DNA of 64,000 nt. Source: Microbacterium sp. RURRCA19A (GTDB taxonomy: Bacteria; Actinomycetota; Actinomycetes; Actinomycetales; Microbacteriaceae). The stretch lies in the NCBI RefSeq assembly GCF_900156455.1, contig NZ_FTNQ01000003.1, positions 186,001-250,000 of the forward strand. The letters run 5' to 3'. Numbering within the stretch: position 1 is the first letter of the stretch; each line of letters opens with the position of its first letter. The notes below the pieces were generated by a model. It was given only the letters and a program-made list of their open reading frames with translations, had not been told where the DNA came from and made no database searches. Below, piece after piece: positions 1-64,000 of this stretch. Position numbers and translations under genes: made by a program.

Positions 1-53
1 TGGCGCGAGTCAGCCTGAAGGAACAAGGGCCGGAGCGGCCCGACAACGGCTGA
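1..53 (+). CDS. C-terminal end of an unidentified protein (partial)
   Basis: The first bases can be read as the last 16 codons of a plus-strand gene (reading from base 3, stop TGA at 51-53). 13 of the 16 codons end in G or C, unlike the other two plus frames, and a strong hairpin follows directly. The tail is charged and carries no recognisable motif, so the function cannot be given. A second frame ends at base 18, so the frame choice is not certain. Confidence 0.35.
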   Translation, partial: ARVSLKEQGPERPDNG

Positions 54-63
54 TACCCCGATA

Positions 64-102
64 GAAGGGCGTGATCGGACCTCAGGTCCGGTCACGCCCT
101 TC
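64..102 (+). terminator. hairpin terminator of the upstream gene
   Basis: An 11-bp arm (GAAGGGCGTGA) at 64-74 pairs with its complement at 92-102, and an inner CGGAC/GTCCG stem closes the loop. It sits 10 bases after the stop codon of the partial gene and upstream of the convergent aldo/keto reductase. There is no real U-tract, which is usual for GC-rich actinobacteria. Confidence 0.55.
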
Positions 103-203
103 GTCTCGGCCCCCGATCGACGCGATCCCGCGGTGCCGAGCGCACTCCCTCAGCGGCGCACGATTCGGATGTGGCAGATCGGTCGCCGCTGGGGCTCTCG
201 GTG

Positions 204-1139
204 TCACGTCGAGGTGACGATGCCGCCGGTGGGCGCGATCTCGTTGATGACGATCAGGTCTTCCCGGGTGAGTGCGAGGTGAGCTGCAGCGATGTTCTCC
301 GCAACACGGTCGGGGTTTCGCGACCCGGGGATGGGGACGATGTACTCCTTCTGTGCGAGCAGCCACGCGATGGAGAGCTGCGACAGGGTCGCACCCTTCG
401 TGCGGGCAATCTCGGTCAGCCGTTCGACGATCTCGAGGTTGCGGTCGTACACGTCTGGCGCCCACCACGGGATGCGCTGGCGGAAGTCGTCGGTGTCGTA
501 CTCCGCGCGCGGCTTGACGGCACCGCTGAGGAACCCGCGCGCGAGCGGGGAGTAGGCGACCAGACCGATCCCGAGTTCTTCGAGCACCGGGAAGAGGGCT
601 TCGACCCGGCGTTCGAAGATCGAGTACTCGGCCTGCAGCACAGTGATGGGATGCACCGCGTGCGCTCGACGGATGCTCTCCTCGTCTGTGTTCGAGAGGC
701 CGAGATACTTCACCTTCCCGGCCTGCACGTATTCGGCCATCACTCCCACGACGTCTTCGATCCGGACGTTCGGATCCTTGACGTGCTGGTACAACACGTC
801 GATCGTGTCGACACCGAGGCGGGCCAGGCTGCCGTCGACGACTTCACGCACATGCCCGAGTTCCGAGTTCGGGGCGAAGTTCGGCGTGAAGCCGAACTTG
901 GTCGCAATCACGACGTCGTCGCGGATCGGTGCGAGTGCGTGACCGAGAAGTCTCTCGCCCTCGCCCCACCCGTACATCTCCGCGGTGTCGAACATCGTGA
1001 CGCCGAGTTCGTGAGCCTTGCGAATCGCGGTCGCGGATTCCGCGTCGTCGGTTGCCCCGTACCCGACCGCCGTGCCCATCGCCCCGTAGCCGATCTCGGC
1101 GACAGTCAACCCCGTGGTTCCTAGCGTGCGCATTTCCAT
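204..1139 (-). CDS. aldo/keto reductase
   Basis: Predicted cytosolic NADPH-dependent oxidoreductase of the aldo/keto reductase superfamily (TIM barrel), 311 residues, close to the usual length. The catalytic tetrad is visible: Asp51 and Tyr56 in FDTAEMYG, Lys81 in ATKFGF and His119 in YQHVKDP. The C-terminal cofactor-binding motif PIPGSRNPDRVAEN is also present. The start at 1139 is chosen because a GGAGG sits 7 bases upstream; an in-frame ATG seven codons earlier lacks such a site. The gene is divergent from a TetR-family regulator and shares a 15-bp palindrome with it, so repression by that regulator with relief by a reactive carbonyl or similar ligand is a reasonable inference. The physiological substrate is not visible from sequence. 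Confidence 0.9.
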   Translation of the reverse strand: MEMRTLGTTGLTVAEIGYGAMGTAVGYGATDDAESATAIRKAHELGVTMFDTAEMYGWGEGERLLGHALAPIRDDVVIATKFGFTPNFAPNSELGHVREVVDGSLARLGVDTIDVLYQHVKDPNVRIEDVVGVMAEYVQAGKVKYLGLSNTDEESIRRAHAVHPITVLQAEYSIFERRVEALFPVLEELGIGLVAYSPLARGFLSGAVKPRAEYDTDDFRQRIPWWAPDVYDRNLEIVERLTEIARTKGATLSQLSIAWLLAQKEYIVPIPGSRNPDRVAENIAAAHLALTREDLIVINEIAPTGGIVTST

Positions 1140-1173
1140 GATGTAACCTCCGCGTGGCACTATACGCCTAATT

Positions 1174-1188
1174 TGTCTGATTCAGACA
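1174..1188. promoter_or_regulatory. palindromic operator between AKR and TetR genes
   Basis: A perfect inverted repeat TGTCTGA-T-TCAGACA lies in the divergent intergenic region. On the minus strand a TATAGT box (1159-1164) stands downstream of it; on the plus strand TATGCT (1201-1206) lies 6 bases before the GTG of the TetR gene. The palindrome therefore overlaps or abuts both promoters, as expected for a TetR operator controlling itself and its neighbour. Confidence 0.65.
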
Positions 1189-1212
1189 CATACGGCGGAG
1201 TATGCTCGTCTT

Positions 1213-1815
1213 GTGAGTTCACCAGCAGAATCCGGGGGACGCGGCCTTCGCGAGATCGCTCGGGATGCCGTTCGATCACGGATCACCGAAGTCGCGCTCG
1301 AGCTCTTCGCAGAGCACGGGTTCGACAACGTCACGGTTGAACAGATCGCCGCCGAAGTCGGCATCTCAGCGCGGAGCTTCAACCGCTACTTCCCGACCAA
1401 AGAGGATGCCGCACTCGGCGACGCCTTCCGTTGGGGCCACGTCGTTCGCGATAATCTCGCGACACGTCCCGCGGATGAATCAGTATGGACGTCGCTCCAA
1501 GCCTCCTATGAAGCGCTCCTCGCCATCGCGCCCCGACACGTCGAGCAAGACAAGCGGTCGATGCAGGTCCTCATGAGCACATCGTCGCTCCGCGCCAAGA
1601 ACATCGAAAAGCACCTCTCCTGGGCGAATCTCCTCACGCCGGTCGTGGCCGATCGACTCCGTGGTGACGACCGTGAATACCGTGCCGCGACGATCGTGCA
1701 GGCCAGTCTCGTCTGCTTCGACATCGCCATGCAGGCCTGGGCGAAGCCCGGCGAACAGACCCCCCCTACCGAGTTCCTACGTACCGCTTTCGATCAGTTG
1801 CGCGACCTGGGGTAG
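1213..1815 (+). CDS. TetR/AcrR family transcriptional regulator
   Basis: DNA-binding repressor of 200 residues. Residues about 17-63 form the TetR helix-turn-helix: the stretch ending ALELFAEHGFDNVTVEQIA followed by the recognition segment ISARSFNRYFPTKED is typical. The C-terminal part is the variable all-helical ligand and dimerisation domain, here resembling the MftR-like C-terminal type. The GTG start at 1213 has no Shine-Dalgarno site but stands 6 bases after a TATGCT -10 box, so the mRNA is probably leaderless. It is divergent from the aldo/keto reductase gene, its likely target together with itself through the palindrome at 1174-1188. The ligand is unknown. Confidence 0.88.
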   Translation: MSSPAESGGRGLREIARDAVRSRITEVALELFAEHGFDNVTVEQIAAEVGISARSFNRYFPTKEDAALGDAFRWGHVVRDNLATRPADESVWTSLQASYEALLAIAPRHVEQDKRSMQVLMSTSSLRAKNIEKHLSWANLLTPVVADRLRGDDREYRAATIVQASLVCFDIAMQAWAKPGEQTPPTEFLRTAFDQLRDLG

Positions 1816-1907
1816 GCGGAAGCGTCTGAGGTCGACGCGAGGTGCCATCTCGGATCGGATGACGAGTCGACCGCCCCCGGTGTGAGCCGGGTGCTCTGGA
1901 ATCTCGG

Positions 1908-1945
1908 AGAAACAAACGACAGCGCCTCCCCCGAAGGGGAAGCGC
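1908..1945 (-). terminator. rho-independent terminator after tRNA-Ala
   Basis: Read on the minus strand, a GCGCTTCCCC/GGGGGAGGCGC hairpin with a TTC loop (1922-1945) is followed by the T-rich stretch TGTCGTTTGTTT. It lies about 40 bases downstream of the tRNA-Ala gene on the same strand. Confidence 0.65.
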
Positions 1946-1984
1946 CTGGCCTCTACGACGTCGTGTGTTCTCGAGAGAACGATG

Positions 1985-2060
1985 TGGTGGACCTGAGGGG
2001 ATTCGAACCCCTGACCTCCTCGATGCGAACGAGGCGCGCTACCAACTGCGCCACAGGCCC
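1985..2060 (-). tRNA. tRNA-Ala (anticodon CGC)
   Basis: The minus strand folds as a complete 76-nt cloverleaf including an encoded CCA end. The anticodon stem CCTCG/CGAGG encloses the loop TTCGCAT, giving anticodon CGC (codon GCG). The T-arm contains GGTTCGAATCC, the D-arm has AGTTGGTAG, and the acceptor stem GGGCCTG/CAGGTCC has one G-T pair. A terminator follows. Confidence 0.95.
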
Positions 2061-2138
2061 GGACAACTCCACAACACTATCACGCACCCCTGGCTCCGAC
2101 CGACCCGGGCGACCTCCCGGGCGTGCCGCGCCGAGCGC

Positions 2139-3185
2139 CTACTGACCCGATGCCCGGCGCTCGAGGAGACGGCGCACGTGGCCCTCGATCTCGGCGTCGT
2201 CGACGTAGCCCATCGACGCGTAGGGCGACGCGGCAGCGGGACGGGCGACCTCGATCGGTGTCGGCGCCTGCGCCTCGGCGATCTCGCGCGCGACCTGCTC
2301 GCGGGCCGCGGTGCGCAGCGCCTCACGGGCGAGCTGCTCGTCGACGACCGCCGCTGCGCGTGAGCCGGCCGAGGCGACCAGCGGGCGCGGAAGCTCCCGC
2401 GGAGTCCATGTCGGTCGGCCCGCGGGGACGGCCGCAGCGAAGTCCTGGACGGCGACCGCCGGACGCGCGACGGGAACCGCGACCGGCCGAGCCGTCGCCC
2501 GTGCTGCGACGCGGGACAACCGCTGCAACACCACGAGGGCGAGCACGACAGCCGCTCCCCCGACGATCAACAACACCGGAGGCGCCCCGAAGAACACCTG
2601 GATGCCGCCGGCTACCACGGCCGCGAGGCCCAGTGCCGCGAACACCGTGGTCGCCAAGCGGAAACGACGACGCGCACGAGCGCGTCGGAGCTCGGGTCGG
2701 GCGACGGCGGCGGCACGTTCCGCATGTGCACGCTCGATGGCCGCGGCCTGCTCGGCGCGCGTCTTCTCCAGGGCTGCGGCCCGCTCGGCCTTGGCGACCT
2801 CGACCGCAGCCGCGCGCTCGGCACGGGCCAGTTCGACGGCGGCAGCACGCTGCTCCTTCACGAGATCGCGGTCGCGAGCGGCCTCCAGGCGCGCGACCTC
2901 GAGCCGGGCCTTCGCCTCGGCGAGATCGGTCTGGGCCTTCTGCGCCTGCACTTGGCGCGCGATCTTCTGCTGTTGGTGGGCGGTGCGGGCCGTGAGCTCG
3001 AGGTGCACTTCGCGGGGCGTCTCCGCCGTCTCCGCGAGAACACGGAGCGCCTGGTTCAGTCGAACCGCGTTGCGCTCCGCCGACGTGAAACGGTGCCGGC
3101 TCTGCCACGACGGCAGCAGGTACACCAACCACAGCGCGACCGCGACGAAGACGATCACCCCGCCGCCGAGAACCTGTCCACCCAT
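2139..3185 (-). CDS. membrane protein with hendecad coiled coil
   Basis: Hypothetical protein of 348 residues. Visible order: a membrane segment at about 8-25, a long charged helical region (about 36-165), a basic stretch, two further membrane segments (about 175-197 and 203-221), an Ala/Pro-rich linker and a conserved-looking acidic end near YVDDAEIEGHVRRLLERR. Residues 112-165 are five tandem 11-residue repeats of the form ERAAAVExxxA, which should form a right-handed or straight coiled coil. I chose the ATG at 3185 because the hydrophobic N-terminus begins there; the 13 codons upstream look non-coding. No enzymatic motif is seen. Similar proteins are often labelled large exoprotein, but nothing here supports that name. 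Confidence 0.75.
   Translation of the reverse strand: MGGQVLGGGVIVFVAVALWLVYLLPSWQSRHRFTSAERNAVRLNQALRVLAETAETPREVHLELTARTAHQQQKIARQVQAQKAQTDLAEAKARLEVARLEAARDRDLVKEQRAAAVELARAERAAAVEVAKAERAAALEKTRAEQAAAIERAHAERAAAVARPELRRARARRRFRLATTVFAALGLAAVVAGGIQVFFGAPPVLLIVGGAAVVLALVVLQRLSRVAARATARPVAVPVARPAVAVQDFAAAVPAGRPTWTPRELPRPLVASAGSRAAAVVDEQLAREALRTAAREQVAREIAEAQAPTPIEVARPAAASPYASMGYVDDAEIEGHVRRLLERRASGQ
2691..2852 (-). repeat. imperfect 33-bp tandem repeats (hendecad coding)
   Basis: About five 33-bp units encode the 11-residue repeats of the coiled-coil membrane protein (consensus ERAAAVExxxA). The units are diverged at DNA level, so they have probably been kept by selection on the protein rather than by recent duplication. 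Confidence 0.6.
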
Positions 3186-3363
3186 GGCATAACGGTAGGT
3201 CACGACGAGGTCACACCTCGGCATCCCTCCGCGTGTCGCACCGTGTGATAACGAGACTTCATTCGCCCGACGAGCCCACGGCAGCGCGACGCCGTTTCGT
3301 CAGGCGGGTGCAGTCCCGGCGTCAGGCACCACCGGGACCACGGCGCCCGGACCTCGCGGATCG

Positions 3364-3987
3364 CTACAGCCGGTCGGACGGAGGGACGACGGCCGCGTCG
3401 GGCGGCACCTGACCACGCTCCCAGCGGTCCAGGACGCCGTGCGGAACCTCCTCGCGCACGAGCGCGAAGGCGTAGTGGTCGCGCCAATCGCCGTCGATGT
3501 GGATGTACCGGCGCCGCAGTCCCTCGTAACGGAATCCGAGCTTCTCGACCACGCGCAGGCTCGCGTGATTCTCCGGCCGGATGCAGATCTCGACCCGGTG
3601 CAGATTCAGCTCGGTGAAGCACACGTCGGTCGCCAGAGCGACGCTGATCGTCGTGATGTTGCGACCGGCGAATTCCTCGGCGACCCAGTAGCCGATCGTC
3701 GCCGACGCCAGCGACCCGCGCGAGACCCCCCACACGTTCAGCTGGCCGGCGACCTCGTCGTCCCACTCCATGACGAAGGGGACGCCGAGGCCGTCGCGAT
3801 ACTGCTGCAGCAGACGCCGAATGCCCAGTCGCATGTCGAACGAGACAGGCCCGTCAGGGCTCGTCGCCTCCCACGGCCGCAGCCAGGAGCGGTTGTCGAT
3901 CAGCTGCTGCTGGAGGACGCGCGCGTCACGGTTGCGAATGAGACGGACCGACACCTCGCCGTGCCGTCGTGGGACGGAGAGATCCAT
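3364..3987 (-). CDS. GNAT family N-acetyltransferase (RimJ/RimL-like)
   Basis: Predicted acetyl-CoA-dependent N-acetyltransferase, 207 residues, cytosolic. The order of motifs fits the RimJ/RimL branch: an N-terminal segment with LIDNRSWLRPWEATSP, the GYWVAEEFAGRNITT acetyl-CoA-binding region, ELNLHRVEICIRPENHASLRVVEKLGF, and a final YIHIDGDWRDHYAFALV strand. The substrate may be a ribosomal protein N-terminus, but that is only a family-level guess. The ATG at 3987 is preferred over one 15 codons upstream, which would overlap the end of galU. The gene follows galU on the same strand with a 14-base gap and is probably co-transcribed with it. Confidence 0.88.
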   Translation of the reverse strand: MDLSVPRRHGEVSVRLIRNRDARVLQQQLIDNRSWLRPWEATSPDGPVSFDMRLGIRRLLQQYRDGLGVPFVMEWDDEVAGQLNVWGVSRGSLASATIGYWVAEEFAGRNITTISVALATDVCFTELNLHRVEICIRPENHASLRVVEKLGFRYEGLRRRYIHIDGDWRDHYAFALVREEVPHGVLDRWERGQVPPDAAVVPPSDRL

Positions 3988-4001
3988 GGCATCCCGTCGG
4001 G

Positions 4002-4898
4002 TCAGAGACCCGCCGCGAACTCCTTGAACCACGGACGCAGGGCCGGGCCCAGGTCTTCGCGGTCGGAGGCGAGCTGGACGATCGCCTTGATGTAGTCGAC
4101 GCGGTCACCGGTGTCGTAACGACGTCCGCGGAACACGACGCCGTACACGCCGCCACCGTCGCCGCCGCCGTTCGCGAGCTCTTCGAGTGCGTCGGTCAGC
4201 TGGATCTCGCCGCCCTTGCCGGGCTCGGTGTGCTCGAGGATGTCGAACACGTCGGGGCCGAGGACGTAGCGGCCGATGATGGCGAGGTTGGAGGGGGCGT
4301 CCTCCGCCTTGGGCTTCTCGACCAGCTGGGTGACCTTGACGACGCCGTCGTCTTCGGTGGGCTCGACCGCGGCGACGCCGTACAGGTGGATGTGCGCGGG
4401 GTCGACCTCCATCAGGGCGATGACCGTCGCGTTGCGCTTGGTGTACTCGGCGAGCATCTGCTCGAGCAGCGGGTCGCGCTCGTCGATGAGGTCGTCGCCG
4501 AGGAGGACCGCGAAGGGGTGGTCGCCGACGTGGCTGCGGGCACGGAGCACCGCGTGTCCGAGGCCCTTCGGCTCGCCCTGACGCACCATGTGGACGTCGG
4601 CGAGGTCGGACGAGTGCTCGACCTTGGCGAGCTTGTCGTGGTCGCCCTTCTCGCGCAGCTTCGTCTCGAGCTCGGGCATCGAGTCGAAGTGGTTGGCGAT
4701 GTTGTTCTTGTTGCGACCGATGATGATCAGTACGTCAGTGATGCCCGCCGCGGTCGCCTCTTCGACGACGTACTGGATGGCGGGCTTGTCGACGACCGGA
4801 AGCATCTCCTTCGGCATCGCCTTGGTGGCAGGAAGGAAGCGAGTACCGAGTCCAGCGGCCGGGATCACGGCCTTGAAGGGCTTGTTAGGCATGGGCAT
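4002..4898 (-). CDS. galU: UTP--glucose-1-phosphate uridylyltransferase
   Basis: Makes UDP-glucose from UTP and glucose-1-phosphate for cell-envelope polysaccharides and galactose metabolism. The 298 residues match bacterial GalU. The nucleotide-binding signature GLGTRFLPATKAMPKEMLPV lies near the N-terminus, followed by DKPAIQYVVEEA and, further on, FAVLLGDDLIDE and VEKPKAEDAPSNLAIIGRY. An in-frame ATG two codons downstream is an alternative start. It is divergent from the 5-formyl-THF cyclo-ligase gene with only 60 bases between them, and upstream of a GNAT gene on its own strand. Confidence 0.97.
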   Translation of the reverse strand: MPMPNKPFKAVIPAAGLGTRFLPATKAMPKEMLPVVDKPAIQYVVEEATAAGITDVLIIIGRNKNNIANHFDSMPELETKLREKGDHDKLAKVEHSSDLADVHMVRQGEPKGLGHAVLRARSHVGDHPFAVLLGDDLIDERDPLLEQMLAEYTKRNATVIALMEVDPAHIHLYGVAAVEPTEDDGVVKVTQLVEKPKAEDAPSNLAIIGRYVLGPDVFDILEHTEPGKGGEIQLTDALEELANGGGDGGGVYGVVFRGRRYDTGDRVDYIKAIVQLASDREDLGPALRPWFKEFAAGL

Positions 4899-4958
4899 AC
4901 CCTACTGGTGCCATGCGACAGCGCTGTTACCGATTGCGCACGCACGTACACTTACTGC

Positions 4959-5555
4959 ATGCCCGACAGCATCGAGCAGGCCAAGCGCGCGCTGCGCGCG
5001 GATCTGCGCGAACGACGCCAGACCGTCTCCGCCCACGGGCGGGAGATCGCCGAAGCCGGCGTCAAGGAGCAGCTCGACGCCCTCGTCGAGCGGCTGGGCG
5101 CGCGGAGCATCTCGTGCTTCCTGTCCACGACGACCGAACCCGGGACGCACGCCTTCGTCGCCGACGCGGTGGCGCGTGGCATCCGGGTGCTTCTTCCCAT
5201 CACCCGCGAGGACGGGTTGCTCGACTGGGCGGTGGCCACTCCGGATGCCGAGATCGCGGAGGGACTCTTCGGCCTCCCCGAGCCGGTCGGCGACGTACTC
5301 GGCCCGATCGCCGTGAACGACGTCGACCTGCTGGTCATCCCCGCGGCAGCCGTCGACCGACACGGGATGCGCCTCGGCTGGGGCCGCGGCTACTTCGACA
5401 AGACCATCGGATCGATGGAGAAGTGCCCGCCGGTGTACGCCGTCATCTTCGATTCCGAGTTCGTCGACGACGTGCCGCGCGACGTGCACGACCAGCCCGT
5501 CTCCGGCATCGTGACTCCCACGCGCACGGTCGCGATCGACCGCTCCGCAGCCTGA
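4959..5555 (+). CDS. 5-formyltetrahydrofolate cyclo-ligase
   Basis: ATP-dependent conversion of 5-formyl-THF to 5,10-methenyl-THF, a folate salvage step in the cytosol. The 198-residue protein has the N-terminal basic helix with KRALRADLRERRQ, the FLSTTTEPGTHAF region, and the C-terminal hallmark GMRLGWGRGYFDKTI that binds ATP and substrate. The ATG at 4959 lies 6 bases after a TACACT box (4947-4952), with no Shine-Dalgarno site, so translation is probably leaderless. A much longer in-frame reading upstream only runs antisense through galU and is not used. The next gene, an FmdB-type zinc ribbon, follows after 18 bases, a pairing common in actinobacteria. Confidence 0.95.
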   Translation: MPDSIEQAKRALRADLRERRQTVSAHGREIAEAGVKEQLDALVERLGARSISCFLSTTTEPGTHAFVADAVARGIRVLLPITREDGLLDWAVATPDAEIAEGLFGLPEPVGDVLGPIAVNDVDLLVIPAAAVDRHGMRLGWGRGYFDKTIGSMEKCPPVYAVIFDSEFVDDVPRDVHDQPVSGIVTPTRTVAIDRSAA

Positions 5556-5573
5556 ACACCCGAAGGAACGCCA

Positions 5574-5852
5574 ATGCCCACCTACGCCTATGCCTGCAAG
5601 CAGTGCGGTCACCGCTTCGACGCGGTCCAGTCCTTCTCGGACGCCGCGCTGACCGAATGCCCCGAATGCGGCGGGGAGCTGCGCAAGCAGTACGGCTCGA
5701 TCGGCGTGACGTTCAACGGCTCGGGCTTCTACCGCACGGACTCGCGCGGGTCGAATGGGGCGTCCTCCGGCGCGGCATCCGGTTCGTCGAGCGGATCTTC
5801 GACATCATCGTCGTCGGAGTCGACGAAGACCGCGTCCACCCCGGCATCCTGA
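5574..5852 (+). CDS. FmdB-type zinc ribbon protein
   Basis: Small 92-residue protein with an N-terminal FmdB/putative regulatory zinc ribbon: MPTYAYACKQCG with Cys8 and Cys11, then ECPECGG with Cys29 and Cys32, forming one zinc site. The middle keeps the family segment around ITFNGSGFYRTD (here VTFNGSGFYRTDSR), and the last 30 residues are a disordered Ser/Thr tail. A good ribosome site (GAAGGAA) precedes the ATG. It sits between the cyclo-ligase and mscL genes on the same strand, in a likely operon. The molecular role of this family is not established; binding of nucleic acid or protein is possible. Confidence 0.9.
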   Translation: MPTYAYACKQCGHRFDAVQSFSDAALTECPECGGELRKQYGSIGVTFNGSGFYRTDSRGSNGASSGAASGSSSGSSTSSSSESTKTASTPAS

Positions 5853-5894
5853 CCTTCGCCGAATCCTGCGACGCGGCGGAAAGGGAGCCACGTC

Positions 5895-6311
5895 ATGATC
5901 CAGGGATTCAAGGAGTTCATCCTCCGCGGGAATGTGATCGACCTCGCGGTCGCGGTCGTCATCGGTGCCGCCTTCACCGCAGTGGTCAACGCCATCGTCA
6001 GTGCCATCATCAACCCGCTGGTCGAGATCTTCTACGTGCCGGATGAGAACGGTCAGCTCGGACCGAGCATCACCGGACTCTACGGTCAGACGGTCACCTT
6101 CCCCCTCGGCACCCTCATCACCGCCGTGATCAGCTTCTTCGCCGTCGCGCTGGTCGTGTACTTCGTCTTCGTCTTCCCGATGAACCGCTGGAAGGCGCGC
6201 GCCGCCGCCCGCGCGGGCGTGGTCGAGAAGGCCGACGAGCCCAAGCTCCCCACCGAGCAGGAACTGCTCGTGCAGATCCGCGACCTGCTGGAGCGCCAGC
6301 CGCGCGGCTGA
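5895..6311 (+). CDS. mscL: large-conductance mechanosensitive channel MscL
   Basis: Pentameric inner-membrane channel that opens under membrane tension during osmotic down-shock. The 138 residues match the family length. The N-terminal amphipathic helix plus first membrane helix reads FKEFILRGNVIDLAVAVVIG, with the conserved pore-lining AVVIGAAF segment. A periplasmic loop and a second membrane helix at about 75-98 follow, then a charged cytoplasmic helix ending in EQELLVQIRDLLE. The ATG is preceded by GGAAAGGGAG. It is the last gene of the cyclo-ligase/FmdB/mscL run, and a large inverted repeat follows that may end transcription. Confidence 0.97.
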   Translation: MIQGFKEFILRGNVIDLAVAVVIGAAFTAVVNAIVSAIINPLVEIFYVPDENGQLGPSITGLYGQTVTFPLGTLITAVISFFAVALVVYFVFVFPMNRWKARAAARAGVVEKADEPKLPTEQELLVQIRDLLERQPRG

Positions 6312-6326
6312 GCCGGCACACCCCAC

Positions 6327-6393
6327 CGAGAAACGCTTCTCGCGGCGGGAAACGGCACGACACGCCGTTTCCCGCCGCGGGAGGCGTTTCTCG
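6327..6393. repeat. large inverted repeat after mscL
   Basis: Two 29-base arms (6327-6355 and 6365-6393) are complementary except for two positions and are separated by 9 bases. The sequence is built from GAGAAACGC and GCGGCGGGAAACGG blocks. Complementarity continues outward as GGCACAC/GTGTGCC with a small bulge. It lies between convergent genes (mscL and the small protein of the helicase pair) and lacks a U-tract. It may serve as a bidirectional terminator, or it may be one copy of a dispersed palindromic element. Confidence 0.7.
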
Positions 6394-6475
6394 CGTGTGC
6401 CGCAGCGGCATCCACCCGCACCCGTGCCGGGAGCGCAGCTGTGCCGGGAGCGCGTCGGATCCTCCCGCGCGGGCG

Positions 6476-6712
6476 TCAGTAGTGCGGGGGGATGTCGCGC
6501 AGGAGCTGCGCGTCATTGGGACCGGATGCCGCGGGGGCCGAGGGGCGCTCCCGGGTGCGGTCGTCCGCGGGAGCCGGTTCCGCGCTCGTCCCCGGCGCCG
6601 GGAGCAGGCGCGCACGCCGCGCGCCGCGGACCCGGACGATGGGCTGACGCTCGCCCGCGGGGGCCGCGGCGTCGGGTTCGGTGGCATCCGGGGTCGGGGC
6701 CACCGCGCTCAT
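6476..6712 (-). CDS. small Ala/Pro-rich protein coupled to the helicase gene
   Basis: A 78-residue hypothetical protein whose ATG overlaps the stop codon of the large helicase-like gene by four bases (ATGA), which implies translational coupling. Most of the chain is low-complexity Ala/Pro/Arg sequence, but the end is a distinct segment, NDAQLLRDIPPHY, that looks like a short conserved motif. No domain is recognised. Tight coupling suggests that it acts with the helicase-nuclease protein, but this is inference. Confidence 0.6.
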   Translation of the reverse strand: MSAVAPTPDATEPDAAAPAGERQPIVRVRGARRARLLPAPGTSAEPAPADDRTRERPSAPAASGPNDAQLLRDIPPHY

Positions 6713-9700
6713 CCGTTCAGGTCGAGGGGCTCGGTGGAGGTGCCGGGCTCGCCGGAGTCGTCCGGTGCGGCGCCGAGGAGTTCCGCGATCCGGGATGCCA
6801 CTCCCGCGGGGTCGCTGTACAGATCGAACGCGTGCACCCGCACGTAGTGCCAGCCCAGGCGACGCAGGATCTGCGGGCGCAGCCGCAGGGTCTCGCGCAG
6901 CGACTCCCCGATCGTCTCGGGATCGCTCTCGGCGACGACCGCCTTGCCGCGATGACGCGCGACGAGCGGCAGAAGCCCGCGGTAGTCGAGGTCCACCTCG
7001 ATGCCGAGACGGCGCAGCTCGCGCGCGAGCGCGCGGGTGAGCGGGTCCGCCAGGTCTTCCAGGCGCGCGTCACGACCGCGGCCGGCCAGGTTGCCGAGGA
7101 TCCCCATGAGGGTCGCGGCGCCGTGCTCGAGGCGCCCGTCATCGAACGCCGACGGGCGGATCGACGACACGATCACCATCGACCGCCGCGCGCGCGTCAT
7201 GCCGACGGTGAGCAGTCGTTCACCGTCCGGCGTCGAGAGATCGCCGAAATCGCTCAGCACGCGGCCGTGCCGGGTGAGCCCGAATCCGAGCGAGAACACC
7301 ACGCGGTCGCGGCTCTCGGCCACGGACTCCTCGAGCGTCAGCACGGCGAAGGGTTCGGCGGCATCCCGCGAGATGAAGGCGGCGACGTCGGAACGTCCGG
7401 CGAGCGCCGCCTCGACGGCCGCGCGCACACGCTCGGCATGCCGCCGACTGGCCGTGACGACCATGAGCGACTCGGAGGCGCGGTTCACCGCGTGCTCGAC
7501 CACCAGGGTCACGACGCGGGCGACCTCGGCATCCGGGCTCTCGACGGCGCCGCTGACCGGGTCGGGCGCGCCGACGCCGTTCTCGACGTAGTCGACGCTC
7601 AGGCTGCCGCGACCGAGGAACGAGCCGGCCCAGGGCAGCGACACGATCTCGCCGCCGTAGAACGCATCGTTGACGAGCTGCGCGAGGTCTTCGCCGCCCG
7701 CGCGGTAGCTGCGCGTGAGCGTCTCGACCGGGAGGAGTTCCGCGATCCGCTCGAACACCGACACACCGTCGAACGGGACGTCGTCGGCCTCGTCGTCCAC
7801 GGCGGGCGCGAGCGACGCGCTGACCCGGAACGGCGTCGGCTTCTGCACGACGGGATCGCCGAACAGCACGATCTGGCGGGCGCGGAGCAGCGCCGGCGCC
7901 GCCTCCGCGAGACACAGGGCCGCGGCATCCGCGATGATCACCGTGTCGAAGGCGAGATCGGTGGGGACGTCGGGAACCTCGTACGGGGATGCCAGCCACA
8001 CCGGCGCCAGCGTGCGCAGGAGCGTAGGAGCGGCCTCCGAGATCTCCTGCGCGGTGTGCAGGCCGTCCTTCAGGGAGGTCTTCAGCGCGGCCGCCTCATC
8101 CGGGTGATCGACGATGCCGATGCGCCACTGCTTCGCGAGCTCGGCCGCGAGCACCGGACCCGCAGCCGCGGCGTGCGCCTCGTCGACCAGACGGAAGTCG
8201 CGCTCGAGTCGATCGACGACGGCGGTGTTGGCGCCGAGCAGCGCGCGATCCGTCCGCAGCAGGTGTTCGAGCGCCGACTGCCACCACGCGAACTCGAGCT
8301 CGTTCCCCACCCGGTCTTCCGGAACGTGGCGCACCGACAGCTCGACCAGAAGCTGCTCGAGGCCGAGCCGGGCGAGTTCGCCGCGCAGCTGCGCGCGCTC
8401 GACGAGGTTGTCGAAGAACGTCGACTCGGCCGCGAGGCCCGCGAGCGTGCGCACGAGGATCTGCACCGGGAGCGTCGCGAGCCGGTCGGAACCCTGGCGC
8501 CCGAGGATCTGGTCGAGTTCGCCGAGCATCGCGTCGACCCGCTGCCAGCCGACGTGCACGTCCGCGAGTCCGAGCGGGACCTCGGGCGTGACGCCCGCAT
8601 CGACGACGCGCTGCCACTCGGTGCGCTGCTGCTGGATGCGCACGAGCGCCTCGTACATGTCGGGCACGTGGACGCCGGGGCGCACGTACTCCTTCGACAG
8701 GCGCCGCAGGCGTCGACGGTTCGGGCCGCTCATCGCGGACGAATCGCGGCGGGGCGAGTGCGCGTCGATGAGTTCACCCAGCGGACGTTCGAACACGGTC
8801 GGACTGAAGCGATCCAGGGACTCCCGAATGCCCTGCAGCAGCTTCAGGTACGCGCCGAGCTCGGAGACCGTCTGGAACGGCCGCATGCGCGTCTGCGCGA
8901 TGAGTTCGTACCCGCGCTCCAGCAGGCGCGGGACGTCCTGCGCGTGCAGCTTCCCGGCCAGGTCGTGCGCGGCACGGGCGTCCTCGGTCCGCGTGAAGCT
9001 CACGCCGTACCAGGGCGAATCGTCGGGGCCGAAACGGAACTCTCCCAGCCGCGCGGCGGTGGCCAGGGCTTTCGCCGCGGCGTCGCGGCGCCCCGCGAGA
9101 CGCTCGAGCGTCGCGAGGTCGAACCGGGCCGTCGTCGACGGCGGCGGCGAGACGGATGCCAGGGCGGTCAAGGCGCGCAGCACGTCCAGGGTCGACACGC
9201 CCAGAGCCAGGTGCGGCTCGGTGACGGCGGACCGGTAGTCCCGCAGCACGGTGCGCAGGCGCACCAGCGCGTCGTCGATCTCGGAGACCTTGGGCTGTGC
9301 AGCCTTCTCGTTGCGGCCGATCGCACGGATGAGGTCGCGGCGCACATGGGTCGGCGACACGGCGAGCCCGGTCAGACCGACACCGGCCAGACGGTGACGG
9401 ATGCCGTCGAGCGTCGAGCGGCGGGCGCTGACGACCAGGACACGCTTGCCCGCGTGCACGCACTGGCCGATCGCGTTGATGACGGTCTGCGTGCCGCCCG
9501 TCCCGGGGAGCGTGTGCACCGCGAGCGAATGACCCGCGGCGATCCGGGCGAGGACCCGCTCCTGCTCGGCGTCCGCGTCGAGGAGGAGGGTGTCGGCCGC
9601 GGGGGTGCGTTCGTCGGGGCTCGTGACGACCGGATCGGCACGGCGCACCGTGATGCGGGCGCGGTCGTCGGGGTGCCCGGCCAGGGCGTTGAGCAGCGGA

Positions 9701-10416
9701 TCGTCGAGATGCTCCGCGGCGCGCGCCATGCCCGAGCCGACGTCGGCGAACGACGAGATGACCAGACGCGGGTGGACGACGAACGTCGGGACGTGCGTCG
9801 TCAGTCGACGGAGGTGGTCGATGACCGGTTGCGGCTTGAACACCCCCTGGTCGTACGCCAGGCTCGCGAGGGCCGTGCTGTCGACAGAGATGCCGAGGTG
9901 CGTACGGAACGCCCGGGCCAACTCGGGATTCATCACGAAGGCCCCGTGGAGCTTGAGCTCGAAATCGCCGTTGTGGCGACGGATGGCGAGCGGCCGCAGC
10001 AGCACGGGCGCGGACCACTCCACTCCCCCGATCTTCCACGCGGCGAGGCCCACGGCCAGGTGCACCGGCTCGAGACCGCGCGCGGTGCGCAGTTCGACGT
10101 TCTTCGCCGTGATGCGCTCGGCGGCGATCCGCGCGGTGCGCAGGGCCACCTCGTCGCGGAACAGGTTGGACAGCAGGGTGGCGCGGCCGGTGATGAACTG
10201 CGGCAGGGAGCCCGGATGGGCCTTGGTGATGTCGATGCCCGCGTCGACCGCGTCGTCGAACCGCAGGAGCGTGGAACGACCGCCGAGGGCGGCGGCCTCC
10301 GCGCGGATGCGGTCGCGCTCGGGGTCGGCGACGTGACGAACCACGATGCCGGGCTCCGACAGTCGCAGCTCGCCCGGATCGATCGACGTCGGAACGTCGC
10401 CTTCGGCGCCCGTCAC
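6709..10416 (-). CDS. degenerate SF1-like helicase with C-terminal nuclease-like domain
   Basis: A 1235-residue protein organised like Upf1/DUF4011-type superfamily 1 helicases. An N-terminal region of unknown fold is followed at about 303-309 by a Walker A-like LPGTGGT, where the usual lysine is Gly308. A long helical insert follows, then the Walker B position reads VIIADAAAL (Ala829-Asp830-Ala831 instead of D-E-A). Next come FGDPVVQKP in place of the Q-rich motif III and RLLTVGMTRARRSMVIVSS as motif VI. Residues about 1110-1215 resemble the REase_MTES_1575/Vsr-like nuclease fold, with Asp1142, Glu1163 and Asp1165 as possible acidic residues. The GTG at 10416 has a GAGGA site 7 bases upstream, and a TAGTCT box lies about 35 bases upstream; GTG 10440 is an alternative. 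ATP hydrolysis looks doubtful. Confidence 0.75.
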   Translation of the reverse strand: MTGAEGDVPTSIDPGELRLSEPGIVVRHVADPERDRIRAEAAALGGRSTLLRFDDAVDAGIDITKAHPGSLPQFITGRATLLSNLFRDEVALRTARIAAERITAKNVELRTARGLEPVHLAVGLAAWKIGGVEWSAPVLLRPLAIRRHNGDFELKLHGAFVMNPELARAFRTHLGISVDSTALASLAYDQGVFKPQPVIDHLRRLTTHVPTFVVHPRLVISSFADVGSGMARAAEHLDDPLLNALAGHPDDRARITVRRADPVVTSPDERTPAADTLLLDADAEQERVLARIAAGHSLAVHTLPGTGGTQTVINAIGQCVHAGKRVLVVSARRSTLDGIRHRLAGVGLTGLAVSPTHVRRDLIRAIGRNEKAAQPKVSEIDDALVRLRTVLRDYRSAVTEPHLALGVSTLDVLRALTALASVSPPPSTTARFDLATLERLAGRRDAAAKALATAARLGEFRFGPDDSPWYGVSFTRTEDARAAHDLAGKLHAQDVPRLLERGYELIAQTRMRPFQTVSELGAYLKLLQGIRESLDRFSPTVFERPLGELIDAHSPRRDSSAMSGPNRRRLRRLSKEYVRPGVHVPDMYEALVRIQQQRTEWQRVVDAGVTPEVPLGLADVHVGWQRVDAMLGELDQILGRQGSDRLATLPVQILVRTLAGLAAESTFFDNLVERAQLRGELARLGLEQLLVELSVRHVPEDRVGNELEFAWWQSALEHLLRTDRALLGANTAVVDRLERDFRLVDEAHAAAAGPVLAAELAKQWRIGIVDHPDEAAALKTSLKDGLHTAQEISEAAPTLLRTLAPVWLASPYEVPDVPTDLAFDTVIIADAAALCLAEAAPALLRARQIVLFGDPVVQKPTPFRVSASLAPAVDDEADDVPFDGVSVFERIAELLPVETLTRSYRAGGEDLAQLVNDAFYGGEIVSLPWAGSFLGRGSLSVDYVENGVGAPDPVSGAVESPDAEVARVVTLVVEHAVNRASESLMVVTASRRHAERVRAAVEAALAGRSDVAAFISRDAAEPFAVLTLEESVAESRDRVVFSLGFGLTRHGRVLSDFGDLSTPDGERLLTVGMTRARRSMVIVSSIRPSAFDDGRLEHGAATLMGILGNLAGRGRDARLEDLADPLTRALARELRRLGIEVDLDYRGLLPLVARHRGKAVVAESDPETIGESLRETLRLRPQILRRLGWHYVRVHAFDLYSDPAGVASRIAELLGAAPDDSGEPGTSTEPLDLNG

Positions 10417-10616
10417 GACGCCGTCCTCAGCTCGCCACACACCTGCCAGACTAAGCCGGGCATCCGCAGAAGGCGCGCAGCGGGCCCGAGTTTCGCGGGA
10501 TTGCGCGACACGCCGGGCGGATCGGCCCTTCCTCCCCCGCCGGAGAAATCGACGGACCGTCCACGGATCAGGCCCGCGACGCGGCGAGGACGAGGGCACG
10601 TGATGAGGATGAGGAA

Positions 10617-11144
10617 ATGAGCACAGCCACCAGCGCCGTCTACGACGCCCCGTTCGCCCCGATCCTCTTGACCTTCGTCGACCACGCTCTCGTCCATCTC
10701 GATGTCGCGCACGACGGGCTCGACATCGCACGCGCCGAGATCGCGCACCGCCTCGGCGTCGTCCCGGATCCCGATCCCACTGCGGCGCGGGACGCGCTGG
10801 ATCAGTTGGACGAGTACTTCGACGGCCGGCGTCGGAGCTTCGAGATCCCGCTCGACTGGCGCCTGGTCGGCGGCTTCACGCGGGCAGCCCTGGAGGCGAC
10901 ACGACGCATCCCGTACGGCGAGGTCGCCTCGTACGGCGAGGTCGCGATCATGGCGGGCTCGCCCGGAGCCGCGCGCGCGGTGGGCACGGCCTGCGCGAAC
11001 ACGCCGTTCTCGATCGTCGTCCCCGTCCATCGCGTGGTGCGCGCCGACGGATCCATCGGTGAGTACGGCGGTCACCCCGAGGTGAAGCACTTCCTGCTCG
11101 ATCTCGAGAACGGCGTCGCCGATCGATTGCGATCCCCGGCGTAG
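10617..11144 (+). CDS. alkyltransferase-like protein (Ogt/MGMT fold, no catalytic Cys)
   Basis: A 175-residue protein of the O6-alkylguanine-DNA alkyltransferase family. The C-terminal DNA-binding domain is clear: IPYGEVASYGEVA, the arginine-finger segment ARAVGTACANTPF (Arg120), then the active-site loop. In the enzyme the loop reads PCHRV, but here it is PVHRVV, with Val137 in place of the nucleophilic cysteine. The rest (ADGSIGEYGGHPEVKHFLLDLE) is normal. Direct repair by methyl transfer should therefore be impossible. By analogy with ATL proteins (PWHR), it may bind alkylated guanine and hand it to nucleotide excision repair. GAGGATGAGGAA precedes the ATG. It is divergent from the helicase-nuclease gene. 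Confidence 0.88.
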   Translation: MSTATSAVYDAPFAPILLTFVDHALVHLDVAHDGLDIARAEIAHRLGVVPDPDPTAARDALDQLDEYFDGRRRSFEIPLDWRLVGGFTRAALEATRRIPYGEVASYGEVAIMAGSPGAARAVGTACANTPFSIVVPVHRVVRADGSIGEYGGHPEVKHFLLDLENGVADRLRSPA

Positions 11145-11155
11145 CGCGCACGGCC

Positions 11156-11190
11156 CGACGAGGCGCGTCGTCGGCGCGCGCGCCTCGTCG
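11156..11190. terminator. hairpin between convergent genes
   Basis: CGACGAGGCGCG at 11156-11167 pairs perfectly with CGCGCCTCGTCG at 11179-11190. It sits between the ends of the alkyltransferase-like gene (plus) and the symporter gene (minus) and could terminate both. There is no U-tract. Confidence 0.5.
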
Positions 11191-11232
11191 CGCGGCCCGG
11201 CACGAGTGCGGACCGGGCGACGAGGACCACCG

Positions 11233-12849
11233 TCAGTGGCTCGACGCCTTCTCGGCGCCGAAGCCGGTGAGCGAGCGCACGTCCATCTCGGCGGCCTTGC
11301 GCGGATCCTCCGCGCGCGTCGAGGTGATCGAGCCGAGCCAGCCGAGGAGGAACCCGAGCGGGATCGACACGATCCCCGGGTTGTTCAGCGGCCAGATCGC
11401 CACCCCCGCGTTCGCGAACACGCTGGTCGGCGTGCCCCAGAACACCGGCGACAGGAAGATCAGCACCAGCGCCGACCCCAGGCCTCCGTACATGCTCCAC
11501 ACGGCACCGCGCGTGGTGAACCGGCGCCAGAAGAGCGAGTACAGAATCGTGGGCAGGTTCGCCGACGCGGCGACGGCGAAAGCCAGCGCCACGAGGAACG
11601 CGACGTTCTGACCCTGCACGCCGATGCCGCCGACGATCGCGAGGACACCGATGACGACGACCGTCCGACGCGCGACCTTGACCTCGCCGTCCGGCGGAAC
11701 GTCGCCCTTCTTGACGACGTTCGCATAGATGTCGTGCGCGAAGGACGCCGCCGCCGTGATCGTGAGCCCCGCCACGACCGCGAGGATCGTCGCGAACGCC
11801 ACCGCCGAGATGAACCCCAGCAGGATCGGGCCGCCGAGCGCGAGGGCCAGCAGCGGCGCCGCCGCGTTCACCCCGCCGGGCGCGGCCAGGATCGCCTCGG
11901 GACCGACCAGGGCACCGGCGCCGTAGCCGAGCACCAGCGTCAACAGGTAGAACAGGCCGATCAGCCAGATCGCCCAGACCACCGATCGACGCGCCTCCTT
12001 GGCGGTGGGCACGGTGTAGAAGCGCATGAGCACGTGCGGGAGACCCGCCGTTCCGAGCACCAGCGCGAGCGCGAGCGAGATGAAGTCCCACGGGTTCGCG
12101 CCGTACTGCAGGCCCGGTCCGAGGATCGCCTCGCCCTTCGGCGACGCGGCGACCGCGCTCTCGAGCAGCGTGTTGAGGTTGAACCCGTTGATCGCGAGAA
12201 CCCAGATGGTCATCACCACGGCGCCTCCGATCAGGAGGAACGCCTTCACGATCTGCACCCAGGTGGTGCCCTTCATCCCGCCGATCAGCACGTAGACGAT
12301 CATCAGGATGCCGACGACCGCCACGACGATGGACTGCCCCACGCGCTCGGTGATTCCGAGCAGCAGCGAGACGAGGCCGCTGGCCCCGGCCATCTGAGCG
12401 AGCAGGTAGAAGAAGCACACCGCCAACGTCGTGATCGCCGCCGCCATCCGCACGGGTCGTTCCTTCAAGCGGAACGACAGGACGTCCGCCATCGTGAACT
12501 TGCCCGTGTTGCGCATGAGTTCGGCGACGAGCAGCAGGGCCACGAGCCACGCCACCAGGAAACCCACCGAGTACAGGAAGCCGTCGTATCCATTGATCGC
12601 GATGGCCCCGCAGATCCCGAGGAACGACGCCGCCGAGAGGTAGTCGCCGGCGATGGCGAACCCGTTCTGCGGTCCCGTGAACGAGCGACCCGCGGCGTAG
12701 TAGTCCGCCGCGGTCTTGCTGTTGCGGCTGGCGCGGATGACGATGAACAGCGTCACCGCCACGAAGGCGCCGAAGATCGAGATGTTGAGGATGGGATTGT
12801 TCTCCACCGTCTGCACGGCTGCGTGGACCGTACCGAAGATCTCGTTCAC
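11233..12849 (-). CDS. cation/acetate symporter of the SSS family
   Basis: Sodium:solute symporter, 538 residues with about 13 membrane helices, probably importing acetate or related short monocarboxylates (ActP/MctC-like). The signature region near the N-terminus, ADYYAAGRSFTGPQNGFAIAGDYLSAASFLG, is typical of ActP, and the central VVWAIWLIGLFYLLTLVLGYGAGA helix pair is also conserved. It overlaps the upstream DUF485 gene by 4 bases, the standard yjcH-actP arrangement. The LuxR-type regulator encoded divergently resembles RamA, the acetate-metabolism regulator of Corynebacterium glutamicum, so control by that protein is likely. The exact substrate is inferred from family and context. Confidence 0.92.
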   Translation of the reverse strand: MNEIFGTVHAAVQTVENNPILNISIFGAFVAVTLFIVIRASRNSKTAADYYAAGRSFTGPQNGFAIAGDYLSAASFLGICGAIAINGYDGFLYSVGFLVAWLVALLLVAELMRNTGKFTMADVLSFRLKERPVRMAAAITTLAVCFFYLLAQMAGASGLVSLLLGITERVGQSIVVAVVGILMIVYVLIGGMKGTTWVQIVKAFLLIGGAVVMTIWVLAINGFNLNTLLESAVAASPKGEAILGPGLQYGANPWDFISLALALVLGTAGLPHVLMRFYTVPTAKEARRSVVWAIWLIGLFYLLTLVLGYGAGALVGPEAILAAPGGVNAAAPLLALALGGPILLGFISAVAFATILAVVAGLTITAAASFAHDIYANVVKKGDVPPDGEVKVARRTVVVIGVLAIVGGIGVQGQNVAFLVALAFAVAASANLPTILYSLFWRRFTTRGAVWSMYGGLGSALVLIFLSPVFWGTPTSVFANAGVAIWPLNNPGIVSIPLGFLLGWLGSITSTRAEDPRKAAEMDVRSLTGFGAEKASSH

Positions 12850-13196
12850 GACTCACCCCGCTCGGCCCGCTCGAGCTCCACACGGAGGTGCTCGGCGCCG
12901 GGATCCAGGCGCCGGTTGGCGTAGGCCACGTAGCCCATCGTGATGGCAAACGTCGTGACGAACTGGCCGAGTCCGAACACCAGACCCACCGTGATGGCGC
13001 CGAACACCGGCTGGGCCATGAAGCCGGGCGCGAACGACGACAGCAGCACGTACACGAAGTACCAGACGAGGAACGCCACGGCCATGGGGAACACGAAGCT
13101 GCGCTGACGCCGCTTCAGCTCCCGGAACGGGGCGGACTCCTCGACCGCGATGTAGTCGACGCCGCCGGGGGCGCCGTCGATCCTTCTATCCGTCAT
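12846..13196 (-). CDS. DUF485 membrane protein
   Basis: A 116-residue membrane protein of the DUF485 (YjcH) family that accompanies acetate symporters. After a polar N-terminus it carries the family segment RQRSFVFPMAVAFLVWYFVYVLL, a short loop, and a second membrane helix VGLVFGLGQFVTTFAITMGYVAYANR, then a charged tail. The start at 13196 has a strong AAGGAGG site; upstream in-frame Met codons do not. Its stop overlaps the symporter start as ATGA. A role in symporter assembly or regulation is inferred from this constant pairing. Confidence 0.92.
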   Translation of the reverse strand: MTDRRIDGAPGGVDYIAVEESAPFRELKRRQRSFVFPMAVAFLVWYFVYVLLSSFAPGFMAQPVFGAITVGLVFGLGQFVTTFAITMGYVAYANRRLDPGAEHLRVELERAERGES

Positions 13197-13335
13197 GTGG
13201 CCTCCTTGCCTCATGAGACCGGTGCCACGCAGCACCGGACGGGGGGAAAACACCGGGTCGGAGAACCTTCCCGATGGTAGGGTCGACGCTACGAAAGGCG
13301 GCGACGAAGCCGTCATCGCCGGAAGTAGGTAGTTC

Positions 13336-14187
13336 GTGGGAGCACCGGCCGCACTCCGCGACGACGCGACGCTCGTGTCGCACGCCGTGACCGAGCTCGC
13401 CCGTCGCACGCACTTCCCCGTCGCCTTCGGCGGCCTCGAGCACGACGGAGCCGTTCACGTCTCGACGGTCGTCGGTGCCCGCACGCGCAGCATCGAAGGA
13501 CTCGTCGTCCATGCCGAGCGGGGGCTCGGCGGCCGGGCGCTCGTCGAACGGCGCCCGCGGCTGGCCCTGGACTACCGCACGGCCCGCACCATCACGCACG
13601 ACTACGATCGCGCGATCCTCGGCGAGGGCATCGCGACCCTGTTCGCCGTCCCCGTCCTGGTGCGCGGCAGCGCCCGCGGCGTCCTGTACTGCGGATCGTG
13701 GGCGCAGGCCCCGCTCGGCGACCGCGAGGCACGCCCGGCGTTCGACATCGCCGGCGAACTCGGCACAGAGCTGCGCGTCCGCGACGAGGTCGACCGGCGC
13801 CTCGCCGCCGCGACCCCCGGCGACGACGGGCTGAGCGCGGGGGCGCGGGAAGAGATCCGGCAGAGCTACGCGCAGTTGCGCAGCATCGCCGCGATCGTCG
13901 ACGACGACCACGTGCGTCGGCGGCTGGAGGAGCTCGAATCCCGGCTCGCCGCCCTCTCCGGCGATGCCGCGGTCGCCCCGGAGGAAGCCGGCATCCACCT
14001 GTCCCGACGAGAGCTCGACGTGCTCTCGTGCGCCGCCGTCGGTGCGACCAACGGCGAGATCGCGGCATCCCTGGCTCTCCGCGAGACCACCGTGAAGTCG
14101 TACCTCGCCTCGGCGATGTCGAAACTGGACGCGTCGACGCGGCACGCCGCCGTTGCCCGCGCCCGTCGGGTGGGCCTGCTGCCCTGA
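13336..14187 (+). CDS. RamA-like LuxR-family regulator with GAF-like sensor
   Basis: Transcription regulator of 283 residues. The N-terminal 150 residues look like a GAF-type sensor (LARRTHFPVAFGG, then GEGIATLFAVPVLVRGSARGVLYCG). A helical linker follows, and the C-terminal LuxR helix-turn-helix reads LSRRELDVLSCAAVGATNGEIAASLALRETTVKSY with the expected spacing. This architecture matches RamA of Corynebacterium glutamicum, which controls acetate uptake and activation genes. It starts with GTG at 13336 behind a GGAAGTAGG-like site and is divergent from the DUF485-symporter pair, which is probably its target. The ligand is unknown. Confidence 0.85.
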   Translation: MGAPAALRDDATLVSHAVTELARRTHFPVAFGGLEHDGAVHVSTVVGARTRSIEGLVVHAERGLGGRALVERRPRLALDYRTARTITHDYDRAILGEGIATLFAVPVLVRGSARGVLYCGSWAQAPLGDREARPAFDIAGELGTELRVRDEVDRRLAAATPGDDGLSAGAREEIRQSYAQLRSIAAIVDDDHVRRRLEELESRLAALSGDAAVAPEEAGIHLSRRELDVLSCAAVGATNGEIAASLALRETTVKSYLASAMSKLDASTRHAAVARARRVGLLP

Positions 14188-14304
14188 GCCGCCCCCTGAG
14201 CGCCCCGTGGGAATCCCCTGGCAACGGCGCCGAGAGCTTGAGAACGCGCCCGATTCTCGGCATCGTGGCTGGCCCCTGACGTCGACACAGAAGGAGAGTC
14301 ACCC

Positions 14305-14589
14305 ATGCTGACGCTCACCGAAGAGGCCACCACCGCCGTCAAGACCATCGCCGCCCAGCTGCCCGACGCCGCCCAGGGCGGTGTGCGCATCGAGGGTGCC
14401 GGCTCGCCGGAGTCGCAGTTCCGGCTGTCCGTCGTCGACGGACCCGAGCCCGAGGACGCCGTGGTGGAGAACTCCGGCGCCCGGGTCTTCCTCGACGCCG
14501 ACGCCGCTCAGGTGCTCGACGACCGCGTGCTCGATGCACAGTTGGACGGGCAGGGTTCCGTCCAGTTCGCGGTGACCACGCAGGCCTGA
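14305..14589 (+). CDS. HesB/IscA-like protein lacking all cysteines
   Basis: A 94-residue protein with the beta-rich fold pattern of the HesB/IscA (Fe-S biosynthesis) family: LTEEATTAVKTIAAQ at the start, VRIEG, then VVENSGARVFLDADAAQVLDDRVLDAQ. Genuine A-type carriers hold iron or clusters through one Cys after the first strands and a C-terminal CGC. None of these is present here; the protein has no cysteine at all, so a scaffold or carrier role in Fe-S assembly is unlikely. AGAAGGAGAG precedes the ATG. It is transcribed alone between the RamA-like regulator and the convergent paa operon. Confidence 0.75.
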   Translation: MLTLTEEATTAVKTIAAQLPDAAQGGVRIEGAGSPESQFRLSVVDGPEPEDAVVENSGARVFLDADAAQVLDDRVLDAQLDGQGSVQFAVTTQA

Positions 14590-14597
14590 GTCCTGTT

Positions 14598-14632
14598 CGA
14601 CGATGCCCCGGCCGCGCGCCGAGGCATCGTCG
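14598..14632. terminator. hairpin between HesB-like gene and paa operon end
   Basis: A perfect 10-bp stem, CGACGATGCC (14598-14607) with GGCATCGTCG (14623-14632), lies in the 61-base gap between two convergent genes, so it can serve as a terminator in both directions. Confidence 0.55.
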
Positions 14633-14650
14633 TGTCCGGCCGCGGACGCG

Positions 14651-15421
14651 TCACCGCCCCCGGAACTCCGGCGAACGTTTCGCCTGGAACGCCGCGAAGC
14701 CCTCGCGGTAGTCGTCCGTCGCCGCGAGCGCGGTCTGCGCCCGGGTCTCGGCCGCCACCACGTCCCACAGCCCGAGCCGTTCGTCGCGCCACCGGGCGAG
14801 GAGGCGCTTGCTCGCCACGAACGCCGCCGTGGGACCCGCCCCAGCCCGCCGCGCGGCCGACATCGTGGCATCCCGCACCTCGTCGGCGGGGAAGACGCGC
14901 GAGAAGAGCCCGGCGCGCACCGCCTCGGTGCCCGTGAGCATCCGCCCCGTGTAGACGAGGTCGAGGGTGGCGTGGATGCCGAGCCGCTCGGCGAACAGCG
15001 CGTGGCCGCCCGAGTCGAGGGTCGCGCCGAGCGCGGCGAACGGCGAGCCGATGCGGGCGTCCTCGGCGACGTACACGACGTCCGTGGCGACGAGGAGCCC
15101 CAGCCCGACGCCGAGGCACGCCCCGTGCGCGACGGCGAAGGTCGGCGCGGGGAACGCGGCGATCCGGTGCAGGAGCGGTTCGAGCGCCCCGTCGAGGTAT
15201 CCGGACACGTCGTCGGTGGCGGGATCGACCCCGGCGATGTCGCGGCCGGCGCAGAACGCCTTCCCCTCCCCGCGCAGCAGCACCGCTCGCGCACCGTCCT
15301 CTTCCGCGCGCGCGAAGGCCGCGGCGAGATCGTGCAGGTCGGCGAGGCCGAGGGCGTTGCGGCGCTGCGGCGCGTCGAGCACGATCTCGGCCACGTCGTC
15401 GGCGAAGCCGTAGGCGATCAT
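14651..15421 (-). CDS. paaG: enoyl-CoA isomerase/hydratase family, PaaG-like
   Basis: Crotonase-fold protein, 256 residues, last gene of the phenylacetate operon. Neither catalytic Glu of true hydratases is present: the loop positions read GVGLGLLVATD and GSPFAALGATLDSGG. The Asp of DSGG, used by PaaG to isomerise ring-1,2-epoxyphenylacetyl-CoA to oxepin-CoA, is conserved. PaaG is therefore the best assignment, acting between the PaaABCE epoxidase and PaaZ. The ATG at 15421 overlaps the paaE stop by 4 bases (ATGA). A family paralogue with both glutamates is encoded at the operon head. Confidence 0.82.
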   Translation of the reverse strand: MIAYGFADDVAEIVLDAPQRRNALGLADLHDLAAAFARAEEDGARAVLLRGEGKAFCAGRDIAGVDPATDDVSGYLDGALEPLLHRIAAFPAPTFAVAHGACLGVGLGLLVATDVVYVAEDARIGSPFAALGATLDSGGHALFAERLGIHATLDLVYTGRMLTGTEAVRAGLFSRVFPADEVRDATMSAARRAGAGPTAAFVASKRLLARWRDERLGLWDVVAAETRAQTALAATDDYREGFAAFQAKRSPEFRGR

Positions 15422-16539
15422 CGGGCCCCTCCCCCGTCGTAGTCCACCCGGACCTCGTCCGAGGTGGGATGCGACTGACACGTCAGCACGTACCCGCGAT
15501 CGATCTCGTCCGGCTCGAGTGCGTAGTTCTCCGTCATGGTCACCGATCCCTCGACGAGCCGGGCGCGGCAGGTGCCGCACACGCCTCCCGCGCAGGCGAA
15601 CGGCACGTCGGGGCGTGCCCGGAGCGCCGCGGCCAGGATCGTCTCGTGAGCCGCGACGGGGCTGTCGACGCGGGTGGACTGCCCGTCGAGGGTGAACGAG
15701 ATGCGTCGGACGGGCTCGTCGGCGCGCACACGGATCGCTCGCCCTCCCCCCGTCAGCGCGGGCGCGTCGCCGTCACCCGCGGTGAACAGTTCGAATCGGA
15801 TGCGGTCGCGCGGGACCCCGACCTCGGCCAGCACGGTGCGGCACGTCTCGACGAGCGCGAACGGTCCGCACAGGAACCACTCGTCGACGGATGCCGGGTC
15901 GATCAGGCGGGACAGGATCAGGCGGATCCGTTCTTCGTCGAGGCGTCCCGAGAAGACGGGCGCCGCACGCTCCTCCCGGGTCAGGACGTGATGCAGCGTG
16001 AGTCTCGCGGGGTAGCGGTCCTTGAGGTCGGCGAGGTCGTCGACGAACATCACGTCGGTGGACGAACGGTTGGCGTAGACGATCGTGACCCGGGACTCCG
16101 CGTCGGCATCCAACAGGGCGGTGGCGACCGCGAGGACGGGCGTGATCCCGGACCCGGCGGCGACGGCGACGACGTGTCCCCCGGGGCGGGCGGCCCGCGA
16201 CACGAACGACCCTCCGGGGCTCATGACCTCGATCTCGTCACCGATGCGGAGGTTCTCATGCGCCCAGGTCGAGAAGCGGCCGTCGGGGTCGCGCTTGATC
16301 CCCACCGAGAGACGTCCCGGTGACGGGGGCCGGCACAGCGAATACGAACGCCGGAGCTCCTCGCCCGCTACGACGGCGCGCAGGGCGACGTACTGTCCCG
16401 GCGCGGCGGCGAACACGTCGGCCAGCGCTTCCGGGACCGCGAAGGCGACCTCGATCGCCGTCGCGGTCAGCGGACGCACCTCGACCACGCGCAGCCGGTG
16501 GAAGCGCGCGCGGGTGGAAGTGGCATCCGTCGTCGTCAT
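15418..16539 (-). CDS. paaE: phenylacetyl-CoA epoxidase reductase subunit
   Basis: Electron-transfer subunit of the PaaABC(D)E epoxidase, moving electrons from NADPH through FAD to a 2Fe-2S centre and on to the PaaA di-iron site. The 373 residues contain an N-terminal FAD domain with RRSYSLCRPP, an NAD(P) domain with AAGSGITPVLAV, and a C-terminal plant-type ferredoxin domain with CAGGVCGTCRARLVEG and a later VLTCQSHP, giving the four cluster cysteines. Its ATG shares one base with the paaD stop (TGATG), and its stop overlaps the paaG start. Confidence 0.95.
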   Translation of the reverse strand: MTTTDATSTRARFHRLRVVEVRPLTATAIEVAFAVPEALADVFAAAPGQYVALRAVVAGEELRRSYSLCRPPSPGRLSVGIKRDPDGRFSTWAHENLRIGDEIEVMSPGGSFVSRAARPGGHVVAVAAGSGITPVLAVATALLDADAESRVTIVYANRSSTDVMFVDDLADLKDRYPARLTLHHVLTREERAAPVFSGRLDEERIRLILSRLIDPASVDEWFLCGPFALVETCRTVLAEVGVPRDRIRFELFTAGDGDAPALTGGGRAIRVRADEPVRRISFTLDGQSTRVDSPVAAHETILAAALRARPDVPFACAGGVCGTCRARLVEGSVTMTENYALEPDEIDRGYVLTCQSHPTSDEVRVDYDGGGAR

Positions 16540-17018
16540 CAGAGGGCCTTGAAATGGTCGAAGGGCTCGAGGCAGGCCCGGCACTCCCAGAGCGCCTTGC
16601 ACGCGGTCGAACCGAACCGCGAGATCTCGCGGGTGTCGAGTGACCCGCACCGCGGGCAGGGCACGCTGAGCCGCACGCGGACGGGGCCGGCGACCGATCG
16701 GCCGGTCGGCGGGGCGATGCCGTACGCGGTGAGCTTGCGGCGACCGTCGTCGCTCAGCCAGTCCGTGGTCCACGCGGGCGTGAGCGTGGTGCGGACGACG
16801 GCGCGGTCGACCCCCGCGGAGGTGAGCGCGAGCAGGATGTCGTCGCGGATCGCATCGACGGCGGGGCAGCCCGAGTACGTGGGGGTGATGGTGACGACGA
16901 CCCGTTCGCCGTCGACCCGCACGTCGCGCAGCACGCCCAGATCCTCGATCGTGAGCACGGGCACCTCGGGGTCGCGGACGGCGGCGACGATCTCGCGCGC
17001 GGCGGCCGCGGTCACCAT
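16539..17018 (-). CDS. paaD: phenylacetate pathway protein PaaD
   Basis: PaaD is thought to help assemble the metal centre of the epoxidase. This 159-residue protein begins with a DUF59/MIP18 domain (EIVAAVRDPEVPVLTIEDLGVL, then TPTYSGCPA with the conserved Cys) and ends with a zinc ribbon having CPRCGS and ECRACLEPFDHFK pairs. The ATG at 17018 overlaps the paaC coding end by 7 bases; the following GTG codon is an alternative start. It sits between paaC and paaE, the usual order. Confidence 0.93.
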   Translation of the reverse strand: MVTAAAAREIVAAVRDPEVPVLTIEDLGVLRDVRVDGERVVVTITPTYSGCPAVDAIRDDILLALTSAGVDRAVVRTTLTPAWTTDWLSDDGRRKLTAYGIAPPTGRSVAGPVRVRLSVPCPRCGSLDTREISRFGSTACKALWECRACLEPFDHFKAL

Positions 17019-17839
17019 TTCGCCCCCGGGTGCCGACGCGCGAGCACCTGCATCTCGGCGAGGAGCGGACCCAGCGCCGGATGGTGGAGGCCCGCCCTCC
17101 CTCCCGCGGAGGACGGTGCGACGTCGGGAACGGGGACCTCCTCCTCCGCGAGCACCGCGCGCAGGGCGGCTTCGACGGGGGTGCGCAGCGTCGAGGGTCG
17201 CACGGCGACACCGGCGAGGTGCCGGTGCAGCGGCTCGTCGCGGAACAGCTCGTCGAGGAACGGCCACGTCGCGGCGAGCGCGATCTCCAGCCGTCGGCGC
17301 GACTCGATGGTCCCGCCGGCCAACCGCAGCGTCCACTGCACGGCGTGATCGCGGTGGTAGTCGACCTCCTTGACGGCTTTGCCCGCCACGGCGGAGAGGA
17401 CCGGGTCGACGGATGCCACGAGCTCCCGGTACAGCTCCAGGAGATAGGTCGAGGCGAGCAGCTGCCGCGCGATGGTGAGGGCGAAGTCGCCGGGTGGGAG
17501 TTCGAACAGCCAGGCGCTGCGGAACTCGCCCTCGTCGCGGAAGTAGGCCAGGTCGTCCTCGCTGCGTCCATCGTGGCTGCCGGCGTAGCGCAGCAGGGAG
17601 CGCGCGTGACCGAGCAGGTCGAGCGCGATGTTCCCGAGGGCCACGTCCTCCTCGAGTTCGGGAGCCCGCGCGATCCAGCCGCAGAGGTTCTGCGCGAGGA
17701 TCAGCGCGTCGTCCCCTAAGCGGAGGGCGTACGCGGCGACGTCGGGCGCCACGGCGCGGGCCTCTCCCCCGGCGAATTCGGCGGCGAGGTCGAGGCCGTC
17801 GACGGAGACGATCCCGTGCGGTTCGGGGGCGGCGCTCAC
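17012..17839 (-). CDS. paaC: phenylacetyl-CoA epoxidase structural subunit
   Basis: Non-catalytic, ferritin-like partner of PaaA in the 1,2-phenylacetyl-CoA epoxidase complex, 275 residues. Family features include LRLGDDALILAQNLCGWIARAPELEED, DLLGHARSLLRYAG, and DLAYFRDEGEFRSAWLFELPPGDFA. As expected for PaaC, the di-iron ligands of PaaA are not all kept. Start and stop overlap paaB (4 bases) and paaD (7 bases), so subunit synthesis is coupled. Confidence 0.95.
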   Translation of the reverse strand: MSAAPEPHGIVSVDGLDLAAEFAGGEARAVAPDVAAYALRLGDDALILAQNLCGWIARAPELEEDVALGNIALDLLGHARSLLRYAGSHDGRSEDDLAYFRDEGEFRSAWLFELPPGDFALTIARQLLASTYLLELYRELVASVDPVLSAVAGKAVKEVDYHRDHAVQWTLRLAGGTIESRRRLEIALAATWPFLDELFRDEPLHRHLAGVAVRPSTLRTPVEAALRAVLAEEEVPVPDVAPSSAGGRAGLHHPALGPLLAEMQVLARRHPGAKW

Positions 17840-18141
17840 AGGTGCGGCACCCCCTCGGCGGCCGTGTAGTAGACCGCGTGTCGGAAGTTCTTGCCCGCCG
17901 GCGACTCGAAGAACGCGCCCTTGGCCCCGGGGTCGCTCGTGGTCACGGCCTCCGAGGGCACGACCCAGACGGACACGCCCTCGCCGCGGCGCGTATAGAG
18001 GTCACGCGCGTTGCGGACCGCCAGTTCGGCGTCGGGGGCGTGCAGCGAACCGACGTGCACGTGGCTGAGTCCGCGCGCCGCCCGGACGAACACCTCCCAC
18101 AGCGGCCAGGTCTCGTCGGGCGAGCTTCCCGGTGCGGCCAT
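17836..18141 (-). CDS. paaB: phenylacetyl-CoA epoxidase subunit B
   Basis: A 101-residue subunit that bridges PaaAC heterodimers in the epoxidase. The sequence WPLWEVFVRAARGLSHVHVG near the start and LYTRRGEGVSVWVVPS in the middle are characteristic of PaaB, as is its length. The ATG at 18141 shares a base with the paaA stop (TGATG), and the end overlaps paaC by 4 bases. Confidence 0.95.
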   Translation of the reverse strand: MAAPGSSPDETWPLWEVFVRAARGLSHVHVGSLHAPDAELAVRNARDLYTRRGEGVSVWVVPSEAVTTSDPGAKGAFFESPAGKNFRHAVYYTAAEGVPHL

Positions 18142-19097
18142 CAGGCGGCCTCCCGCTTCTTCGCGGCGTAGGCGGCGGCGGCCTCGCGGACCCAAGCGCC
18201 GTCCTCGTGGGCGCTGCGACGGTGCTGCACACGCGTCGCGTGCAGCGCACCGCGACCGGCGAGCACCTCCTGGAACTCCGCCCAGTCGATCTCGCCCATG
18301 TCGTAGGAACCCGTCTCGCGGTTCCACCGCAGCTCGGGATCGGGCAGGGTGACACCGAGCACCTCCGCCTGCGGAACGAGCATCGAGACGAACCGCCGGC
18401 GGAGCTCGTCATTGCTGAATCGCTTGATGTTCCACGCCATCGACCGGGCCGAGTTCGGCGAATCGTCGTCGGGGGGACCGAACATCATCAGGCTCGGCCA
18501 GTACCAGCGGTCCACGGCGTCCTGCGCCATCCTCCGCTGCGCGTCGGTGCCCTGCATGAGCGTGAGGAGGATCTCGAACCCCTGGCGCTGGTGGAACGAC
18601 TCCTCCTTGCAGATGCGCACCATCGCGCGGGCGTATGGACCGTACGACGCCCGGCACAACGGCACCTGGTTGCAGATCGCCGCGCCGTCCACGAGCCAGC
18701 CGATCGCCCCGACGTCGGCCCAGGTGGGTGTGGGGTAGGTGAAGATCGACGAGTAACGCGCTGCGCCGTCGATGAGCTGTCGGGTCATCTCCTCCCGCGT
18801 GATCCCGAGGGTCTGGGCCGCCGAGTAGAGGTACAGCCCGTGACCGGCTTCGTCCTGCACTTTGGCCAGCAGGATCGCCTTGCGCTTCAGGCTCGGCGCC
18901 CGGGTGATCCATGCCCCCTCCGGCTGCATGCCGATGATCTCGGAGTGCGCGTGCTGCGAGATCTGACGGATCAACGTGCGGCGGTACGCCTCCGGCATCC
19001 AATCGCGCGGTTCGATGCGACCGTCGGCCGCGATGACGGCGTCGAAGAGCTCCTCGCCGTCGATGTCGGAGACGGGAACGTCCGTGACCGTGGTCAT
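18141..19097 (-). CDS. paaA: phenylacetyl-CoA epoxidase catalytic subunit
   Basis: Di-iron oxygenase subunit that converts phenylacetyl-CoA to ring-1,2-epoxyphenylacetyl-CoA. The 318 residues contain the ferritin-like metal-binding signatures [16 protein letters not shown] and [17 protein letters not shown], where Glu and His ligands are in the ExxH arrangement, and the segment [25 protein letters not shown] near the start. It follows paaZ with an ATGA overlap and precedes paaB with a one-base overlap. Confidence 0.96.
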
Positions 19098-21166
19098 ACG
19101 AGCACCTCCTGGGGCTGCCATGTCTTCGCGACGAGGGTGAGCACGTCGTACTGCGCCACAACGGCGTCGTCCTGGTTGCGAATGACCGCGTCCCAGCGCA
19201 CCTCGCCGTAGTCGTCGGTCTCGCGCGGGGTGATCTGCTTCGCGGTCAGGGCGACGCGGATCCGATCTCCCGGCGAGACCGGGGTGACGAACCGCAGATT
19301 CTCGAGTCCCGAGTTGGCGAGCACCGGACCCGGTGCCGGATCGACGAAGAGTCCCGCCGCCCACGACACGAGGAGGTAGCCGTGGGCCACGCGTCCCGGG
19401 AAGAACGGGTTGGCGGCGGCGGCCGTCTCGTCCATGTGCGCGTAGAACGTGTCGCCCGTGAAGCGGGCGAACATCTCGATGTCCGCGAGGGTGACGGTCC
19501 GCTCCTCCGACATGACGGCATCGCCGATCCGGAGATCGGACAGCGGTTTGCGGAACGGGTGGGTGCCCGAGGCGTCGACATCGGCACCGGGATGCCACAC
19601 CCCGGTGAGCGCGGTCAGCATGCGCGGCGACCCCTGCACCGCGGTGCGTTGCATGTAGTGGAGCACGGACCGGATGCCGCCGAGTTCCTCCCCGCCTCCC
19701 GCGCGACCGGGACCGCCGTGCACGAGGTGCGGGACGGGGGCGCCGTGCCCCGTCGAGGTGCGCGCGTCGTCACGATCGAGGAACAGCACGCGCCCGTTCA
19801 TCGCGCCCATGCGGGTGAGCAGTTCGGTCGCGACACCGGGGTCGTGCGTCGCGACGCTGGTCACGAGCGACCCGCCGCCGCGCGCCACGATGTCGGCGGC
19901 CTCGGCGACGTCGCCGTACTCGACGATGCTGGCGACCGGCCCGAACGCCTCGAGCTCGTGGACCGCCGGGATCGTGGCATCCGCGAACGCCAGGACCACG
20001 GGAGAGAGGAAGGCGCCGTCCTCCGCCGGCCCGGTCGTGCCGTCCGCGCGGCGCACCTCGGGCACGGCCGTGTCGCCCACGACGATCCGTCCGCCCGCCG
20101 CGCGCAGCAGATCGACCTGGCGCCGGACCTCGTCGCGCTGGGCGAGCGAGACGACGGGCCCCATCGTGACCCCGTCCGCGCGCGGATCGCCCACGACGAC
20201 GCGCGCCCCGATCTTCTCGCGGAGCGCCTGGGCGACGGCATCCGTGAGCCCCGCCGGCACGATCGCCCGGCGGATGGCGGTGCACTTCTGTCCCGCCTTG
20301 GTCGTGAGCTCCGTCAACAGTTGTCGGATGTACGCGTCGAACTCGGGGGTGCCCGGGAGCGCGTCGGGACCGAGGATCGAGGCGTTGATCGAGTCCGTCT
20401 CGGCGGTGAACCGCACGCTCGGGCGGACGCCGACCCTCAGGCGCTCGGCGGTCGAGGCGCTGCCGGTGAACCCGACGGTGTCACCCAGGTCGAGCAGGTC
20501 GAGCAGGCCCGGGATGCCACCGCTGACCAGTTGCAGCGCCCCGGGCGGCAACAGCCCGGTGTCCGCGGCGATCCGCACCCACGCCTCGGCGATGTACGCG
20601 GTCGGGGTGGCGGGCTTGACGATCGTGGGGAGACCGGCGAGGAAGGCCGGAGCGAACTTCTCGAGGGCGCCCCACACGGGGAAGTTGAACGCGTTGATCT
20701 GTAGGGCGACACCCGCGAGACGCGTGTACACGTGACGCCCGAGGAAGGAGCCGTCCTTCGACAGCGGCTCGACGGGACCGTCGAGGACGACCGTGCCGGC
20801 GGGAAGCTCACGCCGCGCCTTCGAGGAGTACGTGAAAAGGACGCCGATCCCGCCGTCGATGTCGCTGAGCGAGTCGCGTCGCGTGGAACCGGCCCGCATC
20901 GACAGCGCGTACAGCTCCTCTCGCCGATCGTTCAGCGCGATCGCGAGGTTCTTCAGCACCATCGCCCGCTGCGGGAAGGTCAGTGCGCCCAGTCGCGGCT
21001 GCCCGACGCGCCGGGCGTGCTCCACGACGCCGGCGAGGTCGAGGCCGCGCGTCGTGACACGCACGATCTCCTCCCCCGTCGAGGCGTCGCGCACCACGGC
21101 CGCGTCGGGATCGGGCTCCGGCAGCCACCAGGCATCCCGCACGTAGCTCGGGAGAAACGACATCAT
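19094..21166 (-). CDS. paaZ: oxepin-CoA hydrolase/aldehyde dehydrogenase PaaZ
   Basis: Bifunctional ring-cleavage enzyme, 690 residues. The N-terminal aldehyde dehydrogenase domain (about 1-520) has the catalytic segment [17 protein letters not shown] with the nucleophilic Cys, and oxidises 3-oxo-5,6-dehydrosuberyl-CoA semialdehyde. The C-terminal MaoC-like hydratase domain (about 545-690) has [15 protein letters not shown] and [12 protein letters not shown], and opens oxepin-CoA. Both halves look intact. The gene starts MMSF with ATG at 21166 overlapping the paaH-like stop; the second Met is equally possible. Confidence 0.96.
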
Positions 21167-22005
21167 TCACTCCATTCGTAGAATCCGCGACCCGTCTTCC
21201 GACCCAGCCGCCCCTCGTCCACCAGCCGTCGCAGCAGCGCGGGCGGAGCGAAGCGCGGCCCGAGCGAGCGCTCCAGTTCCTCCGCGATGCCGAGCCGCAC
21301 ATCGAGACCCACGAGGTCGGTCGTTCGGAGGGGACCGACCGGATGCCGGTACCCGAGCTCCACGGCGCGATCGATGTCCTCCGCGGAGGCGACTCCCTCC
21401 TCGAGCATGCGGATCGCCTCCAGGCCGAGCGCCACCCCCAGGCGGCTCGAGGCGAAACCGGGGGCGTCCCGGACGACCACCGCGGTCTTCCCGATGGCCT
21501 CGACCCAGCGCGTCGCCCGCGCCACGGTCGCCCCCGCCGTCCGCGTGCCGCGCACGATCTCCACGAGCGCCGAGGCCGGCACGGGGTTGAAGAAATGCAG
21601 ACCGAGGAAGCGCTCCGGCGACCGCAGCCCGGCAGCCAGGGCATCGATGGAGATGGACGAGGTATTGGATGCCACGACCGCGTCGTCCGCCGCGACGGCC
21701 TCGATGCGGGTCAGGGCCTCTTCCTTCCGCGCGCGGTCCTCGGGTACGGCCTCGACGACCAGGGCGGCGTCGGCGAACGCGGCCGGATCGACGCCGACCG
21801 TGAGCGCGTCGGCATCCGGAACCCGTCTTCCGCGAGCGGCGGACCGGTCGAGATCGGCGCGCACCCGGGCCACCGCGGCGTCCGCGGTCGCGACGTCGCG
21901 TTCGACCACGTGCACGCGGGAGCCGGCGAGCAGGAACGCGTGCGCGATCCCCGCGCCCATGCGTCCCCCGCCGAGGACGCCGACGACCGAGGGGGCGGCG
22001 CTCAT
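21163..22005 (-). CDS. paaH: 3-hydroxyacyl-CoA dehydrogenase
   Basis: NAD-dependent oxidation of 3-hydroxyadipyl-CoA to 3-oxoadipyl-CoA in the lower phenylacetate pathway. The 280-residue protein has the Rossmann motif GVLGGGRMGAGIAHAF at the N-terminus, SNTSSISI, and the catalytic-region segment GLHFFNPVPASALVEIVRG with the active-site His, followed by DAPGFASSRLGVAL and the C-terminal dimerisation half. Starts and stops overlap the neighbours by 4 bases (ATGA both sides). Confidence 0.93.
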   Translation of the reverse strand: MSAAPSVVGVLGGGRMGAGIAHAFLLAGSRVHVVERDVATADAAVARVRADLDRSAARGRRVPDADALTVGVDPAAFADAALVVEAVPEDRARKEEALTRIEAVAADDAVVASNTSSISIDALAAGLRSPERFLGLHFFNPVPASALVEIVRGTRTAGATVARATRWVEAIGKTAVVVRDAPGFASSRLGVALGLEAIRMLEEGVASAEDIDRAVELGYRHPVGPLRTTDLVGLDVRLGIAEELERSLGPRFAPPALLRRLVDEGRLGRKTGRGFYEWSE

Positions 22006-22739
22006 GCCCGTCGCCCGTCGAGGAACGCCGTCATGCGTTCGCGCTTGTCGCGGCTGTCGAACAGCTCCGCCTGCAGTTCGCCGTCGAGCGCCGGGTGGGC
22101 GGCGCGTTCGGCCAGCAGGGCGCGCTTGGTCAGCTGCACGGCGCGCGGAGAACTCCGGACGATCCGGTCGACGAGCGCGTGGGCGGCGGTCATCACCTCG
22201 TCGGGCTCGTGCACACTCGACACCAGGCCCCACGCCTGCGCCTCGACCGCGTCGATCAGTCGTCCGGTCAGCAGCAGCTCGCTGGCCCGCGCGTGGCCGA
22301 CGATCTCGGGCAGGCGCCATGCGGCACCGGCGGCGGCGATGATCCCGAGGCCGGGCTCGGGATTGCCGAACCGTGCGCGGGGCGTGGCGATACGGATGTC
22401 CGCGGCGTAGGCGAGCTCGGCTCCGCCGCCGAGCGCCCACCCGTCGACCACGGCGATCACGGGCATCGGGAGATGACGGATGCGATCGAACGCGGTCGCA
22501 TTGATCCCGCGACGGGCGTCGTCGCCGGAGCGCTCGCGCAGCTGCCGGATGTCCGCCCCCGCGGCGAACACTCCGCCCGCGCCCGTGAGGACGAGGACGC
22601 GCGGACGGCGTTCGAGGTCGCCGCACACCGCGTGCAGCGCGTCGATCATGTCCTGGTCGATCGCGTTGCGGACGTCGGGGCGGTCGAGGGTGACGACGAC
22701 GCGGTCGTCAGCGTGGTCGACACCGATCGCAGCCGTCAT
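22002..22739 (-). CDS. paaF: enoyl-CoA hydratase, PaaF-like
   Basis: Crotonase-family hydratase, 245 residues, first gene of the paa operon. Both catalytic glutamates are present: GGGAELAYAADIRIA and RFGNPEPGLGI. This fits 2,3-dehydroadipyl-CoA hydratase and separates it from the PaaG-like paralogue at the operon end. The oxyanion-hole region GVFAAGADIRQL is normal. The ATG at 22739 has a GAGGAGG site; in-frame Met codons further upstream are inside the promoter region. An imperfect palindrome about 50 bases upstream may be the operator for the operon. Confidence 0.87.
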   Translation of the reverse strand: MTAAIGVDHADDRVVVTLDRPDVRNAIDQDMIDALHAVCGDLERRPRVLVLTGAGGVFAAGADIRQLRERSGDDARRGINATAFDRIRHLPMPVIAVVDGWALGGGAELAYAADIRIATPRARFGNPEPGLGIIAAAGAAWRLPEIVGHARASELLLTGRLIDAVEAQAWGLVSSVHEPDEVMTAAHALVDRIVRSSPRAVQLTKRALLAERAAHPALDGELQAELFDSRDKRERMTAFLDGRRA

Positions 22740-22791
22740 CGCCGCCTCCTCACCGCGCCGTCGCGGTCGTGTCCCTCGCCCGCGTGATTTG

Positions 22792-22807
22792 CAGACCGAT
22801 CGTTCAG
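22792..22807. promoter_or_regulatory. candidate TetR-type operator upstream of the paa operon
   Basis: The sequence CAGACCG-AT-CGTTCAG is an imperfect inverted repeat (5 of 7 positions match) centred on ACCGATCG. This resembles the ACCGnnCGGT cores bound by PaaR-like TetR regulators of actinobacterial phenylacetate genes. It lies about 55 bases upstream of the first start codon of the operon. No regulator gene is adjacent, so the link is inferred. Confidence 0.4.
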
Positions 22808-22859
22808 TAATCATGCCACGGGGATGCCACCCGGGCAACGGCGACCGGAACCGGACCGC

Positions 22860-23723
22860 TCAGGCGGGACCGCGCCGCACCCACGCGACGACGAAGATCA
22901 CGAGCCCCGCGACCAGGGCGGCGAGCACCCACAACACGATCAGGTAATCGATCCACGAACCGATCGGCGGGGAACCCGGGAGGAAGTTGCGCAGCGGGAT
23001 CGTCGCGAACAGCATCGCACCCATCCACCCCATCACGGTCACCTCGACCTTGCGTCGCCCCCGCAGGACGATGATCGCGACCACGAGCACGAGCGCCGGG
23101 ATGACCACCATGAGCGAGAGCAGCACGATGCCGAAGGCGATCGTCGAGCCCGAACGGCTGACCGTGACGTCGACCGCGTTGATCCCCTGCCCCAACGGCG
23201 TCTCCACGACCGCGATGTCCCACCCCGGGATGCCGCGCTTCGACGGCTGCACGACGGTCGACAGGGGCGTGGACTCACCGTCGGCGTCGTCTTCGATGGC
23301 CGTCATGACCGACCGCACGGTGTACCGATCGAACGGCCACCTCTCGATCTGACCGTCCATGACCAGCGAGACGTCGATCGGCGAGATGAGGTCGCCGTCG
23401 TCGTACTTCGTCGCCTTCGACCCCGCCACGGCGGAGACCAGCACGCCGAACGGCCGCAACGCCTGCAGCCCGTCGGTGACGGTTCCGCCCTCGCCCTGAG
23501 TGGGCACCACCGACACGGCGAGCCGGTTGGTCGTGGCATCCATCTTCTCCGGCGTGAGCGACAGCACGACGGTGTCGCCCGACGGCTCCTCCCCGCCGCT
23601 GCCGACGACGTCGCCGCTCCCGGCGTAGAGCGCGACGACCGTGGCGTACAGCGCGACGAACGCCGCGACGCTCCCGACGATCCAGAGGAGGGAACGACGA
23701 CGGGACCGGACGGGCGTGCTCAC
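22860..23723 (-). CDS. DUF4436 family membrane protein
   Basis: A 287-residue membrane protein of unknown function that fits DUF4436. It has one N-terminal membrane helix (about 13-33), a roughly 140-residue extracytoplasmic domain containing LSLTPEKMDATTNRLAVSV and IDVSLVMDGQIERWPFDRYTV, then three or four C-terminal helices including the segment MGWMGAMLFATIPLRNFLPG. The C-terminal segments LPGSPPIGSWIDYLIVLWV are typical of the family. It stands alone between the paa promoter and tRNA-Arg. No catalytic motif is visible. Confidence 0.85.
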   Translation of the reverse strand: MSTPVRSRRRSLLWIVGSVAAFVALYATVVALYAGSGDVVGSGGEEPSGDTVVLSLTPEKMDATTNRLAVSVVPTQGEGGTVTDGLQALRPFGVLVSAVAGSKATKYDDGDLISPIDVSLVMDGQIERWPFDRYTVRSVMTAIEDDADGESTPLSTVVQPSKRGIPGWDIAVVETPLGQGINAVDVTVSRSGSTIAFGIVLLSLMVVIPALVLVVAIIVLRGRRKVEVTVMGWMGAMLFATIPLRNFLPGSPPIGSWIDYLIVLWVLAALVAGLVIFVVAWVRRGPA

Positions 23724-23757
23724 GCAAGTCAGTGTGGCAGAGGGAGGAGGAACGATC

Positions 23758-23833
23758 TGGTGCCCCCGACAGGATTCGAACCTGCGACGCCCGCGTTAGG
23801 AGTGCGGCGCTCTATCCCCTGAGCTACGGAGGC
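23758..23833 (-). tRNA. tRNA-Arg (anticodon CCT)
   Basis: The minus strand gives a 76-nt cloverleaf with encoded CCA. The anticodon stem CCGCA/CGCGG (one mismatch) holds the loop CTCCTAA, so the anticodon is CCT, reading codon AGG. The T-arm contains GGTTCGAATCC, and the acceptor stem is GCCTCCG/CGGGGGC with one wobble pair. Confidence 0.95.
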
Positions 23834-23849
23834 GGGACTGCCCTCCAGC

Positions 23850-24584
23850 CTACTGCGGGCCGACCGGCATGCCCGCGCGCAGACGCCCGGCGAGGGCGTC
23901 GTCCCACTCGCCCGGTTCCGACAGCACGGCTTCGCGTGCGTCGACACCGTCGGGACCCACCGCGACGGCGCACACGAGGAGGGATTCGAGCACGAGCCCG
24001 TCGTGCGCGTCGCGCCGCAGCACCGAGGAGGACGGATCGGCCGTGGATGCCGCGACCACCTCGAGCCACGGCCCCCACCACTCGTCGCCGGCGACGATCC
24101 CCGCCCGGCGGAAGTCGTCGAGCCAGCGGCCGATGCGGGGCGTCGCCCGATCGTCGGGCGCGTGGTGGGCGATCATGTGCGTGCCGGGGGCGAGCCGGGT
24201 GCGCCGGACGGCGAGTCCGTCCCATTCCACGACCGTGGCGCCGTCGGCATCCACCTCCACGAGATTGAACCCGCGGGTCGGCGGAGCGGGCGGGAGCGTC
24301 CCGGCGACGGACTGCAGCGGGATGCCGCCGCGACTGACGACCTCGGCGTCGGAGCGCTGCGACAGGTCCTCGCGATTCAGCAGCACCGCCAGCCGTCGGG
24401 CCTCGGGATCGACGGCGAGCCACGCACCGCCCGCACGGTCGTCGCGGACACCGTGCACGCCCGGTTGCCCGGGCCACCATGGTCCGAGACCCCGCCAGGG
24501 ACGCTGCCGCTCCTCGTCCCGGACGGCCAGCACCCGGACGGGCTGACCGCTCTCGCGCGGGACATCGACGACCACGGTGCACAT
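23850..24584 (-). CDS. NRDE/TANGO2 family protein
   Basis: A 244-residue protein starting MCTVVVDVP, the typical N-terminus of NRDE (TANGO2) proteins, in which the Cys2 residue resembles an Ntn-hydrolase nucleophile. Further family features are RVLAVRDEE, a GGAWLAVDPEARRLAVLLNRED segment, and GFNLVEVDADGATVVEWDG. The start at 24584 is set by this Met-Cys beginning; a longer upstream reading would run into the coaBC promoter. The biochemical activity of the family is unsettled. It is divergent from coaBC with 67 bases between. Confidence 0.85.
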   Translation of the reverse strand: MCTVVVDVPRESGQPVRVLAVRDEERQRPWRGLGPWWPGQPGVHGVRDDRAGGAWLAVDPEARRLAVLLNREDLSQRSDAEVVSRGGIPLQSVAGTLPPAPPTRGFNLVEVDADGATVVEWDGLAVRRTRLAPGTHMIAHHAPDDRATPRIGRWLDDFRRAGIVAGDEWWGPWLEVVAASTADPSSSVLRRDAHDGLVLESLLVCAVAVGPDGVDAREAVLSEPGEWDDALAGRLRAGMPVGPQ

Positions 24585-24651
24585 TCCGTCCACGCTACCC
24601 GCGCGGGTGCCGCGGCGGGCGGGTGCGGCATCGACCTGGAAGACTGGCCCC

Positions 24652-25854
24652 ATGTTCGTCGTCGTGGGAGTCACCGGGGGCATCGCCGCCTACAAGACCG
24701 TCGGAGTCGTCCGACTGCTGGTGAAGGCGGGACACGACGTCCACGTCGTGCCCACCGACGACGCCCTGCGCTTCGTCGGGCTGCCGACATGGGAGGCGAT
24801 CAGCCGCAACCCGGTGACGACGTCGGTGCACGACGACGTCGCGCGGGTGCGGCACGTGTCGCTCGGACAGTCCGCCGACCTGGTGATCGTCGCCCCGGCC
24901 ACCGCGAACACGCTCGCGTCGATGACGGCGGGGCTCGCGTCCGATCTCCTCGGCACGACGCTGCTCGCCACGACGGCCCCGGTCGTGGTCGCGCCCGCGA
25001 TGCACACCGAGATGTGGCGGCATCCCGCCACGGTGCACAACATGGACGTGCTCCGCGCGCGCGGCGTTCATGTCGTCGGACCGGCGGACGGGGCGCTCAC
25101 CGGAGGCGACAGCGGCCCGGGGCGCATGTCGGAACCGGAGGAGATCGTCGCGGCCGCCCTCGCGCTCGTGGAGCGCCCACGGGATCTGACCGGTCTCTCG
25201 GTGCTGGTCAGCGCCGGCGGAACCCGCGAGCCGATCGACCCGGTCCGGTTCCTCGGCAACCGCTCCAGCGGACGACAGGGCGTCGCGATCGCCCGCGCCG
25301 CCGCCGACCGCGGCGCGACCGTGACGCTCGTCGCCGCTCACCTCGACGCCGACGTCCGCCCCGATCCGCGCGTCGACGTGATCGCGGTGGGCACCGCGGA
25401 CGAGCTCGGACGGGCGATGGATGCCACCGCCCCCGACGCCGACGTCATCGTCATGGCCGCGGCGGTCGCCGACTACTCCGTCGCCGCGGTGTCGGAGCAC
25501 AAGCTCCGCAAGCAGGAGTCCCCCGGTGCGCTCACGCTCGAGCTGGTCGAGAACCGTGACGTGGTCGCGGGCCTGGTCGCCGCCCGCCGCCCCGGACAGA
25601 CGATCGTGGCGTTCGCCGCCGAGACCGTCGACAGCGAGGAGGAACTCGTCGAGCGCGCACGGGCGAAAGCCGCGCGCAAGGGCGTCGACCTGCTCGCCGC
25701 GAACGCCGTGGGGTGGACACGCGGCTTCGAGTCCGCCGACAACGCCCTCACGATCGTGGGGCACGACGGCGAGGTCGTGGCGACGGCCTCCGGGTCGAAG
25801 GACGATACCGCCCACGCCCTCCTCGACGCGGTCCTGGCGGCGCGAGGACGCTGA
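24652..25854 (+). CDS. coaBC: phosphopantothenoylcysteine decarboxylase/phosphopantothenate--cysteine ligase
   Basis: Bifunctional coenzyme A biosynthesis enzyme, 400 residues. The N-terminal flavin-dependent CoaC half has GVTGGIAAYKTVGVVR, the NMN-binding and catalytic APAMHTEMWRHPAT segment and the LTGGDSGPGRMSEP substrate lid. The C-terminal CoaB half begins near residue 185 with VLVSAGGTREPIDPVRFLGN, carries MAAAVADYSVA, and has the SEHKLRKQ dimerisation/CTP segment. In-frame reading extends upstream, but the ATG at 24652 begins directly with the flavoprotein fold. It converges on a DUF2510 membrane protein gene with only 12 bases between the stops. Confidence 0.97.
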   Translation: MFVVVGVTGGIAAYKTVGVVRLLVKAGHDVHVVPTDDALRFVGLPTWEAISRNPVTTSVHDDVARVRHVSLGQSADLVIVAPATANTLASMTAGLASDLLGTTLLATTAPVVVAPAMHTEMWRHPATVHNMDVLRARGVHVVGPADGALTGGDSGPGRMSEPEEIVAAALALVERPRDLTGLSVLVSAGGTREPIDPVRFLGNRSSGRQGVAIARAAADRGATVTLVAAHLDADVRPDPRVDVIAVGTADELGRAMDATAPDADVIVMAAAVADYSVAAVSEHKLRKQESPGALTLELVENRDVVAGLVAARRPGQTIVAFAAETVDSEEELVERARAKAARKGVDLLAANAVGWTRGFESADNALTIVGHDGEVVATASGSKDDTAHALLDAVLAARGR

Positions 25855-25866
25855 CCTCGCGCCGGG

Positions 25867-26706
25867 TCAGTACCCGCTGGTGTACTGCAACTGTTCGATG
25901 ATCGGGATGATCGCGTTGAACAGCATCACGACCCAGATCGACGCGGCGATGATCGTCACGAGCGTCACCGCGATCCACCCCCACACCGGACCCAGTCCCT
26001 TGCCGGTCTGTCGCCGCAGGACCACCGCGCGTCCGATGACGTAGACACCGACGCTCGAGATGGCGAGCACGGTGAAGCTCCACGCCCAGTGGAAGGGCTT
26101 CTGGATGCCACGGGCCCGCAGCTGACGCCAGTCGAGGAACGAGAACAGCACCGTCAGGGCGATGACGACGAAGCTGAAAGCGGTCGTACCGGCCGTCACC
26201 GCCAGCGACGACGACGCCAGATAGGGCGCCTGCTCGGGGTAGGCCGAGGCGTAGATCGACTCCTGGACGTAGGTCGTCCAGTCGAAGAGGAACAACGCCA
26301 CGACGGACAGCAGCGGAAGCGCGACGGCGAGCCAGATCCAGACCGTGTTCGTGGAGATGTCGGCGCGGGAAGGGGCGGGAGCCGCGGGAGCCGCCGCGTA
26401 GGCGGGGGCGGCCGGGTAGGCGGGGGCGGCGGGGTAGGCGGGGGCGGCGGGCGCGGGCGGTGTCGCCGCGCCGGGGTAGGCGGGGGCGGACGGGTAGGCG
26501 GGGGCGCTGGGCGTGGCCGGCGCCTCAGGGGCTGCGCTCGTCACGGCAGGCATCGCTTCCGGTGCCGACGGCGCCGCGGGGGCCTCGGGGGCGGCGGTGG
26601 CGGGTCGCACCTCGTCGGTCCACGCCGTGCCGTTCCACCGGCGGAGCCCGCCGCCGCCGGCCGGGTCGGGGTACCAGCCGTCGGCCGGAGTGGGCGTATC
26701 GGTCAT
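25867..26706 (-). CDS. DUF2510 membrane protein with AYP-repeat linker
   Basis: Hypothetical membrane protein, 279 residues. The N-terminus is a DUF2510 domain (DGWYPDPAGGGGLRRWNGTAW), a small module frequent in actinobacterial membrane proteins. About 90 residues of Ala/Pro-rich linker follow, with repeated AYP units, and then four membrane helices (starting at about TVWIWLAVALPL, SSLAVTAGTTAF, FHWAWSFTVLAI and PVWGWIAVTLVT). The start at 26706 has a GGGGAA site; an ATG nine codons upstream lacks one. Function is unknown. Confidence 0.8.
   Translation of the reverse strand: MTDTPTPADGWYPDPAGGGGLRRWNGTAWTDEVRPATAAPEAPAAPSAPEAMPAVTSAAPEAPATPSAPAYPSAPAYPGAATPPAPAAPAYPAAPAYPAAPAYAAAPAAPAPSRADISTNTVWIWLAVALPLLSVVALFLFDWTTYVQESIYASAYPEQAPYLASSSLAVTAGTTAFSFVVIALTVLFSFLDWRQLRARGIQKPFHWAWSFTVLAISSVGVYVIGRAVVLRRQTGKGLGPVWGWIAVTLVTIIAASIWVVMLFNAIIPIIEQLQYTSGY
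26397..26506 (-). repeat. imperfect 18-bp tandem repeats in a linker
   Basis: Repeats of the form GGGTAGGCGGGGGCGGCC (plus-strand reading) encode the AAPAYP units of the DUF2510 protein. There are about six units, some separated by a short interruption. They are a probable site of length variation between strains. Confidence 0.6.
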
Positions 26707-26772
26707 GTCGTTCCCCCTGTGATGCATCGGCATGGCGTGCGTGTCCCCCGAGTCTAGTGAGGGCCCCCCTCG

Positions 26773-29700
26773 TCATCGGAAGTCCCGCGACGCGTGGGCC
26801 ACCCCCACGCGGAGGTCGGTGAAGCCGTCGGCGACCACGTTCGTGACCCCCTCGACCGACCTCTCGAGCATGCCCCGCACGATGAGCGCGGGCGATTCCC
26901 GCACGATCCGTCGATACCGGTTCCACACCCCCACCGAGCACACGATGTTCATGAGTCCGTGTTCGTCTTCGAGGTTGAGGAACGTGATCCCGGATGCCGT
27001 CGCCGGCCGTTGCCGATGCGTGACCAGGCCCGCCACCTCGACGCGACGGTCGGTCTCGGCCGTGCGGAGCTCGCGCGAGGTGAGGACACCGCGCGCATCG
27101 AGGGCGGAACGGAAGTGCGTGAGCGGATGGTCGTCGGTGGAGAGCCCGGTCGCCCACAGATCGGCGGCGAGCACCTCGTAGCTCGACGGATCGGTGAACA
27201 GCGGAGGCTGCACGAAGGCCACCGAATCCGGCAGGAACTCGGGCCGGTCCTGCGCCGCCGACCCCGACAACCAGATCGCCTCGCGTCGCGAGTGCCCGAG
27301 GCACTCGAACGCCCCGGCCGTCGCGAGCGCCTCGAGCTGAGCGGTCACGAGCCCCGTGCGGCGCACCAGATCGCGCAGGTCGCGGTACGCACCGCCGCTC
27401 TCCCGTTCGGCGACGATGCGTTCGGCGACCTTCGCCCCGATCCCGGTGACCCCGGCGAGGCCCATCCGCACCGCGAACGCCCCGTCCCGCCGGTGCGCCT
27501 CGGTCTCGTCGGGAGCCGAGCGGTCGAAGTCCCCCGTCGGGGGCTGGTCGGCGCGCGCACACGCGTCGAGCCCGGTCGCGGGACGGCGGCGGTCGGCATC
27601 CGGCACCCCGGTCTCGTCGTCGAGCGGCTCGAGCCCGGCCTCGACGCCCGATCGCAGCAGGTCGGGGCGACGCACCCGCACCCCGTGGCGGCGGGCGTCG
27701 GCGGTCAGCGTCGCGGGCGAATAGAACCCCATCGGTTGCGCGCGCAGCAGCCCCGCGAGAAACGCCGCCGGATAGTGCAGCTTGATCCACGAGCTGGCGT
27801 AGACCAGCAGCGCGAACGAGAGCGAGTGCGATTCGGCGAACCCGAAGTTCGCGAACGCCTGGATCTTCGCGTACAGCTCATCGGCCACCGCGCCCACGAG
27901 CCCGTTCTGAGCCATCCCGGCGTAGAGCTTCTCGCGCAGCGAATCGATGCGCTCGAGCCCGCGCTTCGACCCCATCGCGCGTCGGAGCAGGTCGGCGTCC
28001 TCGGCGGTGCAGTTGCCGACGGCGACGGCCATCTGCATGAGCTGCTCCTGGAACACCGGCACGCCCATGGTGCGCTCGAGGACCGGCCGGAGGTTCTCGT
28101 GCACGTAGGTGATCGGCTCCTGCCCGAGCTTCCGCCGCACGAACGGATGCACGGCACCCCCCTGGATGGGCCCCGGTCGGATCAGCGCGATCTGCACCAC
28201 GAGGTCGTAGAAACGCCGGGGCTGCAGGCGTGGCAGCAGCCCCATCTGTGCGCGGGACTCGACCTGGAACACCCCGATCGAGTCGGCGCGGCACAGCATG
28301 TCGTACACGGCCTTCTCTTCCTTCGGCAGCGTCGACAGCTCCCAGCTCTCACCCGTGGCATCCCGGATCAGGTCGAAGCAGTACTGCAACGCCGCGAGCA
28401 TGCCGAGTCCCAGCAGGTCGAACTTCACCAACCCCATCCAGGCGGCATCGTCCTTGTCCCACTGGATCACCGTGCGGTTCTCCATGCGGGCGTGCTCGAT
28501 CGGCACGACTTCCCCCACCGGCCGGTCGGTGAGCACCATGCCGCCGGAATGGATGCCGAGGTGCCGCGGCGCCTTGAGCAGCTCGGCCGCGAACTCGATG
28601 ACCTCGTCGGGGATGTCGTGATCGGCGCCGCTCTCGAGCGTCGCTCCCCACCGTTCGACCTGCTTCGACCAGGCGTCCTGTTGGCCGGGTGAATGCCCCA
28701 GGGCGCGGGCCATGTCGCGGACGGCGTTCTTGGGACGGTACTGGATGACGTTCGCCACCTGCGCCGCCCGGTCGCGGCCGTAGGTCTCGTACACCCACTG
28801 GATGATCTCTTCGCGCCGGTCGGAGTCGAAGTCGACGTCGATGTCGGGCTCTTCGTCGCGCAGGCTCGACAGGAAGCGTTCGAACGGCAGCCGGTAGAAG
28901 ATCGAGTCGACCGCGGTGATGTCGAGCAGGTAGCAGACGGCGCTGTTGGCCGCAGAACCCCGCCCCTGGCACAGGATGCCGCGCCGCCGCGCCTCGGCCA
29001 CGATCCCGTGCACGATCAGGAAGTACCCCGGGAAGTCCTTCATCTCGATCACTTCGAGCTCGCGCTCGATGCGCCGCCGATCGTCGGCCGAGAGGCGCGG
29101 GTACTTGCGGGGCACCGCCTCCCACACCAGGTGCCGCAGCCACGACATCGGCGTGTGCCCCTCGGGGACGGCCTGCTTCGGAAGAGCCGGCTTCGCCCGA
29201 CGCAGAGGGAACGCGAGCTCGTCGGCGAGCGAGACGGTGCGCGCCACCGCTCCCGGGTAGCGGGCGAACCGCGCGGCCATCTCGGCTCCCGAGCGCAGGT
29301 GCGCACCGGCGTGCGCGGGCAGCCACCCGTCGAGTTCGTCGAGACTGCGGTTCGCGCGCACGGCGGCGACGGCCGCGGCCAGCAGCTCCTTCTTCGGGGC
29401 GGCGTAATGGACGTTGTTCGTGGCGAGAACGGCGAGCCCCCGCTCGACCGCGAGCGCGGCGAGCAGGTCGTTGTGGGCCGAGTCGAGCGGACCGCCGTGG
29501 TCCATGAGTTCGACGTGCACGGCGGCGGGACCGAACAGGTCGACCAGACGATCGAGTGCGCGGGCGGCTCCCGCCGGGCCCTCGGATGCCAAGCCCTGCC
29601 GCACCATCCCCTTCCGGCATCCGGTGAGGATCGCCCACTGCGGATCCGCGGGGCCGCCGGCACGTTCGGCCAGATCGGTGAGGTCGTAGACCGGTCGGCC

Positions 29701-30207
29701 CTTCTCGCCGCCGGTGAGCTGCGCGTGAGTGATGGCCGCGGCGAGCCGGTGGTATCCCTCTTCGCCGCGGGCGAGGACGAGCAGGTGGGAACCGGCGGGG
29801 TCGGGCTGGCCGTTCTGGGGCCCCGGGAGCTCGAGCGAGAGCTCGGCACCGAAGACGGTGCGCACGGCACGGACCTCCGCCGCTTCGGCGAATCGGACGA
29901 TGCCGTAGAAACCGTCGTGGTCGGTGAGAGCGAGCGCGTGGAGACCCAGCTTCTCGGCCTCTTCGACGAGCTCTTCGGGTGACGACGCCCCGTCGAGGAA
30001 GGAGTACGACGAGTGCGCGTGCAGTTCGGCGTACGGGACGGCATCGGCGGGGCGCTCGATCGTCGGAGGGACGTAGGGGCCGCGCTTGTGCGACCAGGCG
30101 GGGCTGTCGCCGCCGTCCGCGTTCGGCGGCGCCGAGGCCGGCCGTCGCTCGCCACTGAGCGCCCGCTCGAGCTCGGACCATTTCACCGGCGGATTGTGAA
30201 AGCCCAT
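26773..30207 (-). CDS. dnaE2: error-prone DNA polymerase III alpha subunit DnaE2
   Basis: C-family polymerase used for damage-induced translesion synthesis, 1144 residues, normal for DnaE2. The N-terminal PHP domain starts with PYAELHAHSSYSFLDGAS and LALTDHDGFYGIVRF. The palm domain has the catalytic-acid segment EEPDIDVDFDSDRREE, and the fingers region includes PGPIQGGAVHPFVRRK and GVPVFQEQLMQMAVAV. A helix-hairpin-helix element and a C-terminal OB fold follow. A GGAGAGCG site precedes the ATG. It is 39 bases downstream of imuB in the imuA-imuB-dnaE2 cassette, and is probably expressed from the LexA-controlled promoter at 32529-32557. Confidence 0.97.
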   Translation of the reverse strand: MGFHNPPVKWSELERALSGERRPASAPPNADGGDSPAWSHKRGPYVPPTIERPADAVPYAELHAHSSYSFLDGASSPEELVEEAEKLGLHALALTDHDGFYGIVRFAEAAEVRAVRTVFGAELSLELPGPQNGQPDPAGSHLLVLARGEEGYHRLAAAITHAQLTGGEKGRPVYDLTDLAERAGGPADPQWAILTGCRKGMVRQGLASEGPAGAARALDRLVDLFGPAAVHVELMDHGGPLDSAHNDLLAALAVERGLAVLATNNVHYAAPKKELLAAAVAAVRANRSLDELDGWLPAHAGAHLRSGAEMAARFARYPGAVARTVSLADELAFPLRRAKPALPKQAVPEGHTPMSWLRHLVWEAVPRKYPRLSADDRRRIERELEVIEMKDFPGYFLIVHGIVAEARRRGILCQGRGSAANSAVCYLLDITAVDSIFYRLPFERFLSSLRDEEPDIDVDFDSDRREEIIQWVYETYGRDRAAQVANVIQYRPKNAVRDMARALGHSPGQQDAWSKQVERWGATLESGADHDIPDEVIEFAAELLKAPRHLGIHSGGMVLTDRPVGEVVPIEHARMENRTVIQWDKDDAAWMGLVKFDLLGLGMLAALQYCFDLIRDATGESWELSTLPKEEKAVYDMLCRADSIGVFQVESRAQMGLLPRLQPRRFYDLVVQIALIRPGPIQGGAVHPFVRRKLGQEPITYVHENLRPVLERTMGVPVFQEQLMQMAVAVGNCTAEDADLLRRAMGSKRGLERIDSLREKLYAGMAQNGLVGAVADELYAKIQAFANFGFAESHSLSFALLVYASSWIKLHYPAAFLAGLLRAQPMGFYSPATLTADARRHGVRVRRPDLLRSGVEAGLEPLDDETGVPDADRRRPATGLDACARADQPPTGDFDRSAPDETEAHRRDGAFAVRMGLAGVTGIGAKVAERIVAERESGGAYRDLRDLVRRTGLVTAQLEALATAGAFECLGHSRREAIWLSGSAAQDRPEFLPDSVAFVQPPLFTDPSSYEVLAADLWATGLSTDDHPLTHFRSALDARGVLTSRELRTAETDRRVEVAGLVTHRQRPATASGITFLNLEDEHGLMNIVCSVGVWNRYRRIVRESPALIVRGMLERSVEGVTNVVADGFTDLRVGVAHASRDFR

Positions 30208-30246
30208 CAGCGCTCTCCCGTCCGCCGCGGGCGGGCCCGTCGGCGC

Positions 30247-31794
30247 TCAGTCATAACGCCCCTCCGCCCGCCATTCGCCGTCTTCGACGACGAGCAGCCA
30301 TGCACCGCCGTCGGCGTCGACGACTTGGAACCGGTGGGCGTGCCGTCGCCGCAGCGGATCCCATCCGCGTTCACTGATCGGCCACGGCCCCGCCCACTCG
30401 CGGATCCGCACCCGGCGCCCGCCGGCCTCGAGGATCGCCGGCGGGGCACTCAGCGCATCGCGCTCCCCCACCGTGACCGACGCTCCCGCGATGTCGGTGA
30501 CCTCCACGAGGCGCGGTTCGGGGTACACGGTCGCCGGCAGCGGGTCGGGAAGACTCCCCGGCCACGGCCGAGCACGGTCTTTCGCTGTGATCGCACGATC
30601 CCCCCAGGGCACCAGCACCTGCCGCTCGGCCAGCCAGCGTCCCCCGCCGATGACGGGGGTGACGACGGCGCGGTGACCGAGCATGGCCTGCACCCGCGAG
30701 AGGGCGTGGTGCACCCGCTCGTCGGGACCGGCGCCGAAGAGACCCTTGGCGTGGTGCGCCGCGTCGTCGACGGCTTCGGGCTCGATGGACACCCCGGCCA
30801 CACCGCTGCCGAAGATGCCCCGGCCGTCTTCCGCGAGCTGCCAGCGCACGCGATCGACCACGCCGGCGGCATCGAACGATCCGGGGTGCAGCCAGACGCG
30901 CTCGCTGCGCTCCCCGCGTTCACCCGAGAGCACCACGCGGAGCTCGGTGCACACGAGGTTCTGCTCCCCGAGGCGCGCGATGAACTCCTCGGCGGCGACG
31001 CGCATGCCGAAGGCGATCTGATCGGCGAGTTCGAGCGGCGGCTCGAAGGCGACCTCGCGGTGCAGTTCGGGCGGAGGCGTGCGGGGCTGCACCGGCTGCG
31101 AGTCGCGCCCGGAGGCGAGGGCGTGCAGCCGTGCACCCCGCTCGGCGAAACGTTCGCGGACGCGTTCGACCGGCATCGCGGCGAACTCGCCCAGGGTATG
31201 CACTCCGAGGCGCGCCAGCAGACTCGCGAGGTCGACGTCGTCGAGCGCGGTCACCGGGAGCGGGGCGAGGAACCCCGCGGCCTGCCCGCCGGGGACCACC
31301 CGGACGGGCTCGTCGGCTCGGGTGATGCGCGCGGCATGTTCGGCGGTGAAGACCCCGTCGGCCACGCTCGCCCGCGCGTCGGCGAACCCTTCGGATACCA
31401 GGAGTCGCACGAGCATGCGCGCCGCCTCTTCTTCGCCTCCGTAGTAGCGTGCCGGCCCGCGCGCGCGGAGGGCGCAGAGTCCGGGGCGCACGATCTGCAC
31501 CCCCGGGGCGTGCTCCTCCACGAGGGCCACCACGGGAGCGAACACTCGTGCGTCACGTACGGAGTCGGCCGCGACGACGAGGACGGACGGGCACAAGGCT
31601 TGAGCGTCACGGCGCCGCTGACCTCTGCGCACGCCCTGGGCACGGGCCGCGGCGGAGCAGGCCACGACGGTGTTGTTCTCGAACACCGCGAGAGGGGCAT
31701 CGGCCCGCGGCGGTCGGACGGCCTCGCGGCGATACGCCACGACCGGCCAGTCGGGGAGCCACAGCACCAGGCTGCGGGTGGGCTCGCGCATCAT
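30247..31794 (-). CDS. imuB: ImuB, Y-family polymerase-like mutasome hub
   Basis: A 515-residue Y-family-like protein that lacks polymerase activity and recruits DnaE2 to the sliding clamp. The N-terminus reads LVLWLPDWPVVAYRR, without the DxD of active DinB/UmuC. The remainder keeps the family order, with LCPSVLVVAAD, a helix-hairpin-helix-like segment LARLGVHTLGEFAAMP, the little-finger region, and a long C-terminal extension of the ImuB type. Its ATG (31794) overlaps the imuA stop (ATGA), and dnaE2 follows. Mutagenic repair after DNA damage is the established role of the cassette. Confidence 0.93.
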   Translation of the reverse strand: MMREPTRSLVLWLPDWPVVAYRREAVRPPRADAPLAVFENNTVVACSAAARAQGVRRGQRRRDAQALCPSVLVVAADSVRDARVFAPVVALVEEHAPGVQIVRPGLCALRARGPARYYGGEEEAARMLVRLLVSEGFADARASVADGVFTAEHAARITRADEPVRVVPGGQAAGFLAPLPVTALDDVDLASLLARLGVHTLGEFAAMPVERVRERFAERGARLHALASGRDSQPVQPRTPPPELHREVAFEPPLELADQIAFGMRVAAEEFIARLGEQNLVCTELRVVLSGERGERSERVWLHPGSFDAAGVVDRVRWQLAEDGRGIFGSGVAGVSIEPEAVDDAAHHAKGLFGAGPDERVHHALSRVQAMLGHRAVVTPVIGGGRWLAERQVLVPWGDRAITAKDRARPWPGSLPDPLPATVYPEPRLVEVTDIAGASVTVGERDALSAPPAILEAGGRRVRIREWAGPWPISERGWDPLRRRHAHRFQVVDADGGAWLLVVEDGEWRAEGRYD

Positions 31795-32522
31795 CCCGCG
31801 ACCCGCTGCGGCCGGTATTCGGTCCGCTCGCGTGGGACGAGCCTCTCGGTCGGGGCACCGAGCAGTTCGATCGATCCATCGGCGGCGGGGAGCAGCATGC
31901 GGGCCCGACGCGCCGTGGGGGTGCGCTTGCTGCTGACCGACACGGTCAGCTCGCGTCCCGCGAGGTAGCCGTGCCCCTGCCCGAGCCCCGCCCACCGCGG
32001 ATCGGCGACATCGATCACCGCCTCCGCCTGCGGCCAGGGGCCTTGCACCAGCAGGACGGTGCCCCGATCGCGGAGCCGCGCCGCGAGACGGGTGGCTTCG
32101 GCTCCGGCACGGGCGGTGTTCGCTCCGGCCGGAGGCCGCACCGCCACGACGGGCAGCACCTCGGCGATCGTGGCCGTCACCGCCAACCAGCGCGGCCCCG
32201 GGTCGGGGATGAACACCAGCCGGTCGAGATCGAGGCCGTACTTCTCGGCCGCCTCCGCCCCGAGCTCGGGCATGCCGACGACACCGCACCATGCGCCGTC
32301 TTGCGACGGACGGGCCATGAGCGCCAACAGCAACGACATCGATCGCGCGATCGCGTACGCCGACCCCGACCGCAACCCCCCACCGGGAAGGAGCGACGTG
32401 AAGGCGGGATGCGTCGGCAGCACCGGTGCGTCCATGCGACGCCCCTGCATCCGCTCGAGGCGATCTCGGAGCGCGTGGATGTCGGGAACGGCCTCCGCCT
32501 GGTCTCGCACGATCGCCCTCAC
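31791..32522 (-). CDS. imuA: ImuA-like RecA-related mutasome protein
   Basis: First gene of the SOS mutagenesis cassette; 243 residues from the preferred GTG at 32522. The sequence LPGGGLRSGSAYAIARSMSLLLALMARPSQDGAWCGVVGMP corresponds to the RecA/SulA-like core of actinobacterial ImuA proteins, though the Walker A lysine is not obvious. A basic C-terminal tail may contact ImuB. An earlier GTG at 32528 is possible. I favour 32522 because it lies exactly 6 bases after the TAACCT -10 box, as in leaderless mRNAs. It is coupled to imuB by ATGA. Confidence 0.85.
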   Translation of the reverse strand: MRAIVRDQAEAVPDIHALRDRLERMQGRRMDAPVLPTHPAFTSLLPGGGLRSGSAYAIARSMSLLLALMARPSQDGAWCGVVGMPELGAEAAEKYGLDLDRLVFIPDPGPRWLAVTATIAEVLPVVAVRPPAGANTARAGAEATRLAARLRDRGTVLLVQGPWPQAEAVIDVADPRWAGLGQGHGYLAGRELTVSVSSKRTPTARRARMLLPAADGSIELLGAPTERLVPRERTEYRPQRVAG

Positions 32523-32528
32523 TCCCAC

Positions 32529-32557
32529 AGGTTAGAACATGCGTTCTACGCTCTCAA
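32529..32557 (-). promoter_or_regulatory. LexA-controlled promoter of imuA-imuB-dnaE2
   Basis: On the minus strand, TTGAGA (-35, 32557-32552) and TAACCT (-10, 32534-32529) are separated by exactly 17 bases. The SOS box TAGAACGCATGTTCTA (32548-32533; perfect TAGAAC/GTTCTA arms) fills the spacer and touches the -10. A bound LexA dimer would block polymerase directly. The box matches the actinobacterial GAACNNNNGTTC consensus. Confidence 0.85.
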
Positions 32558-32606
32558 TCCCTGTGATTCGAAGATACGATCACCCTCCGACATCGTCCCC
32601 GGAGGC

Positions 32607-33164
32607 TCAGACCAGGTCGGCGGTCCGCGCGATCCGGGCGAATCCGCCCTGCTGCAGCACCAGCGCGGTGTCCGCCATCAGCTCCCCCGCCGTGCGGGTC
32701 ACCGTCCCCAACCCCGGCACCTCGGCGGACAGATCGAAGGTGCGCGTGGCATCCAGCACGACCGTCACGTCGTAGCCGAGGTTCCCGCCCATCCGTGCGG
32801 TCGTCTCCACGCACATGTTCGTCTGGATGCCGCAGATCACGAGCTCCCGGATGCCACGCTCCCCCAGCCACGCGTGCAGGTCGGGGTCGCCGTAGAACGC
32901 CGAATTGACGTCCTTGGTGATGAGGAGTGCCGGCTCGACCGCGGCGACGACATCGACGAGGGCGTTCCCCGGCGACGCGGGGTGCAGCGGCGACCCCTCC
33001 GACCGCGAGTCGTGGCGTACGACGACGACGGGCTCCCCGTCGGCCGTCCACCGGTCCACGAGCGCACCGACGTGGGCCTCGCAGTCCGGATTGGCCGTCG
33101 GACCCCAGAATCCGAGGTCGTCGAAACCACGCTGCATGTCGATCACGAGAAGAGCACGAGTCAT
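32607..33164 (-). CDS. isochorismatase-like cysteine hydrolase
   Basis: Cytosolic hydrolase of the isochorismatase-like superfamily, 185 residues. The catalytic triad is clear: Asp9 in LLVIDMQRGF, Lys84 in LLITKDVNSAF and Cys118 in ICGIQTNMCVETTARMGG, with the usual cis-peptide before the Cys region. Members include nicotinamidases, N-carbamoyl hydrolases and isochorismatases; no feature here settles the substrate. It stands alone, downstream of the SOS promoter but on the same strand as imuA and therefore not under it. Confidence 0.92.
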   Translation of the reverse strand: MTRALLVIDMQRGFDDLGFWGPTANPDCEAHVGALVDRWTADGEPVVVVRHDSRSEGSPLHPASPGNALVDVVAAVEPALLITKDVNSAFYGDPDLHAWLGERGIRELVICGIQTNMCVETTARMGGNLGYDVTVVLDATRTFDLSAEVPGLGTVTRTAGELMADTALVLQQGGFARIARTADLV

Positions 33165-33235
33165 GGCTCCATCACACCACCGACCGGGATGCCGCGGGCG
33201 GAGCGATGCGGACGACCTGCGTCAGGAAACCGCCG

Positions 33236-33733
33236 TCACGCGGCGAGCGCGAGATAGGGCTCCCACCGAGGATCCGACTTGTCGACACCGCGCACCGTCC
33301 ACGACGACCCGTGCGGAGGCCCCGGGATCAGACGCAGTTCCCACATCATCTCCTGGGGCGTGCGATCGCCCTTCACGTTGTTGCACCGCAGGCAGCAGGC
33401 CACGAGGTTCTCCCAGGTGTCCTTTCCGCCGCGCGAGCGGGGAAGCACGTGGTCGATGGTCGACGCGGCCTTCCCGCAGTAACCGCAACGGTGCCCGTCA
33501 CGACGCAGCACCCCCCGCCGGGTCACCGGAACGCGGCGGGCGCCCGGGACGCGCACATAGCGCGTGAGGATGATCACCGCGGGGCGATCGTACGTGCCGG
33601 CCGCCGCCCAGACGGGATCACCGTCCACGCGTTCGACGACGGTGGCCTTCTCGTTCATCACGAGCACCAGGGCCCGCTTGAACGACACGACGGCGAGCGG
33701 CTCATAGCCCGCGTTCAGCACCAGTGTGCGCAT
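33236..33733 (-). CDS. HNH endonuclease
   Basis: A 165-residue protein of the conserved actinobacterial HNH family. The N-terminal half (RTLVLNAGYEPLAVVSFKRAL) is the typical leader of this group. The nuclease core has a zinc pair CGYC, the catalytic STIDHVLPRSRGG histidine, then NLVACCLRCNNVKGDRTP with the second zinc pair and the HNH asparagine. All key residues are present. The ATG at 33733 is preceded by GAGGAAACGG. A perfect intrinsic terminator lies 76 bases upstream on the same strand, so the gene needs its own promoter or depends on read-through. The biological role is unknown. Confidence 0.93.
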   Translation of the reverse strand: MRTLVLNAGYEPLAVVSFKRALVLVMNEKATVVERVDGDPVWAAAGTYDRPAVIILTRYVRVPGARRVPVTRRGVLRRDGHRCGYCGKAASTIDHVLPRSRGGKDTWENLVACCLRCNNVKGDRTPQEMMWELRLIPGPPHGSSWTVRGVDKSDPRWEPYLALAA

Positions 33734-33808
33734 TCCGTTTCCTCTCGAATGGCCGAGACGGCTTCTCGGATGTTCGACTCGCGACAGGGGAAGAGGCGCA
33801 GGGGCATG

Positions 33809-33838
33809 AAAAAAGGCGCTGTCTAAGCAGACAGCGCC
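33809..33838 (-). terminator. textbook intrinsic terminator upstream of the HNH gene
   Basis: On the minus strand a perfect 10-bp stem GGCGCTGTCT/AGACAGCGCC with the tetraloop GCTT is followed by six T. This is the most canonical terminator in the window. It overlaps the stop codon of the small ORF 33823-33936 and lies between the M23 peptidase gene and the HNH gene. Confidence 0.9.
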
Positions 33839-33936
33839 CTGGAAGTCGCGGTGAGCCCGCGGCATCCGCTCACACGATGCCGAAGGACGAGCAGCCCGAG
33901 CGCATCCATGGTGCGGATGCGAGGCATGGTGTCCAT
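33823..33936 (-). CDS. candidate 37-residue small ORF ending in a terminator
   Basis: ATG at 33936 with a GAAGGGA site 7 bases upstream opens a 37-codon frame (start MDTMPRIRTMDALGLLVLRH) that ends with TAG inside the stem-loop at 33809-33838. It is Leu- and Arg-rich with one Cys, and has no recognised domain. It could be a small protein with its own terminator or a leader peptide that affects read-through into the HNH gene. Coding status is uncertain. Confidence 0.4.
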   Translation of the reverse strand: MDTMPRIRTMDALGLLVLRHRVSGCRGLTATSRALSA

Positions 33937-34019
33937 CAGCGTTCCCTTCGGTTCTCCCGACGTCGCGAACAGGCTAACCCACCGCGACACGCCCGGGGTC
34001 CGCTCCACAGGGAAACGAC

Positions 34020-34060
34020 AGACGGCGTGTCGGAGAACGATCGTCTCCGGCACGCCGTCT
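34020..34060 (-). terminator. hairpin after the M23 peptidase gene
   Basis: Arms 34020-34036 and 34044-34060 (AGACGGCGTG and CGGAGA blocks) pair with a single mismatch. They lie 15 bases beyond the M23 stop, followed on the minus strand by GTCGTTTCCC, a weak U-rich tail. Confidence 0.65.
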
Positions 34061-34074
34061 GAGGAGATCGGCGA

Positions 34075-34986
34075 TCAGCTCGCGTTCTGCTGGAGCCAGG
34101 CGTACGGGTCGACCACGGAACCGTTGATGTGCACCTCGAAGTGCAGGTGGTTGGCCGTCGAGCTGCCGGTCGAACCGACGAGGCCGATGAGCTGGCCCGC
34201 GGCGACGGTCTGACCCGCCTGGACCTGCCGGCTGCCGTACGTCATGTGACCGTAGGTCGTGGACACCTTCTGGCCGTTGATGACGTGCTCGATCACGATG
34301 CCTACGCCGTAGCCGCCGTAGCTCTCGGACGACACGCTCACGACGCCCGCGGCGGCGGCGAAGATCGGCTGCCCCTGGGGGGCGAGGAGGTCGACGCCCT
34401 GGTGGTAGCCGGAGTCCCACAGGCCGCGGCCCAGGACGTAGTTCGTGATCGGCCAGCGCACCTCGCCCGAACCGGGCGCGGTCATATTGAGGTTGATCGA
34501 GGAGACGGCGACGTTCGCGCTGGCGGCGAGCTGTCGAGCACGCTCGGCGGCGGCCGCGGCGGCGGCCTCCTGATCCTTCTTCTTCTGGATCTCTTCGGCC
34601 GTGGTGGCCGAGTAGCTGCTGCGGTCCAGGGTCTCGGCGTTCGCGTTCGATGCGACGACGAGGGACTGGTTGTCGGCAGCCGACATCTCCTGCAGCGTCA
34701 TCGTCTCGGCGGCCGGGATCGACGCCGCGTACGCGGGGATCGCGACGGTAGCGACGAGGCCGGCGACCATCGACAGGATCACGGCACTGCGCAACGGCTT
34801 CTTCCCTCGCCGGAACGACGAGGAGCGAGGAGTGGGCGCGGGACGGGCCACGGTCGAGGAGACCACGGCGGGCGTCTGCGGGGTGCGGCGAGCGGGTCGG
34901 GAGACCGCGGCACGCGCGCTCTTTCGAGTCTGACCCGCCGCAGGGACCTCGGGCAGGTCCGCAACGGGATCGGTGTGTTCAGCCAA
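34075..34986 (-). CDS. M23 family metallopeptidase
   Basis: Extracytoplasmic zinc peptidase expected to cut peptidoglycan cross-bridges, 303 residues. A 65-residue basic cytoplasmic N-terminus precedes a membrane or signal segment (about 67-88, AVILSMVAGLVATVAIPAYA). A short coiled-coil Ala/Glu/Lys region follows, then the LytM domain with the metal ligands His and Asp in GYHQGVDLL and the HLHFEVHING motif. All catalytic residues are present. A GGAGGAAAT site precedes the ATG. A promoter near 35136-35163 would give a roughly 140-base leader with a stable stem. Confidence 0.92.
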   Translation of the reverse strand: MAEHTDPVADLPEVPAAGQTRKSARAAVSRPARRTPQTPAVVSSTVARPAPTPRSSSFRRGKKPLRSAVILSMVAGLVATVAIPAYAASIPAAETMTLQEMSAADNQSLVVASNANAETLDRSSYSATTAEEIQKKKDQEAAAAAAAERARQLAASANVAVSSINLNMTAPGSGEVRWPITNYVLGRGLWDSGYHQGVDLLAPQGQPIFAAAAGVVSVSSESYGGYGVGIVIEHVINGQKVSTTYGHMTYGSRQVQAGQTVAAGQLIGLVGSTGSSTANHLHFEVHINGSVVDPYAWLQQNAS

Positions 34987-35095
34987 ATTTCCTCCGGCGC
35001 CTCTGCGTTGTCACGCTGGCTCGTCAGCACTCGATCTGGGGGCACGATGTGCGGGCTTCACCCTCTGCGGACGACGAGCCGGTGAGGCAAACCGC

Positions 35096-35163
35096 GAGGG
35101 GTCCGACGGCGGGCTTCTCGCCTGTGGACCCTCAGAGGCTACCCGAAGATAACGAAACTGTCA
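35096..35163 (-). promoter_or_regulatory. promoter and structured leader of the M23 peptidase gene
   Basis: On the minus strand TGACAG (35163-35158) and TAGCCT (35141-35136) are 16 bases apart, a good sigma-70 type pair. The start of the predicted transcript contains GAGGGTCC pairing with GGACCCCTC across 21 bases (35133-35096), with an inner GGCG/CGCC hairpin. About 110 more bases precede the start codon. I do not recognise a known riboswitch. Confidence 0.45.
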
Positions 35164-35221
35164 CGCCTAGCGACGTGGTGTACAGACGATGTCCGGGGTA
35201 CGACCTCGGTCGACGCCGCGA

Positions 35222-35920
35222 TCAGACCTCGTCGACGAGGAAGATGTGCGAGGCGACCTCGACGGGAAGCTCGAGCCCTTCGTCGACGCCGTCCATCTCG
35301 ACGAGCACGTACCCCTCGTTGAAGCGGTAGCTTCCCCGCGCACCGGGCAGCACTCCCGCGGCCTTGAGCTGCTGGAGGAGTTCCGGGTCGACCTGCGCCG
35401 GCTCGGCGAGACGTCGGACGGTACCGGAGATCGGCTCGCCGGCATCCGTCAGTTTCCGCACGAGACCCACGACGCCCTCTTCGAAAGTCGCACCCGCCAC
35501 GTCTCCCAGTTGGTCGAGGCCCGGGATGGGGTTGCCGTAGGGGGACTCGGTGGGGTGGCCGAGCAGCTCGACGAGCCGGCGCTCGACCTGCTCGCTCATG
35601 ACGTGCTCCCAGCGGCAGGCCTCGTCATGCACGTAGGCCCAGTCGAGGCCGATGACATCGCTCAACAGGCGCTCGGCGAGACGGTGCTTGCGCATGACGT
35701 CGACGGCCTTCTGCCGACCGTCGCCCGTGAGCTCGAGCCGGCGGTCTTCGGACACGACGACGAGGCCGTCGCGCTCCATGCGCCCCACGGTCTGCGAGAC
35801 GGTGGGTCCGGAGTGTCCGAGCCGTTCAGAGATGCGCGCGCGCAGCGGCACGATGTTCTCTTCCTCGAGCTCGAGGATCGTGCGCAGGTACATCTCGGTG
35901 GTGTCGATGAGATCGGTCAT
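35222..35920 (-). CDS. ideR: iron-dependent repressor, DtxR/IdeR family
   Basis: Metal-activated repressor of iron uptake and related genes, 232 residues. The N-terminal winged helix reads TTEMYLRTILELEEENIVPLRARISERLGHSGPTVSQTVGRMERDG when taken in pieces. The dimerisation domain holds all ligands at the same numbers as DtxR: Met10, His79, Glu83, His98, Cys102, Glu105 and His106. Cys102 favours the iron-responsive DtxR/IdeR group over the Mn-responsive MntR. The C-terminal SH3-like domain (about 155-232) is present. It is divergent from serC with 96 bases between. Confidence 0.93.
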   Translation of the reverse strand: MTDLIDTTEMYLRTILELEEENIVPLRARISERLGHSGPTVSQTVGRMERDGLVVVSEDRRLELTGDGRQKAVDVMRKHRLAERLLSDVIGLDWAYVHDEACRWEHVMSEQVERRLVELLGHPTESPYGNPIPGLDQLGDVAGATFEEGVVGLVRKLTDAGEPISGTVRRLAEPAQVDPELLQQLKAAGVLPGARGSYRFNEGYVLVEMDGVDEGLELPVEVASHIFLVDEV

Positions 35921-36016
35921 TCAGCAGTCCTCGTGCGTCGTAGCGGTGTTCCCAGCCTATCGACCCCCTCCGACACACGCGCCGGGAGCGACCGACCCCC
36001 GCCCTAGAATCGACCC

Positions 36017-37138
36017 ATGCCGCACGTGGACCTTCCCACCGACCTCCTGCCCGCCGACGGCCGCTTCGGGTGCGGCCCCTCGAAGGTGCGCGGTGCGCAG
36101 CTCGAAGCGCTCGTCACCCGCGGGGCCACCATCCTCGGAACCTCGCACCGTCAGGCTCCCGTGAAGAACCTCGTGGCCAGCACGCGCGAGCGGCTCGCCG
36201 AGCTGTTCCGCCTGCCCGAGGGGTACGAGATCATCCTCGGCAACGGCGGATCGACCGCGTTCTGGGATGCCGCCGCCTTCGGTCTCATCGAGAACCGCAG
36301 CCAGAACCTCGTGTCGGGCGAATTCGGCGGCAAGTTCGCCGCCGCGGCCGCGGCTCCCTGGCTGCAGGCCCCCGACGTGCGACGCGCCGAACCCGGCACC
36401 CGTGCCGCCTTCGACGCCGTCGAGGGCGTCGACGTCTACGCGTGGCCCCACAACGAGACTTCGACCGGCGTGGCCGCTCCCATCACCCGTGTGCACGGGG
36501 ATGCCGGGGCCCTCACCGTCATCGACGCCACCAGCGCGGCCGGTGGGATCGACTTCGACGTCGCCGAGGCCGACGTCTACTACTTCGCCCCGCAGAAGAA
36601 CCTCGGCTCGGACGGCGGCCTCTGGTACGCCGCCGTCTCACCGGCGGCGATCGAGCGCATCGAGCGGATCGCAGCGTCGGATCGGTACATCCCCGAGTTC
36701 CTGAGCCTCAAGAACGCGGTCGACAACTCCCGGTTGCAGCAGACCCTCAACACCCCGGCGCTGGCGACGCTCCTGCTCCTGGACGAGCAGCTCGGCTGGA
36801 TCCTCGAGAACGGCGGCCTGTCGTGGGCCGCCGCACGCACGGCGGAGTCGTCGTCCGCGCTGTACACGTGGGCCGAGGCGAGCGACGTCGCGACGCCGTT
36901 CGTCGCGGATCCCGCCGATCGCTCGCCCGTCGTCGTCACGATCGACTTCGACGAATCGATCGACGCCGCCGCGATCGCGAAGAGCCTGCGCGCGAACGGG
37001 ATCGTCGACACCGAGCCCTACCGCAAGCTCGGCCGCAACCAGCTCCGCATCGCGACGTTCGTCTCGATCGAGCCCGAGGACGTGCGGCGTCTCATCGGCG
37101 CGATCGACTACACGATCGAACACCTTCCCGGGGCCTGA
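36017..37138 (+). CDS. serC: phosphoserine transaminase
   Basis: PLP-dependent enzyme of serine biosynthesis, converting 3-phosphohydroxypyruvate and glutamate to phosphoserine. The 373 residues belong to the actinobacterial type, with RFGCGPSKVR near the start, ILGNGGSTAFWDAAAFGLI, HNETSTGV, and the PLP lysine Lys194 in YFAPQKNLGSDGGLW. There is no Shine-Dalgarno site. A TAGAAT -10 box at 36005-36010 lies 6 bases before the ATG, so the mRNA is most likely leaderless. Confidence 0.96.
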   Translation: MPHVDLPTDLLPADGRFGCGPSKVRGAQLEALVTRGATILGTSHRQAPVKNLVASTRERLAELFRLPEGYEIILGNGGSTAFWDAAAFGLIENRSQNLVSGEFGGKFAAAAAAPWLQAPDVRRAEPGTRAAFDAVEGVDVYAWPHNETSTGVAAPITRVHGDAGALTVIDATSAAGGIDFDVAEADVYYFAPQKNLGSDGGLWYAAVSPAAIERIERIAASDRYIPEFLSLKNAVDNSRLQQTLNTPALATLLLLDEQLGWILENGGLSWAAARTAESSSALYTWAEASDVATPFVADPADRSPVVVTIDFDESIDAAAIAKSLRANGIVDTEPYRKLGRNQLRIATFVSIEPEDVRRLIGAIDYTIEHLPGA

Positions 37139-37151
37139 GCCCTTCTCGACC

Positions 37152-37182
37152 GAAGCCGTCCCGACTCGCGCGGGGCGGCTTC
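37152..37182 (+). terminator. hairpin terminator after serC
   Basis: GAAGCCG-T-CCCG pairs with CGGG-G-CGGCTTC around a 7-base loop, 13 bases after the serC stop and before the convergent DUF3027 gene. The tail CGTCGTTCG is only mildly T-rich. Confidence 0.6.
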
Positions 37183-37282
37183 CGTCGTTCGAAGGTCACT
37201 TCCGGAGCGATCCGAGGCGCGCGACGCACGGCGCCGTCCCCCGCGGCCGCATCGGCCAGGGAACGTCCGAGCGCACGTCGCG

Positions 37283-37909
37283 TCAGTAGCTGCGTTCGTG
37301 CTCGTCGTCGAAGTCGTCGTCCGCGTCGGGGTCGTCGTCCTCGTCGGGGTCGTCGTCCTCGGAGTCGTCGTCGTACTCGGCTTCGTCGTCCGTGGCGTCG
37401 GCCGAGTCGTCCAGTTCATCGATGTCGACGCCGTCGAGGTCGCCCGCGTGCAGCCGCGCCTTCGGCTGGTCGTCGTCGGCGTCGTCCTCGTCGTCGGTGT
37501 CGTCATCGAGATCGGCGTCGTCGTCGAGGTCAGCGTCGTCGTCGAGGTCGTCGTCGGACTCGACGCCCGCCGCCGCCGCAGCAACCTGGGCGGCCTGGTA
37601 CTCGGCCAGACGCTGGGCCCACGGCACCCAGTCGGGCGCCAGCAGCGCACCGTCGCCGGGCAGGAGCTCGGCCTCGAGCACGGTCGGCTCGGAGTCCTCG
37701 ACGAGGGCGACCGTCACCGTCCAGTACCACCCGGGGTAGCCGGCGAGACGCGTGTGGAACCGGAGCGAGACGACGTCGTCGGCTTCGACGACGTGACCCG
37801 CAGCCGGTCCGACGGTCTCCGCCGGGGTGATCTCGTAGAGCGCCGCCAGCGCGAGGTCGTGCGCGTGGAGGAGCCGTTCGTCGGCGACGGGCTCAGGCTT
37901 CGAAGTCAT
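37283..37909 (-). CDS. DUF3027 family protein with Asp-rich tail
   Basis: A 208-residue protein of unknown function. The first 110 residues form the DUF3027 domain (ARD-like HDLALAALYEITPAETVG, then RLAGYPGWYWTVTVALVED and LAPDWVPWAQRLAEYQAAQ). The remaining 95 residues are extremely acidic, with DLDDDA units repeated and later DDDPDEDDDPDADDD runs, and must be disordered. The ATG at 37909 lies inside the end of the cold-shock gene (17-base overlap), so the two are translationally linked. Association with the nucleic-acid-binding cold-shock protein is the only functional hint. Confidence 0.85.
   Translation of the reverse strand: MTSKPEPVADERLLHAHDLALAALYEITPAETVGPAAGHVVEADDVVSLRFHTRLAGYPGWYWTVTVALVEDSEPTVLEAELLPGDGALLAPDWVPWAQRLAEYQAAQVAAAAAGVESDDDLDDDADLDDDADLDDDTDDEDDADDDQPKARLHAGDLDGVDIDELDDSADATDDEAEYDDDSEDDDPDEDDDPDADDDFDDEHERSY
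37294..37565 (-). repeat. low-complexity Asp/Glu codon tract
   Basis: Near-continuous GAC/GAG/GAT codons (seen on the plus strand as GTC/CTC/ATC) encode the acidic tail of the DUF3027 protein. It includes tandem copies of an 18-base unit for DLDDDA. It is prone to slippage, and spurious long plus-strand frames arise here. Confidence 0.6.
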
Positions 37910-38276
37910 CGGCGACCTTGCGCAGGACCGCGGCGATCTTCTTCGCGTGCGCACCACTGGGGTAGCGTCCGCGGCGCAGGTCGCCGCCGATGCCGTCGAG
38001 GAGCTTCACGAGGTCTTCGACGATGATCGCCATGTCGTCGGCGGGCTTGCGCGACCGCTTGGCCATGCTGACGGGCGCCTCGAGCACCCGCACGGAAAGT
38101 GCCTGCAGGCCGCGCTTGCCATCGGCGACACCGAACTCCAGACGGGTGCCGGCCTTGGGCCCGGGGGTCCCGGCGGGCAGGGCGGTGGCGTGCAGGAACA
38201 CGTCCTGGCCGTCATCGGTGGTGATGAAGCCGAAGCCCTTCTCGTCGTCGTAGAACCTGACCTTGCCGGTGGGCAT
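37893..38276 (-). CDS. cold-shock domain protein with C-terminal extension
   Basis: A 127-residue protein. Residues 1-66 are a cold-shock domain with both RNA-binding motifs in recognisable form: GKVRFYDDEKGFGFITTDDG and DVFLHATAL. The rest is a helical, basic extension (AKRSRKPADDMAIIVEDLVKLLDGI and later SGAHAKKIAAVLRKVADDF) not found in short Csp proteins, matching a conserved actinobacterial group. The start at 38276 follows a GCGAGGTG site; a Met two codons earlier is an alternative. It overlaps the DUF3027 gene downstream. Confidence 0.9.
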   Translation of the reverse strand: MPTGKVRFYDDEKGFGFITTDDGQDVFLHATALPAGTPGPKAGTRLEFGVADGKRGLQALSVRVLEAPVSMAKRSRKPADDMAIIVEDLVKLLDGIGGDLRRGRYPSGAHAKKIAAVLRKVADDFEA

Positions 38277-38382
38277 GGACACCTCGCTGAATGTGTGCGC
38301 GATCGCGCGGCGGAACGCGGGACCCGATCGGATCCCGGCCCCTCAGCCTACGGCACGCCCGCCAGGCAGTAGGCTGACGACG

Positions 38383-38652
38383 ATGAGCACGCGCACCCCC
38401 GACGGCGACGTCCCGATCCGTCGTATCGACCGGATCCTGGCCTTCATGTCCCTGGGCCTGGGGATCCTGTCGATCGTGTGCTTCTTCACGGTCATCCTCG
38501 CGCGACCCGCGGGCGTGACGAACTTCGGCGAGGGCATCTGGCCCACGGTCGTGGTCCTGCCCCTGATCGCCCTTCCGATCGCCTTTCTCATGATGATGGC
38601 CGTGCTCATCATGAGCTTCGTGCGAAGGGCACGCGCCAACAGAGGACGCTGA
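38383..38652 (+). CDS. small two-helix membrane protein
   Basis: An 89-residue hypothetical protein. A polar N-terminus (TPDGDVPIRRIDRIL) is followed by a membrane helix MSLGLGILSIVCFFTVILA, a loop containing GVTNFGEGIWPTV, a second helix of hydrophobic residues, and a basic end VRRARANRGR. A TAGGCT box at 38370-38375 is 7 bases before the ATG, suggesting a leaderless transcript. The GTG of the XPB partner gene follows its stop immediately, so the two genes are probably co-transcribed. Confidence 0.8.
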   Translation: MSTRTPDGDVPIRRIDRILAFMSLGLGILSIVCFFTVILARPAGVTNFGEGIWPTVVVLPLIALPIAFLMMMAVLIMSFVRRARANRGR

Positions 38653-38653
38653 C

Positions 38654-40375
38654 GTGCCCGAGACCTCCGACCAACGCGCACTGGCGGTCTCGCTGAGCGC
38701 GATCGGCGACGAGGCCCTCGCCCGCCTCCTCGCCGAACGCCACGTGTCGGCGTCCGCCACCTGGCGAGACATGTTCGACGCCGCCGACGCGCTGCTCGAC
38801 CCCGCCTCCGTCGCGCGCGCGCTGCCTGCGCTCGATCGCGACGAAGCCGAGGCGCTCGTCGCGGCGGCGGCCGACGGCATCCCGGCGACCGGCGAGATCG
38901 CACGCGCGCTCCACGAACGCGCCCTGGTCGATGACGACGGCCGCGCGTACGCCGCGGTCGCCGCCGCGGTTCTCGACGCGGCGCCAGAGGGCCTGCCGCA
39001 GCCGACGCCGGCCGCCGTGGCGGAGGTGTCGGACGACGCGGCAGCCGCGGAGGCGGCGTTCACCAACGCCGCGGCGCTGGCCGACGTCCTTCTGCTCACC
39101 CTCGAATCCCCCCTCGGTCGGATCGGGTCCGGATCACTGGGAGCGAGCGAACGCCGGCGCCTCGTCGACGCGGGCGCGGCCCCCTCCCCGGAAGAGGCCG
39201 ATCTGCTGGTGGGGCTCGCGGCCCGAACCGGGCTGCTGGGGACGAACGGCCGCGCCTGGCTCGTGACCGCGAACGGACGCGCCTGGCTGCGCCTGCCCAC
39301 GCTCGAGCGGTGGGCGTCGACCGCGCGGGCGCTCCGCAACGCACTCCCCCGCGCCTACCGCACACCCTCGGGCGGATGGATTCCGCAACCCACCTGGGCC
39401 GGAGCCACTCCCTTCGATCCGGCCGGTCCCGAGCGTGCCGCGCGGTGGACGCTGCGCCTGCAGGCGTGGGGGCTGCTCGACGCTCGCGGCGCGGTGCCCC
39501 CGTGGGGCCGGGGTCTGGCCGAGGGCGCCGACGTGGACACCTCCGCACTGCGCGACCTGCTGCCGCCCGAGGTCGACAAGGTGTACCTGCAGAACGACCT
39601 CACCGCGATCGCGCCCGGTCCTCTCGCCCCGCACCTCGACGTGCGGCTGCGCGGTATGGCGGCACGAGAGTCGCGCGCACAGGCGTCGAGCTACCGGTTC
39701 AGCGCGGCGACGATCGGCGCGGCCATCACCGCAGGAGAGACGGCCGACAGTCTGCGCGACTTCCTGACCGGAATCTCGCTCACCGGTCTCCCCCAACCGC
39801 TCGCCTACGTCATCGAGCGCACCTCGGCGGAGCACGGGCGCGTTCGAGTGACCGCCGACGTGGCATCCGGTCTCACCACTGTCCGCACCGACGACGAGAC
39901 ACTGCTGCGCGCGATGGAGGTCGACACCTCACTGCGCTCGGTGGCGCTCAGCCGCTCGGGCGACGAGCTCATCTCGCACGTCGCGGCCGACGTCGTCTTC
40001 TGGGCCCTGAGCGACGCCCGGTACCCGACGGTCGCGGTCGACGAGGACGGGCGCCCGCGCGCGGTCGACAGGGCGAGGCTCGCCGCGGCAGAGACGCCCG
40101 ACGACCCGTCCGACCTCTACGCCCCGCTGATCGCACGCCTGCGCGCCGGAGGCGAGGACTCGGATGCCGCGTGGCTCGAGCGCGAGCTCGACCAGGCGGT
40201 GCGCGCCCGCGCCGTCGTCGACGTGACGGTGCGGTTGCCGGACGGGTCCGCCCGCGTGTTCCGTCTCGAAGCGACCGGACTCGGCGGCGGGCGCCTGCGC
40301 GGGCGAGATCGCGCCGCGGACGTCGAGCGCACGGTGCCGCTGTCGCACATCGACGCGGTCAGCCCCGTGCCCTGA
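38654..40375 (+). CDS. helicase-associated (XPB partner) protein
   Basis: A 573-residue protein of the family annotated as helicase-associated or XPB/Ssl2 N-terminal-like (Helicase_C_3 region), which precedes XPB genes in actinobacteria. The N-terminal 300 residues are Ala-rich helices. The C-terminal part contains EVDKVYLQNDLTAIAPGPLAPHLD, a segment typical of this family, and later SYRFSAATIGAAI with ALSRSGDELISHVAADVVFWALSDARYPTVAV. No helicase motifs are present. It starts with GTG at 38654, directly after the small membrane gene, and the XPB gene follows after 47 bases. It probably works with XPB in DNA repair. Confidence 0.85.
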   Translation: MPETSDQRALAVSLSAIGDEALARLLAERHVSASATWRDMFDAADALLDPASVARALPALDRDEAEALVAAAADGIPATGEIARALHERALVDDDGRAYAAVAAAVLDAAPEGLPQPTPAAVAEVSDDAAAAEAAFTNAAALADVLLLTLESPLGRIGSGSLGASERRRLVDAGAAPSPEEADLLVGLAARTGLLGTNGRAWLVTANGRAWLRLPTLERWASTARALRNALPRAYRTPSGGWIPQPTWAGATPFDPAGPERAARWTLRLQAWGLLDARGAVPPWGRGLAEGADVDTSALRDLLPPEVDKVYLQNDLTAIAPGPLAPHLDVRLRGMAARESRAQASSYRFSAATIGAAITAGETADSLRDFLTGISLTGLPQPLAYVIERTSAEHGRVRVTADVASGLTTVRTDDETLLRAMEVDTSLRSVALSRSGDELISHVAADVVFWALSDARYPTVAVDEDGRPRAVDRARLAAAETPDDPSDLYAPLIARLRAGGEDSDAAWLERELDQAVRARAVVDVTVRLPDGSARVFRLEATGLGGGRLRGRDRAADVERTVPLSHIDAVSPVP

Positions 40376-40422
40376 GCGCCGACGGCGACGCCCGGTCCGA
40401 CGCACCGGTAGAATCGAACGCT

Positions 40423-42072
40423 ATGGCTGACGGTCCCCTCATCGTCCAGAGCGACCGCACGGTGCTCCTCGAGGTCGCGCACTCCGATGCGGAGACCGCG
40501 CGACACGAGCTCGCGGTCTTCGCCGAGCTCGAGCGCGCACCGGAACACATCCACACCTACCGCATCACGCGGCTCGGGCTGTGGAACGCCCGCGCGGCCG
40601 GGCACGACGCCGACGCGATGCTGCAGACGCTCGACCGCTGGTCGCGCTTCCCGGTGCCCGCGTCCGTGAGCACCGACATCCGTGAGACGGTGGGGCGGTA
40701 CGGCCGCCTGGTGATCGAGCGCGACGAAGAGGGGGCGCTGGTGCTGCGCTCCACGGATCCCGCCGTGCTCGGTGAGGTATCCCGCAACAAGCGGATCGCT
40801 CCGCTCCTCATCGGCCACCCCACTCCCGACAGCTACACCGTCGACGCGTGGGCCCGCGGTCACATCAAGCAGGAGCTGTTGAAGATCGGCTGGCCGGCGG
40901 AAGATCTCGCGGGCTACACGCCCGGGACGCCGCACCCGATCGACCTCGCCGAGGACGGGTGGAAGCTGCGCCCCTACCAGCGGCAGGCGGTCGAGTCGTT
41001 CTCCGAGGGAGGCTCCGGCGTCGTGGTGCTCCCCTGCGGCGCGGGCAAGACCCTCGTCGGCGCGGGCGCGATGGCGGAGACCCGGACGACGACGCTGATC
41101 CTCGTGACCAACACCGTCAGCGCGCGCCAGTGGCGCGACGAGCTGCTCCGGCGCACGAGCCTGACCCCCGAGGAGATCGGCGAGTACTCCGGCCAGTCGA
41201 AGGAGATCAAGCCGGTCACGATCGCGACCTACCAGATCCTCACAGCCAAGCGCGGCGGGAAGTACGCCCACCTGGCCCTGCTCGACGCGCTCGACTGGGG
41301 ACTCGTCCTGTACGACGAGGTGCACCTGCTGCCCGCGCCGGTGTTCAAGCTCACCGCCGATCTGCAGGCCCGCCGCCGCCTGGGCCTCACCGCGACCCTC
41401 GTGCGCGAAGACGGACGCGAGGGCGACGTCTTCAGTCTCATCGGGCCCAAGCGTTTCGACGCGCCGTGGAAGGAGATCGAGGCCCAGGGCTTCATCTCCC
41501 CCGCCGCCTGCTACGAGGTGCGCATCGATCTGCCCGCCGATGAGCGGCTCGAGTACGCCGCGGCGGCCGACGAGGATCGGTACCGCCTCGCCGCCACCGC
41601 GCCGGCGAAGATCGACGTCGTCCGGCGCCTGGTCGATCGGCATCCGGGCGAGCGCGTCCTCGTGATCGGGCAGTATCTGGACCAGATCGACGAGCTCGCC
41701 GAAGCCCTCGACGCCCCGAAGATCACGGGTGCGACGCCGGTCGCCGAGCGCGAAGAGCTGTTCCAGGCCTTCCGCGAGGGAACGATCTCGCTGCTCGTCG
41801 TCTCCAAGGTCGCGAACTTCTCGGTCGACCTTCCCGAGGCCTCCGTCGCCGTGCAGGTGTCGGGCTCGTTCGGGTCGCGACAAGAGGAGGCGCAGCGCCT
41901 CGGACGCCTGCTGCGTCCGAAGCAGTCGGGTCACACGGCCAGCTTCTACACGCTCATCGCGCGCGACACGGTGGACCAGGACTTCGCCCAGAACCGCCAG
42001 CGTTTCCTGGCCGAACAGGGCTACGCCTACACGATCCTGGATGCCGAGGGAATCACCGCAGAGGCCGCCTGA
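40423..42072 (+). CDS. DNA repair helicase XPB
   Basis: Superfamily 2 3'-5' DNA helicase, 549 residues, homologous to eukaryotic XPB. After an N-terminal damage-recognition-like domain, motif I is LPCGAGKTLVGAG, motif II YDEVHLLPAP (DEVH), motif III GLTATLVREDGREGD, and the C-terminal domain carries GERVLVIGQYLDQIDELAEAL and motif VI QEEAQRLGRLLRPK. All ATPase residues are intact. A TAGAAT box at 40409-40414 lies 8 bases before the ATG, indicating a leaderless mRNA in addition to read-through from the partner gene. Confidence 0.95.
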   Translation: MADGPLIVQSDRTVLLEVAHSDAETARHELAVFAELERAPEHIHTYRITRLGLWNARAAGHDADAMLQTLDRWSRFPVPASVSTDIRETVGRYGRLVIERDEEGALVLRSTDPAVLGEVSRNKRIAPLLIGHPTPDSYTVDAWARGHIKQELLKIGWPAEDLAGYTPGTPHPIDLAEDGWKLRPYQRQAVESFSEGGSGVVVLPCGAGKTLVGAGAMAETRTTTLILVTNTVSARQWRDELLRRTSLTPEEIGEYSGQSKEIKPVTIATYQILTAKRGGKYAHLALLDALDWGLVLYDEVHLLPAPVFKLTADLQARRRLGLTATLVREDGREGDVFSLIGPKRFDAPWKEIEAQGFISPAACYEVRIDLPADERLEYAAAADEDRYRLAATAPAKIDVVRRLVDRHPGERVLVIGQYLDQIDELAEALDAPKITGATPVAEREELFQAFREGTISLLVVSKVANFSVDLPEASVAVQVSGSFGSRQEEAQRLGRLLRPKQSGHTASFYTLIARDTVDQDFAQNRQRFLAEQGYAYTILDAEGITAEAA

Positions 42073-42141
42073 GCTCTACCAGCACTCGGCGTTTCTCGCG
42101 ATATCCAGCGGTTCCTTGAGTGAAGTCACGATAATGGGCGC

Positions 42142-42834
42142 ATGACAGCACCGCGCATCCTCGTCGTGGACGACGAACCCAACATCCGCGACCTGCTCAT
42201 CACGAGCCTGCGTTTCGCCGGATTCCAGGTCCGAGCCGTCGCCAACGGCGCACAGACCATCTCCGCGGTCCTCGAGGAGGAACCCGACCTCATCGTGCTC
42301 GACGTGATGCTGCCCGACATGAACGGGTTCAGCGTCACCAAGCGCCTCCGGGGGGCGGGCTACACGGCCCCCATCCTCTTCCTCACCGCCAAGGACGAGA
42401 CGGAGGACAAGATCACCGGACTGAACGCCGGAGGTGACGACTACGTCACGAAGCCGTTCAGCCTCGACGAGATCGTCGCGCGCATCCAGGCGATCCTCCG
42501 CCGGACGATGCAGGCGGACGAAGAGTCGGTGATCCGGACCGGCGAACTGACCATGGACCAGGACACGCACGACGTCAGCGTCGGCGACGTGTCGATCGAC
42601 CTCAGCCCGACCGAGTTCAAGCTGCTCCGCTACCTGATGCTTAATCCGAACCGCGTGCTCTCGAAGGCGCAGATCCTCGACCACGTCTGGGAGTACGACT
42701 TCAACGGCGACGCCGGCATCGTCGAGAGCTACATCTCTTACCTGCGACGCAAGATCGACCCGCACTCCACCGAGCCTCTGATCCAGACCAAGCGCGGCTT
42801 CGGCTACATGCTGAAGTCGGGCAAGACCGCCTGA
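42142..42834 (+). CDS. OmpR-family response regulator
   Basis: A 230-residue two-component regulator. The receiver domain has Asp10-Asp11, the phosphoacceptor Asp54 in LIVLDVMLPDMNGF, a T in FLTAKDE and Lys in YVTKPFSLDE. The C-terminal winged helix includes LSPTEFKLLRYLMLNPNRVLS and the recognition segment VESYISYLRRKID followed by TKRGFGYML. A GATAAT box at 42130-42135 is 6 bases before the ATG, so the transcript is probably leaderless. The sensor kinase gene follows. It resembles actinobacterial TcrA/PrrA-type regulators; the signal is not known. Confidence 0.94.
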   Translation: MTAPRILVVDDEPNIRDLLITSLRFAGFQVRAVANGAQTISAVLEEEPDLIVLDVMLPDMNGFSVTKRLRGAGYTAPILFLTAKDETEDKITGLNAGGDDYVTKPFSLDEIVARIQAILRRTMQADEESVIRTGELTMDQDTHDVSVGDVSIDLSPTEFKLLRYLMLNPNRVLSKAQILDHVWEYDFNGDAGIVESYISYLRRKIDPHSTEPLIQTKRGFGYMLKSGKTA

Positions 42835-42889
42835 GCGGAGCGCGATCCTGGAGAATTCCGACGATGCCCTGACGCACTGGTGGCGCCGG

Positions 42890-44641
42890 TTGAGCCTTCG
42901 CACGAAGGTCACCGGCGTCACGGTGACGCTGCTCGCCGTCGGGCTCGTGGCCGCCGGCATCGGCACGCTGGTGTTCCTGCGCACGACGCTGATCGACAAC
43001 CTGGACGAGCAGCTCAAGCAGCAGGCGGCCAGCAACATCGCCAACAGCGTGTTCGTCACGAACGAGGTCGACGGCGGACTGGCTTTCACGCAGGTCGACA
43101 ACGCCCCGCCGATCGGCTCGATGGTCGTCGTGTACGGCCCCGACGCGCAGCGCGTGGCGTTCTACAACGGCACGGGCGCGAAGACCGTGCCGCAGCTGCC
43201 GGACACCTTCTCGGTGGAGCAGACCTACAGCCAGGTCGACCGGCGGATCGAGCTCGAAGATCCGGTGTCCGGTCAGCACTTCCTGGCGCGCGTGGGGCTG
43301 TTGCAGGTCCCGGGCAACAACAGCTTCTACACGCAGATGGTCGTCCAGCCGTTGGCGCCGACCGACCGTATCGTCGCGGCGTACGTGGGCATCTACGGCT
43401 TCGTGGCGTTGCTGATCCTCATCGCCAGTGCTCTGCTGACCCGTGCCCTCGTGACGCTGACCTTCCGCAGTCTCGGTCAGGTCGAGACGACCGCCATGGA
43501 CATCGCCGCGGGCGACTTCAGCCAGCGTCTGACCGACATCGTCCCCGACACCGAGGTGGGTCGCCTCAAAGCGGCGATCAACGCGATGCTCGCGCGCATC
43601 GACGGCGCCCTCACCCAGCGGGATGCCACGGTCCGGCAGATGCGCCGGTTCATCGGCGACGCGAGCCACGAGCTGCGCACCCCGCTCGTGACGATGCGCG
43701 GGTACGCCGAGCTCTACCGGATGGGCGCGATCCGTTCGGACGAGGACGTCGCCCAGGCCATGGAGCGCATCGAGAAGGAGGCCATCCGCATGGGGGCGCT
43801 CGTCGAGGACCTCCTCGCGCTCGCCCGCTTGGACGAGCGGCGCGACGTGGCGATCACGACCCTCGATCTGCGCCCGATCGCGCGGGATGCCGCGCTCGAC
43901 CTGCGCGTGACCTCCCCGCAACGCGAGGTCACCGTCGACGACACGACCAGTCGCGCCGCCATCGTGCTACCGGTCATGAGGCTCGATCCCGAGCTTCCGG
44001 CGGAGGACGGGTCGTCGACGTCGGGGCGCCGCCGGACGGCGCCGACCACCTCGGCGATGGCCATCGCCGGTGCGACGCTGTCACGGCTCCGGCGCCGACG
44101 GGATGCCGCCGACTCTCCCGCGCCGGAGACCGAGAACGTGTCGCGGGGCACGGCCGATGCGGGTCCCCCGCCCCGACGCGTGACGAGCCTCGCACCGATC
44201 GTCCTGGGCGATGAGAACCGGGTCCGCCAGGTCGTCGCGAACCTGCTCGGCAACGCGCGACGGTTCACCGCGGACGACTCCCCGATCGGCTTGCGGGTGG
44301 GGGTGGATGCCGAGACCGACATGGGATGGATCGAGATCATCGACCACGGCGAGGGCGTGCCGGAACAGATCCGCGAGCAGATCTTCCAGCGGTTCTGGCG
44401 GGCCGACACCTCGCGCACCCGTGAGACGGGCGGCTCCGGCCTGGGGCTGTCGATCGTGGCATCCATCGTCGATCTGCTCCACGGGAAGGTCGAAGTTCTC
44501 GACACCCCCGGCGGCGGCGCGACGTTCCGCGTCTCGCTGCCACTCGCGGAGCGCCGGGATGCCAGTGAGCACGCGCTCATCACGACCCAGCCGTTGGAGC
44601 GCCTCCCCGAGGCACTGCGTCCCGACGTCGCCGGCGAGTAG
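42890..44641 (+). CDS. membrane sensor histidine kinase
   Basis: Sensor partner of the response regulator, 583 residues from the TTG at 42890. Two membrane helices (about 9-30 and 165-187) flank a roughly 130-residue sensor domain; a HAMP segment follows, then the DHp helix with the phosphoacceptor His260 in GDASHELRTPLVTMRGYAEL. The ATPase domain has the N box RQVVANLLGNARRF, and EIIDHGEGVP and GGSGLGLSIVASIVDLL. The true start may lie upstream: the in-frame HWWRR preceding LSLRTK looks native, and a CTG at 42848 has a GGAG site. About 65 disordered residues separate DHp and N box. Confidence 0.9.
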   Translation: MSLRTKVTGVTVTLLAVGLVAAGIGTLVFLRTTLIDNLDEQLKQQAASNIANSVFVTNEVDGGLAFTQVDNAPPIGSMVVVYGPDAQRVAFYNGTGAKTVPQLPDTFSVEQTYSQVDRRIELEDPVSGQHFLARVGLLQVPGNNSFYTQMVVQPLAPTDRIVAAYVGIYGFVALLILIASALLTRALVTLTFRSLGQVETTAMDIAAGDFSQRLTDIVPDTEVGRLKAAINAMLARIDGALTQRDATVRQMRRFIGDASHELRTPLVTMRGYAELYRMGAIRSDEDVAQAMERIEKEAIRMGALVEDLLALARLDERRDVAITTLDLRPIARDAALDLRVTSPQREVTVDDTTSRAAIVLPVMRLDPELPAEDGSSTSGRRRTAPTTSAMAIAGATLSRLRRRRDAADSPAPETENVSRGTADAGPPPRRVTSLAPIVLGDENRVRQVVANLLGNARRFTADDSPIGLRVGVDAETDMGWIEIIDHGEGVPEQIREQIFQRFWRADTSRTRETGGSGLGLSIVASIVDLLHGKVEVLDTPGGGATFRVSLPLAERRDASEHALITTQPLERLPEALRPDVAGE

Positions 44642-44720
44642 CGCGCCTCTCCGCCCCGCCGACGCGGGTCGAGGCACGCACCCGCGGAGTCACTCGGCGA
44701 CGGGCACGGCGCCACAACGC

Positions 44721-44754
44721 GAGAACGCCCCCTCCCGAAGGAGGGGGCGTTCTC
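44721..44754. terminator. bidirectional terminator between kinase and groEL genes
   Basis: A perfect 14-bp stem, GAGAACGCCCCCTC and its complement, is extended by a C-G pair. On the minus strand the loop is a cUUCGg tetraloop, an exceptionally stable form. It sits between two convergent genes and can serve both; U-tracts are weak. Confidence 0.8.
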
Positions 44755-44772
44755 TGGTCGCTCAGGCGTGGA

Positions 44773-46456
<1,684 letters not shown>

Positions 46457-46463
46457 CTCATTC

Positions 46464-46489
46464 TGGCACTCGCCCCTGGGGAGTGCAAG
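46464..46489. promoter_or_regulatory. CIRCE-like element 2
   Basis: TGGCACTC-N9-GAGTGCAAG follows the first CIRCE after 7 bases, a second copy with slightly weaker ends. Paired CIRCE sites upstream of groE genes are known in actinobacteria and suggest tight HrcA repression. Confidence 0.82.
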
Positions 46490-46514
46490 CCGCGCGAGAC
46501 GCCGGAACACGACG

Positions 46515-46548
46515 ACGCCGCGGCCCCCGAGAGCGGGGACCGCGGCGT
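46515..46548 (-). terminator. hairpin after cspA
   Basis: ACGCCGCGG-C-CCCC pairs with GGGG-A-CCGCGGCGT around a GAGAGC loop (arms aligned with one mismatch). It lies just beyond the cspA stop and upstream of the groEL control region, so it would insulate the two genes. Confidence 0.6.
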
Positions 46549-46566
46549 GCGGGAAGAGGAGGGAGG

Positions 46567-46770
46567 TCAGGCGATGAGTCGCACCGACTCGGCCTGCGGG
46601 CCCTTCTGGCCGGACCCGACGGTGAACTCCACGGACTGCCCTTCCTCGAGGACGCGGAAGCCGGACATCTCGATGTTCGAGTAGTGGACGAAGACGTCCT
46701 GGCCGTCCGTCACGGTGATGAAACCGTAACCCTTCTCGGCGTTGAACCATTTGACGGTGCCCTGGGCCAT
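46567..46770 (-). CDS. cspA: cold-shock protein CspA
   Basis: RNA chaperone of 67 residues made of a single cold-shock domain: [20 protein letters not shown] contains RNP1, and [14 protein letters not shown] contains RNP2. The end is [17 protein letters not shown]. The start at 46770 has an AGGAGAG site. Upstream in-frame Met codons belong to the 5' leader, which is about 90 bases of unusually AT-rich sequence for this window (for example TTTTTACGCCG), as expected for a cold-shock leader. Confidence 0.96.
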
Positions 46771-46903
46771 GCGAACTCTCCTGTTGCTGAACGACGAGGT
46801 CATCGTAAGCACGAGGAACCGCGTAATTCCGGCCCGTGGAGCCATTGTTGACACGGCGGCATCCAACTTTTTACGCCGCGGAAACACGCGCCGCCGCAGG
46901 GGC

Positions 46904-47485
46904 TCAAGGGGTGGGCTCGGAGGCCCTGTCGAGACCGATCACCACGACCAGGCGCTTCTCGGCGCTCTCGTCGTCCGAGGTGTTCGGATCATCCGTCGGC
47001 TGGAGGAAATCGCTCTGCGCGACCTCCGCGCCGCCGATCGCGGCAGCGAGGCCGCGCGCGGCCTGTTCGTCGGCGGAAGTCCGGTAGTACACGGTCGTCG
47101 TCGCGAAGTCGGTCGTGTCGGAGTCACCGGTCTGGACGATGTCACCCGACCACCCGAGCGCCACGATCTGATCGCGCAGGTTGCCCGCGAGCCCCTCATC
47201 GGCGGTGCCGTTGAGCACGACGACCGAGTAAGAGGTGTCGATGGCCGGCGGAGTGGTCTCGGAAACGGTCGGCGTCGGCTCCGGGTCGGAAGCCGTCGAG
47301 ATGCGCCCGGAGGCCACCAGCACCCCGAAGATCCCGACGATGACCAGCAAGACCGTGGCCAGCGTGGCCCAGAGGAAGACGAGCCATCCGCGGGAGCGGG
47401 GGCGCTCGGCGCGGTGGGCACCGACGCGGCCGTCACCGTCCGCAAGGTCGTCGAAGCGATCCCGAGGGAAGGTCGATCTGGGCAT
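46904..47485 (-). CDS. LytR C-terminal domain membrane protein
   Basis: A 193-residue membrane protein. The cytoplasmic N-terminus is Arg/Asp-rich, one membrane helix spans about 34-58 ([20 protein letters not shown]), and the extracytoplasmic domain matches the LytR_C family: [23 protein letters not shown], then [13 protein letters not shown] and [19 protein letters not shown]. The catalytic LytR-CpsA-Psr domain is absent. A role linked to cell-wall polymers is possible. It is followed upstream by DUF3263, a common gene neighbour in this group. Confidence 0.88.
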
Positions 47486-47520
47486 TGGACGATGCTACCG
47501 GTCGGTGCCCGAGCGTCCGA

Positions 47521-47775
47521 TCAGCGCGACGCCGTGCGCCCGAGGCGCGCGCGGTGCTGCTCCGCGGCCTCGTCGCGGCGACGACGGAGGCGCCGCACCA
47601 GCATGGGGTCGGACGCCAGGGCCGCCGGATCGTCGAGCAGTCGCCCCAGCAACTGGTAGTAGCGGGCGGGCGAGAGGTCGAACTCCGCGCGGATCGCCTC
47701 CTCCTTCGCACCGCCGTGGCGACGCCACTCGCCCTCGAAGACGAGGAAGGCGCGGTCGCGGTCGGAGAGGGGCAC
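47521..47775 (-). CDS. DUF3263 protein
   Basis: An 84-residue protein matching DUF3263. The sequence LSDRDRAFLVFEGEWRRHGGAKEEAIRAEFDLSPARYYQLL (read in segments) is a small helical DNA-binding-like fold, with the family's ALASDPMLVRRLRRRRDE following. It may be a sigma-like helix-turn-helix protein, though its function is not established. It is upstream of the LytR_C gene on the same strand with a 35-base gap. Confidence 0.9.
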   Translation of the reverse strand: MPLSDRDRAFLVFEGEWRRHGGAKEEAIRAEFDLSPARYYQLLGRLLDDPAALASDPMLVRRLRRRRDEAAEQHRARLGRTASR

Positions 47776-47784
47776 GACGCCACG

Positions 47785-48777
47785 CTACTGCGGGCGATAC
47801 GCGGATCCCGGATGCCACGCCACCCAAGCCCCGAGCGGATCGACGCTGGCGAGCACCGCGCCGTCGAGCGCGAGGGCGAAGCCCCCGGGACGCAGCTCGG
47901 GCGCCGTGGTCCACGCCTCGTGGAGGCCCGCGGCATCCAGGGTCACCCACCGCCCCGCGGTTCGGGCCGCCGCGATGATGTCACCGCGGTGACGCCGCGG
48001 GACATGGACGAGGACGCCGGGCGTCGTCACCACGATCGTGGCGTCGCGCGGGGCGCGGGCGACGAGGTCCGGCAGGGCGGCCGCCCCGTCGCCGGCCAGG
48101 AGCAGCGGCGGGTCGGCGGCAGCGATGTCGAGGGCCGCCGTGATGCGCTCGCGTCGCCCCTCCTCCCCCGGCCACACCAGCCCGGTGAGCCAGGCACGGT
48201 CGTCCTCGTCGCGCGCATCGAGCGGCTGCAGATCGATCCCCGCCCGCCAGACGACGTCGGGGAGGCGGAGGGAAGGATCGCCCTCGAGGTCGGACTCGAG
48301 GATCACCGGGCTCGGCCCGTCCGACGGGTCGAGGCTCCTCACGACGCCGCCGGGGGTCCGGAAACGATACGAGTAGCGGTCCGGGTACAGGCAGAGTCCC
48401 GCACTCGCGCCGATCTCGATCAGAGCGATCGGCCCCTCGATGAGCGACAGCGCGGGGAGCAGTGCGGCGCATCGCAGCGGCTCGTTGGTCTGCAGGGCGC
48501 GCCGCCCGCACTCCGCGACGATGACGTCGGCGTGCGCGACGATCCAGGCGGCCCACGCGTCGTCCGCGTCCATGGGCGCTCCGAGGAGACGCAGGACGGC
48601 GAAGACGAGCGGCGGCTGGCGATGCGTGTCCGGGATCCGCGCCAGGACCTCGGCCACGTCCGGGTCGGTCTCGACCCGTCGCGCCCACTCCTCGTACGCC
48701 CGGGAGCGGCCGGGGGCCTCCTCGCGTGCGAAGCGTCCGTAGCGGGCGACGACGGCGGTCACGGCATCCTGGTCCAT
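47785..48777 (-). CDS. DUF2332 family protein
   Basis: A 330-residue protein of the DUF2332 family, which has a methyltransferase-like appearance. The segment IALIEIGASAGLCLYPDRYSYRF resembles a SAM-binding glycine-rich loop, and RQPPLVFAVLRLLGAPMD together with ALQTNEPLRCAALLPAL are family landmarks. The ATG at 48777 is chosen because the conserved region begins there; the 25 codons before it overlap the msrB promoter. Function is unknown. It is divergent from msrB. Confidence 0.88.
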   Translation of the reverse strand: MDQDAVTAVVARYGRFAREEAPGRSRAYEEWARRVETDPDVAEVLARIPDTHRQPPLVFAVLRLLGAPMDADDAWAAWIVAHADVIVAECGRRALQTNEPLRCAALLPALSLIEGPIALIEIGASAGLCLYPDRYSYRFRTPGGVVRSLDPSDGPSPVILESDLEGDPSLRLPDVVWRAGIDLQPLDARDEDDRAWLTGLVWPGEEGRRERITAALDIAAADPPLLLAGDGAAALPDLVARAPRDATIVVTTPGVLVHVPRRHRGDIIAAARTAGRWVTLDAAGLHEAWTTAPELRPGGFALALDGAVLASVDPLGAWVAWHPGSAYRPQ

Positions 48778-48850
48778 CCCGGCGATTATGCCGTGACGGG
48801 CATCGCGGGTCCTGGACACGCGACAATGGAGGGGACGAAGGAGACCATCC

Positions 48851-49258
48851 ATGACCTACGCCGTCGAAAAGTCCGACGACCAGTGGCGGGCAGAACTCAC
48901 GCCCGACCAGTACGCGGTGCTGCGCCAGGCCGGCACCGAGCGCGCCTGGACCGGCGAGCTGCTCGATGAGAGCCGCGCCGGCCTCTACACGTGCGCCGCG
49001 TGCGGTGCCGAGCTGTTCCAGAGCGGCACGAAGTTCGACTCGCACTGCGGGTGGCCGAGCTTCTACGAGTCGGTGCGCCCCGAAGCGGTCGAGCTGATCG
49101 AGGACAACAGTCACGGGATGCAGCGCACCGAGGTGCGCTGCGCGAACTGCGGCTCGCACCTCGGCCACGTCTTCCCCGATGGCTTCGGCACGCCCACCGG
49201 CGACCGCTACTGCATGAACTCCCTGTCGCTCAGCTTCACCCCCGCCGACGAGGCATGA
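48851..49258 (+). CDS. msrB: peptide-methionine (R)-S-oxide reductase
   Basis: Repairs oxidised methionine (R-sulfoxide) in proteins, 135 residues. The zinc site is formed by Cys48 and Cys51 (YTCAACGAELF) and Cys97 and Cys100 (RCANCGSHLGHVF). The catalytic Cys121 lies in DRYCMNSLSL, with a candidate resolving Cys66 in SHCGWPSFYES. The ATG follows GACGAAGGAGACC. Its stop overlaps the next start (ATGA), so the nitroreductase-like gene is in the same operon. Confidence 0.97.
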   Translation: MTYAVEKSDDQWRAELTPDQYAVLRQAGTERAWTGELLDESRAGLYTCAACGAELFQSGTKFDSHCGWPSFYESVRPEAVELIEDNSHGMQRTEVRCANCGSHLGHVFPDGFGTPTGDRYCMNSLSLSFTPADEA

Positions 49259-49824
49259 GCGCGCTGGAGGCCATGCGCGACCGCCGATCGTGGTCGAAGG
49301 TCACCGACCTCGCCCCCACCGGACCCGAGCTCGAGGCGTTCGTCGCCGCGGCCGGACGGGTGGCCGACCACAAGTCGCTGCGGCCGTGGCGGCTCATCGA
49401 GATCCGCGGCGCCGACCGCGACGTGCTCGCGCGCGCCCTGAACAAGGCCGACGGCAAGAAGGGGTACTCCTCCAAGCCGCGTCGCGCGCCGCTGATCATC
49501 GCGGTGGTGGCCGACCTCAGCTCGAAGAAGATCCCCGCGTGGGAGCAGGAGGCCGTGGCATCCGGGGTCGCCCACATGCTCAGTCTCGCTCTCGACGAGG
49601 CCGGCTTCGGCGTCTTCTGGCGCACCGACGACAACACCCGCGGCAAGGTTCTCGCCAAGGCCCACGGCCTGGCGAAGGGGGAAGTCCTGCTGGGGTGGCT
49701 GTACGTCGGGGGCAAGCCGGTGCGTTCCCGCCCGACCCGGCGCAAGACCGTGGATGCCGCGAAGCACCTGTCCCGGATGCCGGGCGGCAAGAAGCGTCGG
49801 AAGGTCGACGAGGCGCGCCTCTGA
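49255..49824 (+). CDS. nitroreductase family protein
   Basis: Small FMN-dependent nitroreductase-fold protein, 189 residues. Family landmarks include AMRDRRSWSKVTDLAPT at the start, ADHKSLRPWRLIEI for FMN binding, and ASGVAHMLSLALDEAGFGVFWRTDD in the middle, with KGEVLLGWLYVGGKP near the end. The last 35 residues are strongly basic. It is translationally coupled to msrB, suggesting a role in redox or oxidative-stress metabolism. The substrate is unknown. Confidence 0.88.
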   Translation: MSALEAMRDRRSWSKVTDLAPTGPELEAFVAAAGRVADHKSLRPWRLIEIRGADRDVLARALNKADGKKGYSSKPRRAPLIIAVVADLSSKKIPAWEQEAVASGVAHMLSLALDEAGFGVFWRTDDNTRGKVLAKAHGLAKGEVLLGWLYVGGKPVRSRPTRRKTVDAAKHLSRMPGGKKRRKVDEARL

Positions 49825-49837
49825 CCCGCGGCGGCGA

Positions 49838-50785
49838 TCAGCGCGCGGGTCGTCGGCTCCCCCACGGCACCGCCGCGACGACGACTCCGCTGATCGCCAC
49901 CGCCGCCGCCACCACGGCCACGAGCACCGGCGGTGCCGCGGGCGCGGGCCAGACGGCATCCAGGATCACCGAGGTCGTGAGCAGGCCCACGACCGATCCG
50001 AGGCCCAGCACGAGAACGCCGGTGCGCTGGACGATCACCGACGACAAGAAGATGTAGACGACGCCGATGGCGCCGCCGAGGTACAGCCAGGGGTCGGCCG
50101 GCAGGGCACGCGGAGCACCGACGAGGGCGACGTGCACGAGCCCCGCGACGATGAGCACCGCCGTCCCGCCCGCGAAGTTCACGACCGTCGCCGCGAGGGG
50201 GCTCTGCACCCGCAGGCGCAAGCGCCCGTTCGTCCCCTGCTGCCACGCGACACCGACCCCGGCGATCACCGGCACGACGAGCATCCAGACCGGGATGCCA
50301 CCCACCCGGTCGCCCGCGAGCGACACGGCCACACCGGCGAGCGCGAGCAGCGCGCCGACGACCCGGCGAACGGTCACCGGCACGACGCCGGCGGGACCGT
50401 GGCCGAAGCGATCCAGCAGCAGTCCACCGGTCGTCTGGCCCGCGACGAAGCCGACCGTGAACAGCGCGACGCCGATCGTGGCCACGGCGAGTCCCTGACA
50501 GGCGACGGTGAACGCTCCCGCGGCACCGCCGAAGAGCATCCATGCCGGGATCGAGCGTTCGCGGACCCCCGCGATCAGACGCGACAGCCCGGCGCGCCCC
50601 GCGGGCAGCACCGCGGCGATCGCGAGCACCACGACCAGCCCCGACCCGAACGAGATCCCGCCCGCGAGCACGCCGTCGCCGAGCTCGCCGCCGAGCGATC
50701 CGTTGACGCGCGCCTGCAGAGCCGTCAGCGCCCCGATGAGCACGGCGCCGAGGACCGCGATCCCCGGCGATCGTCGGTGAGACAT
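49838..50785 (-). CDS. DMT-superfamily transporter, YdcZ (DUF606) type
   Basis: Integral membrane protein of 315 residues with about ten helices arranged as two homologous halves of the DUF606/YdcZ fold. The halves begin VLIGALTALQARVNGSLG and VGVAWQQGTNGRLRLRVQSP, each with the characteristic Q-x-x-x-N-G-x-L motif. Each half has FGSGLVVVLAIA or NFAGGTAVLIVAGL as the next helix. The substrate is unknown. It is divergent from the amylosucrase gene with a 65-base gap. Confidence 0.9.
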   Translation of the reverse strand: MSHRRSPGIAVLGAVLIGALTALQARVNGSLGGELGDGVLAGGISFGSGLVVVLAIAAVLPAGRAGLSRLIAGVRERSIPAWMLFGGAAGAFTVACQGLAVATIGVALFTVGFVAGQTTGGLLLDRFGHGPAGVVPVTVRRVVGALLALAGVAVSLAGDRVGGIPVWMLVVPVIAGVGVAWQQGTNGRLRLRVQSPLAATVVNFAGGTAVLIVAGLVHVALVGAPRALPADPWLYLGGAIGVVYIFLSSVIVQRTGVLVLGLGSVVGLLTTSVILDAVWPAPAAPPVLVAVVAAAVAISGVVVAAVPWGSRRPAR

Positions 50786-50850
50786 GGATCCCTCTCCCCC
50801 GGCCGCTCGCGTCGAGGGCCGTCGTCGATCGTACGTGCCCGCGCGCCGGT

Positions 50851-52776
50851 GTGGACCGGACGGCCCGGATGCGCGAGGCTTTCCGCGTGCCTCACCTCAC
50901 CGCCGGCCCCGATGACGTCGCCGAGATCCTGTCCGCTCTGACCGCCGCGCGAGTGGACCGCGAGTTCCTCGCGAACATCGAGCTGCATCTCCCGCGGCTG
51001 CACGACCTGTTCCGCCGGCTGTACGGCGAGCGCCCCGACGGCGTCGAACGTCTGGCCTCCGTCGTGGACCTCGCCCGACGGTCGTGGGCCGAGCGACCCG
51101 CGGGACTCCGGGACGTGGATCGCGAGCGAGCGAGCACACCGGACTGGTTCGAGGGCGAACGCATGCTCGGGGGCGTCTGCTACGTCGACCGCTACGCCGG
51201 TGGGCTCCGCGGCATCCGCGAATCCATCCCATACTTCCGCGAACTGGGTCTCACCTACCTGCACCTCATGCCGCTGTTCGAGAGCCCCGAGGGCAACAGC
51301 GACGGAGGCTACGCGGTGTCGAGCTACCGGCGCGTGAACCCCGCGCTCGGCACGATGGACGAACTCGCCGCCCTCGCCGCCGAGTTGCGGCACGCGGGGA
51401 TCTCGCTCGTGGTGGACTTCATCTTCAACCACACGAGCAACGAGCACGGGTGGGCGCGGAAGGCCGTCGCGGGCGAGCCCGGCTACGAGGACTTCTACCT
51501 CATCTACCCCGACCGGGAGATGCCCGACGCCTACGAGCGGACCACGCGCGAGATCTTCCCCGACGACCACCCCGGCTCGTTCGTGCAACTGCCCGACGGC
51601 CGGTGGATCTGGGCGACGTTCTACCACTTCCAGTGGGACCTCAACTACGCCAACCCCGCGGTCTTCGAGGCGATGGCCGGGGAGATGCTGTTCCTCGCGA
51701 ACCAGGGCGTCGAGATCCTGCGGATGGATGCCGTGGCCTTCATCTGGAAGCGACTGGGGACGACGTGCGAGTCGCTGCCCGAGGCGCACCTGCTCCTCCA
51801 GGCGTTCAACGCCGTCCTGCGGATGGCCGCCCCGAGCCTGCTGTTCAAGTCGGAGGCGATCGTGCACCCCGACGAGGTCGTGTCGTACATCTCCCCCGAG
51901 GAGTGCCAGCTCTCCTACAACCCTCTGCAGATGGCGCTGACGTGGGAGGCGCTCGCCACCCGCGACGGCCGACTGCTGCAGCAGGCCCTCGAGCGTCGTC
52001 ATGCCCTGCCCGAGGGGACCGCCTGGGTCAACTACGTGCGCAGCCACGACGACATCGGCTGGACGTTCGCCGACGAGGATGCGGAAGAGCTCGGCATCCA
52101 GGGGTATCCGCACCGCCGCTTCCTCAACGACTTCTACGTCGGCCGGGTCGAGGGGTCGTTCTCGCGGGGCGTGCCCTTCCAGGAGAACCCGCGCACCGGC
52201 GACGCCCGCATCACCGGCACCACCGCTTCGCTCGCCGGGATCGAGGCCGGCGACGCGGGCGGCGAGGACCGCGTGATCCTCGCGCACGCGCTCGCGTTGT
52301 CCACCGGCGGCATCCCGCTGCTGTACCTCGGCGACGAGGTGGCGCAGCTCAACGACTACTCCTTCCGTCGCAACCGCGCCGAGGCCGGCGACAGCCGGTG
52401 GGTGCACCGCCCGCACCGTCCCGAGCAGAACTACGCCGACCGGACGGATGCCACGACCCCCGCCGGCCGCGTATTCTCGCGGCTCACACGTCTCATCGCG
52501 GTCCGCCGGTCGACGCCGGAACTCGCGGGCAACGAGCTCATCGCCTTCGACGCGCACGTGGACTCGGTCGTCGCGTTCCTGCGCCCCGGAGACGCCGGCG
52601 ACGCGGTGCTCGTCGTCGCCAACGTCGCCGATCACGCGATCGAGATCGACGCCCTGACCCTGTCGGGTCTCGACCCGGATGCCGTCGACCTCATCGCCGA
52701 CCGCCCCATCGGGCTCGCCGGCGGCCTGACCGTGCCGGCACACGGCGTGCTGTGGCTGCGGGTGGGGATGCGCTGA
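50851..52776 (+). CDS. amylosucrase-like GH13 enzyme
   Basis: Glycoside hydrolase family 13, subfamily 4 type, 641 residues. The N-terminal helical domain is typical of amylosucrase. The four GH13 regions are intact: VVDFIFNHTSNEH, ILRMDAVAFIWK (nucleophile Asp), LLFKSEAIVHPDE (acid/base Glu) and YVRSHDDIGWTF (transition-state Asp). The ending VPAHGVLWLR is also usual. Amylosucrase makes alpha-1,4-glucan from sucrose; sucrose hydrolase activity is a possible alternative. The GTG at 50851 is used here; ATG at 50869 (MREAFRVP) is equally plausible, since neither has a strong ribosome site. Confidence 0.9.
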   Translation: MDRTARMREAFRVPHLTAGPDDVAEILSALTAARVDREFLANIELHLPRLHDLFRRLYGERPDGVERLASVVDLARRSWAERPAGLRDVDRERASTPDWFEGERMLGGVCYVDRYAGGLRGIRESIPYFRELGLTYLHLMPLFESPEGNSDGGYAVSSYRRVNPALGTMDELAALAAELRHAGISLVVDFIFNHTSNEHGWARKAVAGEPGYEDFYLIYPDREMPDAYERTTREIFPDDHPGSFVQLPDGRWIWATFYHFQWDLNYANPAVFEAMAGEMLFLANQGVEILRMDAVAFIWKRLGTTCESLPEAHLLLQAFNAVLRMAAPSLLFKSEAIVHPDEVVSYISPEECQLSYNPLQMALTWEALATRDGRLLQQALERRHALPEGTAWVNYVRSHDDIGWTFADEDAEELGIQGYPHRRFLNDFYVGRVEGSFSRGVPFQENPRTGDARITGTTASLAGIEAGDAGGEDRVILAHALALSTGGIPLLYLGDEVAQLNDYSFRRNRAEAGDSRWVHRPHRPEQNYADRTDATTPAGRVFSRLTRLIAVRRSTPELAGNELIAFDAHVDSVVAFLRPGDAGDAVLVVANVADHAIEIDALTLSGLDPDAVDLIADRPIGLAGGLTVPAHGVLWLRVGMR

Positions 52777-52852
52777 CGTCGGGACTCGCGCACGGGGGCG
52801 GCGTCGGGGCGATGGCTAGACTCGACACCCAGCGGGAGTGACAGGGGACGAC

Positions 52853-54295
52853 ATGACCGATGCCACCGTGGTGGGCAGTGGCCCGAACGGTCTCGCGGCC
52901 GCCGTGACACTGGCGCGCGCCGGTCTCGACGTGACGCTGCTCGAGCGGAACGACACGCTGGGTGGCGGAGCGCGGACACTGGAACTGACCCTGCCCGGGT
53001 TCCGCCACGACCTCGGCGCGGCCGTGCATCCGATGGGCCTGGCATCCCCGTTCTTCCGCGCTTTCGGCCTCGCCGATCGGGTCCGCTTCGTCGTTCCCGA
53101 GATCTCCTACACCCATCCTCTCGGTGACGGACGGGCGGGCGTGGCGTATCGCGACCTCGACCGCACGGCCGAAGAGCTCGGACCCGACGGTCGGGCGTGG
53201 CGCGCGCTTTTCCGCCCGCTCGTCGCGCACGTCAACGGACTGACCGACTTCACGGCCTCGCAATTGCTACGTCTCCCCCGCGATCCCGTGACCGCCATTC
53301 GATTCGGGCTCCGGGTCCTGGAACAGGGCTCGCTCGCCCATGACGTCCGGTTCTCCGGGGAGGTGGCGGGTGCCATGCTCGCCGGGGTCATGGCGCACTC
53401 GATCGGCCGGATGCCGTCGTTGACCTCTGCGGGTGCGGGACTGGTTCTCGCTACTCACGCACACGCCCGGGGGTGGCCGATTCCTCTGGGCGGCACGCAG
53501 GCGATCATTGATGCGATGCGGGACGACTTCCTCGCCCACGGAGGTCGCATCGAGACCGGCGTAGATGTCACCGACTCCCGCGTGGTGAGCGGACGCGCTC
53601 GCCTCTTCGACGTCTCCGCCGGCGCGCTGGCTCGTATCGCGGAGGCGGAACTCCCCGTGCGCTATGCGCGGGCGCTCCGAAGATTCCGCTACGGGAACGG
53701 GATCGCGAAGGTCGATTTCGCTCTCTCCGGACCGGTTCCGTGGATCAACGAGGAGACGCGTCGTTCCGGCACGGTGCATCTGGGCGGCACCGCTACGTCG
53801 ATCCGTCGGGCAGAGGACGATGTCGCCCGGGGCGTGATCCCCGAAGTCCCCTACGTGCTCGTCTCTCAACCGACCGTCCTCGACCCCAGCCGAGCGCCCG
53901 AGGGCAAACATGTGCTGTGGGCGTATGTCCACGTCCCCGGCGGTTCCGGATTCGACCCCACAGATCAAGTCATCCGGTCGATCGAGGCGGAGGCGCCCGG
54001 CTTCCGCGATCTGATCCTCGCCACGCGGGCGATCACTTCCAGCGACTTGCCGTCATGGAGTCCGAACTTCGTCGGAGGCGACATCTCCGCCGGCGCGTTG
54101 TCGATGCTCCAGATGGTGAAACGCCCCGTCCTCTCGCCGACGCCGTGGCGGACCCCCACCCCGGGTGTGTACCTCGCGTCATCGTCCACCCCGCCGGCGA
54201 CGGGCGTCCACGGACTCTCGGGCTTCTACGCGGCTCGAACGGCGCTCCGCGACGTCTTCAGTCTGGCAACGCCGCCGCTCGGCGTCGACGGATGA
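52853..54295 (+). CDS. FAD-dependent oxidoreductase, phytoene desaturase-like
   Basis: A 480-residue flavoprotein of the NAD(P)/FAD-dependent oxidoreductase group related to phytoene dehydrogenases. The dinucleotide motif is VVGSGPNGLAAAVTLARAGLDVTLLERN, followed by GGGARTLELTLPGFRHDLGAAVHP. The C-terminal FAD-contacting region has GVYLASSSTPPATGVHGLSGFYAAR. The start at 52853 has a GGGGAC site. The carotenoid-type substrate suggested by the name is not supported by neighbours, as no other carotenoid gene is here. The 3' end overlaps the convergent HTTM gene by 38 bases. Confidence 0.87.
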   Translation: MTDATVVGSGPNGLAAAVTLARAGLDVTLLERNDTLGGGARTLELTLPGFRHDLGAAVHPMGLASPFFRAFGLADRVRFVVPEISYTHPLGDGRAGVAYRDLDRTAEELGPDGRAWRALFRPLVAHVNGLTDFTASQLLRLPRDPVTAIRFGLRVLEQGSLAHDVRFSGEVAGAMLAGVMAHSIGRMPSLTSAGAGLVLATHAHARGWPIPLGGTQAIIDAMRDDFLAHGGRIETGVDVTDSRVVSGRARLFDVSAGALARIAEAELPVRYARALRRFRYGNGIAKVDFALSGPVPWINEETRRSGTVHLGGTATSIRRAEDDVARGVIPEVPYVLVSQPTVLDPSRAPEGKHVLWAYVHVPGGSGFDPTDQVIRSIEAEAPGFRDLILATRAITSSDLPSWSPNFVGGDISAGALSMLQMVKRPVLSPTPWRTPTPGVYLASSSTPPATGVHGLSGFYAARTALRDVFSLATPPLGVDG

Positions 54296-55148
54296 GCGCT
54301 CGGGGATCGGGGAACCAGCGAGCGACCGGCACGCAGAAGAATCCCGCGTAGGCATAGAGGTTGTCGAAGAAGTCGATGCCCATCAGGACGAACACCCCGA
54401 TGTGGAACAGGACGACGAGGGCCAGACCGAGACGGAACACTCTCGGCAGCAGGATGACGAAGATGAGCCACCCTTCGGCGAAGATCGTGGCCCAGTCCAG
54501 CAGCTTCCAGAACAACGCGACGTCGATCGTGAGGGCGAACTCCCCCCACGGCCCGGGCAGCGGGCCCGCCACTTCGTCACGGGCCACGAAGTATCTGGTC
54601 GCCTCTCGGCTCGGGTCGAGCCACCCTGCCCGGATCTTCGGCAGCGCGGCCGTCAGCATCGCAAAGCCCACGACCGTCGCGAAGAGGAACATCGGGTAGC
54701 CCCGGGTCGTGTGCTCCCGACGGCGAGCGTCGAGCGACCACGCCGCTCCCCACCCTGCGAGGCCGAAGGCGAGAGGGGCGAGGTCGAACAAGATGAAGTG
54801 GTCGACCTTGCCGAACGAGTAGCTCAGACCCGCGGCGACGAGGAGGATGAGCGTCGTCGCGGCGGATGCCCACAGCGTCTTCCATCCCACGAGCAGCCAC
54901 ACAGCCACCACCGTCCGGACGACCGTGAGAGCCACGAGCGCCTCGACGGAGGGTTGTTCGGTGATCAACGAGAACGGACCGGGCGGAGGGACGAAGAACT
55001 GCGCCGGGACCTGCCCGATCCACAGCAGATCGCCGGAGAACAGCATCACCTTGATCGCGAAGACGATCCGAACGACGGCGAAAGGACGGGCCGTCGGCGC
55101 GTACCCGACGACGACGCGATCCAGCAGTGCGGCGACACGTTCTTTCAC
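54258..55148 (-). CDS. HTTM-domain membrane protein
   Basis: A 296-residue integral membrane protein resembling HTTM (horizontally transferred transmembrane, vitamin K-dependent gamma-carboxylase-related) proteins: ARPFAVVRIVFAIKVMLFSGDLLW near the start, the loop FFVPPPGPFSLI, FGKVDHFILFDLAPLAFGLAGWG, LPKIRAGWLDPSREATRYF, and about eight helices. Catalytic lysine/histidine pairs of true carboxylases are not evident. It starts with GTG, overlapping the upstream stop as GTGA, so it is coupled to the 155-residue gene. Function is unknown. Confidence 0.75.
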   Translation of the reverse strand: MKERVAALLDRVVVGYAPTARPFAVVRIVFAIKVMLFSGDLLWIGQVPAQFFVPPPGPFSLITEQPSVEALVALTVVRTVVAVWLLVGWKTLWASAATTLILLVAAGLSYSFGKVDHFILFDLAPLAFGLAGWGAAWSLDARRREHTTRGYPMFLFATVVGFAMLTAALPKIRAGWLDPSREATRYFVARDEVAGPLPGPWGEFALTIDVALFWKLLDWATIFAEGWLIFVILLPRVFRLGLALVVLFHIGVFVLMGIDFFDNLYAYAGFFCVPVARWFPDPRALIRRRRAAALPD

Positions 55149-55612
55149 AGTTCCACCTCGCGAACGGTCGGCTCACCCAGCGGGGTGGTGGACACCGCCA
55201 CGATGTCGAGATCGACGGATTGCCAGGTGAACGTCACGCTCTTCGCGTCCGAGCCGCCGCTGATCCGGCGAACCTGGTCACCCAGCCATTGCCGCGTCTC
55301 CTGCGAGATCGGCTCCTCCGAGCGGAAGACGTTGTCGATGGCGAACCGAGCACTCGAATAGTGGAACTCGGAGAACAGCTCCTCGGGTTCCACGCGGACC
55401 TGAGAGCCGTCCTGATGGACGACGTCGATCGCCAGCATTCCAATGGTGCGGTGGCCATCACGATCGGGCGCCTGGCCGAAGGTCGGCATGCTCACCGTCG
55501 GGAAAGCCTCTGTCGTGGAGCGCCAGTCGATCACACCCTGCACGACGAGAACAGCGACGAGCACGAGCCAACCGCTCGCTTGCCAGACTTTTCGAGATTC
55601 AGATTTTTTCAC
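55145..55612 (-). CDS. single-pass membrane protein, partner of the HTTM protein
   Basis: A 155-residue hypothetical protein from the GTG at 55612, chosen because a GGGGGGC site lies just upstream and the basic KKSESRK tail precedes the hydrophobic segment. An earlier GTG at 55630 is possible. One membrane helix (about 14-31, SGWLVLVAVLVVQGVIDW) anchors a soluble extracytoplasmic domain with FHYSSARFAIDNVF and VTFTWQSVDLDIVAVSTTPLG. No family is recognised. The gene is 24 bases after the acyltransferase gene and overlaps the HTTM gene, so the three form an operon. Confidence 0.75.
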   Translation of the reverse strand: MKKSESRKVWQASGWLVLVAVLVVQGVIDWRSTTEAFPTVSMPTFGQAPDRDGHRTIGMLAIDVVHQDGSQVRVEPEELFSEFHYSSARFAIDNVFRSEEPISQETRQWLGDQVRRISGGSDAKSVTFTWQSVDLDIVAVSTTPLGEPTVREVEL

Positions 55613-55636
55613 GGCGCCCCCCAAGGTCACACGAGT

Positions 55637-56701
55637 CTAAGTGCGTGTCCCACCGGGATCGGACGGCCGATCGTCTTCCTGCGCCGTCCCGCCCTGCGGA
55701 GGACGAGGGGTCCCCGCGCGTTTCAGCCACCCCGGTGTCTCGAACAACCAGGAAGCCCCAATCCGCGGAGCGATCTTTCCGACCCCATAGGCGATCGCGA
55801 ACGCCGGTACAGCGATGAGAATCGGCGCGGTGAGGGCGACCCATCCGGCGTCGGGGAGGAACGTCACCGCAAGCAGGACAAGCCCAGCGATCCACATCTG
55901 GTGGGTGATGTAGATCGGAAGCGTGGACTGACCGAAGTGGCGGAGCAACCTTAGGCCCTGCAGCTGTGTCGCTATGGCGATACCCGCGGCGAGCCCGAGC
56001 AGTCGCAGGAGAAGGTCGACGACAGGCCAGTCGTCGCCGTCGACGAAGAGCATCGCGGCGTAAGCGATGACCCATACCGCGACGACGACCGTAGCGCGCA
56101 GGAATGTCACCCGCTCAGCCGCACGCAGGAGGAACGCCCGCCCGTAGACGCCGATCAGGAAGTACAGCAGATACGCTGCGAGTCCTTCGTACGCCCGCGC
56201 CGGGATATCGAAGCGCATCACGATCGCCGCCGCCAGTCCCGCGCCCACGAGTTGCAGCGGCCACGGCACAGCACGCACAGCCTTCGCGACGATGAACATG
56301 AGCGCCAGCGTGTAGATGAACCAGCCCTCGTTGCCACCGAGCATCCGCCAGCCGAAGCTCATCCACGGCTCCACTCCCTCGGCGAGCACCAGGGAGTCCC
56401 ACACCGACCGCAGGACCAACCACAGCACGTACACCCACATGAGCAGCAGAACCTTGACACGAAGAAGTTCGGCCCACATCTGCGTGCGGATCCACTTCCC
56501 CGCGAACAGGCCGGCGCAAGCGAAGAACAGCGGCATTCGCATCGTGCGGATGAAGTTGGTGACTGTCGACCATTGCTCGTAAGCGATTTCCGCGTCGTCC
56601 GCCTGTCCGATCGCGTGGTGCGTGACCACCAGGATGATCGCCAACCCACGAGCCGCGTCGGGCCAATGAAGGCGTCGACGAAGGACTTCTCTTTCCCCCA
56701 T
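55637..56701 (-). CDS. acyltransferase 3 family membrane protein
   Basis: A 354-residue membrane acyltransferase-like protein with about ten helices. The family landmarks are WPDAARGLAIILVVTHHAIG at the start (with the conserved Arg and His), RTMRMPLFFACAGLFAGKW, and STLPIYITHQMWIAG near the end. Such proteins modify sugars or lipids of the cell surface; the donor and acceptor cannot be named. A CATACT box lies 6 bases before the ATG, suggesting a leaderless start. It is the first gene of the acyltransferase, 155-residue protein, HTTM operon, in a stretch that looks lower in GC than its surroundings. Confidence 0.88.
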   Translation of the reverse strand: MGEREVLRRRLHWPDAARGLAIILVVTHHAIGQADDAEIAYEQWSTVTNFIRTMRMPLFFACAGLFAGKWIRTQMWAELLRVKVLLLMWVYVLWLVLRSVWDSLVLAEGVEPWMSFGWRMLGGNEGWFIYTLALMFIVAKAVRAVPWPLQLVGAGLAAAIVMRFDIPARAYEGLAAYLLYFLIGVYGRAFLLRAAERVTFLRATVVVAVWVIAYAAMLFVDGDDWPVVDLLLRLLGLAAGIAIATQLQGLRLLRHFGQSTLPIYITHQMWIAGLVLLAVTFLPDAGWVALTAPILIAVPAFAIAYGVGKIAPRIGASWLFETPGWLKRAGTPRPPQGGTAQEDDRPSDPGGTRT

Positions 56702-56968
56702 CCGGCGAGTATGACAGCCCGCGGAGAACGATCGCCGCGGTCAAGCGAACGCCATGGCGGACATGGCCCGCCCGCGCGCAGGCGCGAGGGGCTGAACCGT
56801 TGCGATGACGAATGGGCCGAATCACCCACGAGATCAAGGAGCACAGGGCGGGGCACTGACGTGCGTCGTGTCCTCTCTCTGGTGGCTTCGCGACCGGAGC
56901 AGACAGAGGCGACTTCGTGATCGAACCGGCGGCGCGAGTTCCACGAATGTCAGACGCTGAACGTACGG

Positions 56969-57041
56969 TGCCGGCTACAGGACTTGAACCTGCAACCCCC
57001 GTATTACAAGTACGGTGCGCTACCAATTGCGCCAAGCCGGC
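56969..57041 (-). tRNA. tRNA-Thr (anticodon TGT)
   Basis: The minus strand folds into a 73-nt cloverleaf. The anticodon stem CCGTA/TACGG encloses CTTGTAA, so the anticodon is TGT, reading ACA/ACG. The acceptor stem is GCCGGCT/AGCCGGC with discriminator A, and the T-arm has GGTTCAAGTCC. No CCA is encoded (CCG follows), unlike the other two tRNAs here. It stands at the edge of the lower-GC block. Confidence 0.95.
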
Positions 57042-57150
57042 GGGCCGCGGCGTGCCGCGGACCGAGACGATCAGCGAGTCGCAGACCCGGCGTTCGTCCC
57101 CCTGGATTCTACGACGGAACAAAACCCCGTCGTCGCGGCAGCGCGGCCGG

Positions 57151-57993
57151 TCAGGGAGTGACCCAACCGAGGTAGGTACCCGCCGCGACGCTGCTGATGT
57201 CCACGATCGTCGCGAATCGCGGAGAACGGCCGTCGTTGGTGCGTCGACCCTGCGCGACGAAGACCTTGCCGCCGCCCACGCTGATTCCCTCGAGGCCCCG
57301 GTTGCCGTTGTCCTGCGCGGGACCCCAGAACACGAGCGCCCCGATCGGCGGCGCTCCCGCCGTCGTCGCCCGTGACGCATAGTTCGCAGTGAAGATGTCG
57401 ATCGCCTTGCCGGAGCCGGGGATGGTCTTCCCGACCGCCTTGTAGCCGGCGTGGGGGATCTTCGGACTGTTACCCGACAGCTGTCCGACCAGAGACCGGG
57501 TTCCGTCGTAGCCCCATTCCTCGGCCGGGAAGAGAGCCAGAGCGGCCGTCTTGTTCATGTACGCGCGATTGACCACACCGCGGAGCGCGAAGTTGGTGGC
57601 GGCGATGTCGATGCGCGTGGCGTCACAGCTGGAGAGTTCACCGGGGCCGCTCTTGACCCGAACGTGGAGACCGCTGTTCTTCACCCACGACGAGTGCACC
57701 CAGCCCTTCACCAAGCCGTAGGCGACGAAGATCCAGTGGTCGGTCTTGTACGCACCGGTGGCGTCAAGTCCCTTCGTCCAGCACACGGCGTTCACGGTCG
57801 CGCCGGCGGGGACGACGGCGTCGGGTCGCGGGTCGCAGCGACCACTCGAACCCCACGTGCACCAGCGCAGTTGCACGTCCGTCGACACGGTGGGTGGGTC
57901 GGATGCCGTCGGCGCGGCCATCGCCGCAGGTGCGACGAGGAGTGAAGAGACCAGCACGACGCCGGTCACGAGTAGGGCGAATACCTTGCGCAT
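57151..57993 (-). CDS. secreted protein with SH3-like and CHAP-like regions
   Basis: A 280-residue exported protein. The signal peptide is MRKVFALLVTGVVLVSSLLV ending in APAAMA, with probable cleavage after AMA. The first part of the mature chain, with LRWCTWGSSGRCDPRP and VNAVCWTKG then HWIFVAYGLVKGWVHSSWVKN, resembles a bacterial SH3 domain with cysteines that may form disulfides. The second half contains PIGALVFWGPAQDNGNRGLEGISVGGGKVFVAQGRR, a pattern seen in CHAP/NlpC-type domains, but no clear catalytic Cys precedes it. The GGGGGAC site supports the ATG at 57993. A non-catalytic wall-binding role is possible. Confidence 0.75.
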   Translation of the reverse strand: MRKVFALLVTGVVLVSSLLVAPAAMAAPTASDPPTVSTDVQLRWCTWGSSGRCDPRPDAVVPAGATVNAVCWTKGLDATGAYKTDHWIFVAYGLVKGWVHSSWVKNSGLHVRVKSGPGELSSCDATRIDIAATNFALRGVVNRAYMNKTAALALFPAEEWGYDGTRSLVGQLSGNSPKIPHAGYKAVGKTIPGSGKAIDIFTANYASRATTAGAPPIGALVFWGPAQDNGNRGLEGISVGGGKVFVAQGRRTNDGRSPRFATIVDISSVAAGTYLGWVTP

Positions 57994-58088
57994 GAGTCCC
58001 CCGGCTTCTGCGCGCGCGTGAATCGCGGCCCTTCGCGGAGTATAGCGAGAAGGAGCCGGAGAGGGCAGAGGCGTTCGACGCGGCGGCG

Positions 58089-59054
58089 TCAGCCCGCGGG
58101 GGTCGTGCTCGGGGTGGCCGTCGGCGTCGGCGTCGCGGTGGAGTAGTAGGCGTTGCTGTCGACCGTGAGCACGAACTGGGCGAACTCCTTCGGGTCGTCC
58201 ATGCGGCCGACATAGGGCGTACCGTTCACGAGCACCGTGGGGGTCGCCGTCAGCGCCTGGCCCTTGGTGTCGGGAAGGCCCTTGATGGCGCGGTCGGTGG
58301 CGGCCTTCGCCCACGCGGTGAAGGTCTCGTCCTCGATGCACGCGCGCACGGCGTCGGGGTCGCTCACCCCGGCCCCCTGGGCCATGTCGGCGAGCTTCTC
58401 GTCGCTGTAGCCGTCGGAGTCCACGGCGGGCTGGTTCACGAGGAGTTCGTGGTTGAACGCGAAGAACTTGTCGGACGCGTGCGTAGCGACGCACGCGGCG
58501 GCACCGGCGGCCCGGAGGCTGTACTTGGTGCCGTTCGACTTCGAGGTGAGCATCGCGACCGGGTAGTACGTCAGGGACGCGGCATCCTGGGACACCCACT
58601 TCGACAGCTGCTCGGCGTTGGCGAGCTGGAACTCCCGCGCCTCGGCGGAGAGATAGTCGACGTACACCCGGATGTCGACCGGGGCCGCGGTCGTGGTCGG
58701 TGCCGGGGTGGGCGTGGGGGTCTCTGTGGGCGTCGCCTCGGCGGCCAGCGCGGAGGCGTTGCCATCGACGGTCTGGTCGGCACGCGGGTCGGCGATGCCG
58801 GTGGCCGCCGTGACGACGAAGCCGTCGTCGGAGGCCGCATCCGGAAGCGCCTGCGAACGACCGTCGCGCGACGACAGCGCATATGTGACGCCGGCGGCAC
58901 CGATGGCGACGACGGCGACGGCACCGATCGTCACGAGCGAACGACGGATGATCCGAGCCCGCGTCTGCCGCGCCTTGACCTGCTGCGCCTTCTCGCGCAC
59001 CGCCTCCCGGCGGGCGTTCTCGGCGGGCAGATTCGGCGTCTGGTCGTTGGACAT
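58089..59054 (-). CDS. membrane-anchored DsbA-like protein lacking CxxC
   Basis: A 321-residue protein with a cytoplasmic basic N-terminus, one membrane helix (about 38-60), a Thr/Pro-rich linker with TPTPTPAPT, and a DsbA-type thioredoxin domain. The first strand is VDIRVYVDYLSAEAREFQ: where the CPxC active site belongs, residues 136-139 are Ser-Ala-Glu-Ala. The cis-proline loop ALTATPTVLVNGTPYVG is intact. Two other cysteines (ACVATH, RACIED) remain and may form a structural disulfide. The protein cannot be a normal thiol oxidoreductase; a chaperone or binding role is more likely. The start at 59054 begins the conserved MSNDQTP sequence. Confidence 0.82.
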   Translation of the reverse strand: MSNDQTPNLPAENARREAVREKAQQVKARQTRARIIRRSLVTIGAVAVVAIGAAGVTYALSSRDGRSQALPDAASDDGFVVTAATGIADPRADQTVDGNASALAAEATPTETPTPTPAPTTTAAPVDIRVYVDYLSAEAREFQLANAEQLSKWVSQDAASLTYYPVAMLTSKSNGTKYSLRAAGAAACVATHASDKFFAFNHELLVNQPAVDSDGYSDEKLADMAQGAGVSDPDAVRACIEDETFTAWAKAATDRAIKGLPDTKGQALTATPTVLVNGTPYVGRMDDPKEFAQFVLTVDSNAYYSTATPTPTATPSTTPAG

Positions 59055-59265
59055 GGGACCTCTCGGGCGCGGTCGGAGACCGCTGACGATGATGGGAACG
59101 CACGGGTAGGCGAACGAGCATCGATGGTAGTAAGCCTGGCTGAGAAATGACCAGACACGTGCGATACTGACCGTGCGCCCACTGTCGCGCGCACGGGGTC
59201 GCCCCCGTTCATTCCATTCACTACGGATCGTCCGGCACGTACCTGCCGGTGAAGGAGAAGAAGAA

Positions 59266-60369
59266 ATGGCGTCCGTCACCTTTGACAACGCAACCCGCCT
59301 GTACCCCGGCGGTACCCGCCCCGCGGTCGACAAGCTCAACCTCGAGGTCGCCGACGGCGAGTTCCTGGTTCTGGTCGGCCCCTCCGGCTGCGGTAAGTCC
59401 ACGTCGCTCCGCATGCTCGCGGGCCTCGAAGAGGTCAACTCCGGCCGCATCCTGATCGGTGACCGCGATGTCACCGACGTGCCGCCCAAGGACCGCGACA
59501 TCGCGATGGTGTTCCAGAACTACGCGCTGTACCCCCACATGACCGTCGCCGAGAACATGGGCTTCGCCCTGAAGATCGCCGGCGTCGGCAAGGAAGAGCG
59601 CGCGGCTCGCGTGCTCGAGGCGGCCAAGCTCCTCGACCTCGAGGAGTACCTGACCCGTAAGCCCAAGGCCCTCTCCGGTGGTCAGCGTCAGCGCGTCGCC
59701 ATGGGCCGCGCGATCGTGCGTCAGCCCCAGGTGTTCCTCATGGACGAGCCGCTGTCGAACCTCGACGCCAAGCTCCGCGTCCAGACCCGCACCCAGATCG
59801 CGTCGCTGCAGCGCCGCCTCGGTGTCACCACGGTCTACGTCACCCACGACCAGACCGAGGCCCTCACCATGGGCGACCGCATCGCGGTGCTCAAGGACGG
59901 TCTGCTCCAGCAGGTCGGCACCCCGCGCGACCTGTACGAGAAGCCGAAGAACGTCTTCGTCGCCGGCTTCATCGGCTCGCCCGCGATGAACCTCTTCACG
60001 GTCGACCTGGCCGAGGGCGGTGTCCGCTTCGGCGACCTCGTCGTCCCCGTCGAGGCGGACGTCATCGGCAAGGCGCACGGCAGCGAGGTCACCATCGGTG
60101 TCCGCCCCGAGGACATCCAGGTCGCCCCGGCCGACGGCCGCGGCCTGTCGGTCGTCGTCGACCTCGTCGAGGAGCTCGGCGCCGACGGCTACCTCTACGG
60201 TCACACCGACGTCAACGGCAAGCGCACCGACATCGTCGCCCGCGTCGACGGCCGCCGTCACCCCAACGCGGGCGAGACGGTCGTGCTGGCGCCGGTCCCC
60301 GGTCACGTGCACGTCTTCGACCTCGAGTCGGGCGAGCGTCTGACCGACAAGGCCATCGCCTCCGCCTGA
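59266..60369 (+). CDS. msmK: ABC transporter ATP-binding protein, MsiK/UgpC type
   Basis: ATPase of carbohydrate ABC importers, 367 residues. Walker A is LVGPSGCGKSTSLRML, the Q loop is MVFQNYALYPHMTVAEN, the signature is ALSGGQRQRVAMGRA, and Walker B is VFLMDEPLSNLDAKL, with the switch His in YVTHDQTEALTM. The C-terminal OB-type regulatory domain (about 235-367) is complete. No permease or binding-protein gene is near, so it is probably a shared ATPase that energises several sugar importers. The GAAGGAGAAGAAG site sets the ATG at 59266. A strong terminator follows. Confidence 0.93.
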   Translation: MASVTFDNATRLYPGGTRPAVDKLNLEVADGEFLVLVGPSGCGKSTSLRMLAGLEEVNSGRILIGDRDVTDVPPKDRDIAMVFQNYALYPHMTVAENMGFALKIAGVGKEERAARVLEAAKLLDLEEYLTRKPKALSGGQRQRVAMGRAIVRQPQVFLMDEPLSNLDAKLRVQTRTQIASLQRRLGVTTVYVTHDQTEALTMGDRIAVLKDGLLQQVGTPRDLYEKPKNVFVAGFIGSPAMNLFTVDLAEGGVRFGDLVVPVEADVIGKAHGSEVTIGVRPEDIQVAPADGRGLSVVVDLVEELGADGYLYGHTDVNGKRTDIVARVDGRRHPNAGETVVLAPVPGHVHVFDLESGERLTDKAIASA

Positions 60370-60383
60370 TCTCACGCACCGTC

Positions 60384-60426
60384 GCGGCGCGGGGAGTCTT
60401 CCACGACTCCCCGCGCCGCACCCTTT
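60384..60426 (+). terminator. intrinsic terminator after msmK
   Basis: A perfect 15-bp stem, GCGGCGCGGGGAGTC (60384-60398) with its complement (60405-60419), has a 6-base loop and is followed by ACCCTTTTCC. It separates the ABC ATPase gene from the DUF4032 gene. Confidence 0.85.
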
Positions 60427-60440
60427 TCCCCGGAGGAACC

Positions 60441-61763
60441 GTGGCCGAATCCCTCAGCATCACCGCCAGCGCGGTCGACCCCGGACTGTTGCAGCTGCCC
60501 TGGTCGACCGGCCTCGCCGACTGGCCGAGCTCGCACATCGTGGCCCTCCCCAAGGGCATCTCGCGGCACCTCGTCCGGTTCGCGAACCTCTCCGGTCGCG
60601 TCGTCGCGATCAAGGAGACGACCGAGGAGATGGCCCGGCGCGAGTACGACATGCTCGGCAACCTCGACCGTCTCGCGGCGCCGTGCGTCGACCGGGTCGC
60701 CGTGATCGCGGGGCGCACCGACGCCTCGGGCCGCCCGCTCCCGGCCGCGCTGGTCACCGCGCACCTGAAGTTCTCGCTCCCGTACCGCGCACTGTTCACC
60801 CAGGTCCTGCGTCCGCACACGGCCACGCGCCTGGTCGACGCCCTGGCCGTGCTGCTCGTGCGCCTGCACAACGTGGGGTTCTACTGGGGCGACGTGTCGC
60901 TGTCGAACACGCTGTTCCGCCGCGACGCGGGCGAGTTCGCCGCGTACCTCGTCGACGCCGAGACCGGCGAGCTGCACGGCAACCGTCTCACTCCCGGCCA
61001 GCGCGCGCACGACCTCGACATCGCCCGCACGAACATCGCGGGCGAGATCATGGACCTCGAGGCCGGCGGTCGACTGGAAGGCGGTGTGGATGCCATCGCC
61101 GTCGCCGACGGCCTGGTGTCGTCGTACCACTCGCTGTGGGGCGCCCTCACCGACAAGGAGACGTTCGCCGTCGACGAGTCCTGGCGCATCACCGAACGCG
61201 TGCACCGGCTGAACGCCCTCGGTTTCGACATCGGCGAGATGTCCATCAAGACCGCCAGCGACGGCACGCAGGTCTCGATCCAGCCGAAGGTCGTGGATGC
61301 CGGGCACCACCAGCGCCGTCTGCTGCGGCTGACCGGACTCGACGTCGAAGAGAACCAGGCGCGGCGCCTGCTCAACGACCTGGACGAGTTCCGCGCGCGC
61401 GTGTCGCGCCTCGGCGCCGACGAGGAGATGGTCGCGCACGAGTGGCTGACCCGGGTCTTCGAGCCGATCGTCATGGCGATCCCGTTCGACCTGCGCGCCA
61501 AGCTCGAACCCGCCGAGGTCTTCCACCAGGTGCTCGAGCACCGCTGGTACATGTCGCAGGCGCGGGGCCGGTCCGTTCCGCTGGCCGAGGTCGTGACCTC
61601 CTACATCGACGACGTCCTGCGCCACCGCCGCGACGAGGCAACCGTGATGGGTCCGCCCACCGACACGATGTCGCTCGCGACGATCGCGGATGCCACCGCT
61701 CCCGCCACGGGCGAGGTGCCGACGACCGACACCGACGTCATCGATTGGCGCGACCTGGTCTGA
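60441..61763 (+). CDS. DUF4032 kinase-like protein
   Basis: A 440-residue actinobacterial protein of the DUF4032 family, with a lipopolysaccharide-kinase-like fold in its first 200 residues. Kinase-type landmarks are present: VVAIKET with Lys58, RREYDML with Glu68, the catalytic-loop equivalent FYWGDVSLSNTLF with Asp151 and Asn156, and a metal-binding Asp172 in YLVDAETGEL. The rest, including SIKTASDGTQVSIQPKVVD and HEWLTRVFEPIV, is the DUF4032 C-terminal domain. The start is GTG at 60441 behind a GGAGGAACC site. Small-molecule or protein phosphorylation is plausible but unproven. Confidence 0.87.
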   Translation: MAESLSITASAVDPGLLQLPWSTGLADWPSSHIVALPKGISRHLVRFANLSGRVVAIKETTEEMARREYDMLGNLDRLAAPCVDRVAVIAGRTDASGRPLPAALVTAHLKFSLPYRALFTQVLRPHTATRLVDALAVLLVRLHNVGFYWGDVSLSNTLFRRDAGEFAAYLVDAETGELHGNRLTPGQRAHDLDIARTNIAGEIMDLEAGGRLEGGVDAIAVADGLVSSYHSLWGALTDKETFAVDESWRITERVHRLNALGFDIGEMSIKTASDGTQVSIQPKVVDAGHHQRRLLRLTGLDVEENQARRLLNDLDEFRARVSRLGADEEMVAHEWLTRVFEPIVMAIPFDLRAKLEPAEVFHQVLEHRWYMSQARGRSVPLAEVVTSYIDDVLRHRRDEATVMGPPTDTMSLATIADATAPATGEVPTTDTDVIDWRDLV

Positions 61764-61770
61764 CGACACG

Positions 61771-61805
61771 ACGACGGCGCCGCCCCGAGGGGACGGCGCC
61801 GTCGT
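61771..61805. terminator. bidirectional hairpin between convergent genes
   Basis: ACGACGGCGCCG pairs with CGGCGCCGTCGT, and an inner CCC/GGG block continues the stem around a short loop. It occupies the 53-base gap between the DUF4032 gene and the convergent reductase gene. Confidence 0.65.
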
Positions 61806-61816
61806 GGTTCGCCGCG

Positions 61817-62458
61817 TCAGTACCCGACGGCGAAGTTGTCGCGCGAGTGCTTCGGGTTCTCGATCTCGTCGAGCACGGCGACGGCGAAGTCGGCGCCGGA
61901 GATGAAGGAGTCGCCCTTCTCGTCGACGACGAGGACGTGTCCGCCGTCGCGGTAGGTCCCGGTGCGCTCCCCCGGCGCCCACACGCCGAATCCGCCGGCC
62001 GGGTGGATGTAGAACCAGTCCCGATCGGACGCGCCCGCTCGAAGGTCTTCCAGGATGCCGATGGCCTCGGACGCCTCGGGCTTGTACTCGTCGGTGAAGC
62101 CCTCGGTATCGATGAGGCGGGGGCCTCCCTCGGCGACGAGCGAGCCGCCCGCTCCCCCGACAACGCCCAGACGGACGGACTCGGGAAGGACCGAGGCGAG
62201 CTGCGCGATCGCGGGGCGGAGCTTGCCGAGCATGTCGCCGCGCGGCGCCACGGCCGAGACGACGACGTCGACGCCCTCGAGCTCGGCGGTCAGGCCGGGC
62301 ACGTCGAGAACGGTGCCTTCGACGTACGTGGCACCCTCGACGCGCTCGGCGGGTACCGACCGGGCGACCGAGACGACGGTGTGGCCGCGCCGCACGGCTT
62401 CGGCGACGATGTGGGCCCCGGCGTAGCCGGTTCCTCCGATGACTGCGATACGGGACAC
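61817..62458 (-). CDS. NAD(P)-dependent epimerase/reductase (NmrA/SDR-like)
   Basis: A 213-residue atypical short-chain dehydrogenase of the NAD(P)-binding NmrA-like group. It begins VSRIAVIGGTGYAGAHIVAEAVRRG (GxxGxxG cofactor motif), continues with VARSVPAERVEG, ELEGVDVVVSAVAPRGDM, and VRLGVVGGAGGSLV, and ends with SGADFAVAVLDEIENPKHSRDNFAVGY. The classical YxxxK is absent, as in this subgroup. The GTG at 62458 has a GAGGAGAGGAAG site. Such proteins act as flavin/quinone reductases or redox sensors; the substrate is unknown. Confidence 0.88.
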   Translation of the reverse strand: MSRIAVIGGTGYAGAHIVAEAVRRGHTVVSVARSVPAERVEGATYVEGTVLDVPGLTAELEGVDVVVSAVAPRGDMLGKLRPAIAQLASVLPESVRLGVVGGAGGSLVAEGGPRLIDTEGFTDEYKPEASEAIGILEDLRAGASDRDWFYIHPAGGFGVWAPGERTGTYRDGGHVLVVDEKGDSFISGADFAVAVLDEIENPKHSRDNFAVGY

Positions 62459-62517
62459 GGATCTTCCTCTCCTCCGGTCCGCGGACTGCCGCGGACGACT
62501 TCTCCCAGCGTGCCGCC

Positions 62518-62550
62518 TCGGGGCGCCGACGCGAAACGCCGACGCCCCGA
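62518..62550 (-). terminator. hairpin after the E2 gene
   Basis: TCGGGGCG (62518-62525) and CGCCCCGA (62543-62550) are complementary, with partial pairing inside the loop. They lie 11 bases beyond the E2 stop, between it and the reductase gene on the same strand. Confidence 0.45.
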
Positions 62551-62561
62551 ACCGACACGAT

Positions 62562-63908
62562 TCACAGCAGGATCTGCAGAGGATTCTCGATCCGGGCGAC
62601 GAACGCCGCGAGCCACTGGGCCGCCAGCGCACCGTCGAGCACGCGGTGGTCGGCGGACAGGGTCACCGACATGACCGTCGCGGCCGCGAGCGACCCGTCG
62701 TCCTCGACCACGGGCCGCCGCGTCGCGGCACCGACGGCGAGGATGCCGGCGTGCGGCGGGTTGATGATGGCCGAGAACGACGTCGTCCCGTACATGCCGA
62801 GGTTCGACACCGAGAAGGAGCCGCCCTCGAGCTCGTTCTGCTTCAGCCGCCCCTCGCGCGCGCGTGCCGCAAGGTCGCGGACCGTGGCGGCGAGCTCGCC
62901 GATCGACAGGCGGTCGGCCGCCCGCACCACCGGCGTCAACAGCCCGCCGGGCACCGAGACCGCCACGGCGATGTCGGCGGCGGAGAATCGGCGCGTGGCA
63001 TCCGGGGTCCAGATCGCGTTCGCCTCGGGAACGTCGCGCAGTGCGCCCGCGACCGCCTTGACGACGAGGTCGTTCACCGAGATGCGCTGCTCTCGTCCCT
63101 CGTTGATCTGCGCCCGGAGGGCGAGCAGCGCATCGACGCGACAGTCGGCCTGCAGGTAGAAATGCGGAACGGTCGCCTTCGACTCGGTGAGACGCCGCGC
63201 GATCGCTCGCCGCATGCCGGTGTGCGGCACGTCCTCGTACCCGGCACCGACGGATGCCGGAACGACGGGCGGTTCGACGACCTCGGGGGCGGGCTCCGGA
63301 TGCCGCTCGACCGGCGCCGGGGTCCAGGCATCCAGGTCTCGGCGGACGATGCGTCCGCGCGGGCCCGATCCGGGGACCTCGGCGAGGTCGATGCCGCGCT
63401 CCGCGGCCAGGCGGCGCACGAGCGGGGAGGCGAAGAGGCGACGCTGCTCGCCGGGCGGGTCCACGGCAGCGGGCGCCAGCGCGGGAGCGGGCGGTTCCGC
63501 GGCAGCGGGCGCCGACGCGGGAGCGGGCGCCGGCGCGGGCGCGGGCGCGGACGCGGCGGGGGCCTCCGCCGCCTCCTCGGGTGCGGCGGCGACCTCGGTG
63601 TCGGACGGCGTCGCGGTCGCGGGAGCGGGCGCTCCTCCGGCGGCGGCGAGCGCGGCATCCACGCTCTCCCCCTCTTCGGCCAGAACGGCGATCGGGACGC
63701 CCACGGCCGCGGCGTCACCGGCGGGCAGGAGGATCCCCGCGAGGATGCCGGCGCGTTCGGCCTCGTACTCGACGACGGCCTTCTCGGTCTCGATCTCGAC
63801 GATCGCCTGGCCGGCGCGCACGGGGCTGCCGACCTCGACGAGCCAGCTCTGGATGGCCGCTTCGGCGGCGCCCGTGGCGATCTCGGGCATGCGGACGACG
63901 ACGGCCAT
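62562..63908 (-). CDS. dihydrolipoamide acyltransferase (E2) of a 2-oxoacid dehydrogenase
   Basis: E2 core of a pyruvate or branched-chain 2-oxoacid dehydrogenase complex, 448 residues. One lipoyl domain has the lipoylated Lys43 in EIETEKAVVEYE. An Ala/Pro linker (about 85-155) leads to the E3/E1-binding domain ASPLVRRLAAERGIDLAEVPGSGPRGRIVRRDL. After a second linker, the catalytic domain carries the segment THPHAGILAVGA-like NPPHAGILAVGA and the active site SADHRVLDGALAAQW with His421 and Asp425. The start shares a base with the stop of the upstream E1 gene (TGATG). The exact complex cannot be fixed from E2 alone. Confidence 0.93.
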   Translation of the reverse strand: MAVVVRMPEIATGAAEAAIQSWLVEVGSPVRAGQAIVEIETEKAVVEYEAERAGILAGILLPAGDAAAVGVPIAVLAEEGESVDAALAAAGGAPAPATATPSDTEVAAAPEEAAEAPAASAPAPAPAPAPASAPAAAEPPAPALAPAAVDPPGEQRRLFASPLVRRLAAERGIDLAEVPGSGPRGRIVRRDLDAWTPAPVERHPEPAPEVVEPPVVPASVGAGYEDVPHTGMRRAIARRLTESKATVPHFYLQADCRVDALLALRAQINEGREQRISVNDLVVKAVAGALRDVPEANAIWTPDATRRFSAADIAVAVSVPGGLLTPVVRAADRLSIGELAATVRDLAARAREGRLKQNELEGGSFSVSNLGMYGTTSFSAIINPPHAGILAVGAATRRPVVEDDGSLAAATVMSVTLSADHRVLDGALAAQWLAAFVARIENPLQILL

Positions 63909-64000
63909 CAGCGGATCCCTCCCGCCGCGCGGACGCGCTCGAGGCCGGCGACGACCTCTTCGGTGCGGGCGATGGCCGCCCGCTCGAGGACCTTCGAGAT
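63908..64000 (-). CDS. C-terminal end of an E1 component gene (partial)
   Basis: The last 30 codons of a minus-strand gene run off the window and stop at 63908-63910, overlapping the E2 start. The residues, starting ISKVLERAAIARTEEVVAG, are a helical tail consistent with the end of a 2-oxoacid dehydrogenase E1 beta subunit, the usual gene upstream of E2. Identification rests mainly on context. Confidence 0.6.
   Translation of the reverse strand: MSKVLERAAIARTEEVVAGLERVRAAGGIR

Follow-up and report, generated by a model that had tools for sequence, protein, structure and literature searches.

A conserved pseudo-helicase with a predicted Upf1-like fold, a degenerate Vsr-like nuclease domain and a coupled PPHW-tailed small protein in Microbacterium and its order

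MTES_1575 of Microbacterium testaceum, the protein after which a nuclease domain was named, is described as combining an SF1 helicase with a Vsr REase domain in more than 2160 aa, together with HEPN, transglutaminase and wHTH domains (PMC3710099). The large protein considered here (P0001) is similar in pairing an SF1 helicase with a Vsr-type domain and is only 1235 aa long. It is encoded in a window of 64,000 nucleotides from Microbacterium sp. RURRCA19A (contig NZ_FTNQ01000003.1, positions 186,001 to 250,000). MTES_1575 was rejected as an orthologue of P0001 on account of its length and its HEPN and wHTH domains; a comparable relative, L263 (2167 aa), contains HEPN_Swt1, DUF4011, AAA_11/12, MTES_1575 and DUF3320 and has the Walker lysine intact. 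P0001 is also homologous to the anti-phage proteins ProA and Hhe and to PADLOC PDC-S37, whose profiles span 1903, 1797 and 1550 positions, respectively. It reaches 278 bits against NCBIfam ProA (NF058533; equivalog cut-off 1500, best stretch residues 594-1222) and 137.6 bits against NCBIfam Hhe (NF042953; equivalog cut-off 2000, best stretch residues 664-1087), failing both, and 280.7 bits against PDC-S37 (best stretch residues 640-1221). These matches bear out the kinship with conflict and defence nucleases proposed in a first-pass annotation of the window. The literature searched contained no account of the P0001-type family or of the small-protein tail described below, and searches for PDC-S37 and for tail strings found nothing.

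P0001 and the small protein that follows it occupy positions 6476-10416 of the window on the minus strand, and the ORFs and alignments agree with these bounds and with the motifs reported in the first-pass annotation (Gly308, Ala-Asp at Walker B, GDP and TRARR). The large gene (6709..10416) starts with GTG and encodes a pseudo SF1B helicase/pseudo Vsr-like nuclease of the DUF4011-type family. Its DUF4011-like N-terminal part (approximately residues 30-235, 9712..10329), delimited from orthologue Pfam matches and the secondary structure of the AF2 model, is strand-rich in that model, and Pfam DUF4011 matches lie at approximately residues 31-169 in the orthologues L245 and L225. As read from the sequence and alignments, the dead Walker A (motif I) is LPGTGGTQT (residues 303-311, 9484..9510), in which Gly308 occupies the lysine position, and the dead Walker B (motif II) is TVIIADAAAL (residues 825-834, 7915..7944), in which Ala829-Asp830 replaces Asp-Glu. 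The long insert from motif Ia to motif II (residues 356-800, 8017..9351, boundaries approximate) is mostly helical in the AF2 model and contains some of the family's most highly conserved segments. Motif III (GDP, residues 853-855, 7852..7860) and motif VI (TRARR, residues 1074-1078, 7183..7197) are kept.

The AF2 model of P0001 (pLDDT 90.6) predicts two RecA-like lobes in the SF1B arrangement characteristic of Upf1 and IGHMBP2. Compared with the IGHMBP2-RNA structure, it gives a Z of 19.9 and an rmsd of 4.8 over 506 aligned positions, and its profile matches SMUBP-2 with an E of 4.8e-18. The AAA_11 and AAA_12 matches (18.6 and 19.4 bits) both lie below the Pfam curated cut-off of 27. P0001 lacks the Walker A lysine and the Walker B Asp-Glu of an active Upf1-like SF1 helicase, and it combines the features of a pseudohelicase: a fold that is predicted to be kept, catalytic residues that are gone, and purifying selection. 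The earlier proposal of a pseudo-ATPase on an SF1 framework is supported by these residues and by the predicted fold.

The predicted MTES_1575/Vsr-like PD-(D/E)XK domain at the C-terminus (approximately residues 1123-1216, 6769..7050), delimited from Pfam, orthologues, model and alignment, has also lost an acidic residue, a point that goes beyond the first-pass annotation. Pro1150 stands in place of what we take to be the catalytic first Asp, assigned from the IDL-type motif of intact orthologues and from presumed Vsr-type motifs, and the ExD at residues 1163-1165 is retained. Across 98 diverse rows from 20 families, the MTES_1575-like L263 and L264 being left out of these counts, the nuclease Asp is present in 26 and the ExD Asp in 97; the underlying diverse-family alignment omits L265, L195, L208, L213, L222 and identical sequences. 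The MTES_1575 match (PF18741) scores 21.8 bits in P0001, below the curated cut-off of 38.2, and 71-76 bits in the intact-motif orthologues L245, L225 and L250. In the AF2 model, the order of secondary-structure elements in the domain, which lies mostly beyond the range of the fold matches, agrees with PD-(D/E)XK. The degeneracy of the nuclease motif in the P0001 lineage leaves the suggestion that the scaffold targets a nuclease without support.

The large protein is nearly universal among the sampled genomes of its order. Matches were found in 58/59 genomes of the genus, 149/150 of the family and 146/149 of the order (all three samples include the window's own genome, and the order sample also holds ten genomes of its own family); among near-complete genomes, the values are 137/137 for the family and 141/143 for the order, and carriers include genomes of 0.8-0.9 Mb. 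An alignment of 183 sequences, many of them near-identical Microbacterium copies, represented each of 182 loci by a single ORF and added the window's own (some genomes were entered twice, and L001, L002 and one locus with an ORF below 1000 aa were left out); the Walker A lysine is absent from 177 of them, so that the loss is conserved among orthologues. Only 9 of the 98 diverse rows have the lysine; Asp-Glu occurs in exactly these 9, all of which also retain the nuclease Asp. The large gene shows dN/dS values of 0.024-0.170 in eight congeneric pairs. Of six segments compared, that with the dead P-loop has the lowest dN/dS in 6/8 pairs (0.00-0.10) and that at residues 801-870, containing the dead Walker B and motif III, the highest in 6/8 pairs (up to 0.21). 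With the loss conserved across families, these dN/dS values and those of the small ORF given below, and the tail present at 78/78 usable named Microbacterium-type loci, the observation goes beyond chance. Orthologues with intact Walker motifs, which the first-pass annotation named as evidence against its reading, do exist (families f5 and f18), as would be expected if P0001 were simply a degenerating, formerly mobile gene, but such decay has a next to negligible probability: the motif-less state is widespread under purifying selection, and the long open frame is kept almost everywhere sampled at dN/dS 0.02-0.17. A decayed single copy is ruled out by this conservation and these values.

The same alignments bear on whether non-canonical residues leave P0001 able to bind or hydrolyse ATP or to cleave nucleic acid. 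Such residual activity would be in keeping with the exact LPGTGGTQT in 143/183 sequences, chiefly from Microbacterium and other genera of family f1, with the low dN/dS of the P-loop segment, with the retention of motifs III, IV and VI in most f1 rows and with the near-constant ExD Asp. Nevertheless, it is improbable, as the lysine, Asp-Glu and nuclease Asp are all absent in P0001, the residue at the lysine position varies in divergent f1 genera (Gly in 21/33 rows), and the P-loop itself is erased in other families. Families f3, f4, f9, f10, f14 and f20 show erosion of motifs I, IV and VI.

The pair lies beside three plus-strand genes found by neighbour search, which we take from their sequences to encode MscL (5895..6311, convergent, used as a query for the conserved locus), an FmdB-type zinc-ribbon protein (5574..5852, convergent) and 5-formyltetrahydrofolate cyclo-ligase (5-FCL; 4959..5555). 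At least one of mscL, FmdB and 5-FCL was found at 64 of 78 loci (63 if L219, whose single match lies on the opposite strand from usual, is left out), including all six lysine-positive f5/f18 loci in the set, and the large gene is syntenic in most sampled families. Family f38, from another order, also has it at or near the mscL/fmdB locus. A divergent O6-alkylguanine methyltransferase gene (10617-11144) was rejected as a DNA-repair clue, being matched at 1/78 loci, the window's own. In families f5 and f18, orthologues with the lysine, Asp-Glu and nuclease Asp are found at this mscL/fmdB locus too. Three scanned orthologues with intact motifs (L245, L225 and L250) exceed the MTES_1575, AAA_11 and AAA_12 cut-offs, and the DUF4011 cut-off of 22.2 is passed by L245 and L225, with L250 slightly under at 21.7. 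In a quick LG+G4 tree of 80 rows, which omits 20 further near relatives and the motif columns and has open forks and composition warnings, the 62 order-level rows without the lysine form one clade (SH-aLRT 100), separate from a mostly lysine-positive f5+f18 group. The intact orthologues at the same locus in two families suggest that an active ProA/Hhe-related helicase-nuclease became a fixed pseudoenzyme.

Whether P0001 still serves anti-phage defence must be weighed against this distribution; in that role it would be a sensor or decoy that descends from ProA/Hhe-like systems, has lost catalysis and signals via the small protein or some other partner. The homology to ProA, Hhe and PDC-S37 is in favour of this, as is a lysine-positive copy in genome G391 (family f45), whose surrounding genes have lower GC3 and which has PDC-S48 and PifA/QatA-like proteins as neighbours. 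Defence genes tend to be patchy in distribution, whereas this gene is syntenic in most sampled families and matched in nearly all sampled genomes of the order, including those of 0.8-0.9 Mb; in addition, scores fall far under the equivalog cut-offs and dN/dS is low. Fixation alone is compatible with defence, as a DUF4011 gene is present in every Pseudomonas aeruginosa isolate examined in a study whose available part states no role for it (PMC10250203). On balance, a present-day sensor is unlikely, and of the defence role raised in the first-pass annotation the kinship stands while the current function is weakened.

The small protein P0002 (78 aa, 6476..6712, minus strand) starts with an ATG that overlaps the TGA stop of the large gene as ATGA, and it ends in the conserved tail NDAQLLRDIPPHY (6479..6517), delimited by tail pattern and profile searches. 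The small ORF is a real gene, with dN/dS of 0.10-0.40 in eight congeneric pairs. At 66/78 diverse loci, and at none of the controls, the large gene either terminates in or is followed by a C-terminal PPH[W/Y/H/F] tail, the pattern having been drawn from loci of the same set; at 14 of these loci, in six families, the tail is fused to the large protein. The proposed coupling of the two proteins therefore holds, although not as an invariable pairing: a tail ORF follows the large gene at 78/78 usable named Microbacterium-type loci (2/80 were unusable; a wider pattern was applied, as a crude first one had found the small ORF at only 109/182 loci), yet no adjacent tail occurs at 12/78 diverse loci, and in f38 it may lie kilobases from the large gene. 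The tail family extends far more widely than the large gene, being detected in 128/173 near-complete genomes of the class, mostly once per genome and usually without the large gene; these counts are lower bounds, because profile A4 missed P0002 itself at E 0.01, which profile A3 detected. This breadth argues against the earlier description of the small protein as a dedicated accessory. Outside the class, a phylum sample of 149 genomes gave five weak matches (E 6.5e-4 to 8.4e-3). Whole P0002 and nine C-terminal pieces (43-60 aa) matched no Pfam or NCBIfam family at E up to 1. From its distribution, the small PPHW gene is probably the older of the two, an order of events to be set against the occurrence of the large gene in f38, outside the order. 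Fusion of the tail to the large protein at the 14 loci, and its solitary occurrence elsewhere, speak against a toxin-antitoxin reading. Likeness to the SSB C-terminus was also set aside; nothing follows the SSB tip, unlike in the many tail-family members that have residues beyond PPHW.

Alternatively, P0001 might pair with an active helicase or nuclease and provide the recognition wedge of that complex, serving repair or transcription-replication conflict, in the manner of RecC, a dead helicase/nuclease fold. The double catalytic loss on a retained fold, which the model predicts to be one common to nucleic-acid motors, is consistent with such a role. It is nonetheless rather doubtful, as no active motor or nuclease gene is prominent among the conserved neighbours listed and the conserved linkage is with the small protein.

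The preferred reading, which has about an even chance of being correct, is that P0001 acts as a Upf1-like scaffold without catalysis, which the small-protein tail tethers to another conserved actinobacterial factor. It builds on features demonstrated by sequence comparison: catalytic-residue loss, purifying selection, orthology as judged from locus and tree, and tail coupling and fusion. A DUF4011/ProA/Hhe-kind actinobacterial helicase-nuclease would have come to lie upstream of the more widespread small PPHW gene at the mscL-fmdB locus and become its partner, translationally coupled and repeatedly fused, and ATPase and nuclease chemistry would then have been lost in most sampled families of the order. 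The helicase cleft and pseudo-nuclease may grip single-stranded nucleic acid or nucleoprotein; given the erosion of motifs I, IV and VI in six families, a grip that depends on these motifs may not be shared by all members. The PPHW-tailed protein, probably disordered, may provide the tether to the conserved factor, which other families of the class would engage through the small protein alone. In the AF2 model of a natural fusion (L232), the tail has low confidence (pLDDT 52-65, with a short helix at 1174-1179), and the model therefore does not establish that it docks on the large protein. More tentatively, the mostly single-copy small protein with its PPH[W/H] docking tail could represent a class-wide housekeeping module, to which a former anti-phage helicase-nuclease would have been recruited in one order and f38, losing its activities and becoming a core non-catalytic scaffold for nucleic-acid surveillance. 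Dead and intact-motif orthologues at the same locus make the switch to a pseudoenzyme traceable, and the scaffold reading, if true, would mark a route from mobile-type defence enzyme to core structural protein. The tail protein, without a Pfam or NCBIfam match yet present in the majority of class genomes sampled, offers a simple handle on the pathway through one short motif and one small gene.

To our knowledge, it is unusual for a pseudo-helicase to be retained throughout a bacterial order. The Upf1-like SF1B helicases (IGHMBP2/SMUBP-2, Upf1, Sen1/SETX, Aquarius and Dna2) resemble P0001 in predicted fold (Z up to 19.9) and in profile; unlike them, P0001 is bacterial, lacks the Walker lysine and Asp-Glu, and has a long helical insert and a C-terminal Vsr-like domain. 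ProA, Hhe and PDC-S37 differ in that P0001 is without the Walker and nuclease residues and sits at a fixed core locus. PriA of Deinococcus radiodurans is likewise reported as a bacterial pseudohelicase (PMC4504706), but it is of another helicase family and has a role in replication restart, whereas the P0001 type spans most of an order and combines a double loss with a tail partner. Fungal RNase II-family pseudonucleases are reported to offer a parallel in repeated catalytic loss with action through RNA binding (PMC8097288), although they derive from eukaryotic exoribonucleases with a fold unrelated to that of P0001.

The large gene (10416..6709, minus strand) encodes a 1235-aa protein from a GTG start, and its stop codon is overlapped as ATGA by the ATG of the 78-aa small ORF that lies downstream on the same strand. 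In the window sequence, Walker A of the large protein reads LPGTGGTQT, with Gly308 at the lysine position, and Walker B reads Ala829-Asp830; GDP (853-855) and TRARR (1074-1078) are kept. The Pfam models MTES_1575, AAA_12 and AAA_11 are each matched under cut-off, the NCBIfam models of the anti-phage proteins ProA and Hhe far under equivalog level, and the PADLOC defence model PDC-S37 across part of its profile. An O6-alkylguanine-DNA methyltransferase gene (10617-11144, plus strand) stands divergent to the large gene and was not found at that position in the other 77 loci.

The AF2 model of residues 24-1220, computed with 73 homologues (pLDDT 90.6, pTM 0.81), groups with Upf1-like SF1B helicases in Foldseek and VIA-align, the best structural match being IGHMBP2-RNA (Z 19.9, 506 aligned, rmsd 4.8), and the family profile matches SMUBP-2 (4.8e-18), DNA2 and Upf1. 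The modelled C-terminus runs helix-strand-strand-strand-helix-strand, an order that would be expected of a PD-(D/E)XK core.

The exact LPGTGGTQT occurs in 143 of 183 aligned sequences and lysine in only 6. Across 98 diverse rows representing 20 families, with MTES_1575-like outliers excluded, lysine is found in 9 rows, the Walker B Asp-Glu in 9 and the first nuclease Asp in 26; the 9 lysine rows carry all three, and 17 more rows keep this first Asp without the lysine. The Asp of the nuclease's ExD motif is present in 97 of the 98. The lysine position holds Gly in 21/33 rows of the window's own family (f1), Gln in 6/8 rows of f6, Ala in f7, f8 and f15, and Arg in f38, and the alignment shows eroded motifs I, IV and VI in f3, f4, f9, f10, f14 and f20. 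Three intact-motif orthologues score above the Pfam cut-offs of AAA_11, AAA_12 and MTES_1575. For DUF4011, two of the three do so as well and the third, L250, falls slightly short (21.7 of 22.2). Judged from these residues, the large protein has probably lost its activity.

In all 77 loci fetched for the large gene (L263-L265, fetched for other reasons, stand outside this count) there is a long ORF that the family profile matches. With presence defined as a match at E up to 0.001 and the window's own genome included in the samples, the large protein was detected in 58/59 genomes of the genus (near-complete 52/52), 149/150 of the family (137/137) and 146/149 of the order (141/143), and in only 53/197 of the class (52/173), where the matches are partly longer relatives of ~2000 aa or single domains. 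It is retained in genomes of 0.8-0.9 Mb (G257, G073); in G073 (L230, on a 927,303-bp contig) it is an open frame of 1175 aa, with no tail at the locus within the searched stretch. Against eight congeneric orthologues, Nei-Gojobori dN/dS is 0.024-0.170 for the large gene; for the small ORF, dN/dS is 0.10-0.40 in eight pairs. Among six segments of the large gene, the dead P-loop segment (275-355; 0.00-0.10) is the lowest in 6/8 pairs and second in 2/8, and the dead Walker B segment (801-870) is the highest in 6/8.

The neighbourhood is shared across families: tblastn of the fetched flanks at 78 loci found mscL at 46, FmdB at 49, 5-FCL at 44 and galU at 23, the first three convergent and downstream of the large gene in many families, and mscL and FmdB are present at 6/6 lysine-positive f5/f18 loci among the 78. 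In a quick tree, the 62 order-level rows without lysine form one clade (SH-aLRT 100) and f5 and f18 a separate one, with L223 and L224 lacking lysine inside f18; the Arg-bearing f38 and f25 branch outside both. At least 3 changes of the lysine label are needed, 2 of them forced by starred branches, a count that gives no direction. Since the outgroup bears lysine, its repeated loss is the simpler reading of these sequences.

Among f45 genomes, only G391 has a full-length copy, a lysine-positive 1337-aa relative with intact motifs (L246), and its small gene is on a different contig. Mechanical gene picks place L246 among lower-GC3 genes, adjoining a DEDDh exonuclease (PDC-S48) and a PifA/QatA-like KAP NTPase, the picture expected of an accessory defence gene; these surroundings are a candidate defence island. 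Relatives also occur within Microbacterium. A 540-aa ORF of the window's own genome (contig C8, L265:6096-7715, minus strand), with no Pfam match, resembles large-protein residues 464-808 through its C-terminal half (31% identity, 345 aligned columns), a likeness confined to the helical insert, without helicase or nuclease motifs. Genomes G007, G049 and G058 hold relatives with open frames of 2167-2240 aa (L264, L263); Walker A is intact in both loci, and L263 combines HEPN_Swt1, DUF4011, SF1 helicase, REase and DUF3320 domains.

The small protein carries a conserved C-terminal tail, whose consensus over its relatives is roughly LP[DE]..(E/D)D.D.GWG(D/E)...(N/D)D.RL..(D/E)(R/V/K)PPH(W/H) by eye. 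A tail ORF lies downstream of the large gene in 78/78 usable named Microbacterium-type loci (of 80), with an ATG or GTG -15 to +20 nt from the large-gene stop in 77. A tail pattern derived from loci of the same set occurs -200 to +700 nt from that stop in 66/78 diverse loci, and gave no match on the opposite strand of this interval, in 228,919 nt upstream or inside large genes. Fourteen of the 66 loci, spread over six families (f1, f6, f10, f14, f16, f18), have the tail as the large protein's own C-terminus; in one such fusion, L232, it is modelled as poorly ordered (pLDDT 52-65). Three of the 12 loci without an adjacent tail end at a contig edge (L195, L213, L222) and L228 has 153 nt left; in 11 of these 12 genomes the profile found a tail further off or on another contig (E 1.1e-3 or better), and the twelfth, G073, is outside the profile-searched samples. 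Being fused or coupled in this way is a classical hallmark of two proteins that would work as a pair.

The tail is also widespread apart from the large gene. A 43-position profile found it, almost always single, in 145/197 class genomes (near-complete 128/173), and at most 53 of the 197 have any large-protein match; a wider profile found it in 125/149 order genomes (122/143) and in 15/149 of the phylum sample, 10 of these within the class. Among 20 tail loci retrieved across the class, for the most part with no large gene (G353 carries it elsewhere), FmdB-type genes cluster at 13 and 5-FCL-like genes at 10. In the window's genome, the DNA pattern for an ORF ending [DE]xPPH-aromatic-stop has one match, the small ORF itself. 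Two genomes of 1.4-1.5 Mb, in which the large protein was not detected, encode a 49-aa tail-like protein (L300 and L301, in G502 and G390; E about 0.005), G502 having two neighbouring matches. Ten queries, the whole small protein and nine C-terminal pieces, matched no Pfam or NCBIfam model, and the family appears undescribed in these databases and in the literature searched, which takes in a minority of subscription papers.

To judge from the fusions, large protein and tail may act as one unit, and the economical reading is that the former would serve as a scaffold. The cleft probably still accommodates nucleic acid or nucleotide, with no turnover, since the fold persists, motifs III, IV and VI remain in most f1 rows and in most pairs no segment is more constrained than that of the dead P-loop. 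As the tail is conserved whether or not the large protein is present, it probably targets a third factor. Plasmid records with distant relatives number 105, and of the 15 listed, 14 bear a DUF4011 or DUF3320 annotation; a phage search gave one weak match. Both results are consistent with the parent family having been mobile in origin. Compared with DUF4011 helicase-nucleases and pseudohelicases, the large protein is a variant of these known kinds.
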